A model generated the notes under the pieces. That model worked only from the letters and a program-made list of their open reading frames with translations, was not told the origin of the DNA and did not search any database. A stretch of DNA of 46,714 nucleotides from Thermoanaerobaculales bacterium (GTDB lineage Bacteria > Acidobacteriota > Thermoanaerobaculia > Thermoanaerobaculales > Sulfomarinibacteraceae), in the NCBI GenBank assembly GCA_021107705.1, contig JAIOSJ010000090.1, positions 1 through 46,714 of the forward strand. Reading direction: 5' to 3'. Shown piece by piece: positions 1 to 46,714 of this stretch (position 1 is the first letter of the stretch; the number at the start of each line of letters is the position of its first letter). The position numbers were made by a program, and so were the translations under genes.

Positions 1-1950
1 AACCAGCACAACAACGACGATCTGGACCCCCCGTCCGGCAGCGGATTGGTGCTCCACCAGGGCGGAGACTACAGAGTGACTTCGGCCTATTTGGGGCGGG
101 GCGAGGGCGCCGTCAGAAACGTTGACGGCCAGTCCTATACCTCCCCGCCGGACCGCTATCGTGACAATTTCCACTATTTTGCGCCACGCCACATTGAGTG
201 GTACGTCGCGGGAGACAACCTCGAGACCATTGATCAGATCAAGCAGGCCGTGATCGATTACGGAGTGCTCGGGACCTGCATGTGCTACGACGACGCCTTC
301 ATCAACGCCGGCTACGTCCACTACCAGCCCGATTCCTCCGCTTTTGACCCAAACCACGCGGTGGCCATTATCGGCTGGGATGACGACCAGGCGGTTGCCG
401 GCGCCCCGGGTCCGGGCGCGTGGCAGTGCAAGAACAGCTGGGGAGAGGGCTGGGGCCTCGGAGGCTATTTCTGGATTTCCTATTGGGACAAGCACGCCGG
501 GAAACACCCGGAGATGGGCGCCATCGCCTTCCGTGACGTCGGTCCACCCGACTGGGACACCACCTACTCTCACGATTACCACGGATGGCGCGACACCTAT
601 ACGGATGCCGGCCGAGCCTTCAGTGCCTTCACCACACACGGCGATGAGGTCCTAGAGGCCGTCGGCATCATTACGACCGAGGACGAAACCAGCTACACCG
701 TCCAGGTATGGGACCGATTCGAGGGTGGTGAGCTGCTCGACCTCCTGGGTTCGACCACGGGCAGTTTTGCCCATACTGGACTCCACACAGTCGATCTACC
801 AACTCCGGTTTCTCTCGTGGAGGACGACCAATTCTTCGTCGAATTCGAGGTTTTGAGTGGGGGTCTGGCCTTCGACCGAACCTCAGACGTCCCGGTCCTT
901 CTGGGGGCCAAGAGCAGGACAACCGTCGAAAGCACGGCCGCGCCCGGTGAAACTTTCGTTCGCACGGGTTCTGAGTGGGTCGATTTTACGACCATCGAGG
1001 AGACCGGGAATATCTGCATCAAGGCCCTGACCTCGACTCCGGGTCTGTGGGTTCTGGAGTCGCATGGCATCGTCGCATCCGGCCCGGTCGGAGGGCCCTT
1101 CGAGCCTTCGACCGTCCAGTACACACTGGAGAACCGTGACCCAACTGCCATCACCTACGATGTCACGCTGGACCGGCCCACCTCTTGGATCACCCTGAAC
1201 GGGCCGGTCTCGGGATCGCTCGAACCGGGATCGACGGTCGTCATTACGGTGGAGGTCAACAGCGCTGCCGATGCGCTGGAGGCCGGGGCCTACGCCACGC
1301 AGGTTCTGTTCAACAACGCGACCAACCACCTGGGCGACACCAGTCGAATGATCGTCGTGGCCGTCGGGGATCCCGAAGTCCGACATTTCGAAACACTTGA
1401 CGGCGACCCCGATTGGACGACCGAGGGGCAGTGGGCCTGGGGGCAGCCCGCGGGCCTCGGCGGCGACCACGGCGGTCCCGACCCGACCGGCGGCTTCACC
1501 GACCTGACGGTTTACGGCTACAACCTGGACGGCGATTACCCCAACAACTTGTCGGAGACCCATCTGACCAGTACGGCCTTCGATTGCAGTGGCCTGTACG
1601 GCGTTCGCCTACGCTTCCGCCGGTGGCTCGGGGTTGAACAACCGGATTATGATCACGCCTCGGTCCGAGTCAGTTCTGACGGAACCACCTGGACCACCGT
1701 GTGGGAGAACGATACCGGGGTCGAGGACACGGATTGGGTCCTCGTCAACATCGACATCTCGAGCGTCGCCGACAATGCCGAGACCCTCTACCTACGCTGG
1801 ACCATGGGCGCCACCGATTCCGGATGGACCTACTGCGGCTGGAACATCGACGATGTCGAGATCCTCGGCGTCCCCGAAGTGGGCCGGAGCCTATTTTCGG
1901 ACGGTTTTGAAAACGGCGACACTTCCGGGTGGTCGGTTACGGCCCCATGA
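1..1950 (+). CDS. Papain-like (C1) secreted cysteine peptidase with C-terminal extension, 5'-truncated by window edge
   Basis: Frame is open from base 1 (NQHNNDDLDPPSGSGLVLHQGGDYRVTSAYLGR), so the gene starts upstream. C1 signature around the His/Asn sites (DPNHAVAIIGWDDD ... WQCKNSWGEGWGLGGYFWISY). Ends LFSDGFENGDTSGWSVTAP*. Confidence 0.85.
   Translation, partial: NQHNNDDLDPPSGSGLVLHQGGDYRVTSAYLGRGEGAVRNVDGQSYTSPPDRYRDNFHYFAPRHIEWYVAGDNLETIDQIKQAVIDYGVLGTCMCYDDAFINAGYVHYQPDSSAFDPNHAVAIIGWDDDQAVAGAPGPGAWQCKNSWGEGWGLGGYFWISYWDKHAGKHPEMGAIAFRDVGPPDWDTTYSHDYHGWRDTYTDAGRAFSAFTTHGDEVLEAVGIITTEDETSYTVQVWDRFEGGELLDLLGSTTGSFAHTGLHTVDLPTPVSLVEDDQFFVEFEVLSGGLAFDRTSDVPVLLGAKSRTTVESTAAPGETFVRTGSEWVDFTTIEETGNICIKALTSTPGLWVLESHGIVASGPVGGPFEPSTVQYTLENRDPTAITYDVTLDRPTSWITLNGPVSGSLEPGSTVVITVEVNSAADALEAGAYATQVLFNNATNHLGDTSRMIVVAVGDPEVRHFETLDGDPDWTTEGQWAWGQPAGLGGDHGGPDPTGGFTDLTVYGYNLDGDYPNNLSETHLTSTAFDCSGLYGVRLRFRRWLGVEQPDYDHASVRVSSDGTTWTTVWENDTGVEDTDWVLVNIDISSVADNAETLYLRWTMGATDSGWTYCGWNIDDVEILGVPEVGRSLFSDGFENGDTSGWSVTAP
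1891..1950 (+). other. C-terminal 19-aa motif LFSDGFENGDTSGWSVTAP-stop
   Basis: Same motif and same distance to the stop as at 17216-17275 and 42341-42400. Confidence 0.75.
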
Positions 1951-2083
1951 TGTTCTCATCCTACTTCAATGACTTACGGAAACACAGATAGGGACCCGCC
2001 CTGGGACAATCCCAGAGTGGGCGTTGCCTTATTCGCGATTTGCAGCCGTGAGGGGGTTTACGGCCGGGTCTCCTAGCCCGTAC

Positions 2084-2247
2084 TTCTCACCAGTTTTCGT
2101 GGCGAGATGCTCGAGACGCCGTGCCATGCTGAGTTTTTCGTGACTTGGCCGACGTAGGCGTACTTGGCAGTCCGTTGAGGAGGGCGAGTTGCGAAAGGCA
2201 CGGCAGGGTACGGTGTATCGGGTGTCGTAGTAGATCACTGGTGAGAA
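2084..2247. repeat. Putative interspersed element bounded by 11-bp perfect inverted repeat
   Basis: TTCTCACCAGT (2084-2094) and ACTGGTGAGAA (2237-2247). TCTCACCAGTTTTCGT (2085-2100) recurs exactly at 18643-18658. Confidence 0.5.
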
Positions 2248-3932
2248 ATGCGAGTTAGTGACTCCTTGCGCTCGTCCTCGAATTCGTCGCCGGGATACCA
2301 GGCCGGAATTCTGTCGCTGGTCGCGACCGCAGCGCCGAGCATGAACGCCAGCTGTGCATCTTCGGCCAGACCGTCGAGAACCCAGCCGTCGACGACTTCG
2401 TCACTCGGTTGATGGTAGTGGAGGTCAATCCACTCCGCGTAGCGTTCTTCGCCCCAACCCGGTGGGCGACCGATGAAGTCGATACCCGACTTGAACCACA
2501 TGGCCGGTACCCCCACGCGGGCAAAGCTGAATTGGTCCGAGCGATAGAACCAGCCGGCACGGACGTCCTTCTCACTGACGAGGACCCGTCCCTGGCTCTC
2601 TGCCGCCACGGCAAGCACCTCGTCCAGATTTGACTTACCGAATCCGTAAACCATTACGTCACGAGTCTTGCCCCACACGTTACCGAGTTCAAAGTTGATA
2701 TTCGCAACCATCTTTCCGGGATGGATCACCCCGGAGCGGGCGAAATAGGACGAGCCCAGGAGCCCCTGCTCCTCAGCGGCCACGAAGAGGACCATTACGG
2801 TTCTTCGCGGTGGCTGGGCAAGTTTGGAAAAGGCGTTGGCCATCGAGAGTGCCTGCGCTACGGCAACCCCATTGTCGAGTGCTCCGTTATAGATCGCGTC
2901 GCCTGTATGGTCCGGTTCGGCGATGCCGAAATGGTCGTGGTGTGCGGAGTAGACGAGGACTTCGTCGGCGAGGATCGGATCCGAGCCGCGCAGAATCCCG
3001 CCGACGTTCGCGGTCTCGGTCGGTCGAACTTCGACCGTGAATTCGAGGGAGGTAGTTGTTTGCAAGGCAATGGGTTGAAAGTCCCGGGACCGTGCCGCCT
3101 CGACCAGTCTGTCGAGGTCTCTGTCGGAGAGCTTCACCAGGCGCCGCGCCGCATCTTCGGTCAGCCATCCTTTGAGCCCGAGGCGCGGTTCGTCACCGGC
3201 TTCGAGTTCGAACTGTTCACCGAACCATGATGAACGAACGACTCGCCAACCATAGCCTGCAGATGGTGTGGTGTGGATGATGATGGCGCCGGCCGCTCCC
3301 TGGCGGGCAGCGCTTTCATACTTGTAGGTCCAGCGCCCGTAATAGAGTTTTCGCTCGCCGGCGAAAAGCCCCTTTTCCCAATGTGGATCGCCGTTGAGCA
3401 TCAGCAGCACCTTGCCTCGCAGATCGGCGCCCTTGAAGTCGTTCCACTGTTCCTCCGGCGCCTCGATGCCGTAGCCGACGAAAACAACTTCGGCGTCATT
3501 GATGTCCACTTTGGGCTGTTGCAGGCCGGAGGCGCCCATGTAGTCGTCGAGGAAACGGTAGGAGACTTCGTCCCCGGTGGGCCCCCGGAAAGTCCAATGT
3601 TCCGGCATCATTGAGGTCAGGCCGACGATCTTCAACGGCTGCTCCCAGCCGTTACTCCCGAAAGCCGGCTCGAAGCCGAAAGTCTGAAGGCGGCCGGCAA
3701 GGTACTTGCGGGTGAGCAGACCTCCGGGGCTGCCGGGAAGACGGCCCTCAAACTCGTCGGAGGCGAGTTGTGTCACGTCCGCCAGAAGGTCCTCGGCGAG
3801 GATCGATTGAGATGCCTGTTCCCAGCCGGTCGGAAGATCAAGATTGACCTCCGTCCCGACCGAATTTTGATTCGAGGCACCGCATCCCACTCCGAGAACG
3901 ACGACGAAAGATACAACCGCGAGTGACCTCAT
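2235..3932 (-). CDS. M28 family zinc metallopeptidase with PA domain, lipoprotein
   Basis: MRSLAVVSFVVVLGVGCGASNQ lipobox; SAHHDHFGI, DNGVAVAQ, FVAAEEQGLLGS metal-site motifs. Start moved to the ATG before the lipoprotein signal (ORF track starts at 3989). Confidence 0.88.
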   Translation of the reverse strand: MRSLAVVSFVVVLGVGCGASNQNSVGTEVNLDLPTGWEQASQSILAEDLLADVTQLASDEFEGRLPGSPGGLLTRKYLAGRLQTFGFEPAFGSNGWEQPLKIVGLTSMMPEHWTFRGPTGDEVSYRFLDDYMGASGLQQPKVDINDAEVVFVGYGIEAPEEQWNDFKGADLRGKVLLMLNGDPHWEKGLFAGERKLYYGRWTYKYESAARQGAAGAIIIHTTPSAGYGWRVVRSSWFGEQFELEAGDEPRLGLKGWLTEDAARRLVKLSDRDLDRLVEAARSRDFQPIALQTTTSLEFTVEVRPTETANVGGILRGSDPILADEVLVYSAHHDHFGIAEPDHTGDAIYNGALDNGVAVAQALSMANAFSKLAQPPRRTVMVLFVAAEEQGLLGSSYFARSGVIHPGKMVANINFELGNVWGKTRDVMVYGFGKSNLDEVLAVAAESQGRVLVSEKDVRAGWFYRSDQFSFARVGVPAMWFKSGIDFIGRPPGWGEERYAEWIDLHYHQPSDEVVDGWVLDGLAEDAQLAFMLGAAVATSDRIPAWYPGDEFEDERKESLTRISHQ

Positions 3933-4073
3933 GTAATCCTCCAAAAGGCAACCTGAAAGGCCGCAGCAACCGGGAGATCCTACCAGCACCCTCGAGTTCG
4001 TTGCCGCTATTGTGAACCCGAGAGTTAAAAATATCGTAATGCAGTGTGAGAAGATGATGAGAGGAGAAGAAAA

Positions 4074-4412
4074 ATGAAAATTTCGACGCGAGAAATCGAT
4101 GACGCCACGATTTTGGCCCCGAAGGGGAAGATTTCGATAGGAGTTGGTGATGTCCAGTTGCGGGAAGCGATAGACGAAGCCGTGAACCGGGGGGTCAGGA
4201 ATCTCCTGCTCGATCTGAACGGTGTGACGAGGATGGACTCTTCAGGGATGGGTGAACTGATCGCCGGTCACAAGAAGCTGTCGAAATTGGGGGGAAATTT
4301 CAAGCTGGTGAACATGCCGCCCCGCCTTTTGAATTCTCTCGGCGCATCGCAGATCGTTTCTGTCCTTGATGTCTTCGCAAACGAAGCTGAAGCGTTGGAG
4401 TCGCTGCGATAA
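4074..4412 (+). CDS. STAS domain protein (anti-sigma factor antagonist)
   Basis: 112 aa; LLLDLNGVTRMDSSGMGELIAGHKKL, typical SpoIIAA-like phosphorylatable-Ser loop; AGGAGA ribosome-binding site upstream. Confidence 0.9.
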   Translation: MKISTREIDDATILAPKGKISIGVGDVQLREAIDEAVNRGVRNLLLDLNGVTRMDSSGMGELIAGHKKLSKLGGNFKLVNMPPRLLNSLGASQIVSVLDVFANEAEALESLR

Positions 4413-4579
4413 AGAAGTTGTCAGCAGAAGTTCGAGACCCGGCACGTTCCAGCGGAGGCGCCGCTGGTACCATTGGTTTGAGGCCTCTTCGTGGAGATCA
4501 TCGACACCCACTGCCATTTATCCTTCGATCCTCTCGCAGGCAAGCTAAACGGGTTTCTGCACAGGGCCGCGAGGGCCGA

Positions 4580-6085
4580 ATGCTGAAGTCCATCGTGGTT
4601 TTGGCCGTCAATGCGCGATGGGCGCACACCGCCTTCGGCGCTCGTTCGCTCATCGCCAATCTCGGCGACCTGCGCAACCGGGCTGAACTGGTGGAGAAGA
4701 CCATCACCGACCGGCCGGTGGAGATTGTCGAGGCCGTTCTTGACCGAGACCCGGCGATTGTCGGCATCGGAGTCTATGTGTGGAACGCCGCCGTCTGCGC
4801 CGAAGTGGTCTCGATGATCAAGGCGTTGCGGCCCGAGTTGCCGGTCGTCCTTGGTGGGCCTGAGGTGATTTGCCGAGACGACTTACCACCGGTTGCGAAG
4901 GGCGCCGACCATGTCATTTCCGGCGAGGCCGAAGTGGCTTTCCGCCGAGTGTGCGAGCAACTCCTCAGTGGTGGTGATGCTCCCCCCGGGTTCATCGTCG
5001 CCGAGCCGCCGGATTTGGCTCAGTTGGAGCCGGCCTATGACCTCTACAGTGATGAAGATCTGGCGCACCGAAAGCTCTATGTCGAGGCCTCGCGGGGCTG
5101 CCCCTACGGCTGCAAATTCTGTCTTTCGAGTCTCGATGAGCGAGTTCGGAAGGTACCTATCAAGGACCTGTTGTCGGCGCTGGACATCTTGTGGCGGTGT
5201 GGCGCACGCCACTTCAAATTTGTGGACCGGGCCCTCCACTTCGGCATCGGACCACAGGTTCTCGAGTTCTTCCTTGAGAGATTCGAGGAAGGCGCCTTCC
5301 TCCATTTTGAGTTGGTTCCCGACCATTTCCCTCGACATCTGGGTGAGTTGCTGGCGCGTTTTCCCGAGGGTTCGGTGCAGCTGGAAGCCGGAGTTCAGAG
5401 CCTGGATCCTGAGGTCGCCGAGCGCATCGGGCGTCATCAAGATCTCGACCGCGTAGAGGAGACCTTTCGATATCTCCGATGGGAGACGGGAGTTCATATT
5501 CACGCAGATCTCATCGTCGGCTTGCCCGGCGAAAGCATGGACGGCTTCGGCGCCGGCTTCGATCGCCTCTTTTCGATGCAGCCGCACGAAATTCAGATAG
5601 GCCTTTTGAAGAGGCTTCGAGGCACGGCCGTTGCTCGAGAGGCGGATGGATGGGGCCTCATTTTCAATTCCGAGCCACCCTATGAAGTGCTGCAGAGCGA
5701 CCAAATTGATTTCCGGTCGATGCAGCGCCTGCGCCGGTTCGCGCGCTCTTTCGATCTGGTGTTCAACAACGGTAACTTTCCCGGCGCAGCCGCCTTGTTG
5801 CTGCACGGCATCTCACCCTTTGACCGTTTTCTCCGTTTCTCGGATTGGCTGTACGAAATGACCGGGCAGAGTCACCGCATCGCTCTGAATCGCTTGGCAC
5901 GGTTGCTCGCGCTTTACCTGAACACCGAGCTTGAGATTCCGGGTGAGAGGGTCGCCACTGTATTGGGAAAGGACTTCGAAAACGCCGGACGCTCTCCGAT
6001 TCGTTTGCAGATTGATGGTACAGAGGGACGGCGGCGGGGCGGTTCAAACGCTCTGCCGGGGCGTCAGAGGCGGCATTTGGATTAA
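4580..6085 (+). CDS. B12-binding domain radical SAM protein (DUF4080-like)
   Basis: MLKSIVVLAVNARWAHTAFGARSL start; VVLGGPEVI cobalamin-binding-like domain; CPYGCKFC [4Fe-4S] motif. Start chosen at ATG 4580. Confidence 0.88.
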   Translation: MLKSIVVLAVNARWAHTAFGARSLIANLGDLRNRAELVEKTITDRPVEIVEAVLDRDPAIVGIGVYVWNAAVCAEVVSMIKALRPELPVVLGGPEVICRDDLPPVAKGADHVISGEAEVAFRRVCEQLLSGGDAPPGFIVAEPPDLAQLEPAYDLYSDEDLAHRKLYVEASRGCPYGCKFCLSSLDERVRKVPIKDLLSALDILWRCGARHFKFVDRALHFGIGPQVLEFFLERFEEGAFLHFELVPDHFPRHLGELLARFPEGSVQLEAGVQSLDPEVAERIGRHQDLDRVEETFRYLRWETGVHIHADLIVGLPGESMDGFGAGFDRLFSMQPHEIQIGLLKRLRGTAVAREADGWGLIFNSEPPYEVLQSDQIDFRSMQRLRRFARSFDLVFNNGNFPGAAALLLHGISPFDRFLRFSDWLYEMTGQSHRIALNRLARLLALYLNTELEIPGERVATVLGKDFENAGRSPIRLQIDGTEGRRRGGSNALPGRQRRHLD

Positions 6086-6109
6086 AATATCACCCAACAG
6101 GGGGAAATT

Positions 6110-7027
6110 ATGAAAAAGACTCTGGTTCTTCTCAGTCTCTGTGTACTTTCGTTCTCATGTTCGCCGACCGGTTCAGAGGATGGCGCCCCGGTTCCGTTGG
6201 AGACACTGGAGGTCGAGGCGACCGTCCTCGGCCCCGGTACGGTCGCCTCGTTCGATGGCGAGGAGATCGCCTTCACGGTGCATCGTGTCGATGTCCAGAA
6301 CCTCGTACTTGTACACGGTTGGATGTGTGATCAGACTTATTGGGAGCATCAAGCCGAGGTGCTTGCAGAGGCTTTCGGTGTGGTAACGGTCGATCTGGCG
6401 GGTCACGGTCTCTCCGGCAGCTCGCGGGAGGAATGGACCACAGTCTCACTTGGCGAGGATGTGAAGGCCGTTATCGAAAAGCTGGAACTCGAGAGGGTCG
6501 TGGTCGTCGGCCACTCGATGGGCGGCAGAGTTGGGTTGGAGGTCGCGCGCTTGCTGCCCCAAACGGTCATTGGGGTGGTTGGCGTCGATACTCTGCAAAA
6601 AGCAGACAACGAGATGGATCCCAAGCAGGCTCAGGCCATCGTGGCAGAGTTCGAGCAGGATTTTGACACCAACTGCGAGACCTTTGTGCGCTCGATGTTC
6701 GGTGAAAACGCGGATGCGGCGCTCATCGACAGGGTAACCGCCGACATGTGCGCGGGGCCCGGAACCATCGGAGTGGCTCTACTGAGAAATTATTTCGCCT
6801 ACGATGTGAGGGGCGCCCTCCAGGCAGCAGGAGTTCCGGTGCGTTGTATCAACGCCGACAAATGGCCTACCGACACAGAGGGAAACCAGGAATATGCTGA
6901 TTTTGAGGCCACGATTTTGTCTGGCTTCGGTCACTTCTTGATGCAGGAGGCGCCCGATGAACTTGAAGTGGCGCTCATCGACACCATCCTCGACATCGTC
7001 TCCGATGAGGGGCCGTTGAAGAAATAG
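6110..7027 (+). CDS. Alpha/beta fold hydrolase, lipoprotein
   Basis: Lipobox LSFSCSPTG; VHGWMCDQTYWEHQ oxyanion region; GHSMGG nucleophile elbow; FGHFLMQEAPDE catalytic His region. Confidence 0.88.
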   Translation: MKKTLVLLSLCVLSFSCSPTGSEDGAPVPLETLEVEATVLGPGTVASFDGEEIAFTVHRVDVQNLVLVHGWMCDQTYWEHQAEVLAEAFGVVTVDLAGHGLSGSSREEWTTVSLGEDVKAVIEKLELERVVVVGHSMGGRVGLEVARLLPQTVIGVVGVDTLQKADNEMDPKQAQAIVAEFEQDFDTNCETFVRSMFGENADAALIDRVTADMCAGPGTIGVALLRNYFAYDVRGALQAAGVPVRCINADKWPTDTEGNQEYADFEATILSGFGHFLMQEAPDELEVALIDTILDIVSDEGPLKK

Positions 7028-7030
7028 GCC

Positions 7031-7106
7031 GGGCAATCCGTCGGACGGATTGCATGCGGCCCTTCAGGCCGGAGTGATGGTCGAGGTCGTGGGTCCTCGA
7101 AACCAC
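7031..7106. repeat. Interspersed palindromic repeat, copy A
   Basis: GGGCAATCCGTCGGACGGATTGCATGCGGCCCTTCAGGCCGGAGTGATGGTCGAGGTCGTGGGTCCTCGA; near-identical to 15853-15925. Contains the perfect hairpin GCAATCCGTC-G-GACGGATTGC (7033-7053). Confidence 0.8.
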
Positions 7107-7158
7107 GTCCCGTCGGAGGCGCTTTTCGCGTGTTTTCGAGGCACCGGGCCCTTCGGGT

Positions 7159-9081
7159 TCAGTCTGCATCCTTCGGATCCAGTTGGAACGCCATCAAAGT
7201 ATTTCCGCGCAGGGTGGGAATCAGCACCAGGTCGGGACCCGGTGCAAAGCCGAAATCCGTCAGGCTGATGCCGACGTCCCGGGTATCGACGAGCACCTCG
7301 CGGTCGCTCTGTTCGGTCACCCGCAGCAGCAGGCCGTTGAAGTCGGAAACCAGGAAGGCGCCCTTCCCGTCGGCCGTGAGACCGTCTCCGCCGAAGGGCC
7401 GGAGATCGACGATGGTTTCCACCTCAGCAGTTTTCACGTTGATGGAGACCAGATATCCCGAGCCGAAGGTTGTCGTGTAGAGGTTATTACCTTGGACGAG
7501 GAGCCCGTTCGCACCCGCGATGGTCTCATTCTTGAGCCACAGCACAGTTTCGGCGGTGGTGACCCGGTAGATGGCGCCCATTCGGCTATCACTGACGAAG
7601 AGAATTCCGTCGGGCCCGACCGCGATGTCGTTGAGAAAAGCCCCCTCAGCATCAATGAGATGTCGTTCGGCGATTACGCCTGTCCCGAGGTCGATCTCGG
7701 CCACTCCCGTTCTCTCGACGACAAAGAGGCGATCTCCGGAAACGGCGACGCCGGTTGGTCCTCTCAGGCCGGTGACCCATTTTCCGTCGAGCACCTCGCC
7801 TGCTGCGGAAACGCGGGTGATGAAGCCCGTTTCGCCGTAGCCCTCGGGCCCGGCCGGGCTGATGTTCGAAACGTAGAACTGGCGTCTCTTTGGATCCCAC
7901 ACGGCGCTTTCGGGCATCACGAGGCCTTCAGTGATCTCCCACGCCTTCGTTACGCCATCGGCGAGAAAGACCGGCTCGGAGCGAAGGGTCTCGAGCCGAG
8001 CGAGGAAACCCCAGCCGCCGAAGCTTTCGGTGAGAACGAAGAGGACATCGTTGGCGCCCTCCTTCAGGTCGAGAATGACGGCGTCGTTGAGGCCGACGAT
8101 GCCCATGAACTCGCTGTCGCGGACTCTGAAAGTGCTGTCGCCACGGAAGAGCAACTCGCCGTTAAGGAAGATGGAGATCTCGTCGCTGTAGCCGAAGAGG
8201 AGTTTTTGCCTCACGGCCGCCTCGCTGATGATGGTTGTGCGGGCGAGGATGATGCCGGGGAGTTGGGGCGGTCCTTCGAGGAAGCGCCCGACATCGATGA
8301 GTCCGGTCGAGTCGGCAGACGCCTTCCTCCATTCGAACTCTCCGAGGTCTTGGGCCAAAGGCAAGAGGTCCCGATTGATGCGCGACGGCGCAAATGGTTG
8401 GGAGAGCTGCCATGTGGTGAGTCCGGCCGGGGGCTGTGCCCGGATCGGTTGGGGGCCGAAATCCAGGGTATCGCCCGTGGAATAGCGGAAGTTCGAAAAA
8501 TGAACTCGGCCGTCCGGTGGGCCGATGACCCCAATGAAGCCGCTGCCGATCCCTCTCTTGAGGTCTCCGACGATGAGGGCAGGCGTCTCCATGTCGTCAA
8601 AATAGATCCTGGCGCGGGTCCCCTTGACCTCGAGTTTGACGTGGACCCAGCGGTCCAGTGGTATGTCGGCGCCCGCCGTGAACCCGGCTCCGCTATAGAG
8701 TTGCCACCCCGTCAGGCCGTTGAACCGCGGCGCATATTGAAGGGCGTGGGAGTAGTTTCTCGGCCGGTGCGGGCGGACGTAGAAGGTCTCGGCGTCGTTT
8801 TCGTTCTCGGCGCGAAAGAGGATCCCCGGGAAACAACGCCGGCCGTCCATCGCCATGTCCACTTCGATGACGCCGTCGGTGAATTCAACATTTTTCAGGA
8901 AGGCTGACCCGGCAAGGGCATTTTCCCCCAGGTGTTGGACCAGACGACCGTTGCCTAGGGTCCAGTCTTCAGATTCAAATGTGATGGGTGTCTGTTCTTC
9001 CCCGACAGCGGTCGGTACAGCCACAAGAAAGGCCGCAGCAATTGCGGCGCTCAAACAAATCAGATATTGAATTCGTCTCAT
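7159..9081 (-). CDS. Secreted LamG/DUF1080-like plus SMP-30/NHL-type beta-propeller protein
   Basis: Signal peptide MRRIQYLICLSAAIAAAFLVAVPTAVGEEQ; LVQHLGENALAGSAFLKNVEFTDGVIEVDMAMDGRRCFPGILFRAEN; repeated propeller blades (AVGPDGILFVSDSRMGAIYRV, GLLVQGNNLYTT). Start at ATG 9081. Confidence 0.75.
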   Translation of the reverse strand: MRRIQYLICLSAAIAAAFLVAVPTAVGEEQTPITFESEDWTLGNGRLVQHLGENALAGSAFLKNVEFTDGVIEVDMAMDGRRCFPGILFRAENENDAETFYVRPHRPRNYSHALQYAPRFNGLTGWQLYSGAGFTAGADIPLDRWVHVKLEVKGTRARIYFDDMETPALIVGDLKRGIGSGFIGVIGPPDGRVHFSNFRYSTGDTLDFGPQPIRAQPPAGLTTWQLSQPFAPSRINRDLLPLAQDLGEFEWRKASADSTGLIDVGRFLEGPPQLPGIILARTTIISEAAVRQKLLFGYSDEISIFLNGELLFRGDSTFRVRDSEFMGIVGLNDAVILDLKEGANDVLFVLTESFGGWGFLARLETLRSEPVFLADGVTKAWEITEGLVMPESAVWDPKRRQFYVSNISPAGPEGYGETGFITRVSAAGEVLDGKWVTGLRGPTGVAVSGDRLFVVERTGVAEIDLGTGVIAERHLIDAEGAFLNDIAVGPDGILFVSDSRMGAIYRVTTAETVLWLKNETIAGANGLLVQGNNLYTTTFGSGYLVSINVKTAEVETIVDLRPFGGDGLTADGKGAFLVSDFNGLLLRVTEQSDREVLVDTRDVGISLTDFGFAPGPDLVLIPTLRGNTLMAFQLDPKDAD

Positions 9082-9397
9082 GTTCAACCCCCAATTGATC
9101 TCAAAAGAGAGGTACGGCGATGGGAGTGAAGGTTTCAACGAGTTTCTTTCCGTTATGAGGTGCCTCGCCTTTTGCAAAACTCAAAAAATAGCCACAAAAA
9201 GGTACGAAAAAGTACAGGGGCGGGTTAAAGAAATGGTTAAAGGGTCAAAGAGTCAAAGAGGTCAAGACTCCTGGATACCGAACTGGGGGTTGCGATTGCC
9301 GAGTTCGCGTTCTCATGCGTCAGATTTTACATTCATCTAAGACGTGGGTGCTGGTATCCTCGACCCAGCAAAATATCATTGGAAGAAGGAGGTTCTC

Positions 9398-11713
9398 ATG
9401 GCAAAGGAAGCAAAGGGAGCAACGGGACGCGTCATCGGTATCATCGGTCTTGCTCTTCTCATCGCAGGGGTTGGTGGACCTGTTCTAGCACAGGAAAACC
9501 CTTCCGCCGAACCGGTGGGCGCCGAGGAGGAGGCGATAATTCCACAGGTTGCGGTCGGTGAGATCATCGTCACCGCACAGAAACGTGAGGTCGACATTCA
9601 GGAAGTCCCGCTTGCCGTTTCGACCCTGAGCGGTGAGGATCTCCAAGCGATCACGTCGGGTGCTCCCGATGTCCGGGCTCTGTCGGCGAGGGTCCCCAGC
9701 TTGATCCTCGAGAGTTCCTTCGGACGGGCTTTCCCGCGGTTTTACATTCGGGGCCTGGGCAACACCGACTTCGACTTGAACGCTTCCCAGCCGGTTTCGA
9801 TGATCATCGACGAGGTGGTCATGGAGAATCCGGTGGTGAAGGGCATGCCGATCTGGGATATGGATCGGGTTGAGGTCCTGCGCGGTCCCCAGGGGACGCT
9901 GTTCGGGCGCAACACGCCCGCGGGTATCGTCAAGTTCGAGAGCAAGAAGCCGACGCAGGAGTTCGAAGCGGACTTCCGAGCATCCTATGGAACCTATGAC
10001 ACAATCGACATCAACGGTGCGGTCGGCGGTCCCCTGAGCGATACCGTTTCGCTGCGATTCTCGGGTCTGTATCAATCCCGCAGCGACTGGATCGACAACG
10101 GACATACGGGCGTGAATGATGAGCTCGGGGGCTATGACACCACGGGCTACCGCCTGCAGCTTCTGTGGGAGCCGACCGAGAACTTCGACGCCCTGTTTAA
10201 CATTCACGGTTGGGACGTCGATGGAACCGCCCGCATTTTCCGCGCCAACATCATCACCCCGGGTGACGATGAGCTTGTCCCCGGCTTCGAGCAGGACATG
10301 GTTTACCTCGATGGATTGAATTCGCAAGAAATCAGTGCCTTCGGCGGCGTGATGAAGTTGGATTACGACTTCGGTGGGGCGACTCTGACCTCGGTCACCG
10401 GTTTCGAGACCCTGGACATGTACAGCCGGGGTGACATCGACGGCGGTTGGGGCGCCGCGTTCTTGGGTGAGGGCAACTATGGGCCGGGTTTCATCCCTTT
10501 CCCGTCGGAATCGGCCTGCGGCATCCCCGATCTCGACCAGTTCACTCAGGAGTTTCGTCTAACCAGCAACGGCTCGGGGCCGCTGCGTTGGTTGACGGGC
10601 CTCTTTTACTTCAACGAAGAAGTGATGATTGACAACTTCAGCTACGACACCTTGGCCCCGGGTAACCCGCAAAACGGCCATGCCGTCCAGTGGCAGGAGA
10701 CCGAGGCCTACGCCCTGTTCGGATCGGTCAGCTACGAGGTCAACGAAAAATGGGACCTGGCCGCCGGCTTGCGTTTCTCTCACGATGAGAAAGACTTCTG
10801 GGTTGACCGGCCGCAGCCCATCTTTCAGCCGCCCCTGGTGGCGCCGATCACCGAACAGACCGACGAGGACTACACCAGCTGGGACCTGAGTGTGACCTAC
10901 AAGGCCAGTCCGAACGTCAACTGGTACGGCCGTGTTGCCACCAGTTTCCGTGCCCCTTCGATCCAGGGCCGAATCATGTTCTGCGGCGACTTTGAAGGCG
11001 GTACCAACCCCGCCACCAACTGCGTAACGACGGCCGACACCGAAGAGATCCTGTCGACCGAGATCGGCGTCAAGTCGATTCTCGCGGACAATCGTTTGCG
11101 CCTCAACCTGACCGCCTACATCTTTGAGGTGGACGGTCAGCAATTGACTGCCGTCGGCGGCCAGTACAACACAGCGACCCTGCTCAATGCCGACAAGACC
11201 GAGGGTCACGGCTTCGAAGCCGACATCGAGTACATTCCCACGGGTAACTGGCTCATGACCTTCGGTTTGAGCTACAACCCGACCAAGATCAAGGACAGGG
11301 ATCTCACGGTTGCGCCGTGCGGCGGTGGGTGCACGGTCACCGACCCGCTGAATGAGAGTGGTTTGGCCTTGATCAACGGGAACCCTCTGCCGCACGCTCC
11401 CGAGTGGATCGTCAACGGCATCATCAACTTCCGATCAGATCCAGAGGAGAAGGGTCTCTTCGGCGTGCTGGACTGGGCCTACTACAGTGAGAAGAACTTC
11501 TTCCTCTATGAGTCGGAGGAGTTCCAGAGCGATTCACTGGAAATCGGCCTTCGTCTGGGCTATGCCTGGAACAACGCCAGGTACGAAGTGGCGCTGTTCG
11601 GCCGCAATATTCTCGATGAAGAGATCGTTCGCAACGGGATCGACTTCAACAATCTGACCGGCATGATGAACGAGCCCCGGATTATCGGCGTCGAGTTCGT
11701 TGGAAGGTTTTAG
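9398..11713 (+). CDS. TonB-dependent receptor
   Basis: Strong ribosome-binding site AAGAAGGAGG; signal peptide ending in VLAQ; EIIVTAQKREVDIQEVPLAVSTLSG TonB/plug region; VEVLRGPQGTLFGRNTPAGIV; C-terminal aromatic F (VGRF*). Confidence 0.93.
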   Translation: MAKEAKGATGRVIGIIGLALLIAGVGGPVLAQENPSAEPVGAEEEAIIPQVAVGEIIVTAQKREVDIQEVPLAVSTLSGEDLQAITSGAPDVRALSARVPSLILESSFGRAFPRFYIRGLGNTDFDLNASQPVSMIIDEVVMENPVVKGMPIWDMDRVEVLRGPQGTLFGRNTPAGIVKFESKKPTQEFEADFRASYGTYDTIDINGAVGGPLSDTVSLRFSGLYQSRSDWIDNGHTGVNDELGGYDTTGYRLQLLWEPTENFDALFNIHGWDVDGTARIFRANIITPGDDELVPGFEQDMVYLDGLNSQEISAFGGVMKLDYDFGGATLTSVTGFETLDMYSRGDIDGGWGAAFLGEGNYGPGFIPFPSESACGIPDLDQFTQEFRLTSNGSGPLRWLTGLFYFNEEVMIDNFSYDTLAPGNPQNGHAVQWQETEAYALFGSVSYEVNEKWDLAAGLRFSHDEKDFWVDRPQPIFQPPLVAPITEQTDEDYTSWDLSVTYKASPNVNWYGRVATSFRAPSIQGRIMFCGDFEGGTNPATNCVTTADTEEILSTEIGVKSILADNRLRLNLTAYIFEVDGQQLTAVGGQYNTATLLNADKTEGHGFEADIEYIPTGNWLMTFGLSYNPTKIKDRDLTVAPCGGGCTVTDPLNESGLALINGNPLPHAPEWIVNGIINFRSDPEEKGLFGVLDWAYYSEKNFFLYESEEFQSDSLEIGLRLGYAWNNARYEVALFGRNILDEEIVRNGIDFNNLTGMMNEPRIIGVEFVGRF

Positions 11714-11772
11714 GAGGTCTCAGCTTTCAGTTATCGGCTTTAAGTGTCCGGAAAACGCGGAGAATGATTGAG

Positions 11773-11802
11773 AAAGCCCCCTCTATTTTGAGGGGGCTTT
11801 TT
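11773..11802. terminator. Rho-independent terminator between convergent genes
   Basis: 11-bp perfect stem AAAGCCCCCTC-tatttt-GAGGGGGCTTT followed by T run. Confidence 0.85.
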
Positions 11803-11859
11803 GAGCGGTGGCCTGGTGTTTTCGTTGGCTGAGAGCCGGCAGCTCCCGGCTTTGCCGAG

Positions 11860-12234
11860 TCAGCCAATCAGGCTGACCTGGACCTTGCGGCGCCTGGGGC
11901 CGTCAAGTTCGACAAAGAAGATGCCCTGCCAGGTCCCGAGGCGGAGTTGGCCACTTTCGACCGGCAGGATGACGGACTCGCCGATCAAGCTGGACAGGAG
12001 GTGAGCGTCGGAATTTCCCTCGGCGTGATGAAATGTCATCTGAGGTACCATCGCCTCGAAGGCAGCGATGAGATCACGCTGCACATCAGGATCTGCATTC
12101 TCGTTCACCGTCACCGCGGCGGTGGTGTGAGACACAAAGACGTGGCACAGTCCGTCGCCGATGCCGCTGTCGCAGACCACCCGGGACACCTGCGCAGAAA
12201 TGTCCGTCATCTGCTGCCGAGCTGTCGATCTCAC
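11860..12234 (-). CDS. YjbQ/UPF0047 family protein (secondary thiamine-phosphate synthase-like)
   Basis: GLCHVFVSHTTAAVTVNENADPDVQRDLIAAFE, HHAEGNSDAHLLSSLIGESVILPV, LRLGTWQGIFFVELDGPRRRKVQVSLIG. Only a GTG start in frame; true N-terminus uncertain. Confidence 0.88.
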   Translation of the reverse strand: MRSTARQQMTDISAQVSRVVCDSGIGDGLCHVFVSHTTAAVTVNENADPDVQRDLIAAFEAMVPQMTFHHAEGNSDAHLLSSLIGESVILPVESGQLRLGTWQGIFFVELDGPRRRKVQVSLIG

Positions 12235-12601
12235 TTCGATGGTGTGAATTTTCGGCCTCCCCCTTTACTTTACCCGAAATAATACTCCTAAGGTACACTG
12301 TATACAGGGTGAGATTCAGAGGATGAATGCTGCGGTTACCATCAGCGGGAGACGAATTGTGCTTGACAAGCTCGTCATGCAGATGGTGGAGCCCGGTTTT
12401 TCCATACGATTCCGCAGAATCCCGACGACCGCTCCCTCGAGCGGGCACGTAAACCCGTCGTTGCTCCAACTTGCTCCGCCCCGGTCGCGCTACGTCCGTC
12501 GATGGCGGCGCCATGCCCGTCGATGCCTTATCTGCGCCAATGTGTTTCGGCAGCTTGGATTACCACTCGATTAGCTTGTTCCCATGCGGCAGCCATAAGA
12601 G

Positions 12602-12796
12602 ATGCGGGCCATGGGCTGTCCGCGGGATCCGGAAATCATCGTTCGCGATGGGGAGTTCACGTCTTCGGGCTACAACGATCCCATGTTGGCGGCGGCCGCG
12701 GCCGCGGCCGAGGTGATGGCCCAGGTGGTCGGGCAGGACAACGTCTTTACGATCCCGGCCCGACCCTTCACACCGGCATCCGAACGATGTCCGTGA
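12602..12796 (+). pseudogene. Possible C-terminal fragment of M20-type amidohydrolase
   Basis: TSSGYNDPMLAAAAAAAEVMAQVVGQDNVFTIPARPF resembles the C-terminal region of M20 amidohydrolases; no flanking frame. Confidence 0.25.
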
Positions 12797-12837
12797 TCGC
12801 GCGCGCTCTCCTTGACTCAGCGCCGTGAGCGGCTGGT

Positions 12838-12960
12838 TTACGCCCCTGATTCCAAGCTCGAACAGGTCACGACCGGGGTCCGGTGAATGTGAGGACGGAT
12901 TCGTTCCGCTGCAGCGCGGATGTCGTCGATGGTAGGTGGATGTTTCGTGGTTGGCGCCAT
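12838..12960 (-). pseudogene. N-terminal fragment of threonine dehydratase/serine racemase-like PLP enzyme
   Basis: MAPTTKHPPTIDDIRAAAERIRPHIHRTPVVTCSSLESGA*, truncated before the PLP-lysine motif. Confidence 0.55.
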
Positions 12961-13120
12961 ACTGCATTGTGACACCGACCGGTAAAGCCGGACAGCTCTG
13001 AGCCGAGCCTTTTGCAAAACAAGCGCCCGTGCCATCGCCCTTTTGGGGATGGTCACGGGCGCCGGTCGGTCTGTCCGTCACACCGCAGCCAAGTTGGGGA
13101 AAGCTGTTGAGAGGTACTTC

Positions 13121-13519
13121 TCAGGCAGTTGCGACCAGGGTAACGAATGATCGACCGTTCTTCTGCCCGTTCGTGGGGGCATAGCCGAATTCGACCTTGA
13201 CGATTTTCTTTGCGCCGCCGTTGATTTCGATGACGGAACTCTCAAAGCCCGGCCTAATATTTTCGTTCAGTGTTGCCTTCTGGTCGGTACCGTCATCGAA
13301 CACAATCGTGACGTCGGTTATGTTAATGGCCTTCTTGCTGATCTTGAACATGATCTGCGAACAGGCCATGTCGGTTTTTTTCACATTGATCACGTCACTG
13401 TCGGTGTTGAACAAGAGGGTCTGTTTGCCGATTTTCTGCCAGTCGCCGGCCTGAGCCACGCCGACCGCCAAAACACAGACAATACATGTCAGAAATGCTA
13501 TTCGATTGAGGTTTTTCAT
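13121..13519 (-). CDS. Small secreted protein, DUF2541-like
   Basis: Signal peptide MKNLNRIAFLTCIVCVLAVGVAQA; 132 aa; GGAG-type ribosome-binding site upstream. Confidence 0.65.
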   Translation of the reverse strand: MKNLNRIAFLTCIVCVLAVGVAQAGDWQKIGKQTLLFNTDSDVINVKKTDMACSQIMFKISKKAINITDVTIVFDDGTDQKATLNENIRPGFESSVIEINGGAKKIVKVEFGYAPTNGQKNGRSFVTLVATA

Positions 13520-13690
13520 TGTTTCTCCTTCATTATACCAGTCACAAAATGCTCAGTTGTAGAACAAAAATATCTCAGAACTCTTCTTTTTTTGGGGCAG
13601 GCTTTCCCGGGTCTGCCTGTGCACGCCAACTAATACGAAGGTTCACCTGTGAAGGTTCTTAGATTTTTGGAAAATATTGGATTTTTTCAA

Positions 13691-13715
13691 CCCCGGCCTT
13701 CTGGATCGCCTGGCG
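13691..13715. repeat. Half-copy of CCGGCCTTCTGG palindromic repeat family
   Basis: CCCCGGCCTTCTGGATCGCCTGGCG, exact 25-nt match to 18759-18783. Confidence 0.6.
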
Positions 13716-13749
13716 GCGACCCAGGCCACTCAACCAAAGACCAACAAAA

Positions 13750-13777
13750 AAACCCACCTGATCTCTCAGGTGGGTTT
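13750..13777 (-). terminator. Rho-independent terminator for pepF-like gene
   Basis: 12-bp perfect stem AAACCCACCTGA-tctc-TCAGGTGGGTTT with a T run on the minus strand. Confidence 0.85.
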
Positions 13778-13801
13778 GTTTCGATCAAGGCTTCGGGGTG
13801 T

Positions 13802-15706
13802 TTACTTCAGCATCCCCTGAGTCCTCAGCTCGTTCTCCAGCTTGGTGACGAGCCTGTCCATGGTGGCCACGAGGGCTTCCATCGGCGCCGGGGTGGTGAA
13901 ATCGATCCCGGCCTTCTTGAGCAATTCGACGGGATGGTCGTTGCCGCCCGATTTGAGGAGGTTCAAGTACCGCTCGACGACTTCCGCCCGCTCTGCCTCA
14001 TCGCCCGTGGTCATCTGGGCGTGGAACAGGCTCGCCGCGGATTTTGAGGTCGCGTACTGGAAGACGTAGTAGGGGGAATTGAAGAAGTGGGGAATTCGCG
14101 CCCAAGTGTTGTGGTACCAATCCTGGTCGTCCAGGCTGTCGCCGAAGAAGTCATTGAGTGATTTCAAATAGATTTGCTGCAGGGTGGTGGCGGTGATCGG
14201 TCGGCCCTGCTCGACGGCGCGGTGGGCTTCGAGTTCGTAGTCCGCGAACATGGTCTGGCGATAGAATCCGGAGGAGATGTCCTCGATCGCGTGCTCCAGG
14301 AGGGCGATGCGTCTTTTCGGGTCCTTTTCGATCTCCAGAAGGCGGTCGAGGAAGAAATTCTCGTTCGTCATGGCCGCGACTTCGGCCACAAAGGTCGTAT
14401 AGGAAGCGGTGGAGAAGGGTTGGGCCCCATGGGCCAGCATGGTGTGCATGGTGTGACCCATTTCATGGGCTACCGTGAAGGCGTCGTTGAGGGCGTCGGA
14501 GTAATTCAGAAGCATGAAGGGGTGGACACCGTATACACCGGCCGAGAAGGCGCCCGATCTTTTGCCCTCGTTCTCGTAAACGTCGATCCAGCGTTCGGCA
14601 AAGGCGCGTTTCACGGTCTCCTGGTACTCGGCGCCGTAGATGGCGACCGACTCCACGAGAATCGGTTGAACCTCGTCGTAATAGAGTGGCCAGTCAATCT
14701 CGACGAGGGGGATGTAGGAGTCAAAATACCGATAGCGCTCGAGACCGAGGGCCTCTTTACGGATCTCCTGGTAGCGTTGCAGTGGGCCCGCGCCTGCCTT
14801 TGCGGTGGCAATCAGGTTCTCGACTACGGCTACGGGGATGTTGTTGCCGTCCAGATCGGCCTCGAGGGTTGACGCGTAGCCGCGCGCCTGGGCGAGGAAC
14901 CAGTCTCGTTGCAGGATCCCGGAGTAGATCGAGGAATAGGTATTGGGAAAGTCGTCGTAAATGGTGAAGTGGGCCTTGAAAATTGCCTCCCGATCGGCCT
15001 GGTCGCGGTAGGAGCGGATGCCGTTTCCATAGACGCCGTTGGTGGCGACAACCTCTTCGCCATTTGACAAAGTTACCGTGGGGAACTTCACGTCGGCATT
15101 CGCCATCATGCTGTAGGTCTGACCCGGGGTGCCGTTGAAGGGTCCGGCAAAGGCCAGTAGGCGTTCACCGTCCTCGTCCAGGACGTGCTCCTGCAGCCGA
15201 TAGGTCTCGGTGATGCCAAAGCGGTAGGGCGCGAGTTCGGGGGTCTCGTCGAGCCACCTCATCATCGTTTCTTCGGGGATCAAGAGCAACTCAGGGGTGA
15301 ACCATGCTACGGCCTGGCTGAACTTGGCAAAGACAATCTGAACCTTGCCGAGTCGCGCCTGGATCTCGTTGTCCCGGGTGTCTTGTGTCCGCGTCAGTCC
15401 GGGGTATTGGTAGACCTTGTAAGCCAACTGACCGAGTTCATCCGAGAGCTGAGATGCCGCGAGGATGCGTTCGGGTCCCTCGGAGAGCTTGCCCTTGAGT
15501 TCCTGGTATTGGTCCATGAGGCCCTGGAGTTTTCCGAGGTCGGCCTCCCAAGCGTCCCAATCGGGATAGATGTCACTGAGATTCCAGGTGTACTCCACCG
15601 GAATCTCGGCTCGATCGAGGGTTGAGGGTTTCTGTCCGGTCTGAGCCTGAGCCGTGACGACGGCGAGGGTCAGGGCGATCATTGAAAATACGACGACTTT
15701 GTTCAT
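13802..15706 (-). CDS. pepF: Oligoendopeptidase F (M3B), secreted
   Basis: Signal peptide; VAHEMGHTMHTMLAHG zinc motif; EVPVEYTWNLSDIYPDWDAWEADLGKL-type N-terminus and M3B C-terminal region (NSPYYVFQYATSKSAASLF). Confidence 0.93.
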   Translation of the reverse strand: MNKVVVFSMIALTLAVVTAQAQTGQKPSTLDRAEIPVEYTWNLSDIYPDWDAWEADLGKLQGLMDQYQELKGKLSEGPERILAASQLSDELGQLAYKVYQYPGLTRTQDTRDNEIQARLGKVQIVFAKFSQAVAWFTPELLLIPEETMMRWLDETPELAPYRFGITETYRLQEHVLDEDGERLLAFAGPFNGTPGQTYSMMANADVKFPTVTLSNGEEVVATNGVYGNGIRSYRDQADREAIFKAHFTIYDDFPNTYSSIYSGILQRDWFLAQARGYASTLEADLDGNNIPVAVVENLIATAKAGAGPLQRYQEIRKEALGLERYRYFDSYIPLVEIDWPLYYDEVQPILVESVAIYGAEYQETVKRAFAERWIDVYENEGKRSGAFSAGVYGVHPFMLLNYSDALNDAFTVAHEMGHTMHTMLAHGAQPFSTASYTTFVAEVAAMTNENFFLDRLLEIEKDPKRRIALLEHAIEDISSGFYRQTMFADYELEAHRAVEQGRPITATTLQQIYLKSLNDFFGDSLDDQDWYHNTWARIPHFFNSPYYVFQYATSKSAASLFHAQMTTGDEAERAEVVERYLNLLKSGGNDHPVELLKKAGIDFTTPAPMEALVATMDRLVTKLENELRTQGMLK

Positions 15707-15852
15707 TGTTTCTCCTCCAGAGTTTGCGTGGGCCTGCGTTGTTCTCGCGGTCCATCCCTCAAGAATACGGGTGGAATCCTAACTGGTTGCGCAGGAATTT
15801 GCCAGGGCCGGTGTTTCTGATTACTGACGGTTCTTCGAGACCCCGGCCTCCC

Positions 15853-15925
15853 GGGCAATCTGTCGGACGGATTGCATACGGCCCTTCAGGCCGGAGTGAT
15901 GGTCGAACCCGTGGGTCCTCGACAA
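15853..15925. repeat. Interspersed palindromic repeat, copy B
   Basis: GGGCAATCTGTCGGACGGATTGCATACGGCCCTTCAGGCCGGAGTGATGGTCGAACCCGTGGGTCCTCGA; matches 7031-7106 with few mismatches. Confidence 0.8.
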
Positions 15926-17275
15926 TACGAAGCAAGCCCCTCCTTTGGGACGTGCGGTCTCTGGCGTATTTATTGGTACCCAGTTTCGCTGATCCTTCGC
16001 GCTACAGGTCTTCTTCGCCGTGCGATCGGATTCGCGCTGGTATGGAGTCTTGCCTCCGGAACGGTTTTCATTCCCGGTGTATGGGCGGCCACCTACTACG
16101 TCAACGACGACACCGGCGACGACAGCCGCACCCCGGCTCAAGCCCAGAGCGCTGCCACGCCATGGCAGACCATCACTCGGGCAATCACTGAGGTAACCCT
16201 TGCTGCGGGCGACACAATCGACGTGGCGGGCGGAACCTATAATACGGCGCTGGGCGAAAGCTTCCCCATGACCCTGGTCGATGGTGTGGCGATTGCGGGC
16301 GCGGACTCGAATACCACCACGATCATCGGCCCCATGGCCTCGGTGCTCTTTCTCAATAATGACACCCCACTCGCCGGCGGTACCACCCTGGGCGGTTTCA
16401 CGCTGACCCACGACGCCGGCGACCTCGCCAACGTTGCAATGAGCTTCACCCTGGCCTCGGCAGACATGGCGCCCGTTATTTCGGAAAACCACTTCCAAGG
16501 CGTGGGCGGCTACGGACAGGGCATCAACAGCATCTCGGACGGTATTTACCTCGACGAAGACGGCCATGCGCCTAATCCCGACTTCGGCGGCGGCGACCTC
16601 TCCTCGCTGGGACTCAACACCTTGATGGGCAACGGCGGATTTGACTTCTACAATGATGACGGGGACTCGGTCATGGCCCAGTTCAACTGGTGGGGCACGA
16701 CCGACGACACCACCATCGACGCCAGCATCTCCGACAACGAGGAGGAGACCGGTGGCGCCGTGGACTTCTCGGCTTTCCTGTCGGCGGTCCCCACGGTATC
16801 GGCCACAGCGAGCCTGGTCGATGCGCTCGAGGTGGACCTCTCCCCACCCGGCCCGTCGAATGGCGATACCATCCGCTACACCGCGACGCTTGAGGGCACC
16901 GGTGACTGCGGCTGTGCTTCCGCGCTCTTCACCGTTGAGATACCGGACAACGGCATCTTCATCCACGACTCCTTAGGCACCTCGAGAGGTATTCTGATCA
17001 ACGACACGCTCAATGATCTCCACCCCGAGCTGAAGGTCGGCCTCGGCGCCCTCGAAGTTGAAGAAACCGTGATCATCACCTGGGACGTGATGGTCGACGG
17101 CGGCAAAAACATGACATCCCAGGGCACCCTGAGCTGCTACCAGCTCGGTGACCTGCTCACCGACGACCCGAGCGTGGGCGGGGACAGTGATCCGACGACC
17201 ACGATCCTGAGTTCGCTCTTCAGCGACGATTTCGAGAGCGGTAATACCGATGAGTGGTCCAACGCTGTGCAGTAG
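15872..17275 (+). CDS. Secreted DUF1565/parallel beta-helix-type protein with C-terminal FExG motif
   Basis: Signal-like segment LLRRAIGFALVWSLASGTVFIPGVWA followed by ATYYVNDDTGDDSRTPAQAQSAATPWQTITRAI (DUF1565); ends LFSDDFESGNTDEWSNAVQ*. Start ambiguous: in-frame starts lie only inside repeat copy B. Confidence 0.7.
   Translation: MHTALQAGVMVEPVGPRQYEASPSFGTCGLWRIYWYPVSLILRATGLLRRAIGFALVWSLASGTVFIPGVWAATYYVNDDTGDDSRTPAQAQSAATPWQTITRAITEVTLAAGDTIDVAGGTYNTALGESFPMTLVDGVAIAGADSNTTTIIGPMASVLFLNNDTPLAGGTTLGGFTLTHDAGDLANVAMSFTLASADMAPVISENHFQGVGGYGQGINSISDGIYLDEDGHAPNPDFGGGDLSSLGLNTLMGNGGFDFYNDDGDSVMAQFNWWGTTDDTTIDASISDNEEETGGAVDFSAFLSAVPTVSATASLVDALEVDLSPPGPSNGDTIRYTATLEGTGDCGCASALFTVEIPDNGIFIHDSLGTSRGILINDTLNDLHPELKVGLGALEVEETVIITWDVMVDGGKNMTSQGTLSCYQLGDLLTDDPSVGGDSDPTTTILSSLFSDDFESGNTDEWSNAVQ
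17216..17275 (+). other. C-terminal 19-aa motif LFSDDFESGNTDEWSNAVQ-stop
   Basis: Same motif as at 1891-1950 and 42341-42400. Confidence 0.75.
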
Positions 17276-17366
17276 ACAGGGCAACATCAGACAGAGGTCT
17301 CAACCGGTAACGATAACGGGCTCGGGCTCGGGTTCAAGGCTCTCCGGCTCCGGTTGGGCACAAAAC

Positions 17367-18566
17367 TCAAAGTAATTGGGAGAAGAGAGTGCGAAACGGG
17401 GTGACGACGGGTCGTTCATATGAGAATACATCGCTGTCGACGTAATCAGCAGTGACGACCACCTGAAAAGCGTGCGGGCAATCGAGCTGATCCCTGAAAT
17501 AGGCCAGGGAGGGAGAAAGCCGGGTGTTACTGTGCTTTGCTTCGACGAGGAACCAGGGCTGCCCGTCGCGTACCACGAGAAAATCCACTTCGCGCTTCTG
17601 TTTGTCCCGCACGTAGAAAAGCTCGAACTCGCCAAGTCCCTGATCAGTCCATCCCTCGACCGCCTTCAGCAAATGGCACGCACACAGAGTTTCCGCCCGC
17701 CCACCGACATCTTCGATACCGGACCAGTCCCTGAGGAACCACTTGGGCTCTTTGCGCAGGGACCTGGAAACGTTCTTGTACCAGGGCCGTACCAGGAAGC
17801 CGAAGTGAAGCGAGGCCAGGGTCGCAATCCAGGAGCGGATGGTGTTCTCGCTGACGCGTACGGCACGTGCAAGCGAGGAATATACGAGTTGCTGACCGCT
17901 TCTTTGGGCGAGCAACCGTCCGAGCATAGCGAGTTGGTCGATCTGCTGAACTCGGGTCAAGTCACGAACATCTTCCCTGAAGAGTTGGGTCATTCGAGAC
18001 CGCTGCCAGCGGCGCGAGAAACGCGGATCACGGGTCACAAAGGGCTCGGGATAGCCACCGTGCACCAGAAGAGCGTTCCAGTCCTCAGTCTGAATTGGCG
18101 CCGGCGGGGAAACGGGGCCTTCGCTGGGTTCAGGACGAATCAATTCAGCCAAACTAAAGGGGTGCATGCGAAAACTGAAGTACCGCCCCATCAAGCTGTC
18201 ACCGCCACGCCGATAAACCTCGAGCCTTGACGAGCCTGTCACGATGATGCGGACGCGGGCCTCATAGGTATCGAAGAACCCCTTGAGGAAAGACTTCCAG
18301 CGATGGTATTTGTGAAGCTCGTCGAGGGCCAGAATGATGGGCCCGCTCGACACCTGGTCCAAACCGGCATAGGTTGCGACGGACACTGGGCCCTTGAGGA
18401 TGATCTCGCGGTGATCCTCGTTGTCCCAATCTAGGTAGACCTCGCTGAGATCGGAGCACGTGGTCGTCTTTCCAACCTGCCGCGGACCACTGACAAAGGC
18501 CATCTGGCGGTGCGCGGAGAGATGATCGGAAAGAATGCGTCGGTACAGACGCGCCCGGTTGTTCAT
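17367..18566 (-). CDS. AAA ATPase with DUF4143 (PD-(D/E)XK-like) C-terminal domain
   Basis: Walker A SGPRQVGKTT, Walker B IILALDELHK, VTGSSRLEVYRRGGDSLMGRYFSFRMHPFSLAEL; C-terminal EVDFLVVRDGQPWFLVEAKHS. Confidence 0.9.
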   Translation of the reverse strand: MNNRARLYRRILSDHLSAHRQMAFVSGPRQVGKTTTCSDLSEVYLDWDNEDHREIILKGPVSVATYAGLDQVSSGPIILALDELHKYHRWKSFLKGFFDTYEARVRIIVTGSSRLEVYRRGGDSLMGRYFSFRMHPFSLAELIRPEPSEGPVSPPAPIQTEDWNALLVHGGYPEPFVTRDPRFSRRWQRSRMTQLFREDVRDLTRVQQIDQLAMLGRLLAQRSGQQLVYSSLARAVRVSENTIRSWIATLASLHFGFLVRPWYKNVSRSLRKEPKWFLRDWSGIEDVGGRAETLCACHLLKAVEGWTDQGLGEFELFYVRDKQKREVDFLVVRDGQPWFLVEAKHSNTRLSPSLAYFRDQLDCPHAFQVVVTADYVDSDVFSYERPVVTPFRTLFSQLL

Positions 18567-18572
18567 GGGACC

Positions 18573-18600
18573 ATTATGAATACTATTGCGGAATAGTCAA
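18573..18600 (-). promoter_or_regulatory. Sigma70-like leaderless promoter of DUF4143 ATPase #1
   Basis: Minus strand TTGACT-N16-CATAAT-N6-ATG (-35 at 18595-18600, -10 at 18573-18578, ATG at 18566). Confidence 0.6.
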
Positions 18601-18632
18601 GACCATTCCGCAGTATACCTCGGAATGGTCTT
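18599..18632. promoter_or_regulatory. Perfect inverted-repeat operator candidate
   Basis: AAGACCATTCCG-CAGTATACCT-CGGAATGGTCTT; a third half-site CGGAATAGTC at 18589-18598. Confidence 0.6.
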
Positions 18633-18760
18633 AATCCGTCCCTCTCACCAGTTTTCGTTACGAGGCGCGGAAGAAGAAACGATAGCCAAGTGAGAATCCG
18701 ACACAATGCCGCATAACCACGTTCCGGCGGGGCGCGCCGAGAGTGGGTTTGTTTGAGACC

Positions 18761-18818
18761 CCGGCCTTCTGGATCGCCTGGCGACGCTGGGCCGCCGTGA
18801 GGAGGACCAGAAGGCCGG
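18761..18818. repeat. CCGGCCTTCTGG palindromic repeat
   Basis: Arms CCGGCCTTCTGG (18761-18772) and CCAGAAGGCCGG (18807-18818). Confidence 0.65.
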
Positions 18819-18940
18819 TGTTACGACCCAGACCGCCAGCGAAGGTACCTCAAAGCACCGTCTTCTCCGGGGGACCTACCCGAGAAAGGAACTCCAGAAG
18901 GCCGGGGCGACAACCGGGTCGGCAGTGATAGCATTCAGCC

Positions 18941-20822
18941 ATGAAACGATAGAGCTTATTCCTACTGATCGTTATCCTGGCACTGACGGGATGCGGTCCG
19001 GCGCCGCGGCCCCACGTTTTGCTGATTACCTTCGACACCGTTCGAGCCGACCATGTCGGTTTCGCGTCCGGACGGCCGGGCCTGACACCGATGCTTGACG
19101 CCATGGCCGAGCGTGGCGTCTGGTTTCCCACCTGCCTGACGCTGCAGCCCCTGACTCTGCCTTCCCACACCTCGATCATGACCGGGCTCTATCCCTTCAG
19201 CCACGGGGTGCGCAACAACGGTACCTACATCGTGCCGGATGAGACCGTGACGCTGGCCGAAAGGCTGCAAGAAGAGGGCTATGCGACCCACGCCGTCGTT
19301 TCGGCCTTCGTGCTCGACAGCCAGTTCGGCCTCGACCAGGGTTTTGCCGGCTACGACGACGATTTCTCCGGTGGGCCCAAACAGAAGATGTTCATGTTCA
19401 AGGAGATCAAGGCCGATGCCGTGGCCCGCAAGGCTGTGCGTTGGCTTGAGCAGGAACGTTCGAAAGAAAAGCCGTTCTTCCTCTGGCTGCACTTCTTCGA
19501 TCCGCACGCGGATTACGAGCCGCCGGCCGACCCGACTGAGCTGAAGGATCTGTACGGTGCGGGTAATGTGCCCGGCGAAATGGATCGACTGGCGAAAGAC
19601 CTGGGCGGGATGGTCGAAGCCGATCCGTTCACACGAGGGGAGCAGCGGCCGGACGAACTCAGCGGTGAGACCCGCGACAAGCTCGCAGTCCTCGGCTATG
19701 TGTGGACTGCGACCGAGAGCGAGGCAACCGGGCCGAGGCCCGATCCCAAGGACCGCATCGTCTACTGGGAGCAGTTCCAGGAGTCCCAGAAACTCATGCG
19801 CGAAGGCGAGTTCGAAGCGGCGGTGGCGGCCATCAGGGAGTTGCTGTCCGAGGACCCGGACAACGTCGTGGCGATGGGTTTCCTTGCCAACGCCCTGGCC
19901 CGAACCGGGCACGACGACGAAGCCCTTGAGGTCTACCGCCGGATGATGGCCCTGGACCCCCACCGCGAGACCTCCTACCTCGGATCGGCCAAGATCCTGC
20001 GCGAGCAAGGCCGGTTTGACGAGGCGGCCGATCTGGTGCGTGCGGCCATCGAGATGCAGCCCAACGACCCTCAGGGCCACACGGCTCTCGGGGACACCTT
20101 CCTTGAACAGGGTCGGTTTGTCGAGGCCGAGCAGCACTTCCGTAAAGCCCTGGAGATCGACCCCCACTCCATGCTCGCCGCTTCGGGTCTGGGCAACTGT
20201 CTCAATAGGGTGGGCCGGTTGGACGAGGCCCTGGAGTTACTCACGGCCGCGCGCGCACATGATCCCTCCAGCCACGCGGTGACCTACAATCTGGCGGTCG
20301 TCACCGAGCGCAAGGGCGACCAGCCGGCCGCGCTGGCCCTGTATCGCGAGGCCATCGAACTCGAGCCCGAGCACTCGATGAGCTGGAACAACCTCGGCTC
20401 ACTGATGGATCGCCTGGGCAACCGTAAACAGGCGCTGGAGTACGTGGCCAAGGGCCAGGAGCTGGACCCGGAGAACGTCGAGGCCACCTACAACCTCGGG
20501 CGCACTCCTGTTTTCGACCGGCAAGCCTGAGCAGGCTTTGCCGTTGCTCGAGGATGCCTTCGCCCGGCAACCTGGGCTCATTCAGGCGGCGGTCTTCCGC
20601 GCCCGGGCCTTGCAGGCCCTGGGCCGCACCGATGAGGCCCTCGCGGCTCTGCATGAGCTTGCCCCGAACCAGCCTGGCGCCTGGCTGCAGATCGCGCGTC
20701 TGGAACTCGATCGCGGCAACCGTCGGGAGGCCCGTGCGGCCCTCAATGAAGCCCTCGCCGCCGGTGGCGAGCGCGCTCGGGCCGCGGCGGAGAAGGATCC
20801 GGTCCTCAGCGGGCTTCTGTGA
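18941..20822 (+). pseudogene. Sulfatase-like hydrolase plus TPR lipoprotein, degraded
   Basis: ATG AAA CGA TAG then in-frame SLFLLIVILALTGCGPAPRPHVLLITFDTVRADHVGF; sulfatase N-terminus runs directly into the C-terminal tail (DELSGETRDKLAVLGYV) without the DHGE region; TPR array shifts frame near 20501-20510 and continues as 20538-20822. Confidence 0.85.
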
Positions 20823-20828
20823 ACCCGG

Positions 20829-23800
20829 CTACTTCATCTCCCACATCGGAAGCCGTCCCGGAGTCCAGGGCGCTCCCGCGGCTTCTGCCTGGCTCTCGAG
20901 ATCGTCAATCGACGAGACCAGGGATTTCAGCCGCGCGAGTTCGGCTGCGAAGGCCTCGCCTGCCCAGACATAGGCGCTGCGCTCGGTTTCGGTGGGTGCT
21001 GACGATGTCGTCCACTGGTTGCCGACAATGCGATCGACACGTTCGACGATCGAAGGTGGCGTGAAAACGTTGCGTTTCGATCGGGTGTGGTCGCCATTCA
21101 GAACGAGGAAAATCTCGTTGAGATCGCCCTGCAGTTCCTCGACCTGTGCGCTCAAGGCAGCTTCGGCCGCCGGAGTGTCTTGGAGTGCCTTTCGCAGGTG
21201 AGCCAGTCGGTCTCCAGCCTCATCGGCGGCGGCCAGGGCGCCGTGCACTGCTCGTTGCAGGTCCGCTGTTTTCCGCTCGAAGGCGAGGGCCTCTGCGGCA
21301 TCTTCTGCGGAGAGGGTTGCGAGGTTCAAAGCAACGACCTCGAATTCTTGAGGGCTCGCCAAGGTGGTCTCGACGCCGTCAATCACAAAGGAGAGCGTCG
21401 CGGTGTATCGTCCGGGCAGTGCCAGCGGACCGACGTCTTCGGACTCCCACGGTGCGCGTTCTTGTGCTCCCTTGAGTGATGTCGGTTTGGTCGACGGGTA
21501 CCGAAGATCCCAGGTGGCGCGATGCATGCCCTTCTTGCGGTCGCCCTCAAAGCGCCGCACGACGGCTCCGTCGGCGTCTCGGACGGTGAAGATGACCTTG
21601 GGTTCCACTTCCTGTTCTTCTGCCCGCAGTTCTTCGTAGCTGGGAATCATGGGCTTTTTCCCAGCCTCGGCATTTTCCTTTTCGGCCTCAATTCGCATCT
21701 CCAGCTTGGTCTCGAGCCCGTTCTTGAGGTAGTAGGTGAAGGTGGCGCCGAAAGGTGGATTGTCGGCTGTCCAAAAACCGTGGCCGCGCGAGCCGATTCG
21801 CGAGCGTTTCTCGTGGTAGCTCAGGGCGGTCTTGACGGGGAAGAGGATCGCGTTCTGGCTCAGGGCCTCTTCAGAGACTTCCCGCAGTGATGTGTAGTCG
21901 TCGAAGATATAGAAGCCCCGGCCGAAGGTGCCGAGAGCGAGGTCGTTCTCGCGGCGCTGGATGTCCAGGTCTCTCACCGCGATGGTCGGGAGATTGCCCT
22001 TGAGACGGGTCCACTGGGCGCCCTCGTCGACACTGAAGTAGAGACCGAATTCGGTTCCGGCAAAGAGTAGTTCGGCCTTCTCATGATCCTGGGCGATGGC
22101 GTAGACGATCTCCCTCTCCGGCAGATCTCCCATGATCGAGCGCCAGGTGCGACCGCGATCTCGGCTCACGGCGATGTAGGGTTTAAAGTCGCCGTTCTTG
22201 TGGTTGTCGAAGGCTGCATAGACCGTGTCAGGGTCATGCAGCGACGCTTCGAGGCGGCTGACATAGGTCATGTGCGGGATGTCGGGCACCCGATCGACTT
22301 TGCGCCAGCTTTCTCCGCCGTCTTCGGTCACTTGGATCAAACCGTCGTCGGCCCCTATATAGATGAGGCCCTCGACCAACGGGGACTCGGTCAAAGACAC
22401 GATGTTGCCGTAGTTCGAGGTGGAGATGTTTTTGGCAACTGCGTCGATTCCCCAGATCTTGCCCATGACGGGCAGGGTGTGTGGGTCGATCTGACGACTC
22501 AGGTCCGGGCTGATCGAGCGCCAGGTGTCGCCTCGATCATCCGACCGGTAAAGGCGCTGGCTGGCGTAGTAGAGGCGGGTGTGGAGGTGAGGGCTGATGA
22601 TGAGGGGGGTGTCCCAGTTCCAGCGGTCGGCATCCTGGCCGGGCGCCTCCTGGGGTTGGATGTCCACCACCTCGCCGCTCTTGCGGTCGTAACGAATGAG
22701 GCCGCCATACTGCCATTGGCTGTAAACGATATCGGGGTTTGTGGGGTCAATTTGGGTCTTGTAGCCGTCCCCGCCGACGGTGACGAAGTAATCCTCATTG
22801 GAAATGCCGGAGCTGTTGAGCGTGCGCGACGGGCCACCCAGGGTGTTGTTGTCCTGGGTGCCGCCGTAGACATAGTAAAAGGGTGTCGAGTCGTCGACGG
22901 TGACGCGGTAGAACTGGGTGATCGGGAGATTCTCCCTGAAGAACCAGGTCGCTCCGCGGTCGAAGCTGTCATAAATCCCGCCGTCACAGCCGATGAGGAA
23001 GTGATCGGTGTCCTCCGGATTGATCCACATTGCGTGGTTGTCTACATGTTTGTGTTTTTCGCCGACCTTGGTGAAGGTCTTGCCGCCGTCGGTTGTGACG
23101 TGGAGCCATATATCCATCGAGTAGATGGTGTCGACGTCTTCCGGGTCGGGCACGAGCTCGTTGTAATACTGCGGGCTTCCGGCGACATAGTCGCTTTGTT
23201 TTGTCCAGGTTTCGCCGCGGTCGGTCGAGCGAAAGACGCCGCCCTTGTCCCGCTGGGCTTCGATGATGGCGTAGATCACGTCCGGGTTGGCCGGAGATAC
23301 GGCGAGTCCGATCTTGCCCATGTCGACTTTGGGCAGGCCTTCCTCGACTTTGCGCCAGGTGGCGCCGGCGTCGGTGGACTTGTAGATCGCCGACTCCGGG
23401 CCGCCGTCGAGCAGGGCCCACACCCGGCGCCGCCGCTGGTAGGCCGAAGCATAGAGTGTGTCCGGGTCTCTCGGGTCGAGGTAGACTTCGTTGACGCCGG
23501 TGTCGGGCGAGATTTCGAGCACGAGAGTCCATGTGGCGCCCCCGTCGGTGGTCTTATAAAGACCGCGATCCCCACCCGCGTTCCACAGCGGTCCCTGGGC
23601 CGCGACGTAGACGGTGTTGGTGTCGCGGGGATCGATCGTGATCATCCCGATGTGCTCTGAGGACGCCAATCCCACATTTTCCCAGTTTTGGCCGCCGTCG
23701 AGGCTCTTGTAGACACCATCGCCGAAGGCGACCGAACGCTGGCTGTTGTTTTCGCCGGTGCCGACCCACACGACATTTGGGTTGGTCGGGTCGAGCGTGA

Positions 23801-24110
23801 TGCAACCGATCGAGTAGGACGGTTGTTCGTCGAAGATCGGGGTCCAGGTGGTGCCCGCATTGACGGTCTTCCAGACGCCGCCGGAGGCCGTGGCCACGTA
23901 ATAGACCTGGTTCTTGTCCGGTACGACCGCGAAGTCGGTGATCCGGCCCGAGTTGATGGCCGGTCCGATCGACCGGAGTTGGAGGCCCGCGAAGGTGTCC
24001 GCGGACATCAGGGGGTCCTCCTCTGAGGTCTTGCCCTCGACATGCTCGGCCGCAAGAAGCGGATGGGTGATCAGAACCAGGGCGAGCAGCACGAAATACA
24101 TCTTCTTCAT
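20829..24110 (-). CDS. Secreted BNR/VPS10-type beta-propeller repeat protein (WD40/YVTN/BNR-like)
   Basis: 1093 aa, signal peptide MKKMYFVLLALVLITHPLLAA; many copies of GGVWKTVNAGTTWTPIF / GVYKSLDGGQNWENVG / DGGATWTLV. Confidence 0.9.
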   Translation of the reverse strand: MKKMYFVLLALVLITHPLLAAEHVEGKTSEEDPLMSADTFAGLQLRSIGPAINSGRITDFAVVPDKNQVYYVATASGGVWKTVNAGTTWTPIFDEQPSYSIGCITLDPTNPNVVWVGTGENNSQRSVAFGDGVYKSLDGGQNWENVGLASSEHIGMITIDPRDTNTVYVAAQGPLWNAGGDRGLYKTTDGGATWTLVLEISPDTGVNEVYLDPRDPDTLYASAYQRRRRVWALLDGGPESAIYKSTDAGATWRKVEEGLPKVDMGKIGLAVSPANPDVIYAIIEAQRDKGGVFRSTDRGETWTKQSDYVAGSPQYYNELVPDPEDVDTIYSMDIWLHVTTDGGKTFTKVGEKHKHVDNHAMWINPEDTDHFLIGCDGGIYDSFDRGATWFFRENLPITQFYRVTVDDSTPFYYVYGGTQDNNTLGGPSRTLNSSGISNEDYFVTVGGDGYKTQIDPTNPDIVYSQWQYGGLIRYDRKSGEVVDIQPQEAPGQDADRWNWDTPLIISPHLHTRLYYASQRLYRSDDRGDTWRSISPDLSRQIDPHTLPVMGKIWGIDAVAKNISTSNYGNIVSLTESPLVEGLIYIGADDGLIQVTEDGGESWRKVDRVPDIPHMTYVSRLEASLHDPDTVYAAFDNHKNGDFKPYIAVSRDRGRTWRSIMGDLPEREIVYAIAQDHEKAELLFAGTEFGLYFSVDEGAQWTRLKGNLPTIAVRDLDIQRRENDLALGTFGRGFYIFDDYTSLREVSEEALSQNAILFPVKTALSYHEKRSRIGSRGHGFWTADNPPFGATFTYYLKNGLETKLEMRIEAEKENAEAGKKPMIPSYEELRAEEQEVEPKVIFTVRDADGAVVRRFEGDRKKGMHRATWDLRYPSTKPTSLKGAQERAPWESEDVGPLALPGRYTATLSFVIDGVETTLASPQEFEVVALNLATLSAEDAAEALAFERKTADLQRAVHGALAAADEAGDRLAHLRKALQDTPAAEAALSAQVEELQGDLNEIFLVLNGDHTRSKRNVFTPPSIVERVDRIVGNQWTTSSAPTETERSAYVWAGEAFAAELARLKSLVSSIDDLESQAEAAGAPWTPGRLPMWEMK

Positions 24111-24191
24111 TGGGACACTCCTTCAGAGGACGGTTTCGCCCGGAGAGGCGATTGCCCAAACTTTAACACCGAAATGGGGGAGAGAGGGTGA

Positions 24192-24761
24192 TTACCCTTT
24201 TGCACGCTCGATGAAGCGGCCGTCGCGGGTGTCGATTTTCACCCGTTCCCCTGTTGTCAAATAGGGTGGGACCAGGATCTCGATCCCGGTCTCGAGAGTG
24301 GCCGTCTTGAGTTGGGCTTGTGCGGTCGCGCCCTTGATGGCGGGCGCCGTGTCCGTGACCTCCAAGTCCACCGTGGTCGGCAGTTCTACGGTCAGGACCT
24401 GTCCGTTGTACAGCAGGGACATCAGCTCGAGGCCGTCGATCAGGTAGCCGGCCGCATCACCGAGGATTTCGGTCGACAATGTGAACTGGTCGTAGGTCTC
24501 GAGGTCCATGAAGATGTAGTCCGTATCTTGGCCGTACAAAAACTGAATCGGCCGCCTCTCACAGTCGGCGACGTCAAGGTTCTCACCGCTTCTGTAGGTC
24601 TTGGCCTGAGCCTGGCCGGTGGCCAGGTTCTTGAGTTTGGCCTTGATCAACATGCTCGCCCCGCGAGCCGATGGGGTTTGCGCATTGACGTCGGTCACGA
24701 GCCACGGTGCACCGTCGATGTCCAGGATGAAACCTCGTTTGATGTCTCCCGCTCCGATCAT
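24192..24761 (-). CDS. efp: Elongation factor P family, EfpL/YeiP-like
   Basis: ADIKRG-like start (GDIKRGFILDIDGAPWLVTDVNAQTPSARGASMLIKAKLKNL), TVDLEVTDTAPAIKGATAQAQLKTATLETGIEILVPPYLTTGERVKIDTRDGRFIERAK. Confidence 0.93.
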   Translation of the reverse strand: MIGAGDIKRGFILDIDGAPWLVTDVNAQTPSARGASMLIKAKLKNLATGQAQAKTYRSGENLDVADCERRPIQFLYGQDTDYIFMDLETYDQFTLSTEILGDAAGYLIDGLELMSLLYNGQVLTVELPTTVDLEVTDTAPAIKGATAQAQLKTATLETGIEILVPPYLTTGERVKIDTRDGRFIERAKG

Positions 24762-24791
24762 GATTTCTCCAGTCTCTGAGTGGCCTTCATG

Positions 24792-26900
24792 TTATTCGAG
24801 GCTCCATTTGAGGAAGGAGACGACCTCAAGCAGCTGATTGGTGATTTCATCTGTGGGCATTCCCGCCGAATGACCTGATTTCGTGTGATATCGCAGCAGG
24901 ATTGGAGTCTCGCCCGCCTGTTTTGCCTGGAGCAGGGCCGCCATCTTCCGGGCGTGTAAAGGAGCAACCCGCGTATCCCCGTCGCCGGTGGTGAACAGGG
25001 TGGCTGGGTGGGCCGTATCGTCGGCAACGTTGTGATAGGGCGAGTAGCCCATGATGATCGGGAAAAGCTCAGGGTCGTCCGCCGAGCCGTACTCGGCCAC
25101 CCAGTAGGGACCCATCATGTGGAGGTGGTAGCGGACCATGTCGAGCAGGGGATACTCGCAGATGACCGCCCCGAAGAGGTCCGGCCGTTGGTTCATACAA
25201 GCGCCCACCAGCAGGCCGCCGTTGCTGCCGCCTCGAATTCCGAGGTGAGCCGGAGAGGTGTAATTCTCGGCGATCAGCCACTCGGAGGCGGCGATGAAGT
25301 CGTCGAAGGTGTTCTGTTTGACCTTCATCATTCCCGCTTGGTGCCACTCCTCACCAAACTCGCCGCCTCCGCGCAAATTGGCCAGGGCATAGACGCCGCC
25401 GGCGGCGACCCATGAGGCGGCCCGTAGACGGAAGGCCGGGGTGTAGTTGACGTTGAAGCCGCCGTAGCCTTCGAGCAAGGTCGGGTTGGCGCCGTCGAGG
25501 GTCACTCCGCGCTGATGGACCAGGAACATCGGTATTTTGGTTCCGTCTTTGGATGGATACCAGACCTGTTCGATCTGAATGGCATCGCTGTCGATGGGCA
25601 CATTCTGGCGCGCCCACAGCTGCTGTTCCCCGGTCTCGAGATCCAGCTTGAAGATTGAGGGAGGCATGTGGAAAGACGAGAAATTGTAGAAGAACTCCGA
25701 GCTTGACCACCGGCCCGCAGATTCGTCCAAGGTGCCGAGGGTGTCCAGCTTCACCTCGCGGACCAGTCGGCCCTCGAGGTCGTAGACAAAGCCGATTGAA
25801 TGGACGTTCTGGAGATACCCGACGAAGACCTGATGGCCTACGGTCTGGATCGAGTCGAGAACGGCCTCGTCATGCTCGGGAACGAGTTCTCGCCAGTGGT
25901 CCACGGTGGGATTTTCGACCGACGCCAACATCACCCGTCCACGGGGCGCATCGAGGTCGGTCTTGATGACAAGATTTCCGTCAACCACTGTTGCCGAGGA
26001 ACGAGTGAGACCGTCGGCGATGACTTGCCGCCACGGGCCGTCCTCGGCTACGTTTTTCAGATACAGGTCGATGGGGCCGGAAGAGCCCTCGAGAACATGG
26101 GCCAGGAGCCATTCGCCGTCATTCGACAGTCGGCAGTAGATGATTCGGTCGCGGCCGTACTCTTGGCCGAAGAGAACCTCGTCCTGTGCCTGATCCTGCC
26201 CGAGCTCGTGGCGGTAGACCCTCGGACCCTCTTCCCCGGTGCGGGTGAAATACACCGCGGCGGCAGTCGCGTCGAACTCGGCGCCGGAGTAGCGCGCGCG
26301 AGGAAGCACGTCCTTCAGGTCCTCTCCGGCATCGACGCGGCGGATGTGGTACTCCACCTCATCCTGACCCCCTGAGCGAACCCAGTAGAGCAACAGGGAA
26401 CCGTCATGAGAAGCATCTCCGATTCCTACGGTCACGGTGTGGTCTTCACTCATTCCATGTGGGTCGACCAGGACCTGTTCGGGGCCGTCCAGACTATCGC
26501 GCCGGTAGATGACGGCCAGGTCCTGTCCTACCTGTCGCCGGGCGTAGAAATATCGGTCGCCCCTCTCAATGGGAATGGCGACCGTGTCGGTCTCCACGAT
26601 ACCGGCGATGATCCGGCGCAGTTCATCGCGCCCGGGAATCTGCTCCAACACAGAGTCGGTGTAGGCGTTCTGAGCCTCGATCCAAGCCCGGGTCTCCGGC
26701 GCCTCCTGGTCCTCGAGCCAGCGGTATGGATCCGCCACCTCGACGCCGTGGATCTCATCGACCACATTTTCAGTTCGGGTTACGGGCGGGGGTCCGACTT
26801 CCACGACGGCCGGCGCCTCAGTTTTGGGAGCGCAGCCCACTCCGAAGACGATGAACAATACGGCAAACCAGAACCGAGAATTCAGAAAACAACTTCGCAT
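24792..26900 (-). CDS. Prolyl oligopeptidase family serine peptidase (S9A), lipoprotein
   Basis: Lipobox FIVFGVGCAPK; DPYRWLED; GGSNGGLLVGACMNQRPDLFGAVICEYPLLDM; HTKSGHSAG. Start at ATG 26900. Confidence 0.93.
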   Translation of the reverse strand: MRSCFLNSRFWFAVLFIVFGVGCAPKTEAPAVVEVGPPPVTRTENVVDEIHGVEVADPYRWLEDQEAPETRAWIEAQNAYTDSVLEQIPGRDELRRIIAGIVETDTVAIPIERGDRYFYARRQVGQDLAVIYRRDSLDGPEQVLVDPHGMSEDHTVTVGIGDASHDGSLLLYWVRSGGQDEVEYHIRRVDAGEDLKDVLPRARYSGAEFDATAAAVYFTRTGEEGPRVYRHELGQDQAQDEVLFGQEYGRDRIIYCRLSNDGEWLLAHVLEGSSGPIDLYLKNVAEDGPWRQVIADGLTRSSATVVDGNLVIKTDLDAPRGRVMLASVENPTVDHWRELVPEHDEAVLDSIQTVGHQVFVGYLQNVHSIGFVYDLEGRLVREVKLDTLGTLDESAGRWSSSEFFYNFSSFHMPPSIFKLDLETGEQQLWARQNVPIDSDAIQIEQVWYPSKDGTKIPMFLVHQRGVTLDGANPTLLEGYGGFNVNYTPAFRLRAASWVAAGGVYALANLRGGGEFGEEWHQAGMMKVKQNTFDDFIAASEWLIAENYTSPAHLGIRGGSNGGLLVGACMNQRPDLFGAVICEYPLLDMVRYHLHMMGPYWVAEYGSADDPELFPIIMGYSPYHNVADDTAHPATLFTTGDGDTRVAPLHARKMAALLQAKQAGETPILLRYHTKSGHSAGMPTDEITNQLLEVVSFLKWSLE

Positions 26901-27087
26901 AACCCCTCCTACTGCGGCCCGCAGAATAGCAGGCTCCCAATCCGCGGTATGAGAGACGCCTGCCATCACCATATTCAGTCGTACCGATTGTGGCAGCAGG
27001 CGTCCCACCCGCCGGTGAGTCGGATCCCGACGTAATCATTTCCAGCGCCGTAGACAAGGAGGAAGGAGAGCGACGGAAGGTGCCGGA

Positions 27088-27279
27088 ATGAAGAAAGAAA
27101 AAAGTAGAGTACATTTTGACCGCAAGACCGGCCGGTTGAGGGTCGAGGCCGGTAGTGGAGATTTCGGGATCGACCGCGCCCAGGGGAGACCTCCCTTCGA
27201 AGGCCGGTGGGACGCCGGTTCGCAACAGAGCCTCGAAGAGTTCATCAGGAAGTGGGAACAGCGCTTTCTGAGACCCTGA
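27088..27279 (+). CDS. Small hypothetical protein (63 aa)
   Basis: MKKEKSRVHFDRKTGRLRVEAGSGDFGIDRAQGRPPFEGRW...; purine-rich upstream region. Confidence 0.4.
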   Translation: MKKEKSRVHFDRKTGRLRVEAGSGDFGIDRAQGRPPFEGRWDAGSQQSLEEFIRKWEQRFLRP

Positions 27280-27382
27280 ATCCCTGCCTCTCAAGAAACC
27301 TCCCGGATTTTCGAGGATCGCGTGATTCTGAATTGAAATTCGAACCCGAGGATTCCCGCGCAGTTTTCAATTTGGCAACGCG

Positions 27383-28243
27383 CTATTCCGGATTCTTGTA
27401 TTGCTCAAGGAAGGAAACAACTTCTTCGATCAGGGAGTCCGGAGTCGAGGCACCGGCGGTAATTCCGACGCATGTGAGTTTTTGCAACCATACGGAATCG
27501 ATGTCGTCCGGTCCCTGAATCAGCTTCGACGGCTTGATTTTGGAGGTGATTTCCCACAGATGATGGGTATTGGCCGATTTTGTGCCGCCGATTACGAAGA
27601 TGAGTTCGACTTCGGGGTCTGCCGCCAACTTCTCGGCGGCCGTCTGGTTCTCTTTGGTGGCGTAGCAGATCGTGTCGGCCCTGATGGTCCGAGAATTCAC
27701 CTTTTCGATGTGGCGAACCGTCTCCTCGTAATGTTCGGCGTTCAGCGTGGTCTGATAGAAAAGTCGAATCTTCGAATAGACCGACCAGTCGACTGCCTGA
27801 GCATCATTGAGGCTTGAAACGACGTGATAATCCTCCGGATCGAGGTCGTGGGTGTAGCCGACGACCTCCCGATGGCCGGATTCCCCGATGAACACCAGGT
27901 GACAGCCGTCTTCGAGGGCAGCGCCCGCTTCTCGGTGGATGTCATAGACGAAGGTGCAGGTTGTGTCGAGAACTTCGAGACCCCTCTTGTGGGCGTGGTC
28001 ATGAAAGGATGGGGGCACGCCGTGAGCGGAAAAGACGATCGCCGGTTCCGTGACCTCGTCGATCGTCTCAACGGTGCGCATTCCCATTGATTCCATTTCG
28101 GAGACGACTCGCTCGTTGTGAACAACCTGCCCGAGTATGGCGCCGATTCCGCCGTCGATCGCGAATCGCCGGACCTTGATGTCGGCAATCCTCACACCCG
28201 AGCAGAATCCGTATTTTTCGGCCAGTTTGACCCTAATTTGCAT
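27383..28243 (-). CDS. ispH: 4-hydroxy-3-methylbut-2-enyl diphosphate reductase
   Basis: KYGFCSGVRIAD, DTTCTFVYDIHREA, ADTICYATKENQTAAEKL, VGITAGASTPDSLIEEVV. Confidence 0.93.
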   Translation of the reverse strand: MQIRVKLAEKYGFCSGVRIADIKVRRFAIDGGIGAILGQVVHNERVVSEMESMGMRTVETIDEVTEPAIVFSAHGVPPSFHDHAHKRGLEVLDTTCTFVYDIHREAGAALEDGCHLVFIGESGHREVVGYTHDLDPEDYHVVSSLNDAQAVDWSVYSKIRLFYQTTLNAEHYEETVRHIEKVNSRTIRADTICYATKENQTAAEKLAADPEVELIFVIGGTKSANTHHLWEITSKIKPSKLIQGPDDIDSVWLQKLTCVGITAGASTPDSLIEEVVSFLEQYKNPE

Positions 28244-28278
28244 ATCTCATGGATCCTTCTAAGAAACTCCCAGGATTT

Positions 28279-29478
28279 TCAAGAAGTGCGGGCTGGGTCG
28301 GGGCGCCACCATGGGCCGATGCGAGCGCAGTACGTCTTCCATGCGGCATCCAGATCGGTGATGGCATCGCCTCCGAGCTTTTCGAGCAGGGCATCGCCGA
28401 GAACGAGGGCCGCTACGGCCTCAAGGATCGGCGGGGCGGCCCCGATTGCGGTGACGTCGGAGCGCTCCCACACGGTCTCGCCGGCCTCGCCGGTCGCCAG
28501 GTCGACCGAGGGCAGTCCTTTCCTGAGGGTGGCGATTGGTTTGAACCACGCCCGCACGACGATGTCCTGACCGTTAGTGACGCCTCCCTCCAGGCCGCCG
28601 GCATGATTGGTGGGGCGATCCAGGCCGTGCTCGCCGCGGATGAATGGGTCATGGGCCTTGGAACCGGTTCCTCTCGCGACTTCCAGTCCGGCGCCGAGAG
28701 AGACGGCCTTCACCGATGGGATCGAGGCCGTGGCCTGCATCAGTCGCCCGTCCAGTTTGCGGTCCCAGTGCACATAGGCGCCGAGACCTGGCGGCACACC
28801 TCGAATGACGAGGCCGACGACGCCTCCGAGGGTCTCTCCCTCTTCGCGAGCGGCCCGTACGCTCTCCACCAAGACATCTTCGTTGTCCGGATCCGGGGTC
28901 ACGAGCGGCGAATCGTGGCGTACCTTCTCAAGGTCGTGCCAGGTCGGCGGTCCTTCGAAGGCCGAGTGGGCCCCGATTGCGAGGACCGCCGAACGCATGC
29001 GAATGCCGTACCGATCCAGAAGTTGTTTGCAGACCGCTCCGGCTGCGACCCGGGCGGCGGTCTCTCGGGCAGAGGCTCTTTCGAGAACGTTTCGCTGGTC
29101 GGAGAGTTGGTCGGTGGCGACGCCTCCCGAATAGTCGGCGTGACCCGGACGAGGTCGCGTGACGGCTCGTTGCGCGGCCGCAGGCCCGTCCACCTCCCAC
29201 GGGTCCATCACTGTCTGCCAATTGACCCAATCTCGGTTGTTGACATGCATCACCAGAGGAGAACCGAGGGTGCGGCCATCCCGAAGTCCGCCGCTCACCT
29301 CGATTTCATCTTTCTCGATGCTTTGCCGACCACCTCTTCCGAAGCCGTGTTGTCTTCGTCGGAGCATGATGTTCAGGGCTTCTCGGTCAAGCGGGAGTCC
29401 TGCGGGCAAGCCCTCCAGAATCGCCGTCAGTCGAGGGCCGTGGCTTTCGCCGCCGGTGAGCAAGCGCAGACGTCTCAT
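28279..29478 (-). CDS. aroC: Chorismate synthase
   Basis: MRRLRLLTGGESHGPRLTAILEGLPAGLPLD; RRRQHGFGRGGRQSIEKDEIEVSGGLRDGRTLGSPLVMHVNNRDW; PRPGHADYSGG. Confidence 0.95.
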   Translation of the reverse strand: MRRLRLLTGGESHGPRLTAILEGLPAGLPLDREALNIMLRRRQHGFGRGGRQSIEKDEIEVSGGLRDGRTLGSPLVMHVNNRDWVNWQTVMDPWEVDGPAAAQRAVTRPRPGHADYSGGVATDQLSDQRNVLERASARETAARVAAGAVCKQLLDRYGIRMRSAVLAIGAHSAFEGPPTWHDLEKVRHDSPLVTPDPDNEDVLVESVRAAREEGETLGGVVGLVIRGVPPGLGAYVHWDRKLDGRLMQATASIPSVKAVSLGAGLEVARGTGSKAHDPFIRGEHGLDRPTNHAGGLEGGVTNGQDIVVRAWFKPIATLRKGLPSVDLATGEAGETVWERSDVTAIGAAPPILEAVAALVLGDALLEKLGGDAITDLDAAWKTYCARIGPWWRPDPARTS

Positions 29479-31280
29479 TGGGTGGGTATTTCCCATTTGG
29501 CGGAGACGCTCACCCAGCGTCCCGGCAACGGAACGCCGTGAAACTCGGTGAGTTCACGATCAAATGCGTTATTGCCTTCGAGTTCAATCCACATAGTAGG
29601 AAGGATACGTCGGCTGAGCCGAAGATCCAAGGCCGTCCACGATCCACCTTCGGAAGGGTCGCGGAAACGTAGCGCCCAACCGGCGCGCCAGGCGCCCCCC
29701 GAGTCGACCACACCGGTCCAGGCGGCTTCCAGGCGCGGATGCGCCAGAGCGTACCTCGAGTGCGTTGGATCGGTGGCAATGTCTGATTCCAGCCAGGTGA
29801 CGCCGATGCGCTGGTGACGGATTGGGCCAATTGCGGCAAGGTCATATCCGGCTTCGATGCCGGTGGTCGTGATTCGGCCGAGATTCTGAGCCCGCCAGAT
29901 CCCGTCGGCGTCGAGCACATAATCGATGATCGGGTCGGCCTGTCTCCTGAAGACGGTCAGATAGAAATCCGCCGCCTCAAGACCGACTTCGAGGGTTCGA
30001 CCGCGCTCCGGTTCCAGCCCTGGGTTCCCTTCCGTTGCGGGGGAACGGTAGTAAAGATCGGTGAAGGAGGGTGCTCTGAAACTCGAGCCCCAGGAGGCCC
30101 TCAGGGCCAGGGCGGGGCGGATCTTCCAGCGTCCTCCTATCGCGGCGGTCGAGACCGTGTCCCACGAGTCATGATGATCCACTCGGCCTTGAAGGGCGAA
30201 GGTGAGGGGGCCGTCGAGATATCCGGCTTCGGCAAACAGGGCCGTCCGGTCGCTGCGGTGGTCCCCAAGATTGGACGAGCGGATTTCGTCGTGAGAAGCT
30301 TCGATACCCGTGACCCAGGACCAGCCCTGATGTCGACCCCGCAGTTCCGCTTGGGCCAGGGCGCCATTGGTCACGTGGTGGTTGTGAAACCAGTCTGGGC
30401 GATGACGGTCAAGAATGAAGTCATCCTCGTGGCGAATCAATCGTAGGGCTGAGGTGAGTATCAGGTTCTTGCCGAGTGTGGTCTCACTGCTCAGCATGAG
30501 GAGCCGTCCTTCGGTGTGTTCACGCTCGTCCGGGAAGCGGGTCGAATAAAAGGCGTGGGCGCCGAATCGACGTCGCCCCGCCGAGGCCGTCAATTCGAGG
30601 CGGGATCTTTCTCCCGCCCAGGACCATCCAGCGGCGCCTTGGTTGACGTCGTGTTCGGTATTGTCGCGAAAGCCGGTGTGGACTTCACGTTCGGCAGAGG
30701 CCCACAGACCTTTCACGGATCCGGAAATTCCGCCCCCGGTGAGGTTGTTTTCCCCAACTCTGAGATATGCGGCGGCACGGGAGACGACCCGCGTCACAAT
30801 GTTGACGGCGCCGCCGAAGACATCTGGTCCGTGGACGGCGGAACCGGGTCCGTAAAGCACCTCGACTCTTTCGATTGCTTCGAGAGGGATAAAGAGGTCC
30901 AGGTTGTGGTGACCAGTCTGGGGGTTGTTCACCCGCACTCCGTTCACCATGACGACCGATTGTTCGAAGGTCGAGCCCCTCAGGTTGAGATCGCCTTGAA
31001 CTCCCCGTGCGCCGCGTCGCGTGAGACCGACTCCGGGCAGGGCGGCGAGCAGATCTTGCAGCGTCTGAACCGGCAGGCGGGCGATCTCATCCCGTTCGAT
31101 GATCACCTCGCGCCGCCCGATTTCACCGGGTTCGTCAGCGATCCGGCCGGCGATGACTTCGGTGGCGCCGCGAAATGTCGGCGGCCCTTGGTCATCGTCC
31201 GAAGAGATGGAGAAAGACGCCCCGAGGAGTTGGATTGTGACGACTGCCATACATCGGAAGACGAAACTCGATCTCTTCAT
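29475..31280 (-). CDS. TonB-dependent receptor (BtuB/FepA-like)
   Basis: Plug domain LPVQTLQDLLAALPGVGLTRRGARGVQGDLNLRGSTFEQSVVMVNGVRVNNPQTGHHNLDLFIPLEAIERVEVLYGPGSAVHGPDVFGGAVNIVTR. Confidence 0.92.
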   Translation of the reverse strand: MKRSSFVFRCMAVVTIQLLGASFSISSDDDQGPPTFRGATEVIAGRIADEPGEIGRREVIIERDEIARLPVQTLQDLLAALPGVGLTRRGARGVQGDLNLRGSTFEQSVVMVNGVRVNNPQTGHHNLDLFIPLEAIERVEVLYGPGSAVHGPDVFGGAVNIVTRVVSRAAAYLRVGENNLTGGGISGSVKGLWASAEREVHTGFRDNTEHDVNQGAAGWSWAGERSRLELTASAGRRRFGAHAFYSTRFPDEREHTEGRLLMLSSETTLGKNLILTSALRLIRHEDDFILDRHRPDWFHNHHVTNGALAQAELRGRHQGWSWVTGIEASHDEIRSSNLGDHRSDRTALFAEAGYLDGPLTFALQGRVDHHDSWDTVSTAAIGGRWKIRPALALRASWGSSFRAPSFTDLYYRSPATEGNPGLEPERGRTLEVGLEAADFYLTVFRRQADPIIDYVLDADGIWRAQNLGRITTTGIEAGYDLAAIGPIRHQRIGVTWLESDIATDPTHSRYALAHPRLEAAWTGVVDSGGAWRAGWALRFRDPSEGGSWTALDLRLSRRILPTMWIELEGNNAFDRELTEFHGVPLPGRWVSVSAKWEIPTQ

Positions 31281-31349
31281 GGGCCGGGATCATAACGTAA
31301 AACCAGCTCGGCGGAGCCGGAACGTTTTTCCTGAATTCACCTTTCTGAT

Positions 31350-31382
31350 AATTCAACACAGAGGACACAGAGAAACATAGAG
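31350..31382. repeat. ACACAGAGG-type interspersed repeat (solo arm)
   Basis: AATTCAACACAGAGGACACAGAGAAACATAGAG, related to arms at 37357-37390 and 37540-37573. Confidence 0.6.
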
Positions 31383-31482
31383 TGACCCTTTGGTGCGTTA
31401 ATTTCTTCCGAATTTCGCCCATCCTTCTGCGTTTCCCCTTCAATACCGACGACTCCGTGCGTTGTCTTGGTATCCTGCAGCA

Positions 31483-33162
31483 ATGAAGAAATATGATTTT
31501 GTTCGGAGAACGGCAATTACGGCAGGGCTGGTGGCGGGTCTGTGGCTCTCACCGCTCACGGCAGGGGAGAGAATTCGCCTCACCGTGCTCCATACGTCGG
31601 ATATTCACGGTCAGGTCTTGCCCTTTGACGATGCGCGTGATCGACCGGCGCCGGGTTCTCTCGCCCGGGTCTCGGCTGCGGTGGACGCCATTCGCGGGTC
31701 GACGGATCACTCAGTGCTGTTGATCGACTCGGGCGATAGCCTTCAGGGAACCTTGTTGGAGGAATTCACCAATGTGCGCCGGAAGGAACCGAGCCCGACA
31801 ATCGAAGCCATGAACCATCTGGGCTACGCGGCAATGGCGGTCGGAAACCACGAGTTCAATTTCGGTCTTGAAGTGTTGCGTCGAGCCGAAGCCGAGGCCG
31901 ACTTTCCGTTTCTCGCCGCCAATGCGGTTGACACCGCCACTGAGAACCCGGCATTTCAACCTTTCCTCATCCAGAAAATTGACGGCCTGACTGTCGGGAT
32001 TCTGGGTCTGGTGACGTCGAATATTCCCGGGTGGGAGACGCCTGAGCACTACCGGGGCATGCACTTCGAACCGATGGACGAATCGGCGCGCCATTGGGTG
32101 CGATACCTCAGGGAGGAGAAGTCCTGCGATGTGGTGATCGTGCTGGCCCACACCGGCTTTGAAGTTGATCCGGAGACAGGCGAAAGCAATGGGACGGAAT
32201 ACGAGAATTTCGGGAACCGCCTGGTGGCGGTGCCGGGAATTGATCTCCTTTTGACCGGACATGCGCATCAAGACATTTCGCCTACCGATATGAATGGGGT
32301 CATCATAAGCCAGCCTTCCTCTCGCGGCCGGCGTCTGACTCGGATTGATCTCGAATTCGAGGGCAGCGGCGAGGCATGGAAGATGGTTCACTGGGAGGGC
32401 CGGAATCTGGATCTTTCCTGGACTAAGATCGACGAAGATCTCGTTGCCGCCTTCGACGAGAAGCGAAAGACAATCTTGGTAGAGATGGACACGCCACTGA
32501 CGGTGGTGGACCGGGCGGTCAGTGTGCGGGGATGCCGGGTGAGGGACTGCGCCGCCAACGATCTCATCCACCAGGTTCAGCTGGCCGTGTCCGGCGCCGA
32601 TCTTTCCTTGGCCAGTCTGTTGACCAACTCGACGCCGGATCTGGCGCCCGGGCCGGTGACCCAACGCTGGGTTCGTTCTCTCTACACCTATCCGAACACC
32701 TTGAGGGTTTTGAAGTTGACCGGGGCCCAGGTCAAGGACGTTCTCGAGCATGCCGCACGGTATTATGTTGGGCTGGAGTGCTCGGGCTCGGCCGGCTGTG
32801 AAATTCTCACAAACCCCGATGTTCGCCACTACAACGTGGATACGATCCAGGGTCTCACCTACCGGATCGACCCGAACGGAAGGGAAGGGGCAAAGGTCTT
32901 CGGTCTGAGTCGCCACGGCATGCCTCTCGATCTTCATGCCGATTTCACATTGGTCTGCAACAATTATCGTGCTGTCGGGGGCGGTTCTTTTCCACATCTC
33001 GCCGAGGCCGACATCGTATGGCAGTCCTCGAAAGAAGTGGCGGAGCTGGTGATCGAATACCTCGAAAAGATGGAAGTCTGGCAGCCGTCGGCCGATGAAA
33101 ACTGGAATATTTCGCCTCGGATTCTGGGCGAAAAGAGAGCCGGTCGCAACGCTGGGCCTTGA
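31483..33162 (+). CDS. 5'-nucleotidase/UshA-like metallophosphoesterase
   Basis: RLTVLHTSDIHGQVLPFD, IDSGDSLQGTL, AVGNHEFNFG, LTGHAHQ; C-terminal 5_nucleotid_C-like domain. Start at ATG 31483. Confidence 0.92.
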   Translation: MKKYDFVRRTAITAGLVAGLWLSPLTAGERIRLTVLHTSDIHGQVLPFDDARDRPAPGSLARVSAAVDAIRGSTDHSVLLIDSGDSLQGTLLEEFTNVRRKEPSPTIEAMNHLGYAAMAVGNHEFNFGLEVLRRAEAEADFPFLAANAVDTATENPAFQPFLIQKIDGLTVGILGLVTSNIPGWETPEHYRGMHFEPMDESARHWVRYLREEKSCDVVIVLAHTGFEVDPETGESNGTEYENFGNRLVAVPGIDLLLTGHAHQDISPTDMNGVIISQPSSRGRRLTRIDLEFEGSGEAWKMVHWEGRNLDLSWTKIDEDLVAAFDEKRKTILVEMDTPLTVVDRAVSVRGCRVRDCAANDLIHQVQLAVSGADLSLASLLTNSTPDLAPGPVTQRWVRSLYTYPNTLRVLKLTGAQVKDVLEHAARYYVGLECSGSAGCEILTNPDVRHYNVDTIQGLTYRIDPNGREGAKVFGLSRHGMPLDLHADFTLVCNNYRAVGGGSFPHLAEADIVWQSSKEVAELVIEYLEKMEVWQPSADENWNISPRILGEKRAGRNAGP

Positions 33163-33309
33163 CCCTGGCCTTTTACTGATTTTTTTTGGGAAATTGGTTG
33201 AAAGAGTTCCGGTGAATGAGTACATTGACGCAGTGAAATCCACTTGTTTTTTGGTTGAATGAGGATCGAACGTGATTTTATTCACTTATTTGAGGAAGGA
33301 GAGAGGAAA

Positions 33310-34038
33310 ATGCGAAAGTTTTATGTAGGAATTGGCCTCCTGGCCGCATTGGCTCTGCTTGCAGCGCCGCAGGCCGCGTGGGCCCAGAGCAGTCAGTCCA
33401 CCGGTCAGGTCATCGGCTCGGTGAATGACGCCGGCGGGGGGGTTCTCCCCGGTGTCATGGTCGAAGCGAAGAATGCCGACACGGGTTTCCGCCGCACGGC
33501 GATCACCGATGGCGCGGGTTTCTTCCGCCTTGACCTGTTGCCCTCGGGCGTCTACGACGTCAGGGCCGAGTTGGCGGGCTTCAAGACCGAGATTCAAAAG
33601 GGCGTGACCGTGTCCCTTGGTTCTTCGGTGCGCATCGATTACCTCATGGCGGCCTCCACGATCGAAGAGGAAATCGTCGTCACGGCTCAAGCGCCGATCA
33701 TCGAGACCACCAATCCCTCCGTTGCCGCGAGTGTCGGCGAGGAATCGATTCAGAATCTGCCCCTGCAGGGTCGGGATTTCAAAGATTTCGCCATCTTGGT
33801 ACCAGGTACTGTAGGTGCTGACGATTCGCAGCAGAGCAGCCGCGGTGGCCTTCACATAGGTGCGCGTGCGATCCAGAACTCGTTCAACATTGACGGTTCC
33901 AACAGCCAGAGTTCATTCTTCGGCGAAGAGCGTGGCGGCACCCGCCCGCCCTTCACCTTCTCCCAGGCCGCGATCAAAGAGTCCCAGGTCGTGAAGTCGG
34001 ATACAACCTTCAGTTCAACTCCTCCGGTGGTGTGCTGA
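33310..34038 (+). CDS. TonB-dependent receptor with CarboxypepD_reg domain, N-terminal part (frameshifted)
   Basis: Signal peptide MRKFYVGIGLLAALALLAAPQAAWAQ; STGQVIGSVNDAGGGVLPGVMVEAKNADTGFRRTAITDGAGFF; EEIVVTAQAPIIETTNPSVAASV; frame lost after VVKS. Confidence 0.9.
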   Translation: MRKFYVGIGLLAALALLAAPQAAWAQSSQSTGQVIGSVNDAGGGVLPGVMVEAKNADTGFRRTAITDGAGFFRLDLLPSGVYDVRAELAGFKTEIQKGVTVSLGSSVRIDYLMAASTIEEEIVVTAQAPIIETTNPSVAASVGEESIQNLPLQGRDFKDFAILVPGTVGADDSQQSSRGGLHIGARAIQNSFNIDGSNSQSSFFGEERGGTRPPFTFSQAAIKESQVVKSDTTFSSTPPVVC

Positions 34039-36161
34039 ACGCGATCACGATGTCGGGCACCAACGATCTCAAGGGTCAGGTCTTCGGCTACTACACCGAC
34101 GACGGTATGAGGACGGAAGACGGTAGGGGCTTTGACGCAAATACATTTGAACAGCTGCAATACGGTTTTGCCGTGGGTGGACCGATCGTAAGCGACAAGG
34201 TCCACTTCTTCGTGTCGTACGACGGCCAGCGTTACACCACCCCCTATGAAGCCGTTTTCCGGGACTTTCCGGTTGAGCGGACGGCTGAATGGGAAGCGAT
34301 CACCGGGCTGGACTACGACTACGAAACCGGCCAAATCGACCAGACCAACGACGCCGATGTCATGATGTTCAAATTGGACTGGCAGCTGTCGGACAACCAC
34401 CTTCTGACCCTGCGCGACAATCTCTCCACTCAAGAGGGTGAGAACCTGACCTCGTCGTACTCCAATACCGGACGGTCCAGCAACGGCCTCGAGGAGAACA
34501 ACTTCAACTCCTTCGTTGCGTCGTTGAACTCGGTTCTCTCCGAAAACGCCTTCAATGAGTTGATTCTCCAGTTCTCGGCCGAAGAGCGGCCGCGTTCCGC
34601 CAACAACATGACCCTCCCGGAAACCAGCATCTACAGCTATCGGGCGAACTGGGGTCAGAACGCCTACCTGCCGAACTCTCTCGACGAGGACCGTTTTCAG
34701 ATCATCGACAACTTCACCTACTACATGGGGGCCCACACCCTCAAGGCCGGAATCAACTTTGACATGGTGAGTTTCAAGAATGTGTTCTACCGTTATTATG
34801 CGGGCCAGTACTCCTATTCGAGTTGGGACGACTTCTTCAACGATGAGCCCTACTACTACCGGCAGAGTTTTTCGGACTATGACGGTGAGATCAACTTTGA
34901 CGTCGATTACTATGCCCTTTATCTGCAAGATGACTGGCGTGTGAATCCGAACCTGACCTTGACCTACGGTCTGCGTTACGACCTCCAGGACAATCCGACC
35001 CCGGACGTTGCCAATCCGCTTTACCCGGACACCGCAAAGATCAATAACGATACCGACAACTTCGCACCGCGCGTCGGTTTTGCGTGGGACGTCAACGGCG
35101 ACGGCAAGTCGGTGGTGCGTGGTGGAATCGGAATGTTCTACGACACCACCCCCACACTGACGCTTTCCAATGCCATGAACGACAACGGACTGCGGACCGT
35201 TACAATCCGCGAATATTGCAATTGGGGTGATTGCCCGGCCTATGGGGATGCTCCCTGGGGTTCGATTGGCGACCTCGAAGGGGGCGGCACACCGAGCATC
35301 AAGGTCATGGATCCCGACTTCGAAAATGCCGAGACCTGGCGTATGTCCCTCGGGTACGAGCGTGAGATCCTGGCCGACTTCTCCATGGGTTTTGATCTCA
35401 TCTATTCGGAGAGCCAGAAACTCGAGCGTTCGCAGAATCAGAACATCGCCCCCAACGGAGGCACCACGCCTGACGGTCTTCCGACCTATGACACCGGTGT
35501 GAACCACCCCGATTTCGACGAAATCAACCAGTACACGTCGGACGTGGACGCGGACTACAAAGCGATCGTGCTCAAGGCCCGCAAGCGTTACTCGAACGGT
35601 TGGATGCTGGATGGCTCCTACACCTGGTCCGAGGCCCGTGACAGCAACTCCAACGAGCGCTCCACGACCTCCTACCCGATGGATCAATACAACCTCTCAT
35701 CCTCGTGGGGTCCCTCGAACTTCGACACAACCCACAAATTTGTGGTGTCGGGCAGTTACCAGCTCCCCTGGGACTTCGTGGTCTCCGGGATCATTTACGT
35801 CCGTTCGGGCTTCCCATATTCCGCCATGGACGGTCGGGACACCAACACCGACGGTGAAAGCGGGAACGAATTCGCCCTGATCGAGGGTGATGACGGTTCG
35901 GTCTTCCGCTATGGTCGGAACACTTTCAACCAGCCCTACTACCGAAAAATGGACCTTCGCCTGTCCAAGATCTTCAACTTCGGCAGCGATTATTCACTCG
36001 AACTCATGCTTGACTTCTTCAACGTGACCAACGAAGACAATTGGTGGACCACCAATAACTCTCTCGTGAATCGTTACGGGGAAATCGAAGATGATTTCGG
36101 TGAACTCAATAGGGTCGGCGACCCGCGCGCTTATCAGTTCGGTGTGCGGTTCCGCTTCTGA
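34032..36161 (+). CDS. TonB-dependent receptor, C-terminal beta-barrel part (frameshifted continuation)
   Basis: Continues as GYNLQFNSSGGVLNAITMSGTNDLKGQVFGYY in the next frame; ends in barrel-type ...FGVRFRF*. Confidence 0.9.
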   Translation: MLNAITMSGTNDLKGQVFGYYTDDGMRTEDGRGFDANTFEQLQYGFAVGGPIVSDKVHFFVSYDGQRYTTPYEAVFRDFPVERTAEWEAITGLDYDYETGQIDQTNDADVMMFKLDWQLSDNHLLTLRDNLSTQEGENLTSSYSNTGRSSNGLEENNFNSFVASLNSVLSENAFNELILQFSAEERPRSANNMTLPETSIYSYRANWGQNAYLPNSLDEDRFQIIDNFTYYMGAHTLKAGINFDMVSFKNVFYRYYAGQYSYSSWDDFFNDEPYYYRQSFSDYDGEINFDVDYYALYLQDDWRVNPNLTLTYGLRYDLQDNPTPDVANPLYPDTAKINNDTDNFAPRVGFAWDVNGDGKSVVRGGIGMFYDTTPTLTLSNAMNDNGLRTVTIREYCNWGDCPAYGDAPWGSIGDLEGGGTPSIKVMDPDFENAETWRMSLGYEREILADFSMGFDLIYSESQKLERSQNQNIAPNGGTTPDGLPTYDTGVNHPDFDEINQYTSDVDADYKAIVLKARKRYSNGWMLDGSYTWSEARDSNSNERSTTSYPMDQYNLSSSWGPSNFDTTHKFVVSGSYQLPWDFVVSGIIYVRSGFPYSAMDGRDTNTDGESGNEFALIEGDDGSVFRYGRNTFNQPYYRKMDLRLSKIFNFGSDYSLELMLDFFNVTNEDNWWTTNNSLVNRYGEIEDDFGELNRVGDPRAYQFGVRFRF

Positions 36162-36180
36162 GAACATCTTGACCTGAATC

Positions 36181-36209
36181 AAAGCGGGGCCTTCGGGCCC
36201 CGCTTTTTT
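36181..36209 (+). terminator. Rho-independent terminator with UUCG tetraloop
   Basis: AAAGCGGGGCC-TTCG-GGCCCCGCTTTTTTTT. Confidence 0.9.
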
Positions 36210-36220
36210 TTCGGAAGGCC

Positions 36221-37282
36221 TTAGCCCGTGGAGATTTCCCTCAGGACCCGCTTCATCTCTTCGGCCGATACGCGCTGATCCAGAACGACGCCGTCGTCGG
36301 ACGGCAGCACCCAGCCGACGCCGCCATCGTCTCTCTTCTTGTCCCGCCTGAGGTTCTCCAGGAGGCGCTCGGGGTCGAGGTCGTCGATGGGTGGGAGGCT
36401 TCCAAGCCCATTGACGGCTCCTTCGAGCCGATCGGCAGCGTCGTCACTCATGATTCCTCTCAGGCGGGCGAGGCGGCCGGCGGCCACGAGGCCCCAGGCG
36501 ACCGCTTCGCCGTGCAGAAAACGCCGATAGTCGGTGACTGCCTCCAGGGCGTGGCCCAGGGTGTGGCCCAGGTTGAGGGCCTTTCGGGGACCGGACTCCC
36601 GCTCGTCCTCTTCGACGATGCGGGCCTTGACCCGGATCGTGCGCATGACCAACTCCTCCCATAGAGGGTTGGAGATCGGTCTCTCCGGATCCACGAGGCC
36701 CAGAAGGTCCCGGTCGCCGATCCATGCGCTCTTGATCACCTCGGCCAGCCCGGCTCGCAGTTCCCGGCCGGGCAGAGTCGTCAGGGTTTGGATATCAGCC
36801 AGGACCAGCGAGGGTTGCCAGAAGGTCCCAAGCAGGTTCTTTCCCTGATCCAGGTTGACGCCGGTCTTGCCGCCGACCGAAGCGTCGACCATCGCCAACA
36901 GGGTCGTCGGCGCCGCAATCCAGCGAAGACCCCGCATGGTGATTGACGCGGCAAATCCGGCGGTGTCGGTGACGACGCCCCCGCCGACGGCCAGGATGCA
37001 ATCCGAGCGGTGAAGTCCCTGTCTCAACCATCCAGTACAGAGGCCCTCGACCTGCGGCCAGACCTTGTACTCTTCGCCGTCCGGGAGTTCGAAGTAGTCT
37101 TCGGGCTCGAGTGCCGTGGCGAGGTCCCGGCCGTAGAGCGGTCCGACCGTGGTGTTGCTCACAACTGCTTTGGGCGGAGGAAGCTCGGCATCGGCAATCA
37201 GCCGAGGAAGCGTAGTCAGCAAACCACGCCCGACCACGATGTGACTGGAACCGTTGCCGGTGGATATCGTCAATCTTTCCAT
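36221..37282 (-). CDS. aroB: 3-dehydroquinate synthase
   Basis: DCILAVGGGVVTDTAGFAASITMRGLRWIAAPTTLLAMVDASVGGKTGVNLDQGKNLLGTFWQP; LNLGHTLGHALEAV; RDKKRDDGGVGWVLP. Confidence 0.95.
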   Translation of the reverse strand: MERLTISTGNGSSHIVVGRGLLTTLPRLIADAELPPPKAVVSNTTVGPLYGRDLATALEPEDYFELPDGEEYKVWPQVEGLCTGWLRQGLHRSDCILAVGGGVVTDTAGFAASITMRGLRWIAAPTTLLAMVDASVGGKTGVNLDQGKNLLGTFWQPSLVLADIQTLTTLPGRELRAGLAEVIKSAWIGDRDLLGLVDPERPISNPLWEELVMRTIRVKARIVEEDERESGPRKALNLGHTLGHALEAVTDYRRFLHGEAVAWGLVAAGRLARLRGIMSDDAADRLEGAVNGLGSLPPIDDLDPERLLENLRRDKKRDDGGVGWVLPSDDGVVLDQRVSAEEMKRVLREISTG

Positions 37283-37356
37283 AAAGTGATGGTACTCCCC
37301 TTTCGGTTCGAGTTGGAGGAGTCGAGGATAATTGAGCCGTGGAAGAAGACAAATAA

Positions 37357-37573
37357 CACAGAGGCACAGAGGACACAGAGGGGCACAGAGAAGGTCCTTC
37401 GTTGGGACGTACCCGACCGCACGCAGGGCGTGCTACTGCGACCAATCCCTTCGCCCTGAATCCGGGCGCTTGCGATCGGTTCGGCCGGAATTCTCTCCGA
37501 TAGGCACGCAAAGCGTGCCGTCAAGCCACGAAGTCGCCACTCTGTGTCCCTCTGTGTTCTCTGTGACTCTGTG
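37357..37573. repeat. Element bounded by 34-nt near-perfect inverted repeats (ACACAGAGG family)
   Basis: Left arm CACAGAGGCACAGAGGACACAGAGGGGCACAGAG (37357-37390); right arm 37540-37573 is its reverse complement at about 31/34 positions; internal hairpins at 37419-37433 and 37503-37519. Confidence 0.75.
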
Positions 37574-37658
37574 GTGAATTCGAAAATCGCCCCACCGGGC
37601 CAGAACCTCACGAAAATTCATTCCGTGTCGCCCCGGTCTGCGGTACGATGATCAACCC

Positions 37659-39047
37659 ATGGCAGTGAACCCTGAGCACCTGACTGCGCCGCCGCCGCGA
37701 CCCGGAGAGAGCCCGCCCGCCGACCTCGAGGCGGAGAGAGCTGTTCTCGGCGCAATCCTGGTTGAGCCGGTTGCTCTGAACACCGTCATGGAGCGTCTGG
37801 AAGAGCAGGACTTTTACCTCGACCAACACCGCATCGTCTACGGCGCCTGCATCACCTTGCAGCAACGTGGCCAGGCGGCGGACCTCTTAACCGTCACCAA
37901 TCACCTCCGTGAGGAGGCATTGCTCGAGCGGGTCGGGGGTGCGGTTTTGGTCTCGGCGCTCGTGGATGCGCTGCCTGACATCGCCAATGTTGCATATTAT
38001 GCGGAAATCGTGTTCGACAAGGCGGTTAAGCGGCGCCTCATGCACGCCGCACGATCCATTCTCGACACCTGTGGCATCGACCAGGGCGAGGCCAAGGAAG
38101 CCGTGGCTCTTGCGCAACAGGCGGTGTACAAGATTGCTGAGGATACCCTTGGCGGAGGCCTCGAACCCATAGCCAAGCTCACGGACCAGGAGATCCTGAA
38201 CCTGGAAAAGGCGCAGGAAACGCACTCAACTTTGACGGGGATCGACACCGGTTATTACCAACTCAATGACATGACGGCGGGTCTGCAAAAGAGCGACCTG
38301 GTGATTCTGGCGGCCCGCCCCTCGATGGGGAAGACCTCGTTGGCGGTCAATATTTGCGCCCATGCGGCCATTCGGACACACAAGAAGGTCGCGATCTTTT
38401 CGCTTGAAATGTCCTCGGAACAGCTGGTCCGAAGACTCCTGTCATCGGAGGCCCGAGTCGACCAGAAACGCCTGACCACAGGTTACCTCTCGCGAAAGAC
38501 GGACTGGCCGAAGATCATGGAAGTCGCGGAGACCCTGAAAAAGATCGACCTGTGGATTGACGATACGCCCGGTATCACGGTGATGGAACTCTCGGCCAAG
38601 GCCCGGCGGCTGAAGCAGGAGCATGGTCTTGACCTGGTGATGGTCGATTATATGCAGTTGATGTCCGGAGGAAGCAGACACAGTAACCGAACGGAAGAGG
38701 TGTCGGCCATCTCCCGTGGGCTCAAAGGATTGGCCAAGGAACTCAATGTTCCCCTTCTGGTTCTGTCTCAGCTTTCCCGTCGGCCCGAACAGCGTGGGAG
38801 CGACCGTCGGCCCCAGCTCTCGGATCTTCGTGAGAGCGGGAGTATCGAGCAGGATGCCGATGTGGTGATGTTCATTTTGCGGCCGTCGATGTATGACGAC
38901 GAGGCCGAGCGTAGGGAAGCGGAACTCATCATTGCGAAGCAGCGAAACGGACCGACGGGTGAGATTCCTCTCGTGTTTCAGAACGAGTTCACGCGCTTCG
39001 AAAATGCCGATACCCATCATCAGGAACCGGGGAACGAACCTTTCTGA
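37659..39047 (+). CDS. dnaB: Replicative DNA helicase
   Basis: PPADLEAERAVLGAILVEP; LVILAARPSMGKTSLAVNIC; FSLEMSSEQLVRRLLSSEA; VMVDYMQLMSGG; SQLSRRPEQR. No intein. Confidence 0.95.
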   Translation: MAVNPEHLTAPPPRPGESPPADLEAERAVLGAILVEPVALNTVMERLEEQDFYLDQHRIVYGACITLQQRGQAADLLTVTNHLREEALLERVGGAVLVSALVDALPDIANVAYYAEIVFDKAVKRRLMHAARSILDTCGIDQGEAKEAVALAQQAVYKIAEDTLGGGLEPIAKLTDQEILNLEKAQETHSTLTGIDTGYYQLNDMTAGLQKSDLVILAARPSMGKTSLAVNICAHAAIRTHKKVAIFSLEMSSEQLVRRLLSSEARVDQKRLTTGYLSRKTDWPKIMEVAETLKKIDLWIDDTPGITVMELSAKARRLKQEHGLDLVMVDYMQLMSGGSRHSNRTEEVSAISRGLKGLAKELNVPLLVLSQLSRRPEQRGSDRRPQLSDLRESGSIEQDADVVMFILRPSMYDDEAERREAELIIAKQRNGPTGEIPLVFQNEFTRFENADTHHQEPGNEPF

Positions 39048-39265
39048 TGCGGTTGATTCTACGGAGGTTGGACGGGTTTGGGCGTTTTGTGATCGGTGGT
39101 TTCGAAGAGCTGGGCCGATATTTTGTGAATTGCAATCTGTTTTTGATGGCGGGCTGGGATGATCCGCTCTTCGGTGATCGTGCCTCGTTCCTTTTTGGGG
39201 GAGGCGTCACCTGGAACGACGAGGATCTGAAATACGGCCCCGGTTTGGCCGCAGCGGCCCCCTGA
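39047..39265 (+). pseudogene. Candidate MlaE::MlaD deletion-fusion remnant (72 aa)
   Basis: N-terminus LDGFGRFVIGGFEELGRYF resembles MlaE permease starts; C-terminus LFLMAGWDDPLFGDRASFLFGGGVTWNDEDLKYGPGLAA resembles MCE/MlaD-family C-termini. Confidence 0.4.
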
Positions 39266-39275
39266 GTCCCAGAAA

Positions 39276-40643
39276 ATGGCCACGGAAACTATTTTCTTCT
39301 GTACCGATTGCGGCCACGAGTCGGGCAAATGGCTCGGACAATGCCCGGGCTGCGGGTCCTGGAATTCCTTCACCGAACAGCCTCGTATGAGGCCCAAGAA
39401 GGTCGAACGTAGACCCACCGTGCCGCCGCGCGGAGACGGGCCGATCTCGGTTGTCGATGCCGCCGAAAGCACGACGCCGCGGATTCTCTCAAAGGTTGAG
39501 GGCGTTGATCGGGTTCTCGGCGGGGGTTTTGTCCCCGGATCCCTCGTTCTGCTGTCCGGAGAGCCGGGAGTGGGCAAGAGCACGCTGCTGCTGCAGGTGG
39601 CGGCGGCCTTTGCCGAGAAAGAGCGGCCGGCTCTGTATGTCTCCGCCGAAGAGAGCGCCCAACAGGTTGCCCTGCGTGCCCAAAGGATCGACGGCATCCG
39701 GAGCGGGTTGATGCTGCATGCGGAGACCTCCTGTGAAGCGGTCTTGACACACCTCGGAGATTCGGAGCCCGCCGTCATCGTCATCGACAGCGTGCAGAGT
39801 CTGGTCTCGGAAGATGTTGATTCTCTCGCCGGCTCACCAAATCAGGTACGGGCCGTGGCGGCTCGTTTTCAGCACATCGCCAAGACCCGGGGAGTGCCGG
39901 TCGTGCTGGTGGGTCATGTCACCAAGGATGGACTCATCGCGGGGCCGAAGGTGCTCGAGCATTTGGTTGATGTCGTTCTTTCTCTGGAGGGTGAGCCGGG
40001 CCACGATCTGCGCGTCCTGCGGGCGACCAAGAATCGATTTGGAACCGTGTCCGAAATGGCCCTTTTCTCGATGACCGGCAACGGTTTGGAGGCGGTTTCG
40101 AATCCTTCGGCCTGGATGTTGGAAGATCGGAGGCCGGGTTCTCCAGGATCGGTCGTGGCCGTGGCTCTGGAGGGTACGGCGCCCCTTCTGGTTGAGGTGC
40201 AGGCCCTGGTGTCTCCCTCGAATCTCGGAACCCCTCGAAGGGTGGCCCACGGACTCGACAACTCACGCCTCTCGCTTCTCCTTGCCGTGCTCGAGCGCCA
40301 CACCAGAATTCACTTTGGCGACAAGGATGTCTTCGTCAACCTGGTCGGGGGCCTGACGCTGCGGGAGCCCGGGCTTGACCTGGCCATCGCAGCCGCCCTG
40401 CTCTCATCGGTCTCTGATCGGCCCTTTCCGGCCGATACGGCAGTCTTCGGGGAAATCGGTCTGATGGGTGAGGTGCGAGCCGTCAGTCGTGCCACCGAGA
40501 GGGTTCGCGAAGCCGCCGCTCTGGGATTCGAGAGCGTTGCCCTGCCGGCTAGGGACGCCGATGGGCATTTCGATCTCCCGGTGAAAGCCGTACGGGACGT
40601 GGCGGGATTGTTGGCGTTTCTTGGATCGACCTCGAAAGAGTGA
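39276..40643 (+). CDS. radA: DNA repair protein RadA
   Basis: CTDCGHESGKWLGQCPGCGSWNSF zinc finger; LLSGEPGVGKSTLLLQVA; RATKNRFGTVSEM (KNRFG); Lon-like C-terminus. Confidence 0.95.
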   Translation: MATETIFFCTDCGHESGKWLGQCPGCGSWNSFTEQPRMRPKKVERRPTVPPRGDGPISVVDAAESTTPRILSKVEGVDRVLGGGFVPGSLVLLSGEPGVGKSTLLLQVAAAFAEKERPALYVSAEESAQQVALRAQRIDGIRSGLMLHAETSCEAVLTHLGDSEPAVIVIDSVQSLVSEDVDSLAGSPNQVRAVAARFQHIAKTRGVPVVLVGHVTKDGLIAGPKVLEHLVDVVLSLEGEPGHDLRVLRATKNRFGTVSEMALFSMTGNGLEAVSNPSAWMLEDRRPGSPGSVVAVALEGTAPLLVEVQALVSPSNLGTPRRVAHGLDNSRLSLLLAVLERHTRIHFGDKDVFVNLVGGLTLREPGLDLAIAAALLSSVSDRPFPADTAVFGEIGLMGEVRAVSRATERVREAAALGFESVALPARDADGHFDLPVKAVRDVAGLLAFLGSTSKE

Positions 40644-40657
40644 CCTCGGTTGGGACC

Positions 40658-40697
40658 CCGGCCTTCTGGTGTGGCTTTCACCACCCCAGAAGGCCGG
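40658..40697. repeat. CCGGCCTTCTGG palindromic repeat (hairpin)
   Basis: CCGGCCTTCTGGTGTGG-ctttca-CCACCCCAGAAGGCCGG, 16/17 paired. Confidence 0.75.
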
Positions 40698-40840
40698 TGC
40701 TTCAAACCGGGCCACATACGGGGAGGTCGCTCAAAACATCGGTGCGCTGATTACGCCCTCAACAGTCCGCCAGAGGAAGAAACGGTCCGATTCCAGGTCC
40801 GAACAGTCTTTCAGGGGAATGATCAGCCACTTACTACCCT

Positions 40841-40866
40841 CGCAAGAATATAACGCAAGAATATAA
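40841..40866. repeat. 13-bp perfect tandem duplication
   Basis: CGCAAGAATATAA x2. Confidence 0.8.
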
Positions 40867-40990
40867 CAGATGTCCCTATTAAATTTGGGAAGAAGCAAAT
40901 CACTATCCATCGCTGTTGTGGCCGAAAGCGAAGCGACGTGATATCTTGTGAGACAGTCGCACACCAGAATGTTCAAGGCAGGGGGTCGTC

Positions 40991-42400
40991 ATGAGATTTC
41001 ATGGGCATCTTCCAATCAGAACTTTCCTTTTCGCGATCCTTGCAATTGCGACCACACTTGAGTTGGCGGGCGCCACGATTTCCGTGAGCCCATTTGCGGC
41101 AGAAGGAGTGGTCGACGACAATCTCTGCTCCCTCCACGAGGCGATCGCTGAGGCGAACACCACAGGTACCCACTCCGGCGGCGTCGGAGGGGTGCTTGAC
41201 GAGTGCATGCCCGGCAGCGCGGGCGCCGACATCATCAGTCTCGCCCACGGAGGCCTGTACAACCTCACCGAGATCGATAACATCGACTTCGGCGGCAACG
41301 GACTACCGGTGATCCGAAGCGTCATCAGCATCTACGGTCACTCAGCCACCCTTCGCCGCGACCCGAGCTACGTCACCTGTGACGGCACGTATCCGGATTT
41401 TCGTCTTTTTAGGGTCGACGGCGCCGGTGCTCACCTGACCGTGGATGGTCTCACCATCACCAACGGATGTGCGGACGCCAGCCACCGCGGCGGCGCCATC
41501 TACGTGACCGGCGGCGCGCGCCTGACCGTCGGCGCTTCGACCATTACAGGGAACCGCACGGCCGGCAGCGACGGGGCCGGGATTGCGGTGTGGGACGGCG
41601 ATGTCATCACCATCCGCGCCAGCACCATCACTGAAAATACCTGCCAGTACTGCTGCGGCGGCGGCATCTACATAAGGGCCGGCAACCTGGTGGTGAACTC
41701 GAGCACCATTTCTCGAAACATAGCCGAAGACGGAGGTGGCATCTGCCTTCGGGGCGGCACCGGGTCGGTACCGGTCAACAGGATCACCCTCAACAACTCC
41801 ACTGTGTCCGCGAATCAGGCTAATCCTGGCGATGGAGGAGGGATCTACTCAACCTCTGACGGTACGACGATCTCGGCCCTCACCCTCAACAGCTCGACGG
41901 TGACCAAAAACTCTAGCGGAGGCATCTTCAACGCAGGATTGGGAGCCTGGACCTACGCACGCAACAGCATTGTGGCCGACCAGTGGTACGGACAGGACTG
42001 TTACAACTCGGCCGGCTCGTTCCAATCCTACGGATACAACATCGAGAGTGGGACCTCCTGTGGGTTCACGGCCGCGGGTGACCAGCAGCTCGTGGATCCC
42101 GTGGGTCTTCTCGAATTTGGCGACCATGGAGGAGGCACCGAAACCAGCGCACTGTTGGCCGACAGCCCGGCCATAGACGCCGGCGATCCGGGCGGTTGCT
42201 ATGGCGACGAAGACGGCGACAACGTGCTCGATAGCGTGCCGTTCTACGCGGATCAACGCGGATCAGGCTACTGGCGGCCGATTGACGGCAACGGTGATGA
42301 CATCGAGCGCTGTGACATAGGCGCCGTCGAGTTTCAGATGTTGTTCATGGACGGTTTCGAAACCGGCGACACAGAGAGGTGGACAGTCGCAGTACCCTGA
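40991..42400 (+). CDS. Secreted CSLREA-like / choice-of-anchor Q beta-helix protein with C-terminal FExG motif
   Basis: Signal peptide MRFHGHLPIRTFLFAILAIATTLELAGA; DDNLCSLHEAIAEANT; parallel beta-helix repeats (LTVGASTITGNRTAGSDGAGIAV); DSPAIDAGDPG; ends LFMDGFETGDTERWTVAVP*. Confidence 0.85.
   Translation: MRFHGHLPIRTFLFAILAIATTLELAGATISVSPFAAEGVVDDNLCSLHEAIAEANTTGTHSGGVGGVLDECMPGSAGADIISLAHGGLYNLTEIDNIDFGGNGLPVIRSVISIYGHSATLRRDPSYVTCDGTYPDFRLFRVDGAGAHLTVDGLTITNGCADASHRGGAIYVTGGARLTVGASTITGNRTAGSDGAGIAVWDGDVITIRASTITENTCQYCCGGGIYIRAGNLVVNSSTISRNIAEDGGGICLRGGTGSVPVNRITLNNSTVSANQANPGDGGGIYSTSDGTTISALTLNSSTVTKNSSGGIFNAGLGAWTYARNSIVADQWYGQDCYNSAGSFQSYGYNIESGTSCGFTAAGDQQLVDPVGLLEFGDHGGGTETSALLADSPAIDAGDPGGCYGDEDGDNVLDSVPFYADQRGSGYWRPIDGNGDDIERCDIGAVEFQMLFMDGFETGDTERWTVAVP
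42341..42400 (+). other. C-terminal 19-aa motif LFMDGFETGDTERWTVAVP-stop
   Basis: Same motif as at 1891-1950 and 17216-17275. Confidence 0.75.
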
Positions 42401-42761
42401 CCGGTCCTCCAACGGCCTCGAATTGAAGGATTTGAGGTTGTGATCAATGGCGCTCAGCCTCGGACCCGAAGTAGGCGGTGCAGTCCTCGATACTCAGCCG
42501 CCACTGCCTCATGGCCATCGGTTTCGGTGCCATGCAAGAGAAGAAGTGTCCCTTATAAATTGTGCGTTCTGGAATCGAAGCGGGCGGGCATCGAGTGCTG
42601 GCCTACTGTTTAATGAGCAATCATTCCACGTACTCCTGGTAGCCGGGGCGGTACCGATCTGGCGGTGCTTCGCCGCGGCGCAAGCTCGTTTTGGTGTGAG
42701 CCGAAACCGGCGGCTGCGTTCGTCCGGGCCAACATGGCAGTAGATAACAGGGTCCTGGCAC

Positions 42762-43061
42762 CTAATCCAGAATGAACGGTACCGCAGGGCGAAGCATGAT
42801 CTGCCCCCCATTCTTTAAAGGGAACGGAAGAACCGGCTGAAAAAGCAACGTGGAGCCAAACTGCCGATCCGCCTTCGGCAGGGCGCCGTCGAACCACGTA
42901 AACTGAGATTTCAGTGTCAGCGAGGCCATCGAAGTATTGGGATTGGCCAGTTCCCTAGCCATATCATCGTAACTCACCTGTTCAGTCGATTCCTGCGCAA
43001 CGACCGCGCCGACTACCATAAAAATCAACGGGATTATGGTCCACGTATTTTTCACAATCAC
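42762..43061 (-). pseudogene. Truncated outer-membrane/porin-like protein N-terminus
   Basis: Signal peptide MIVKNTWTIIPLIFMVVGAVVAQ; DDMARELANPNTSMASLTLKSQFTWFDGALPKADRQFGSTLLFQPVLPFPL; stops after 99 aa at an apparent composition boundary. Confidence 0.5.
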
Positions 43062-44086
43062 ATTCCTTCTTCCATATAGGCGTTGATCCGTTTCCGAGCG
43101 TTTTCACTGAGATTGTTGTAAAAGAAAGCGTAGTCAAAGCGGTGATAAACCTGTTTGGACCAGCGCCCCAGATGAACCAGATCGATTCGATCAGACTTCG
43201 GGGTTTTCATGTCCTTCACGATCAAAACACTCTTTTCTGTATCGATGCAGGCGCCGGTGAAATTGGGAATCTCCTCGATCAGCCTGCCCGTGGCGTCATT
43301 AAAAAACTTTGCGCCCAGGTTGACCTCCGGCCCGGCGGGCGTCGCGTCGGTCTTCCAGTTCAACGGGTTGATCAACACCACCTTGCCGGGATACAAAACC
43401 GGCGACGGCCCCGCGTCAGGGCCTTCGGTGTTGTAACTAATAATCACACCCGTATCCGTTTCACCCTGAGCCGGTTTCATCCATGGATAAGTGCTCAGTT
43501 CTTTCATCGGCACGGAATAGCCGATCAAATACGCCGCAATCAGCCGCTTCTGGAGATCCGGATCGTTGAACCGTTTGCGTATCAGGTTGATCAGCGCCAT
43601 AGACCCCTGGCTGTGCCCGGCAATAATGAACGGGCGATCAGGATTGAGGTGTTTCAGATAATATTCAAACGCTCGTTCAACATCGGCGGCACCCATCTGA
43701 AAGGCCGGATCCTGAAAGGGATCTTTTCCGCCGTTGCCCGCCAGCATGCTCTGGGTGGCGCCGGACTGCTGGCGGTAAAACGGAGCGAAGAGATTGGCGT
43801 GCGGCGAATAGACGGCGGCCTGTGCTTCCAGCAGTCCGGCAGCGTTGGCCCGAAGTGTCGGATCGGAAATATCCATATTTCTTGGATCGGTTCCGGCATA
43901 GATCGTCGGATAGACATAGAAAACATCGACCGGCTTATCGACTGCGTCCGACTTTGTCAGCCAAGCACCTTCAGCAGAATAGTCAGGAGCTGGCGGCGCA
44001 ATGTCTGCCTGCTCACTAACCAAAGAACACCCGCCAAAAAGTAACCCTCCTGCAATAATCGACCCGCTAACTATTATCATATTCAT
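43058..44086 (-). CDS. DUF3089 family alpha/beta hydrolase, lipoprotein
   Basis: Lipobox LLFGGCSLV; VDVFYVYPTIY; FIIAGHSQGSMAL; VVLINPLNWKTD. ATGA overlap with downstream ORF. Confidence 0.88.
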   Translation of the reverse strand: MNMIIVSGSIIAGGLLFGGCSLVSEQADIAPPAPDYSAEGAWLTKSDAVDKPVDVFYVYPTIYAGTDPRNMDISDPTLRANAAGLLEAQAAVYSPHANLFAPFYRQQSGATQSMLAGNGGKDPFQDPAFQMGAADVERAFEYYLKHLNPDRPFIIAGHSQGSMALINLIRKRFNDPDLQKRLIAAYLIGYSVPMKELSTYPWMKPAQGETDTGVIISYNTEGPDAGPSPVLYPGKVVLINPLNWKTDATPAGPEVNLGAKFFNDATGRLIEEIPNFTGACIDTEKSVLIVKDMKTPKSDRIDLVHLGRWSKQVYHRFDYAFFYNNLSENARKRINAYMEEGM

Positions 44087-44114
44087 GATCTACTCCCTCA
44101 TTTCGATGGGTTGC

Positions 44115-44485
44115 CTAATCGCCATTGGCAAAATCCTGCTTTGCCAAGTAGGCATTGATACGACGCTTTACATTTCATTCAAGATTGCGATACCAGAAAG
44201 CATAATCGAACTTATGCAGCACTCCTTCCGGAAAATTTCCCAACTCCAGACTTTCATAGTCAGGCGGCGTGGTTTCCAATGCCCCTGTTTTTGTGTTTAC
44301 TTGCGCTCCAGCATACTCTGGCACCTCCTTTTTTTATGTACCGGCAGAATCGTCAAAAAATACAGCACCTAAGTTCGATTCTTTCTTGACCGGAGTATCA
44401 TCGGTTTTCCAATTCAGCATAGCGGTGCCACCCATTTGAAGGTGTGCGCTTAACCCCGATTTTAGAATAGGGTCTCGAAGTTGCC
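44115..44485 (-). pseudogene. Decayed second copy of DUF3089 gene (C-terminal half)
   Basis: Minus strand reads ...MLNWKTDDTPVKKESNLGAVFFDDSAGT*KKEVPEYAGAQVNTKTGALETTPPDYESLELGNFPEGVLHKFDYAFWYRNLE*NVKRRINAYLAKQDFANGD*, collinear with the intact gene's C-terminus. Confidence 0.8.
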
Positions 44486-44715
44486 CCTCTTCATGAAAGG
44501 AAATTTGTCCGGCCGACCCAGTTTGTAAATCAAATTTCCTGTCAGATGGTTTCTGTCCGGGGCGAACCCCTTTCCTGAAAGGGTGCCAAGCACAACGAAC
44601 TATTGTTCTTTAACACCGGCCTTCGGGGTCGCGTACGCTTTGGCGCCACTGATCAAAACCTCACAACCTACCGGCTCTTTTCTGATCAACGTCACCCACA
44701 CTGGTCCGCCGGCTC

Positions 44716-45978
44716 TCAAGGCCCCCCGAGCAGCAGGCCCAACGGAAGGTTGTAGACTTTCTCCGTGAGGCGTTCGACCCTTGGGGCGAGAGAGATCACG
44801 GCGCCGCAATCCGCGGCGTCTTTTTCTCCGTCGATAAACGAGTGCAGCGCAGTGAAATCACTCCTTCGAGGTGCGGCGGAATGCTTGATTTCAATTGGTG
44901 TCAAGCGCCCGGCGAAGGGCAAAACGAGGTCGCACTCGAGTCCTCGCTGTGTTCGCCAGAACCGTGCGTCCCAAAATCGGCCTATATGGCCATGGAGTTT
45001 GCGGATCTCCATGATGACGAAGGACTCGAAGAGATGACCGAAGTGGGGAGCGTTCAGCAGGGCACGACCATCACGAATCGCCTGCAGATGGAGCCCCAGG
45101 CCACTATCTGCGAAGAGCCACTTTGGGCGCCTCACCAGACGTTTTGTGACCGTTGCGTGATGAGCGGGAATCTGCACGATTTGGTAGCTCGTCTCGAGCA
45201 GGCTCAACCAGTGGTCGATCGTTTTGTGGGTCACCCCCAGGATGCGTCCGACCTCGGTCTTGTTGATCACCGTGCCCGTTCGCCCCGCACAGAGCACGAC
45301 GAAACGGTCAAAAAGTCCGAGATCGCCAACTTGACTGAGATCGCGGATGTCACGCTGCACATAGGTTCGACGGTAACTCTCAAGCCACGGCGCCGCCCCA
45401 TTCCAGAGGGCGACTGATGGATATCCCCCAGCAAGCATGGAGGGGATCACATCATCCCGGTCGTTGCACGGATATTCCTGGCCGAGCATCGAATTGAGCA
45501 GCGAAGGGTCTGCCAGAAGATCGACGGTCAGTTCTGCCCTCTTGACGTCGGAGTCCCGAATTTCTTGAACCGCAAAGGGCCAGAGGTCCAACACTGCGGC
45601 CCGGCCTGCGAGGGACTCGGTGACCTTCTTCATCACTGGGAAGTGTTGGCTGCCGGAAAGAAAATATCGAAATTCCCCCGGATGACGATCGATTTCCCGT
45701 TTCAGGTAGGGAAAGAGATCCGGGACATGTTGCACTTCATCGAGGAACAGCCGTCCCGGGTGGTTTGCGAAGAAGAGGTCGGGGTCTCTCCGGAATTCGT
45801 CGATTTCCGAGGGAGTGTCGAATGACACGATCTCCATCTCGTCAGCGAAGATCTCTGCAGCCAATTGGGTGAGCAGCCAGGTTTTTCCTGCCTGGCGGGG
45901 ACCTGTGACCAGGACTGCCCCAAATGTGCCGCTCAGATCCCGAATGTGGCTTTCGATGAATCGTCGACGGTAGTTCAT
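44716..45978 (-). CDS. AAA ATPase with DUF4143 (PD-(D/E)XK-like) C-terminal domain
   Basis: Start at MNYRRRFIESHIRDL; Walker A TGPRQAGKTW; Walker B RLFLDEVQH; C-terminal RGLECDLVLPFAGRLTPIEIKHSA. Confidence 0.9.
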   Translation of the reverse strand: MNYRRRFIESHIRDLSGTFGAVLVTGPRQAGKTWLLTQLAAEIFADEMEIVSFDTPSEIDEFRRDPDLFFANHPGRLFLDEVQHVPDLFPYLKREIDRHPGEFRYFLSGSQHFPVMKKVTESLAGRAAVLDLWPFAVQEIRDSDVKRAELTVDLLADPSLLNSMLGQEYPCNDRDDVIPSMLAGGYPSVALWNGAAPWLESYRRTYVQRDIRDLSQVGDLGLFDRFVVLCAGRTGTVINKTEVGRILGVTHKTIDHWLSLLETSYQIVQIPAHHATVTKRLVRRPKWLFADSGLGLHLQAIRDGRALLNAPHFGHLFESFVIMEIRKLHGHIGRFWDARFWRTQRGLECDLVLPFAGRLTPIEIKHSAAPRRSDFTALHSFIDGEKDAADCGAVISLAPRVERLTEKVYNLPLGLLLGGP

Positions 45979-45981
45979 ATG

Positions 45982-46013
45982 TGCATTATGGTAGAGAGAC
46001 TCCCATAATGCAA
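45982..46013 (-). promoter_or_regulatory. Leaderless promoter overlapped by perfect inverted repeat (DUF4143 ATPase #2)
   Basis: TGCATTATGG-N11-CCATAATGCA (45982-45991/46003-46012); minus strand TTGCAT-N17-CATAAT-N6-ATG. Confidence 0.6.
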
Positions 46014-46071
46014 CAATACATATCCCATACCATCGAGCATTTCGACGTAGACTCTTGACAAGAAATGCTTG

Positions 46072-46245
46072 ATGAGTTCGACAGAGGATCCCCGCAGGGC
46101 ATATCAGGAAGGGATCGCGGCCATCAACAAGCTCAACAGTCAGATCGCCAAGGTGCACATCACCGGACCGATTGAGCTGTGGTGGCTTTCGGATCGATAC
46201 CATCGCGCCAAGGCGTGTTACGAGACAATGCTGAAAAATCCGTGA
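46072..46245 (+). CDS. Small ORF, 57 aa, divergent from DUF4143 ATPase #2
   Basis: MSSTEDPRRAYQEGIAAINKLNSQIAKVHITGPIELWWLSDRYHRAKACYETMLKNP*; absent from supplied track (below length cutoff). Confidence 0.4.
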   Translation: MSSTEDPRRAYQEGIAAINKLNSQIAKVHITGPIELWWLSDRYHRAKACYETMLKNP

Positions 46246-46389
46246 ATTCAATAAAAAATGGAGCTTCCGGCCGCCCGAAAACCGCCGTGGTTTTCACGAT
46301 ACAGGCGCCCAGGCCCACAGAATGGTGTAACGATCACTTCCGAAATGATCCACGAACTTCCTGAATGTCTTCACCTAAAAAGAACACTG

Positions 46390-46430
46390 TCCCCTACTCA
46401 TTTCCCCTACTCATTGTTCCCTACTCATTG
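46390..46430. repeat. Three tandem TCCC(C)TACTCATT copies
   Basis: TCCCCTACTCATT TCCCCTACTCATT GT TCCCTACTCATT. Confidence 0.8.
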
Positions 46431-46714
46431 CGTCAACGACAGGAAGACCGGGACTACCAGAGGAAGATTGATAGTCTGGACGAGGAACTCAGTAAATGGG
46501 CGTTGAATGCATGTGCACGGGGAGATCTTGTTCCAGGCAAGGCCGGCGAATGAGTGCGAGAAGCAACTTTGTTAACTTTGTTTCTCCTGGCACCGATGCG
46601 ACTCTCTCCTTGTCGGCGCATGGCACCGGATCATCTGCCCGTTTGTTGATCCTAGTCCCAACTCAAAACCTCAATGAACTCGGCCACGACTCGGACTGAG
46701 TCTTCGTCATCACA

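What the first reader, a model, noticed from the sequence alone, without database searches (positions are those of the whole stretch)
18567..18632. DUF4143 ATPase #1: leaderless promoter embedded in three palindromic half-sites
On the minus strand TTGACT-N16-CATAAT sits 6 nt before ATGAAC with no Shine-Dalgarno. Three copies of GAC(C/T)ATTCCG lie around the -35: a perfect 12-bp inverted repeat (AAGACCATTCCG-N10-CGGAATGGTCTT), and a third half-site between -35 and -10 separated by 2 nt in opposite orientation. This looks like a tightly repressed or autoregulated gene whose product is an ATPase fused to a PD-(D/E)XK-like fold.
Basis: partly seen in the sequence, partly recalled or inferred. Interest (0 to 1): 0.62.

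Follow-up and report, generated by a model that had tools for sequence, protein, structure and literature searches.

The report
Defence-type ATPase gene with built-in operator
A widespread bacterial gene suspected of fighting viruses starts directly at a promoter wrapped in four mirror-image DNA sites, and evolutionary evidence says the gene's own protein reads those sites to control itself, with a readable amino-acid-to-DNA code.

Summary
The gene (window 18566..17367, minus strand; AAA_14 + DUF4143, PADLOC candidate defence family PDC-S01) has four half-sites, not three. They form a 62-bp dyad centred on the -35 box (H1> <H2 H3> <H4). H4 overlaps the -10 box and ends 2 nt before the ATG. In 85 of 86 orthologues from many phyla the same array sits in fixed register to the start codon, while flanking DNA is unrelated. 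Opposite arms covary symmetrically (z = 9.8). The dyad occurs only twice in the 4.3-Mb genome: here and before a 42%-identical paralogue.

Of 399 protein columns, the three that covary best with operator bases are E240, N241 and S245. They are positions 1, 2 and 6 of the recognition helix of a winged helix in a confident AlphaFold model. D241 goes with ..ACG sites (53/54) and N241 with ..GC(A) sites (17/17). The rule held in loci fetched later.

Best reading: the ATPase-nuclease binds and autoregulates (probably represses) its own leaderless promoter. Different operators at the same position, and leaderless-type promoters, occur across the wider DUF4143 family. Start-site position, binding and the direction of regulation remain untested at the bench.

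The parts
18621..18630 (-). half-site H1, GACCATTCCG (operator offset -31..-22)
   Evidence: GACCATT core conserved in orthologues at offset -31..-25
18601..18610 (+). half-site H2 (reads GACCATTCCG on +)
18589..18598 (-). half-site H3, GACTATTCCG, sharing GACT with the -35 box
   Evidence: conserved at offset +24..+30 in orthologues
18569..18630 (.). complete 62-bp dyad-symmetric operator, centre between 18599 and 18600
18595..18600 (-). -35 box TTGACT
   Evidence: TGAC nearly invariant in orthologues
18573..18578 (-). -10 box CATAAT, 16-nt spacer, 6 nt before ATG (leaderless start inferred)
   Evidence: consensus ATAAT at +22..+26 in orthologues
17367..18566 (-). AAA_14 ATPase - winged helix - PD-(D/E)XK protein (DUF4143; PADLOC PDC-S01), 399 aa
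18462..18488 (-). Walker A GPRQVGKTT (residues 27-35)
   Evidence: G27, R29, Q30, V31, G32, T34 invariant in 69 sequences; P28, K33, T35 nearly so
17811..17849 (-). recognition helix of the winged helix (residues 240-252); E240, N241, S245 covary with the operator
17535..17591 (-). PD-(D/E)XK-type motif E326-x-D328 ... E342-A-K344
   Evidence: E326, D328, E342 invariant, K344 at least 90% conserved in 69 sequences
45982..46012 (-). second DUF4143 gene of the window (44734-45978, -): inverted repeat TGCATTATGG-N11-CCATAATGCA, enclosing CATAAT 6 nt before its ATG
   Evidence: L181

Best explanation
The sequence is an autogenous operator-promoter. The DUF4143 protein, a AAA-type ATPase with a winged helix and a PD-(D/E)XK domain, binds the four half-sites through its own recognition helix. 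Four subunits (or two dimers) would cover the -35 and -10 boxes and the start of the message and so hold the gene at a low, self-limited level. RNA polymerase starts at or next to the A of the ATG, giving a leaderless mRNA. When the protein is titrated away or changes state (nucleotide binding, foreign DNA), the promoter opens. Shown by sequence evidence: the operator's anatomy, its conservation, its dyad covariation, and its coupling to recognition-helix residues. Inferred: direct binding, leaderless transcription. Inferred with less certainty: repression rather than activation, and the inducing signal.
For: Four half-sites in fixed register to the ATG (+33 to about +38 from the dyad centre) in 85/86 orthologues, 57-97% identical to the query, from Planctomycetes, Verrucomicrobia, Spirochaetes, Gammaproteobacteria, Acidobacteria and others. 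Half-site cores are 96-100% identical to those of the close relatives L054-L056, against 85-90% at fourfold sites and 19-35% in the flank just upstream; in more distant pairs cores are 83-87% against 43-60% at fourfold sites. Arms covary: offsets 8-15, 438/584 complementary against 320 +/- 12 on permuting partners, maximum of 2000 permutations 363. Protein-DNA covariation: of 399 columns, the top three by APC-corrected mutual information with operator offsets 8-13 are 240, 245, 241, the first turns of recognition helix 240-252 in a model of mean pLDDT 91.7. D241 with ACG-type 53/54, N241 with GC-type 17/17. L098 changed to N241 inside a D241 clade, with all four half-sites changed to TTTTGCC or close to it. 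Later-fetched tests agree: a Rhabdochlamydia plasmid gene (N; GCA in all four sites); L221 and L239 (D/R; TCGTA). The paralogue L014, with N241, carries GCA sites. The dyad with up to 2 mismatches occurs at only two places in the genome: here and before L014.
Against: No binding, transcription-start or expression data for this gene. The tree-corrected tests have little power: all three supported independent pairs in which residue 241 differs go the right way, none the other, but fewer than 6 pairs cannot reach p = 0.05. Residues 14 and 67, outside the helix, also score high. About half of the wider-family representatives show no significant inverted repeat.
Confidence: 0.83

Rival explanations
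1. Self-control as in restriction-modification C proteins: the upstream pair (H1/H2) activates by contacting RNA polymerase, the promoter pair (H3/H4) represses at higher level, giving delayed then limited expression after transfer to a new host.
For: Same logic of two tandem palindromes, the second overlapping the promoter, and a leaderless gene; C.Csp231I has OL/OR inverted repeats, a leaderless transcript and both positive and negative self-control (PMC4824078). The gene is spread across phyla with its operator.
Against: The -35 TTGACT is near consensus in most orthologues, so the promoter may not need an activator. Many other DUF4143 genes seem to have a single inverted repeat over the promoter.
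Confidence: 0.3
2. The sites bind a separate host regulator, and the gene belongs to its regulon.
For: Palindromic operators in general serve many regulators; no binding data exist.
Against: No regulon: only two dyads in 4.3 Mb, both before genes of this family. The operator follows the protein across phyla, not the host, and tracks recognition-helix residues.
Confidence: 0.06
3. The repeats act as an RNA hairpin (attenuator or protein-binding leader).
For: Inverted repeats could fold if transcribed from an upstream promoter.
Against: They lie upstream of the inferred start. Mismatched pairs between H2 and H3 show little G-T over A-C excess (73 against 61), as expected for DNA rather than RNA. 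They overlap -35 and -10.
Confidence: 0.04
4. The array is primarily a DNA target or end used by the ATPase-nuclease for mobility or self/non-self marking, with regulation secondary.
For: Intact nuclease-type motif; patchy cross-phylum distribution; conservation begins sharply at H1.
Against: L024-L026 sit between the same neighbouring genes in three genomes and L027/L028 are co-linear, so no recent movement is seen. No matching array marks the 3' side of the gene in the window. No orphan sites in the genome.
Confidence: 0.08

Closest known systems
PADLOC PDC-S01 (candidate single-gene phage defence; AAA_14 + DUF4143)
   Same: Profile match E 1.8e-51; ATPase fused to a PD-(D/E)XK domain, as described for PDC-S01 in PMC12988326.
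   Different: I found no description of its regulation: one paper in the library names DUF4143 and the three naming PDC-S01 (two looked into) are surveys or list it. Antiviral activity is unproven.
Controller (C) proteins of type II restriction-modification systems
   Same: Tandem palindromes upstream of and over a leaderless promoter; autogenous control (PMC4824078).
   Different: C proteins are separate regulators beside R and M genes; here the winged helix is inside the ATPase-nuclease itself, no R-M genes were seen among the neighbours scanned, and spacing differs (32-bp period).
AAA+ proteins with a C-terminal winged helix (Orc1/Cdc6, RuvB)
   Same: Best fold matches of the model.
   Different: Overall TM-scores are only about 0.3, so this is shared topology; those proteins lack the PD-(D/E)XK domain and act at origins or junctions (general knowledge).
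Thermus thermophilus TT_P0211 (AAA_14/DUF4143)
   Same: DUF4143 gene on pTT27; the only DUF4143-type gene seen in the stretch read (TT_RS11170) has TTGTCT-N17-TATCAT 6 nt before the ATG and GAATGA-CTA-TCATTC over the -10.
   Different: Distant subfamily. RNA reported 6.6-fold higher in plasmid-bearing wild type, only when TtAgo is present (PMC4406477); the cause is unknown. The link between locus tags TT_P0211 and TT_RS11170 is inferred from position and domains.

Membership tests
AAA_14-DUF4143 / PADLOC PDC-S01 | profile match over ATPase and C-terminal part | tested here: met
AAA_14-DUF4143 / PADLOC PDC-S01 | Walker A and PD-(D/E)XK-type residues intact | tested here: met
AAA_14-DUF4143 / PADLOC PDC-S01 | antiviral activity | not testable with these tools
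   unproven in the literature too
Autogenously controlled DNA-binding protein | DNA-binding fold in the product | tested here: met
   winged helix, recognition helix 240-252, mean pLDDT 91.7
Autogenously controlled DNA-binding protein | operator at its own promoter, conserved and coupled to the recognition residues | tested here: met
Autogenously controlled DNA-binding protein | binding and change of expression shown by experiment | not testable with these tools
R-M C-protein system | separate small Xre-type controller with adjacent R and M genes | tested here: not met
   AAA_14/DUF4143 only, and none of the five neighbouring proteins scanned is a restriction or methylase gene; not every window ORF was scanned
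R-M C-protein system | two tandem palindromes at a leaderless promoter | tested here: met
   leaderless start inferred from the -10 to ATG distance
Leaderless gene | start of transcription at or next to the start codon | tested here: inconclusive
   -10 ends 6 nt before ATG, spacing conserved, no 5'-end mapping

The most novel reading that the evidence does not exclude
AAA_14-DUF4143 (PDC-S01) proteins, reported among the commonest candidate defence genes of prokaryotes, are as a class one-protein circuits: ATPase, nuclease and their own transcription factor in one chain. Each would be shut by its private leaderless operator, read by a short recognition-helix code, and opened when foreign DNA or a change of nucleotide state pulls the protein off.
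Probability: 0.45. Interest if true: 0.8.

Novelty: new variant of a known kind. Interest (0 to 1): 0.64.

Why it matters
A 2026 survey calls PDC-S01 the fourth most common defence across prokaryotes (about 29,500 in bacteria and 10,000 in archaea) with validation pending (PMC12988326). This work gives what looks like the first concrete, testable property of the family: the protein reads its own promoter, through identifiable residues. That makes binding, de-repression and signal sensing directly measurable with a reporter. It may help to explain why cloning such genes on plasmids could mislead (silent unless triggered), gives a handle to find inducers, and gives a way to correct start-codon annotation.

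Tried and rejected
Chance palindrome: rejected by conservation in orthologues. Regulon in the genome: a relaxed search found only this gene and one paralogue with two mismatches or fewer. Mobile unit with sharp ends: the first look suggested it (conservation begins at H1), but three relatives keep the same neighbours and only the spacer differs. RNA hairpin: little G-T excess. Phage carriage: a scan of viral contigs found no relative; plasmid relatives exist, all under 60% identity. Solved relatives: none by sequence. NCBIfam: no real match. treekit independent-pairs test: right direction but too few supported pairs to be significant. Paper searches for AAA_14, COG1373 and for autoregulated ATPase-nucleases gave nothing on this family's regulation.

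Full report
OBSERVATION. The minus-strand sequence before the start at 18566 is AAGACCATTCCG AGGTATACTG CGGAATGGTC TT GACTATTCCG CAATAGTATTCATAATGGTCCC ATG. The inverted repeat, the third half-site, TTGACT-N16-CATAAT and the missing Shine-Dalgarno are all as described. A fourth half-site, AATGGTC, overlaps the -10 box and ends 2 nt before the ATG. With it the array is a 62-bp dyad: H1 at -31..-25, H2 at -8..-2, H3 at +1..+7, H4 at +24..+30 (cores), centred in the -35 box. Copies in the same orientation are 32 bp apart, about three helical turns.

GENE. The product (399 aa) matches Pfam AAA_14 and DUF4143 and PADLOC PDC-S01. Most Walker A residues and the E-x-D...E-x-K motif are invariant or nearly so in 69 aligned sequences. 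AlphaFold2 gives a confident model (mean pLDDT 91.7) with an ATPase domain, a three-helix winged helix (209-221, 229-236, 240-252 plus strands) and an alpha/beta C-terminal domain. PDB fold matches are AAA+ proteins such as RuvB, RFC and Orc1/Cdc6, at low TM-score. No solved relative is found by sequence.

CONSERVATION. Orthologues were taken from relatives of the genome and from GTDB genomes. Anchored on the dyad, 85 of 86 show the array with the start codon at +33 to about +38; the one failure, L074, has no recognisable site. Half-site cores are 96-100% identical to those of L054-L056, while fourfold sites are 85-90% and upstream flanks 19-35% identical; more distant pairs keep 83-87% in the cores against 43-60% at fourfold sites. 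Neighbouring genes show that L024-L026 lie at the same place, so the spacers have been replaced around a kept operator.

SYMMETRY. In 73 non-redundant sequences, offsets 8-15 of the two inner arms are complementary in 438 of 584 cells against 320 +/- 12 when whole arms are permuted among sequences (maximum 363 of 2000; z = 9.8). The cores (z 4.2) and outer pair (z 3.6) also exceed permutation. Permutation does not remove relatedness. Several different letter sets are symmetric within one operator: TTACGAT, CCGCAGT, CCACGAC, TTGCCAC.

WHO READS IT. Mutual information with average-product correction between every protein column and operator bases puts residues 240, 245 and 241 first, second and third when summed over offsets 8-13. 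Parsimony co-change on a tree built without the HTH columns ranks 241, 245 and 240 at 2, 10 and 11 of 399; most of those ranked between them changed only once or twice on the tree. In the model these residues are positions 1, 2 and 6 of the recognition helix. The pairing is nearly exclusive: D241 with ACG-type sites 53/54, N241 with GC-type sites 17/17 (naive Fisher 1.7e-15, not corrected for descent). On the careful tree the operator type changes 6 times and N241 5 times; the supported independent pairs go 3 the same way, 0 the other, 1 without a difference in residue 241. L098 (Ereboglobus) is an isolated N241 among D241 neighbours, and its four half-sites read TTTTGCC or close to it. Paralogues L014, L035, L036 and L045, about 36-42% identical, have N241 and GCA-containing sites. 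Sequences fetched after the rule was seen agree: a Rhabdochlamydia plasmid gene (PNTVKK; TGCA in all four sites) and, with D/R, L221 and the 40%-identical L239 (TCGTA). L222, L223 and L226 agree in at least one arm. A further class with an HR-type helix (L034, L240, L233, L241, L237) has TTTGCTT-type sites.

PRIVATE SITE. The core dyad GGAATRGTC-NN-GACYATTCC with up to two mismatches occurs twice in 4.3 Mb: here and before the paralogue L014; six further places have three mismatches. The genome holds about 20 DUF4143 genes, and several others (L019, L016, L017, the window's second gene) have unrelated inverted repeats in the same position.

FAMILY-WIDE. In 35 DUF4143-type genes below 50% identity, 49% have a significant inverted repeat within 70 nt of the start against 9% of control ORFs; 46% have a -35/-10 pair ending 2-10 nt before the start against 3.6%; 9% have a Shine-Dalgarno-like motif against 19%. 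Control starts were taken mechanically, which lowers the control figures somewhat, and the start rule for the test genes was chosen without looking upstream.

MECHANISM. Shown: anatomy, conservation, coupling to the helix. Inferred: the protein binds as two dimers or a tetramer, covers both promoter boxes and limits its own synthesis from a leaderless transcript. Repression is favoured because H3 and H4 cover -35 and -10; activation from H1/H2, as in C proteins (PMC4824078), remains open. A possible outside hint of inducibility: RNA of a distant relative, TT_P0211 of T. thermophilus, was 6.6-fold higher in plasmid-bearing wild-type cells, only with TtAgo (PMC4406477); the gene I take to be the same one has a leaderless-type promoter with an inverted repeat over the -10.

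NOVELTY. Autogenous operators and leaderless controllers are known. I found no description of either for DUF4143/PDC-S01 in the held library, which lacks most subscription papers and all preprints. Hence a new variant of a known kind: an ATPase-nuclease that appears to be its own regulator.

Noticed in passing
window 44734-46012 (-), L181: Second DUF4143 gene, with TGCATTATGG-N11-CCATAATGCA around a CATAAT 6 nt before ATG: same architecture, different letters.
   Followed up: partly
L014 (G000 contig C422:3883-3902): 42%-identical paralogue with nearly the same dyad (1 mismatch); cross-regulation between the two is possible.
   Followed up: partly
L024-L026, spacers on both sides of the gene: Same neighbouring genes in three genomes, but intergenic DNA replaced, with 'GCGAAG.. 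TTTGCGCCTTTGCG'-like repetitive sequence.
   Followed up: no
L218 (NZ_CP075588.1), ORF at 1510: Annotated start of the ATP-binding protein lies about 16 codons downstream of the ATG that follows the operator; likely mis-annotated start.
   Followed up: yes
L217 (NZ_CP104165.1) 1495-2517: Orthologue in Candidatus Bandiella is split into two annotated genes with a degenerate operator: probably a pseudogene.
   Followed up: partly
G108, G110: Genomes with 33-34 DUF4143 hits each: strong expansion of the family.
   Followed up: no
L219, TT_RS11170 of T. thermophilus pTT27: DUF4143 gene (taken to be TT_P0211) with TTGTCT-N17-TATCAT 6 nt before ATG and GAATGA-CTA-TCATTC over the -10; TT_P0211 RNA was reported raised by plasmid presence.
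   Followed up: partly
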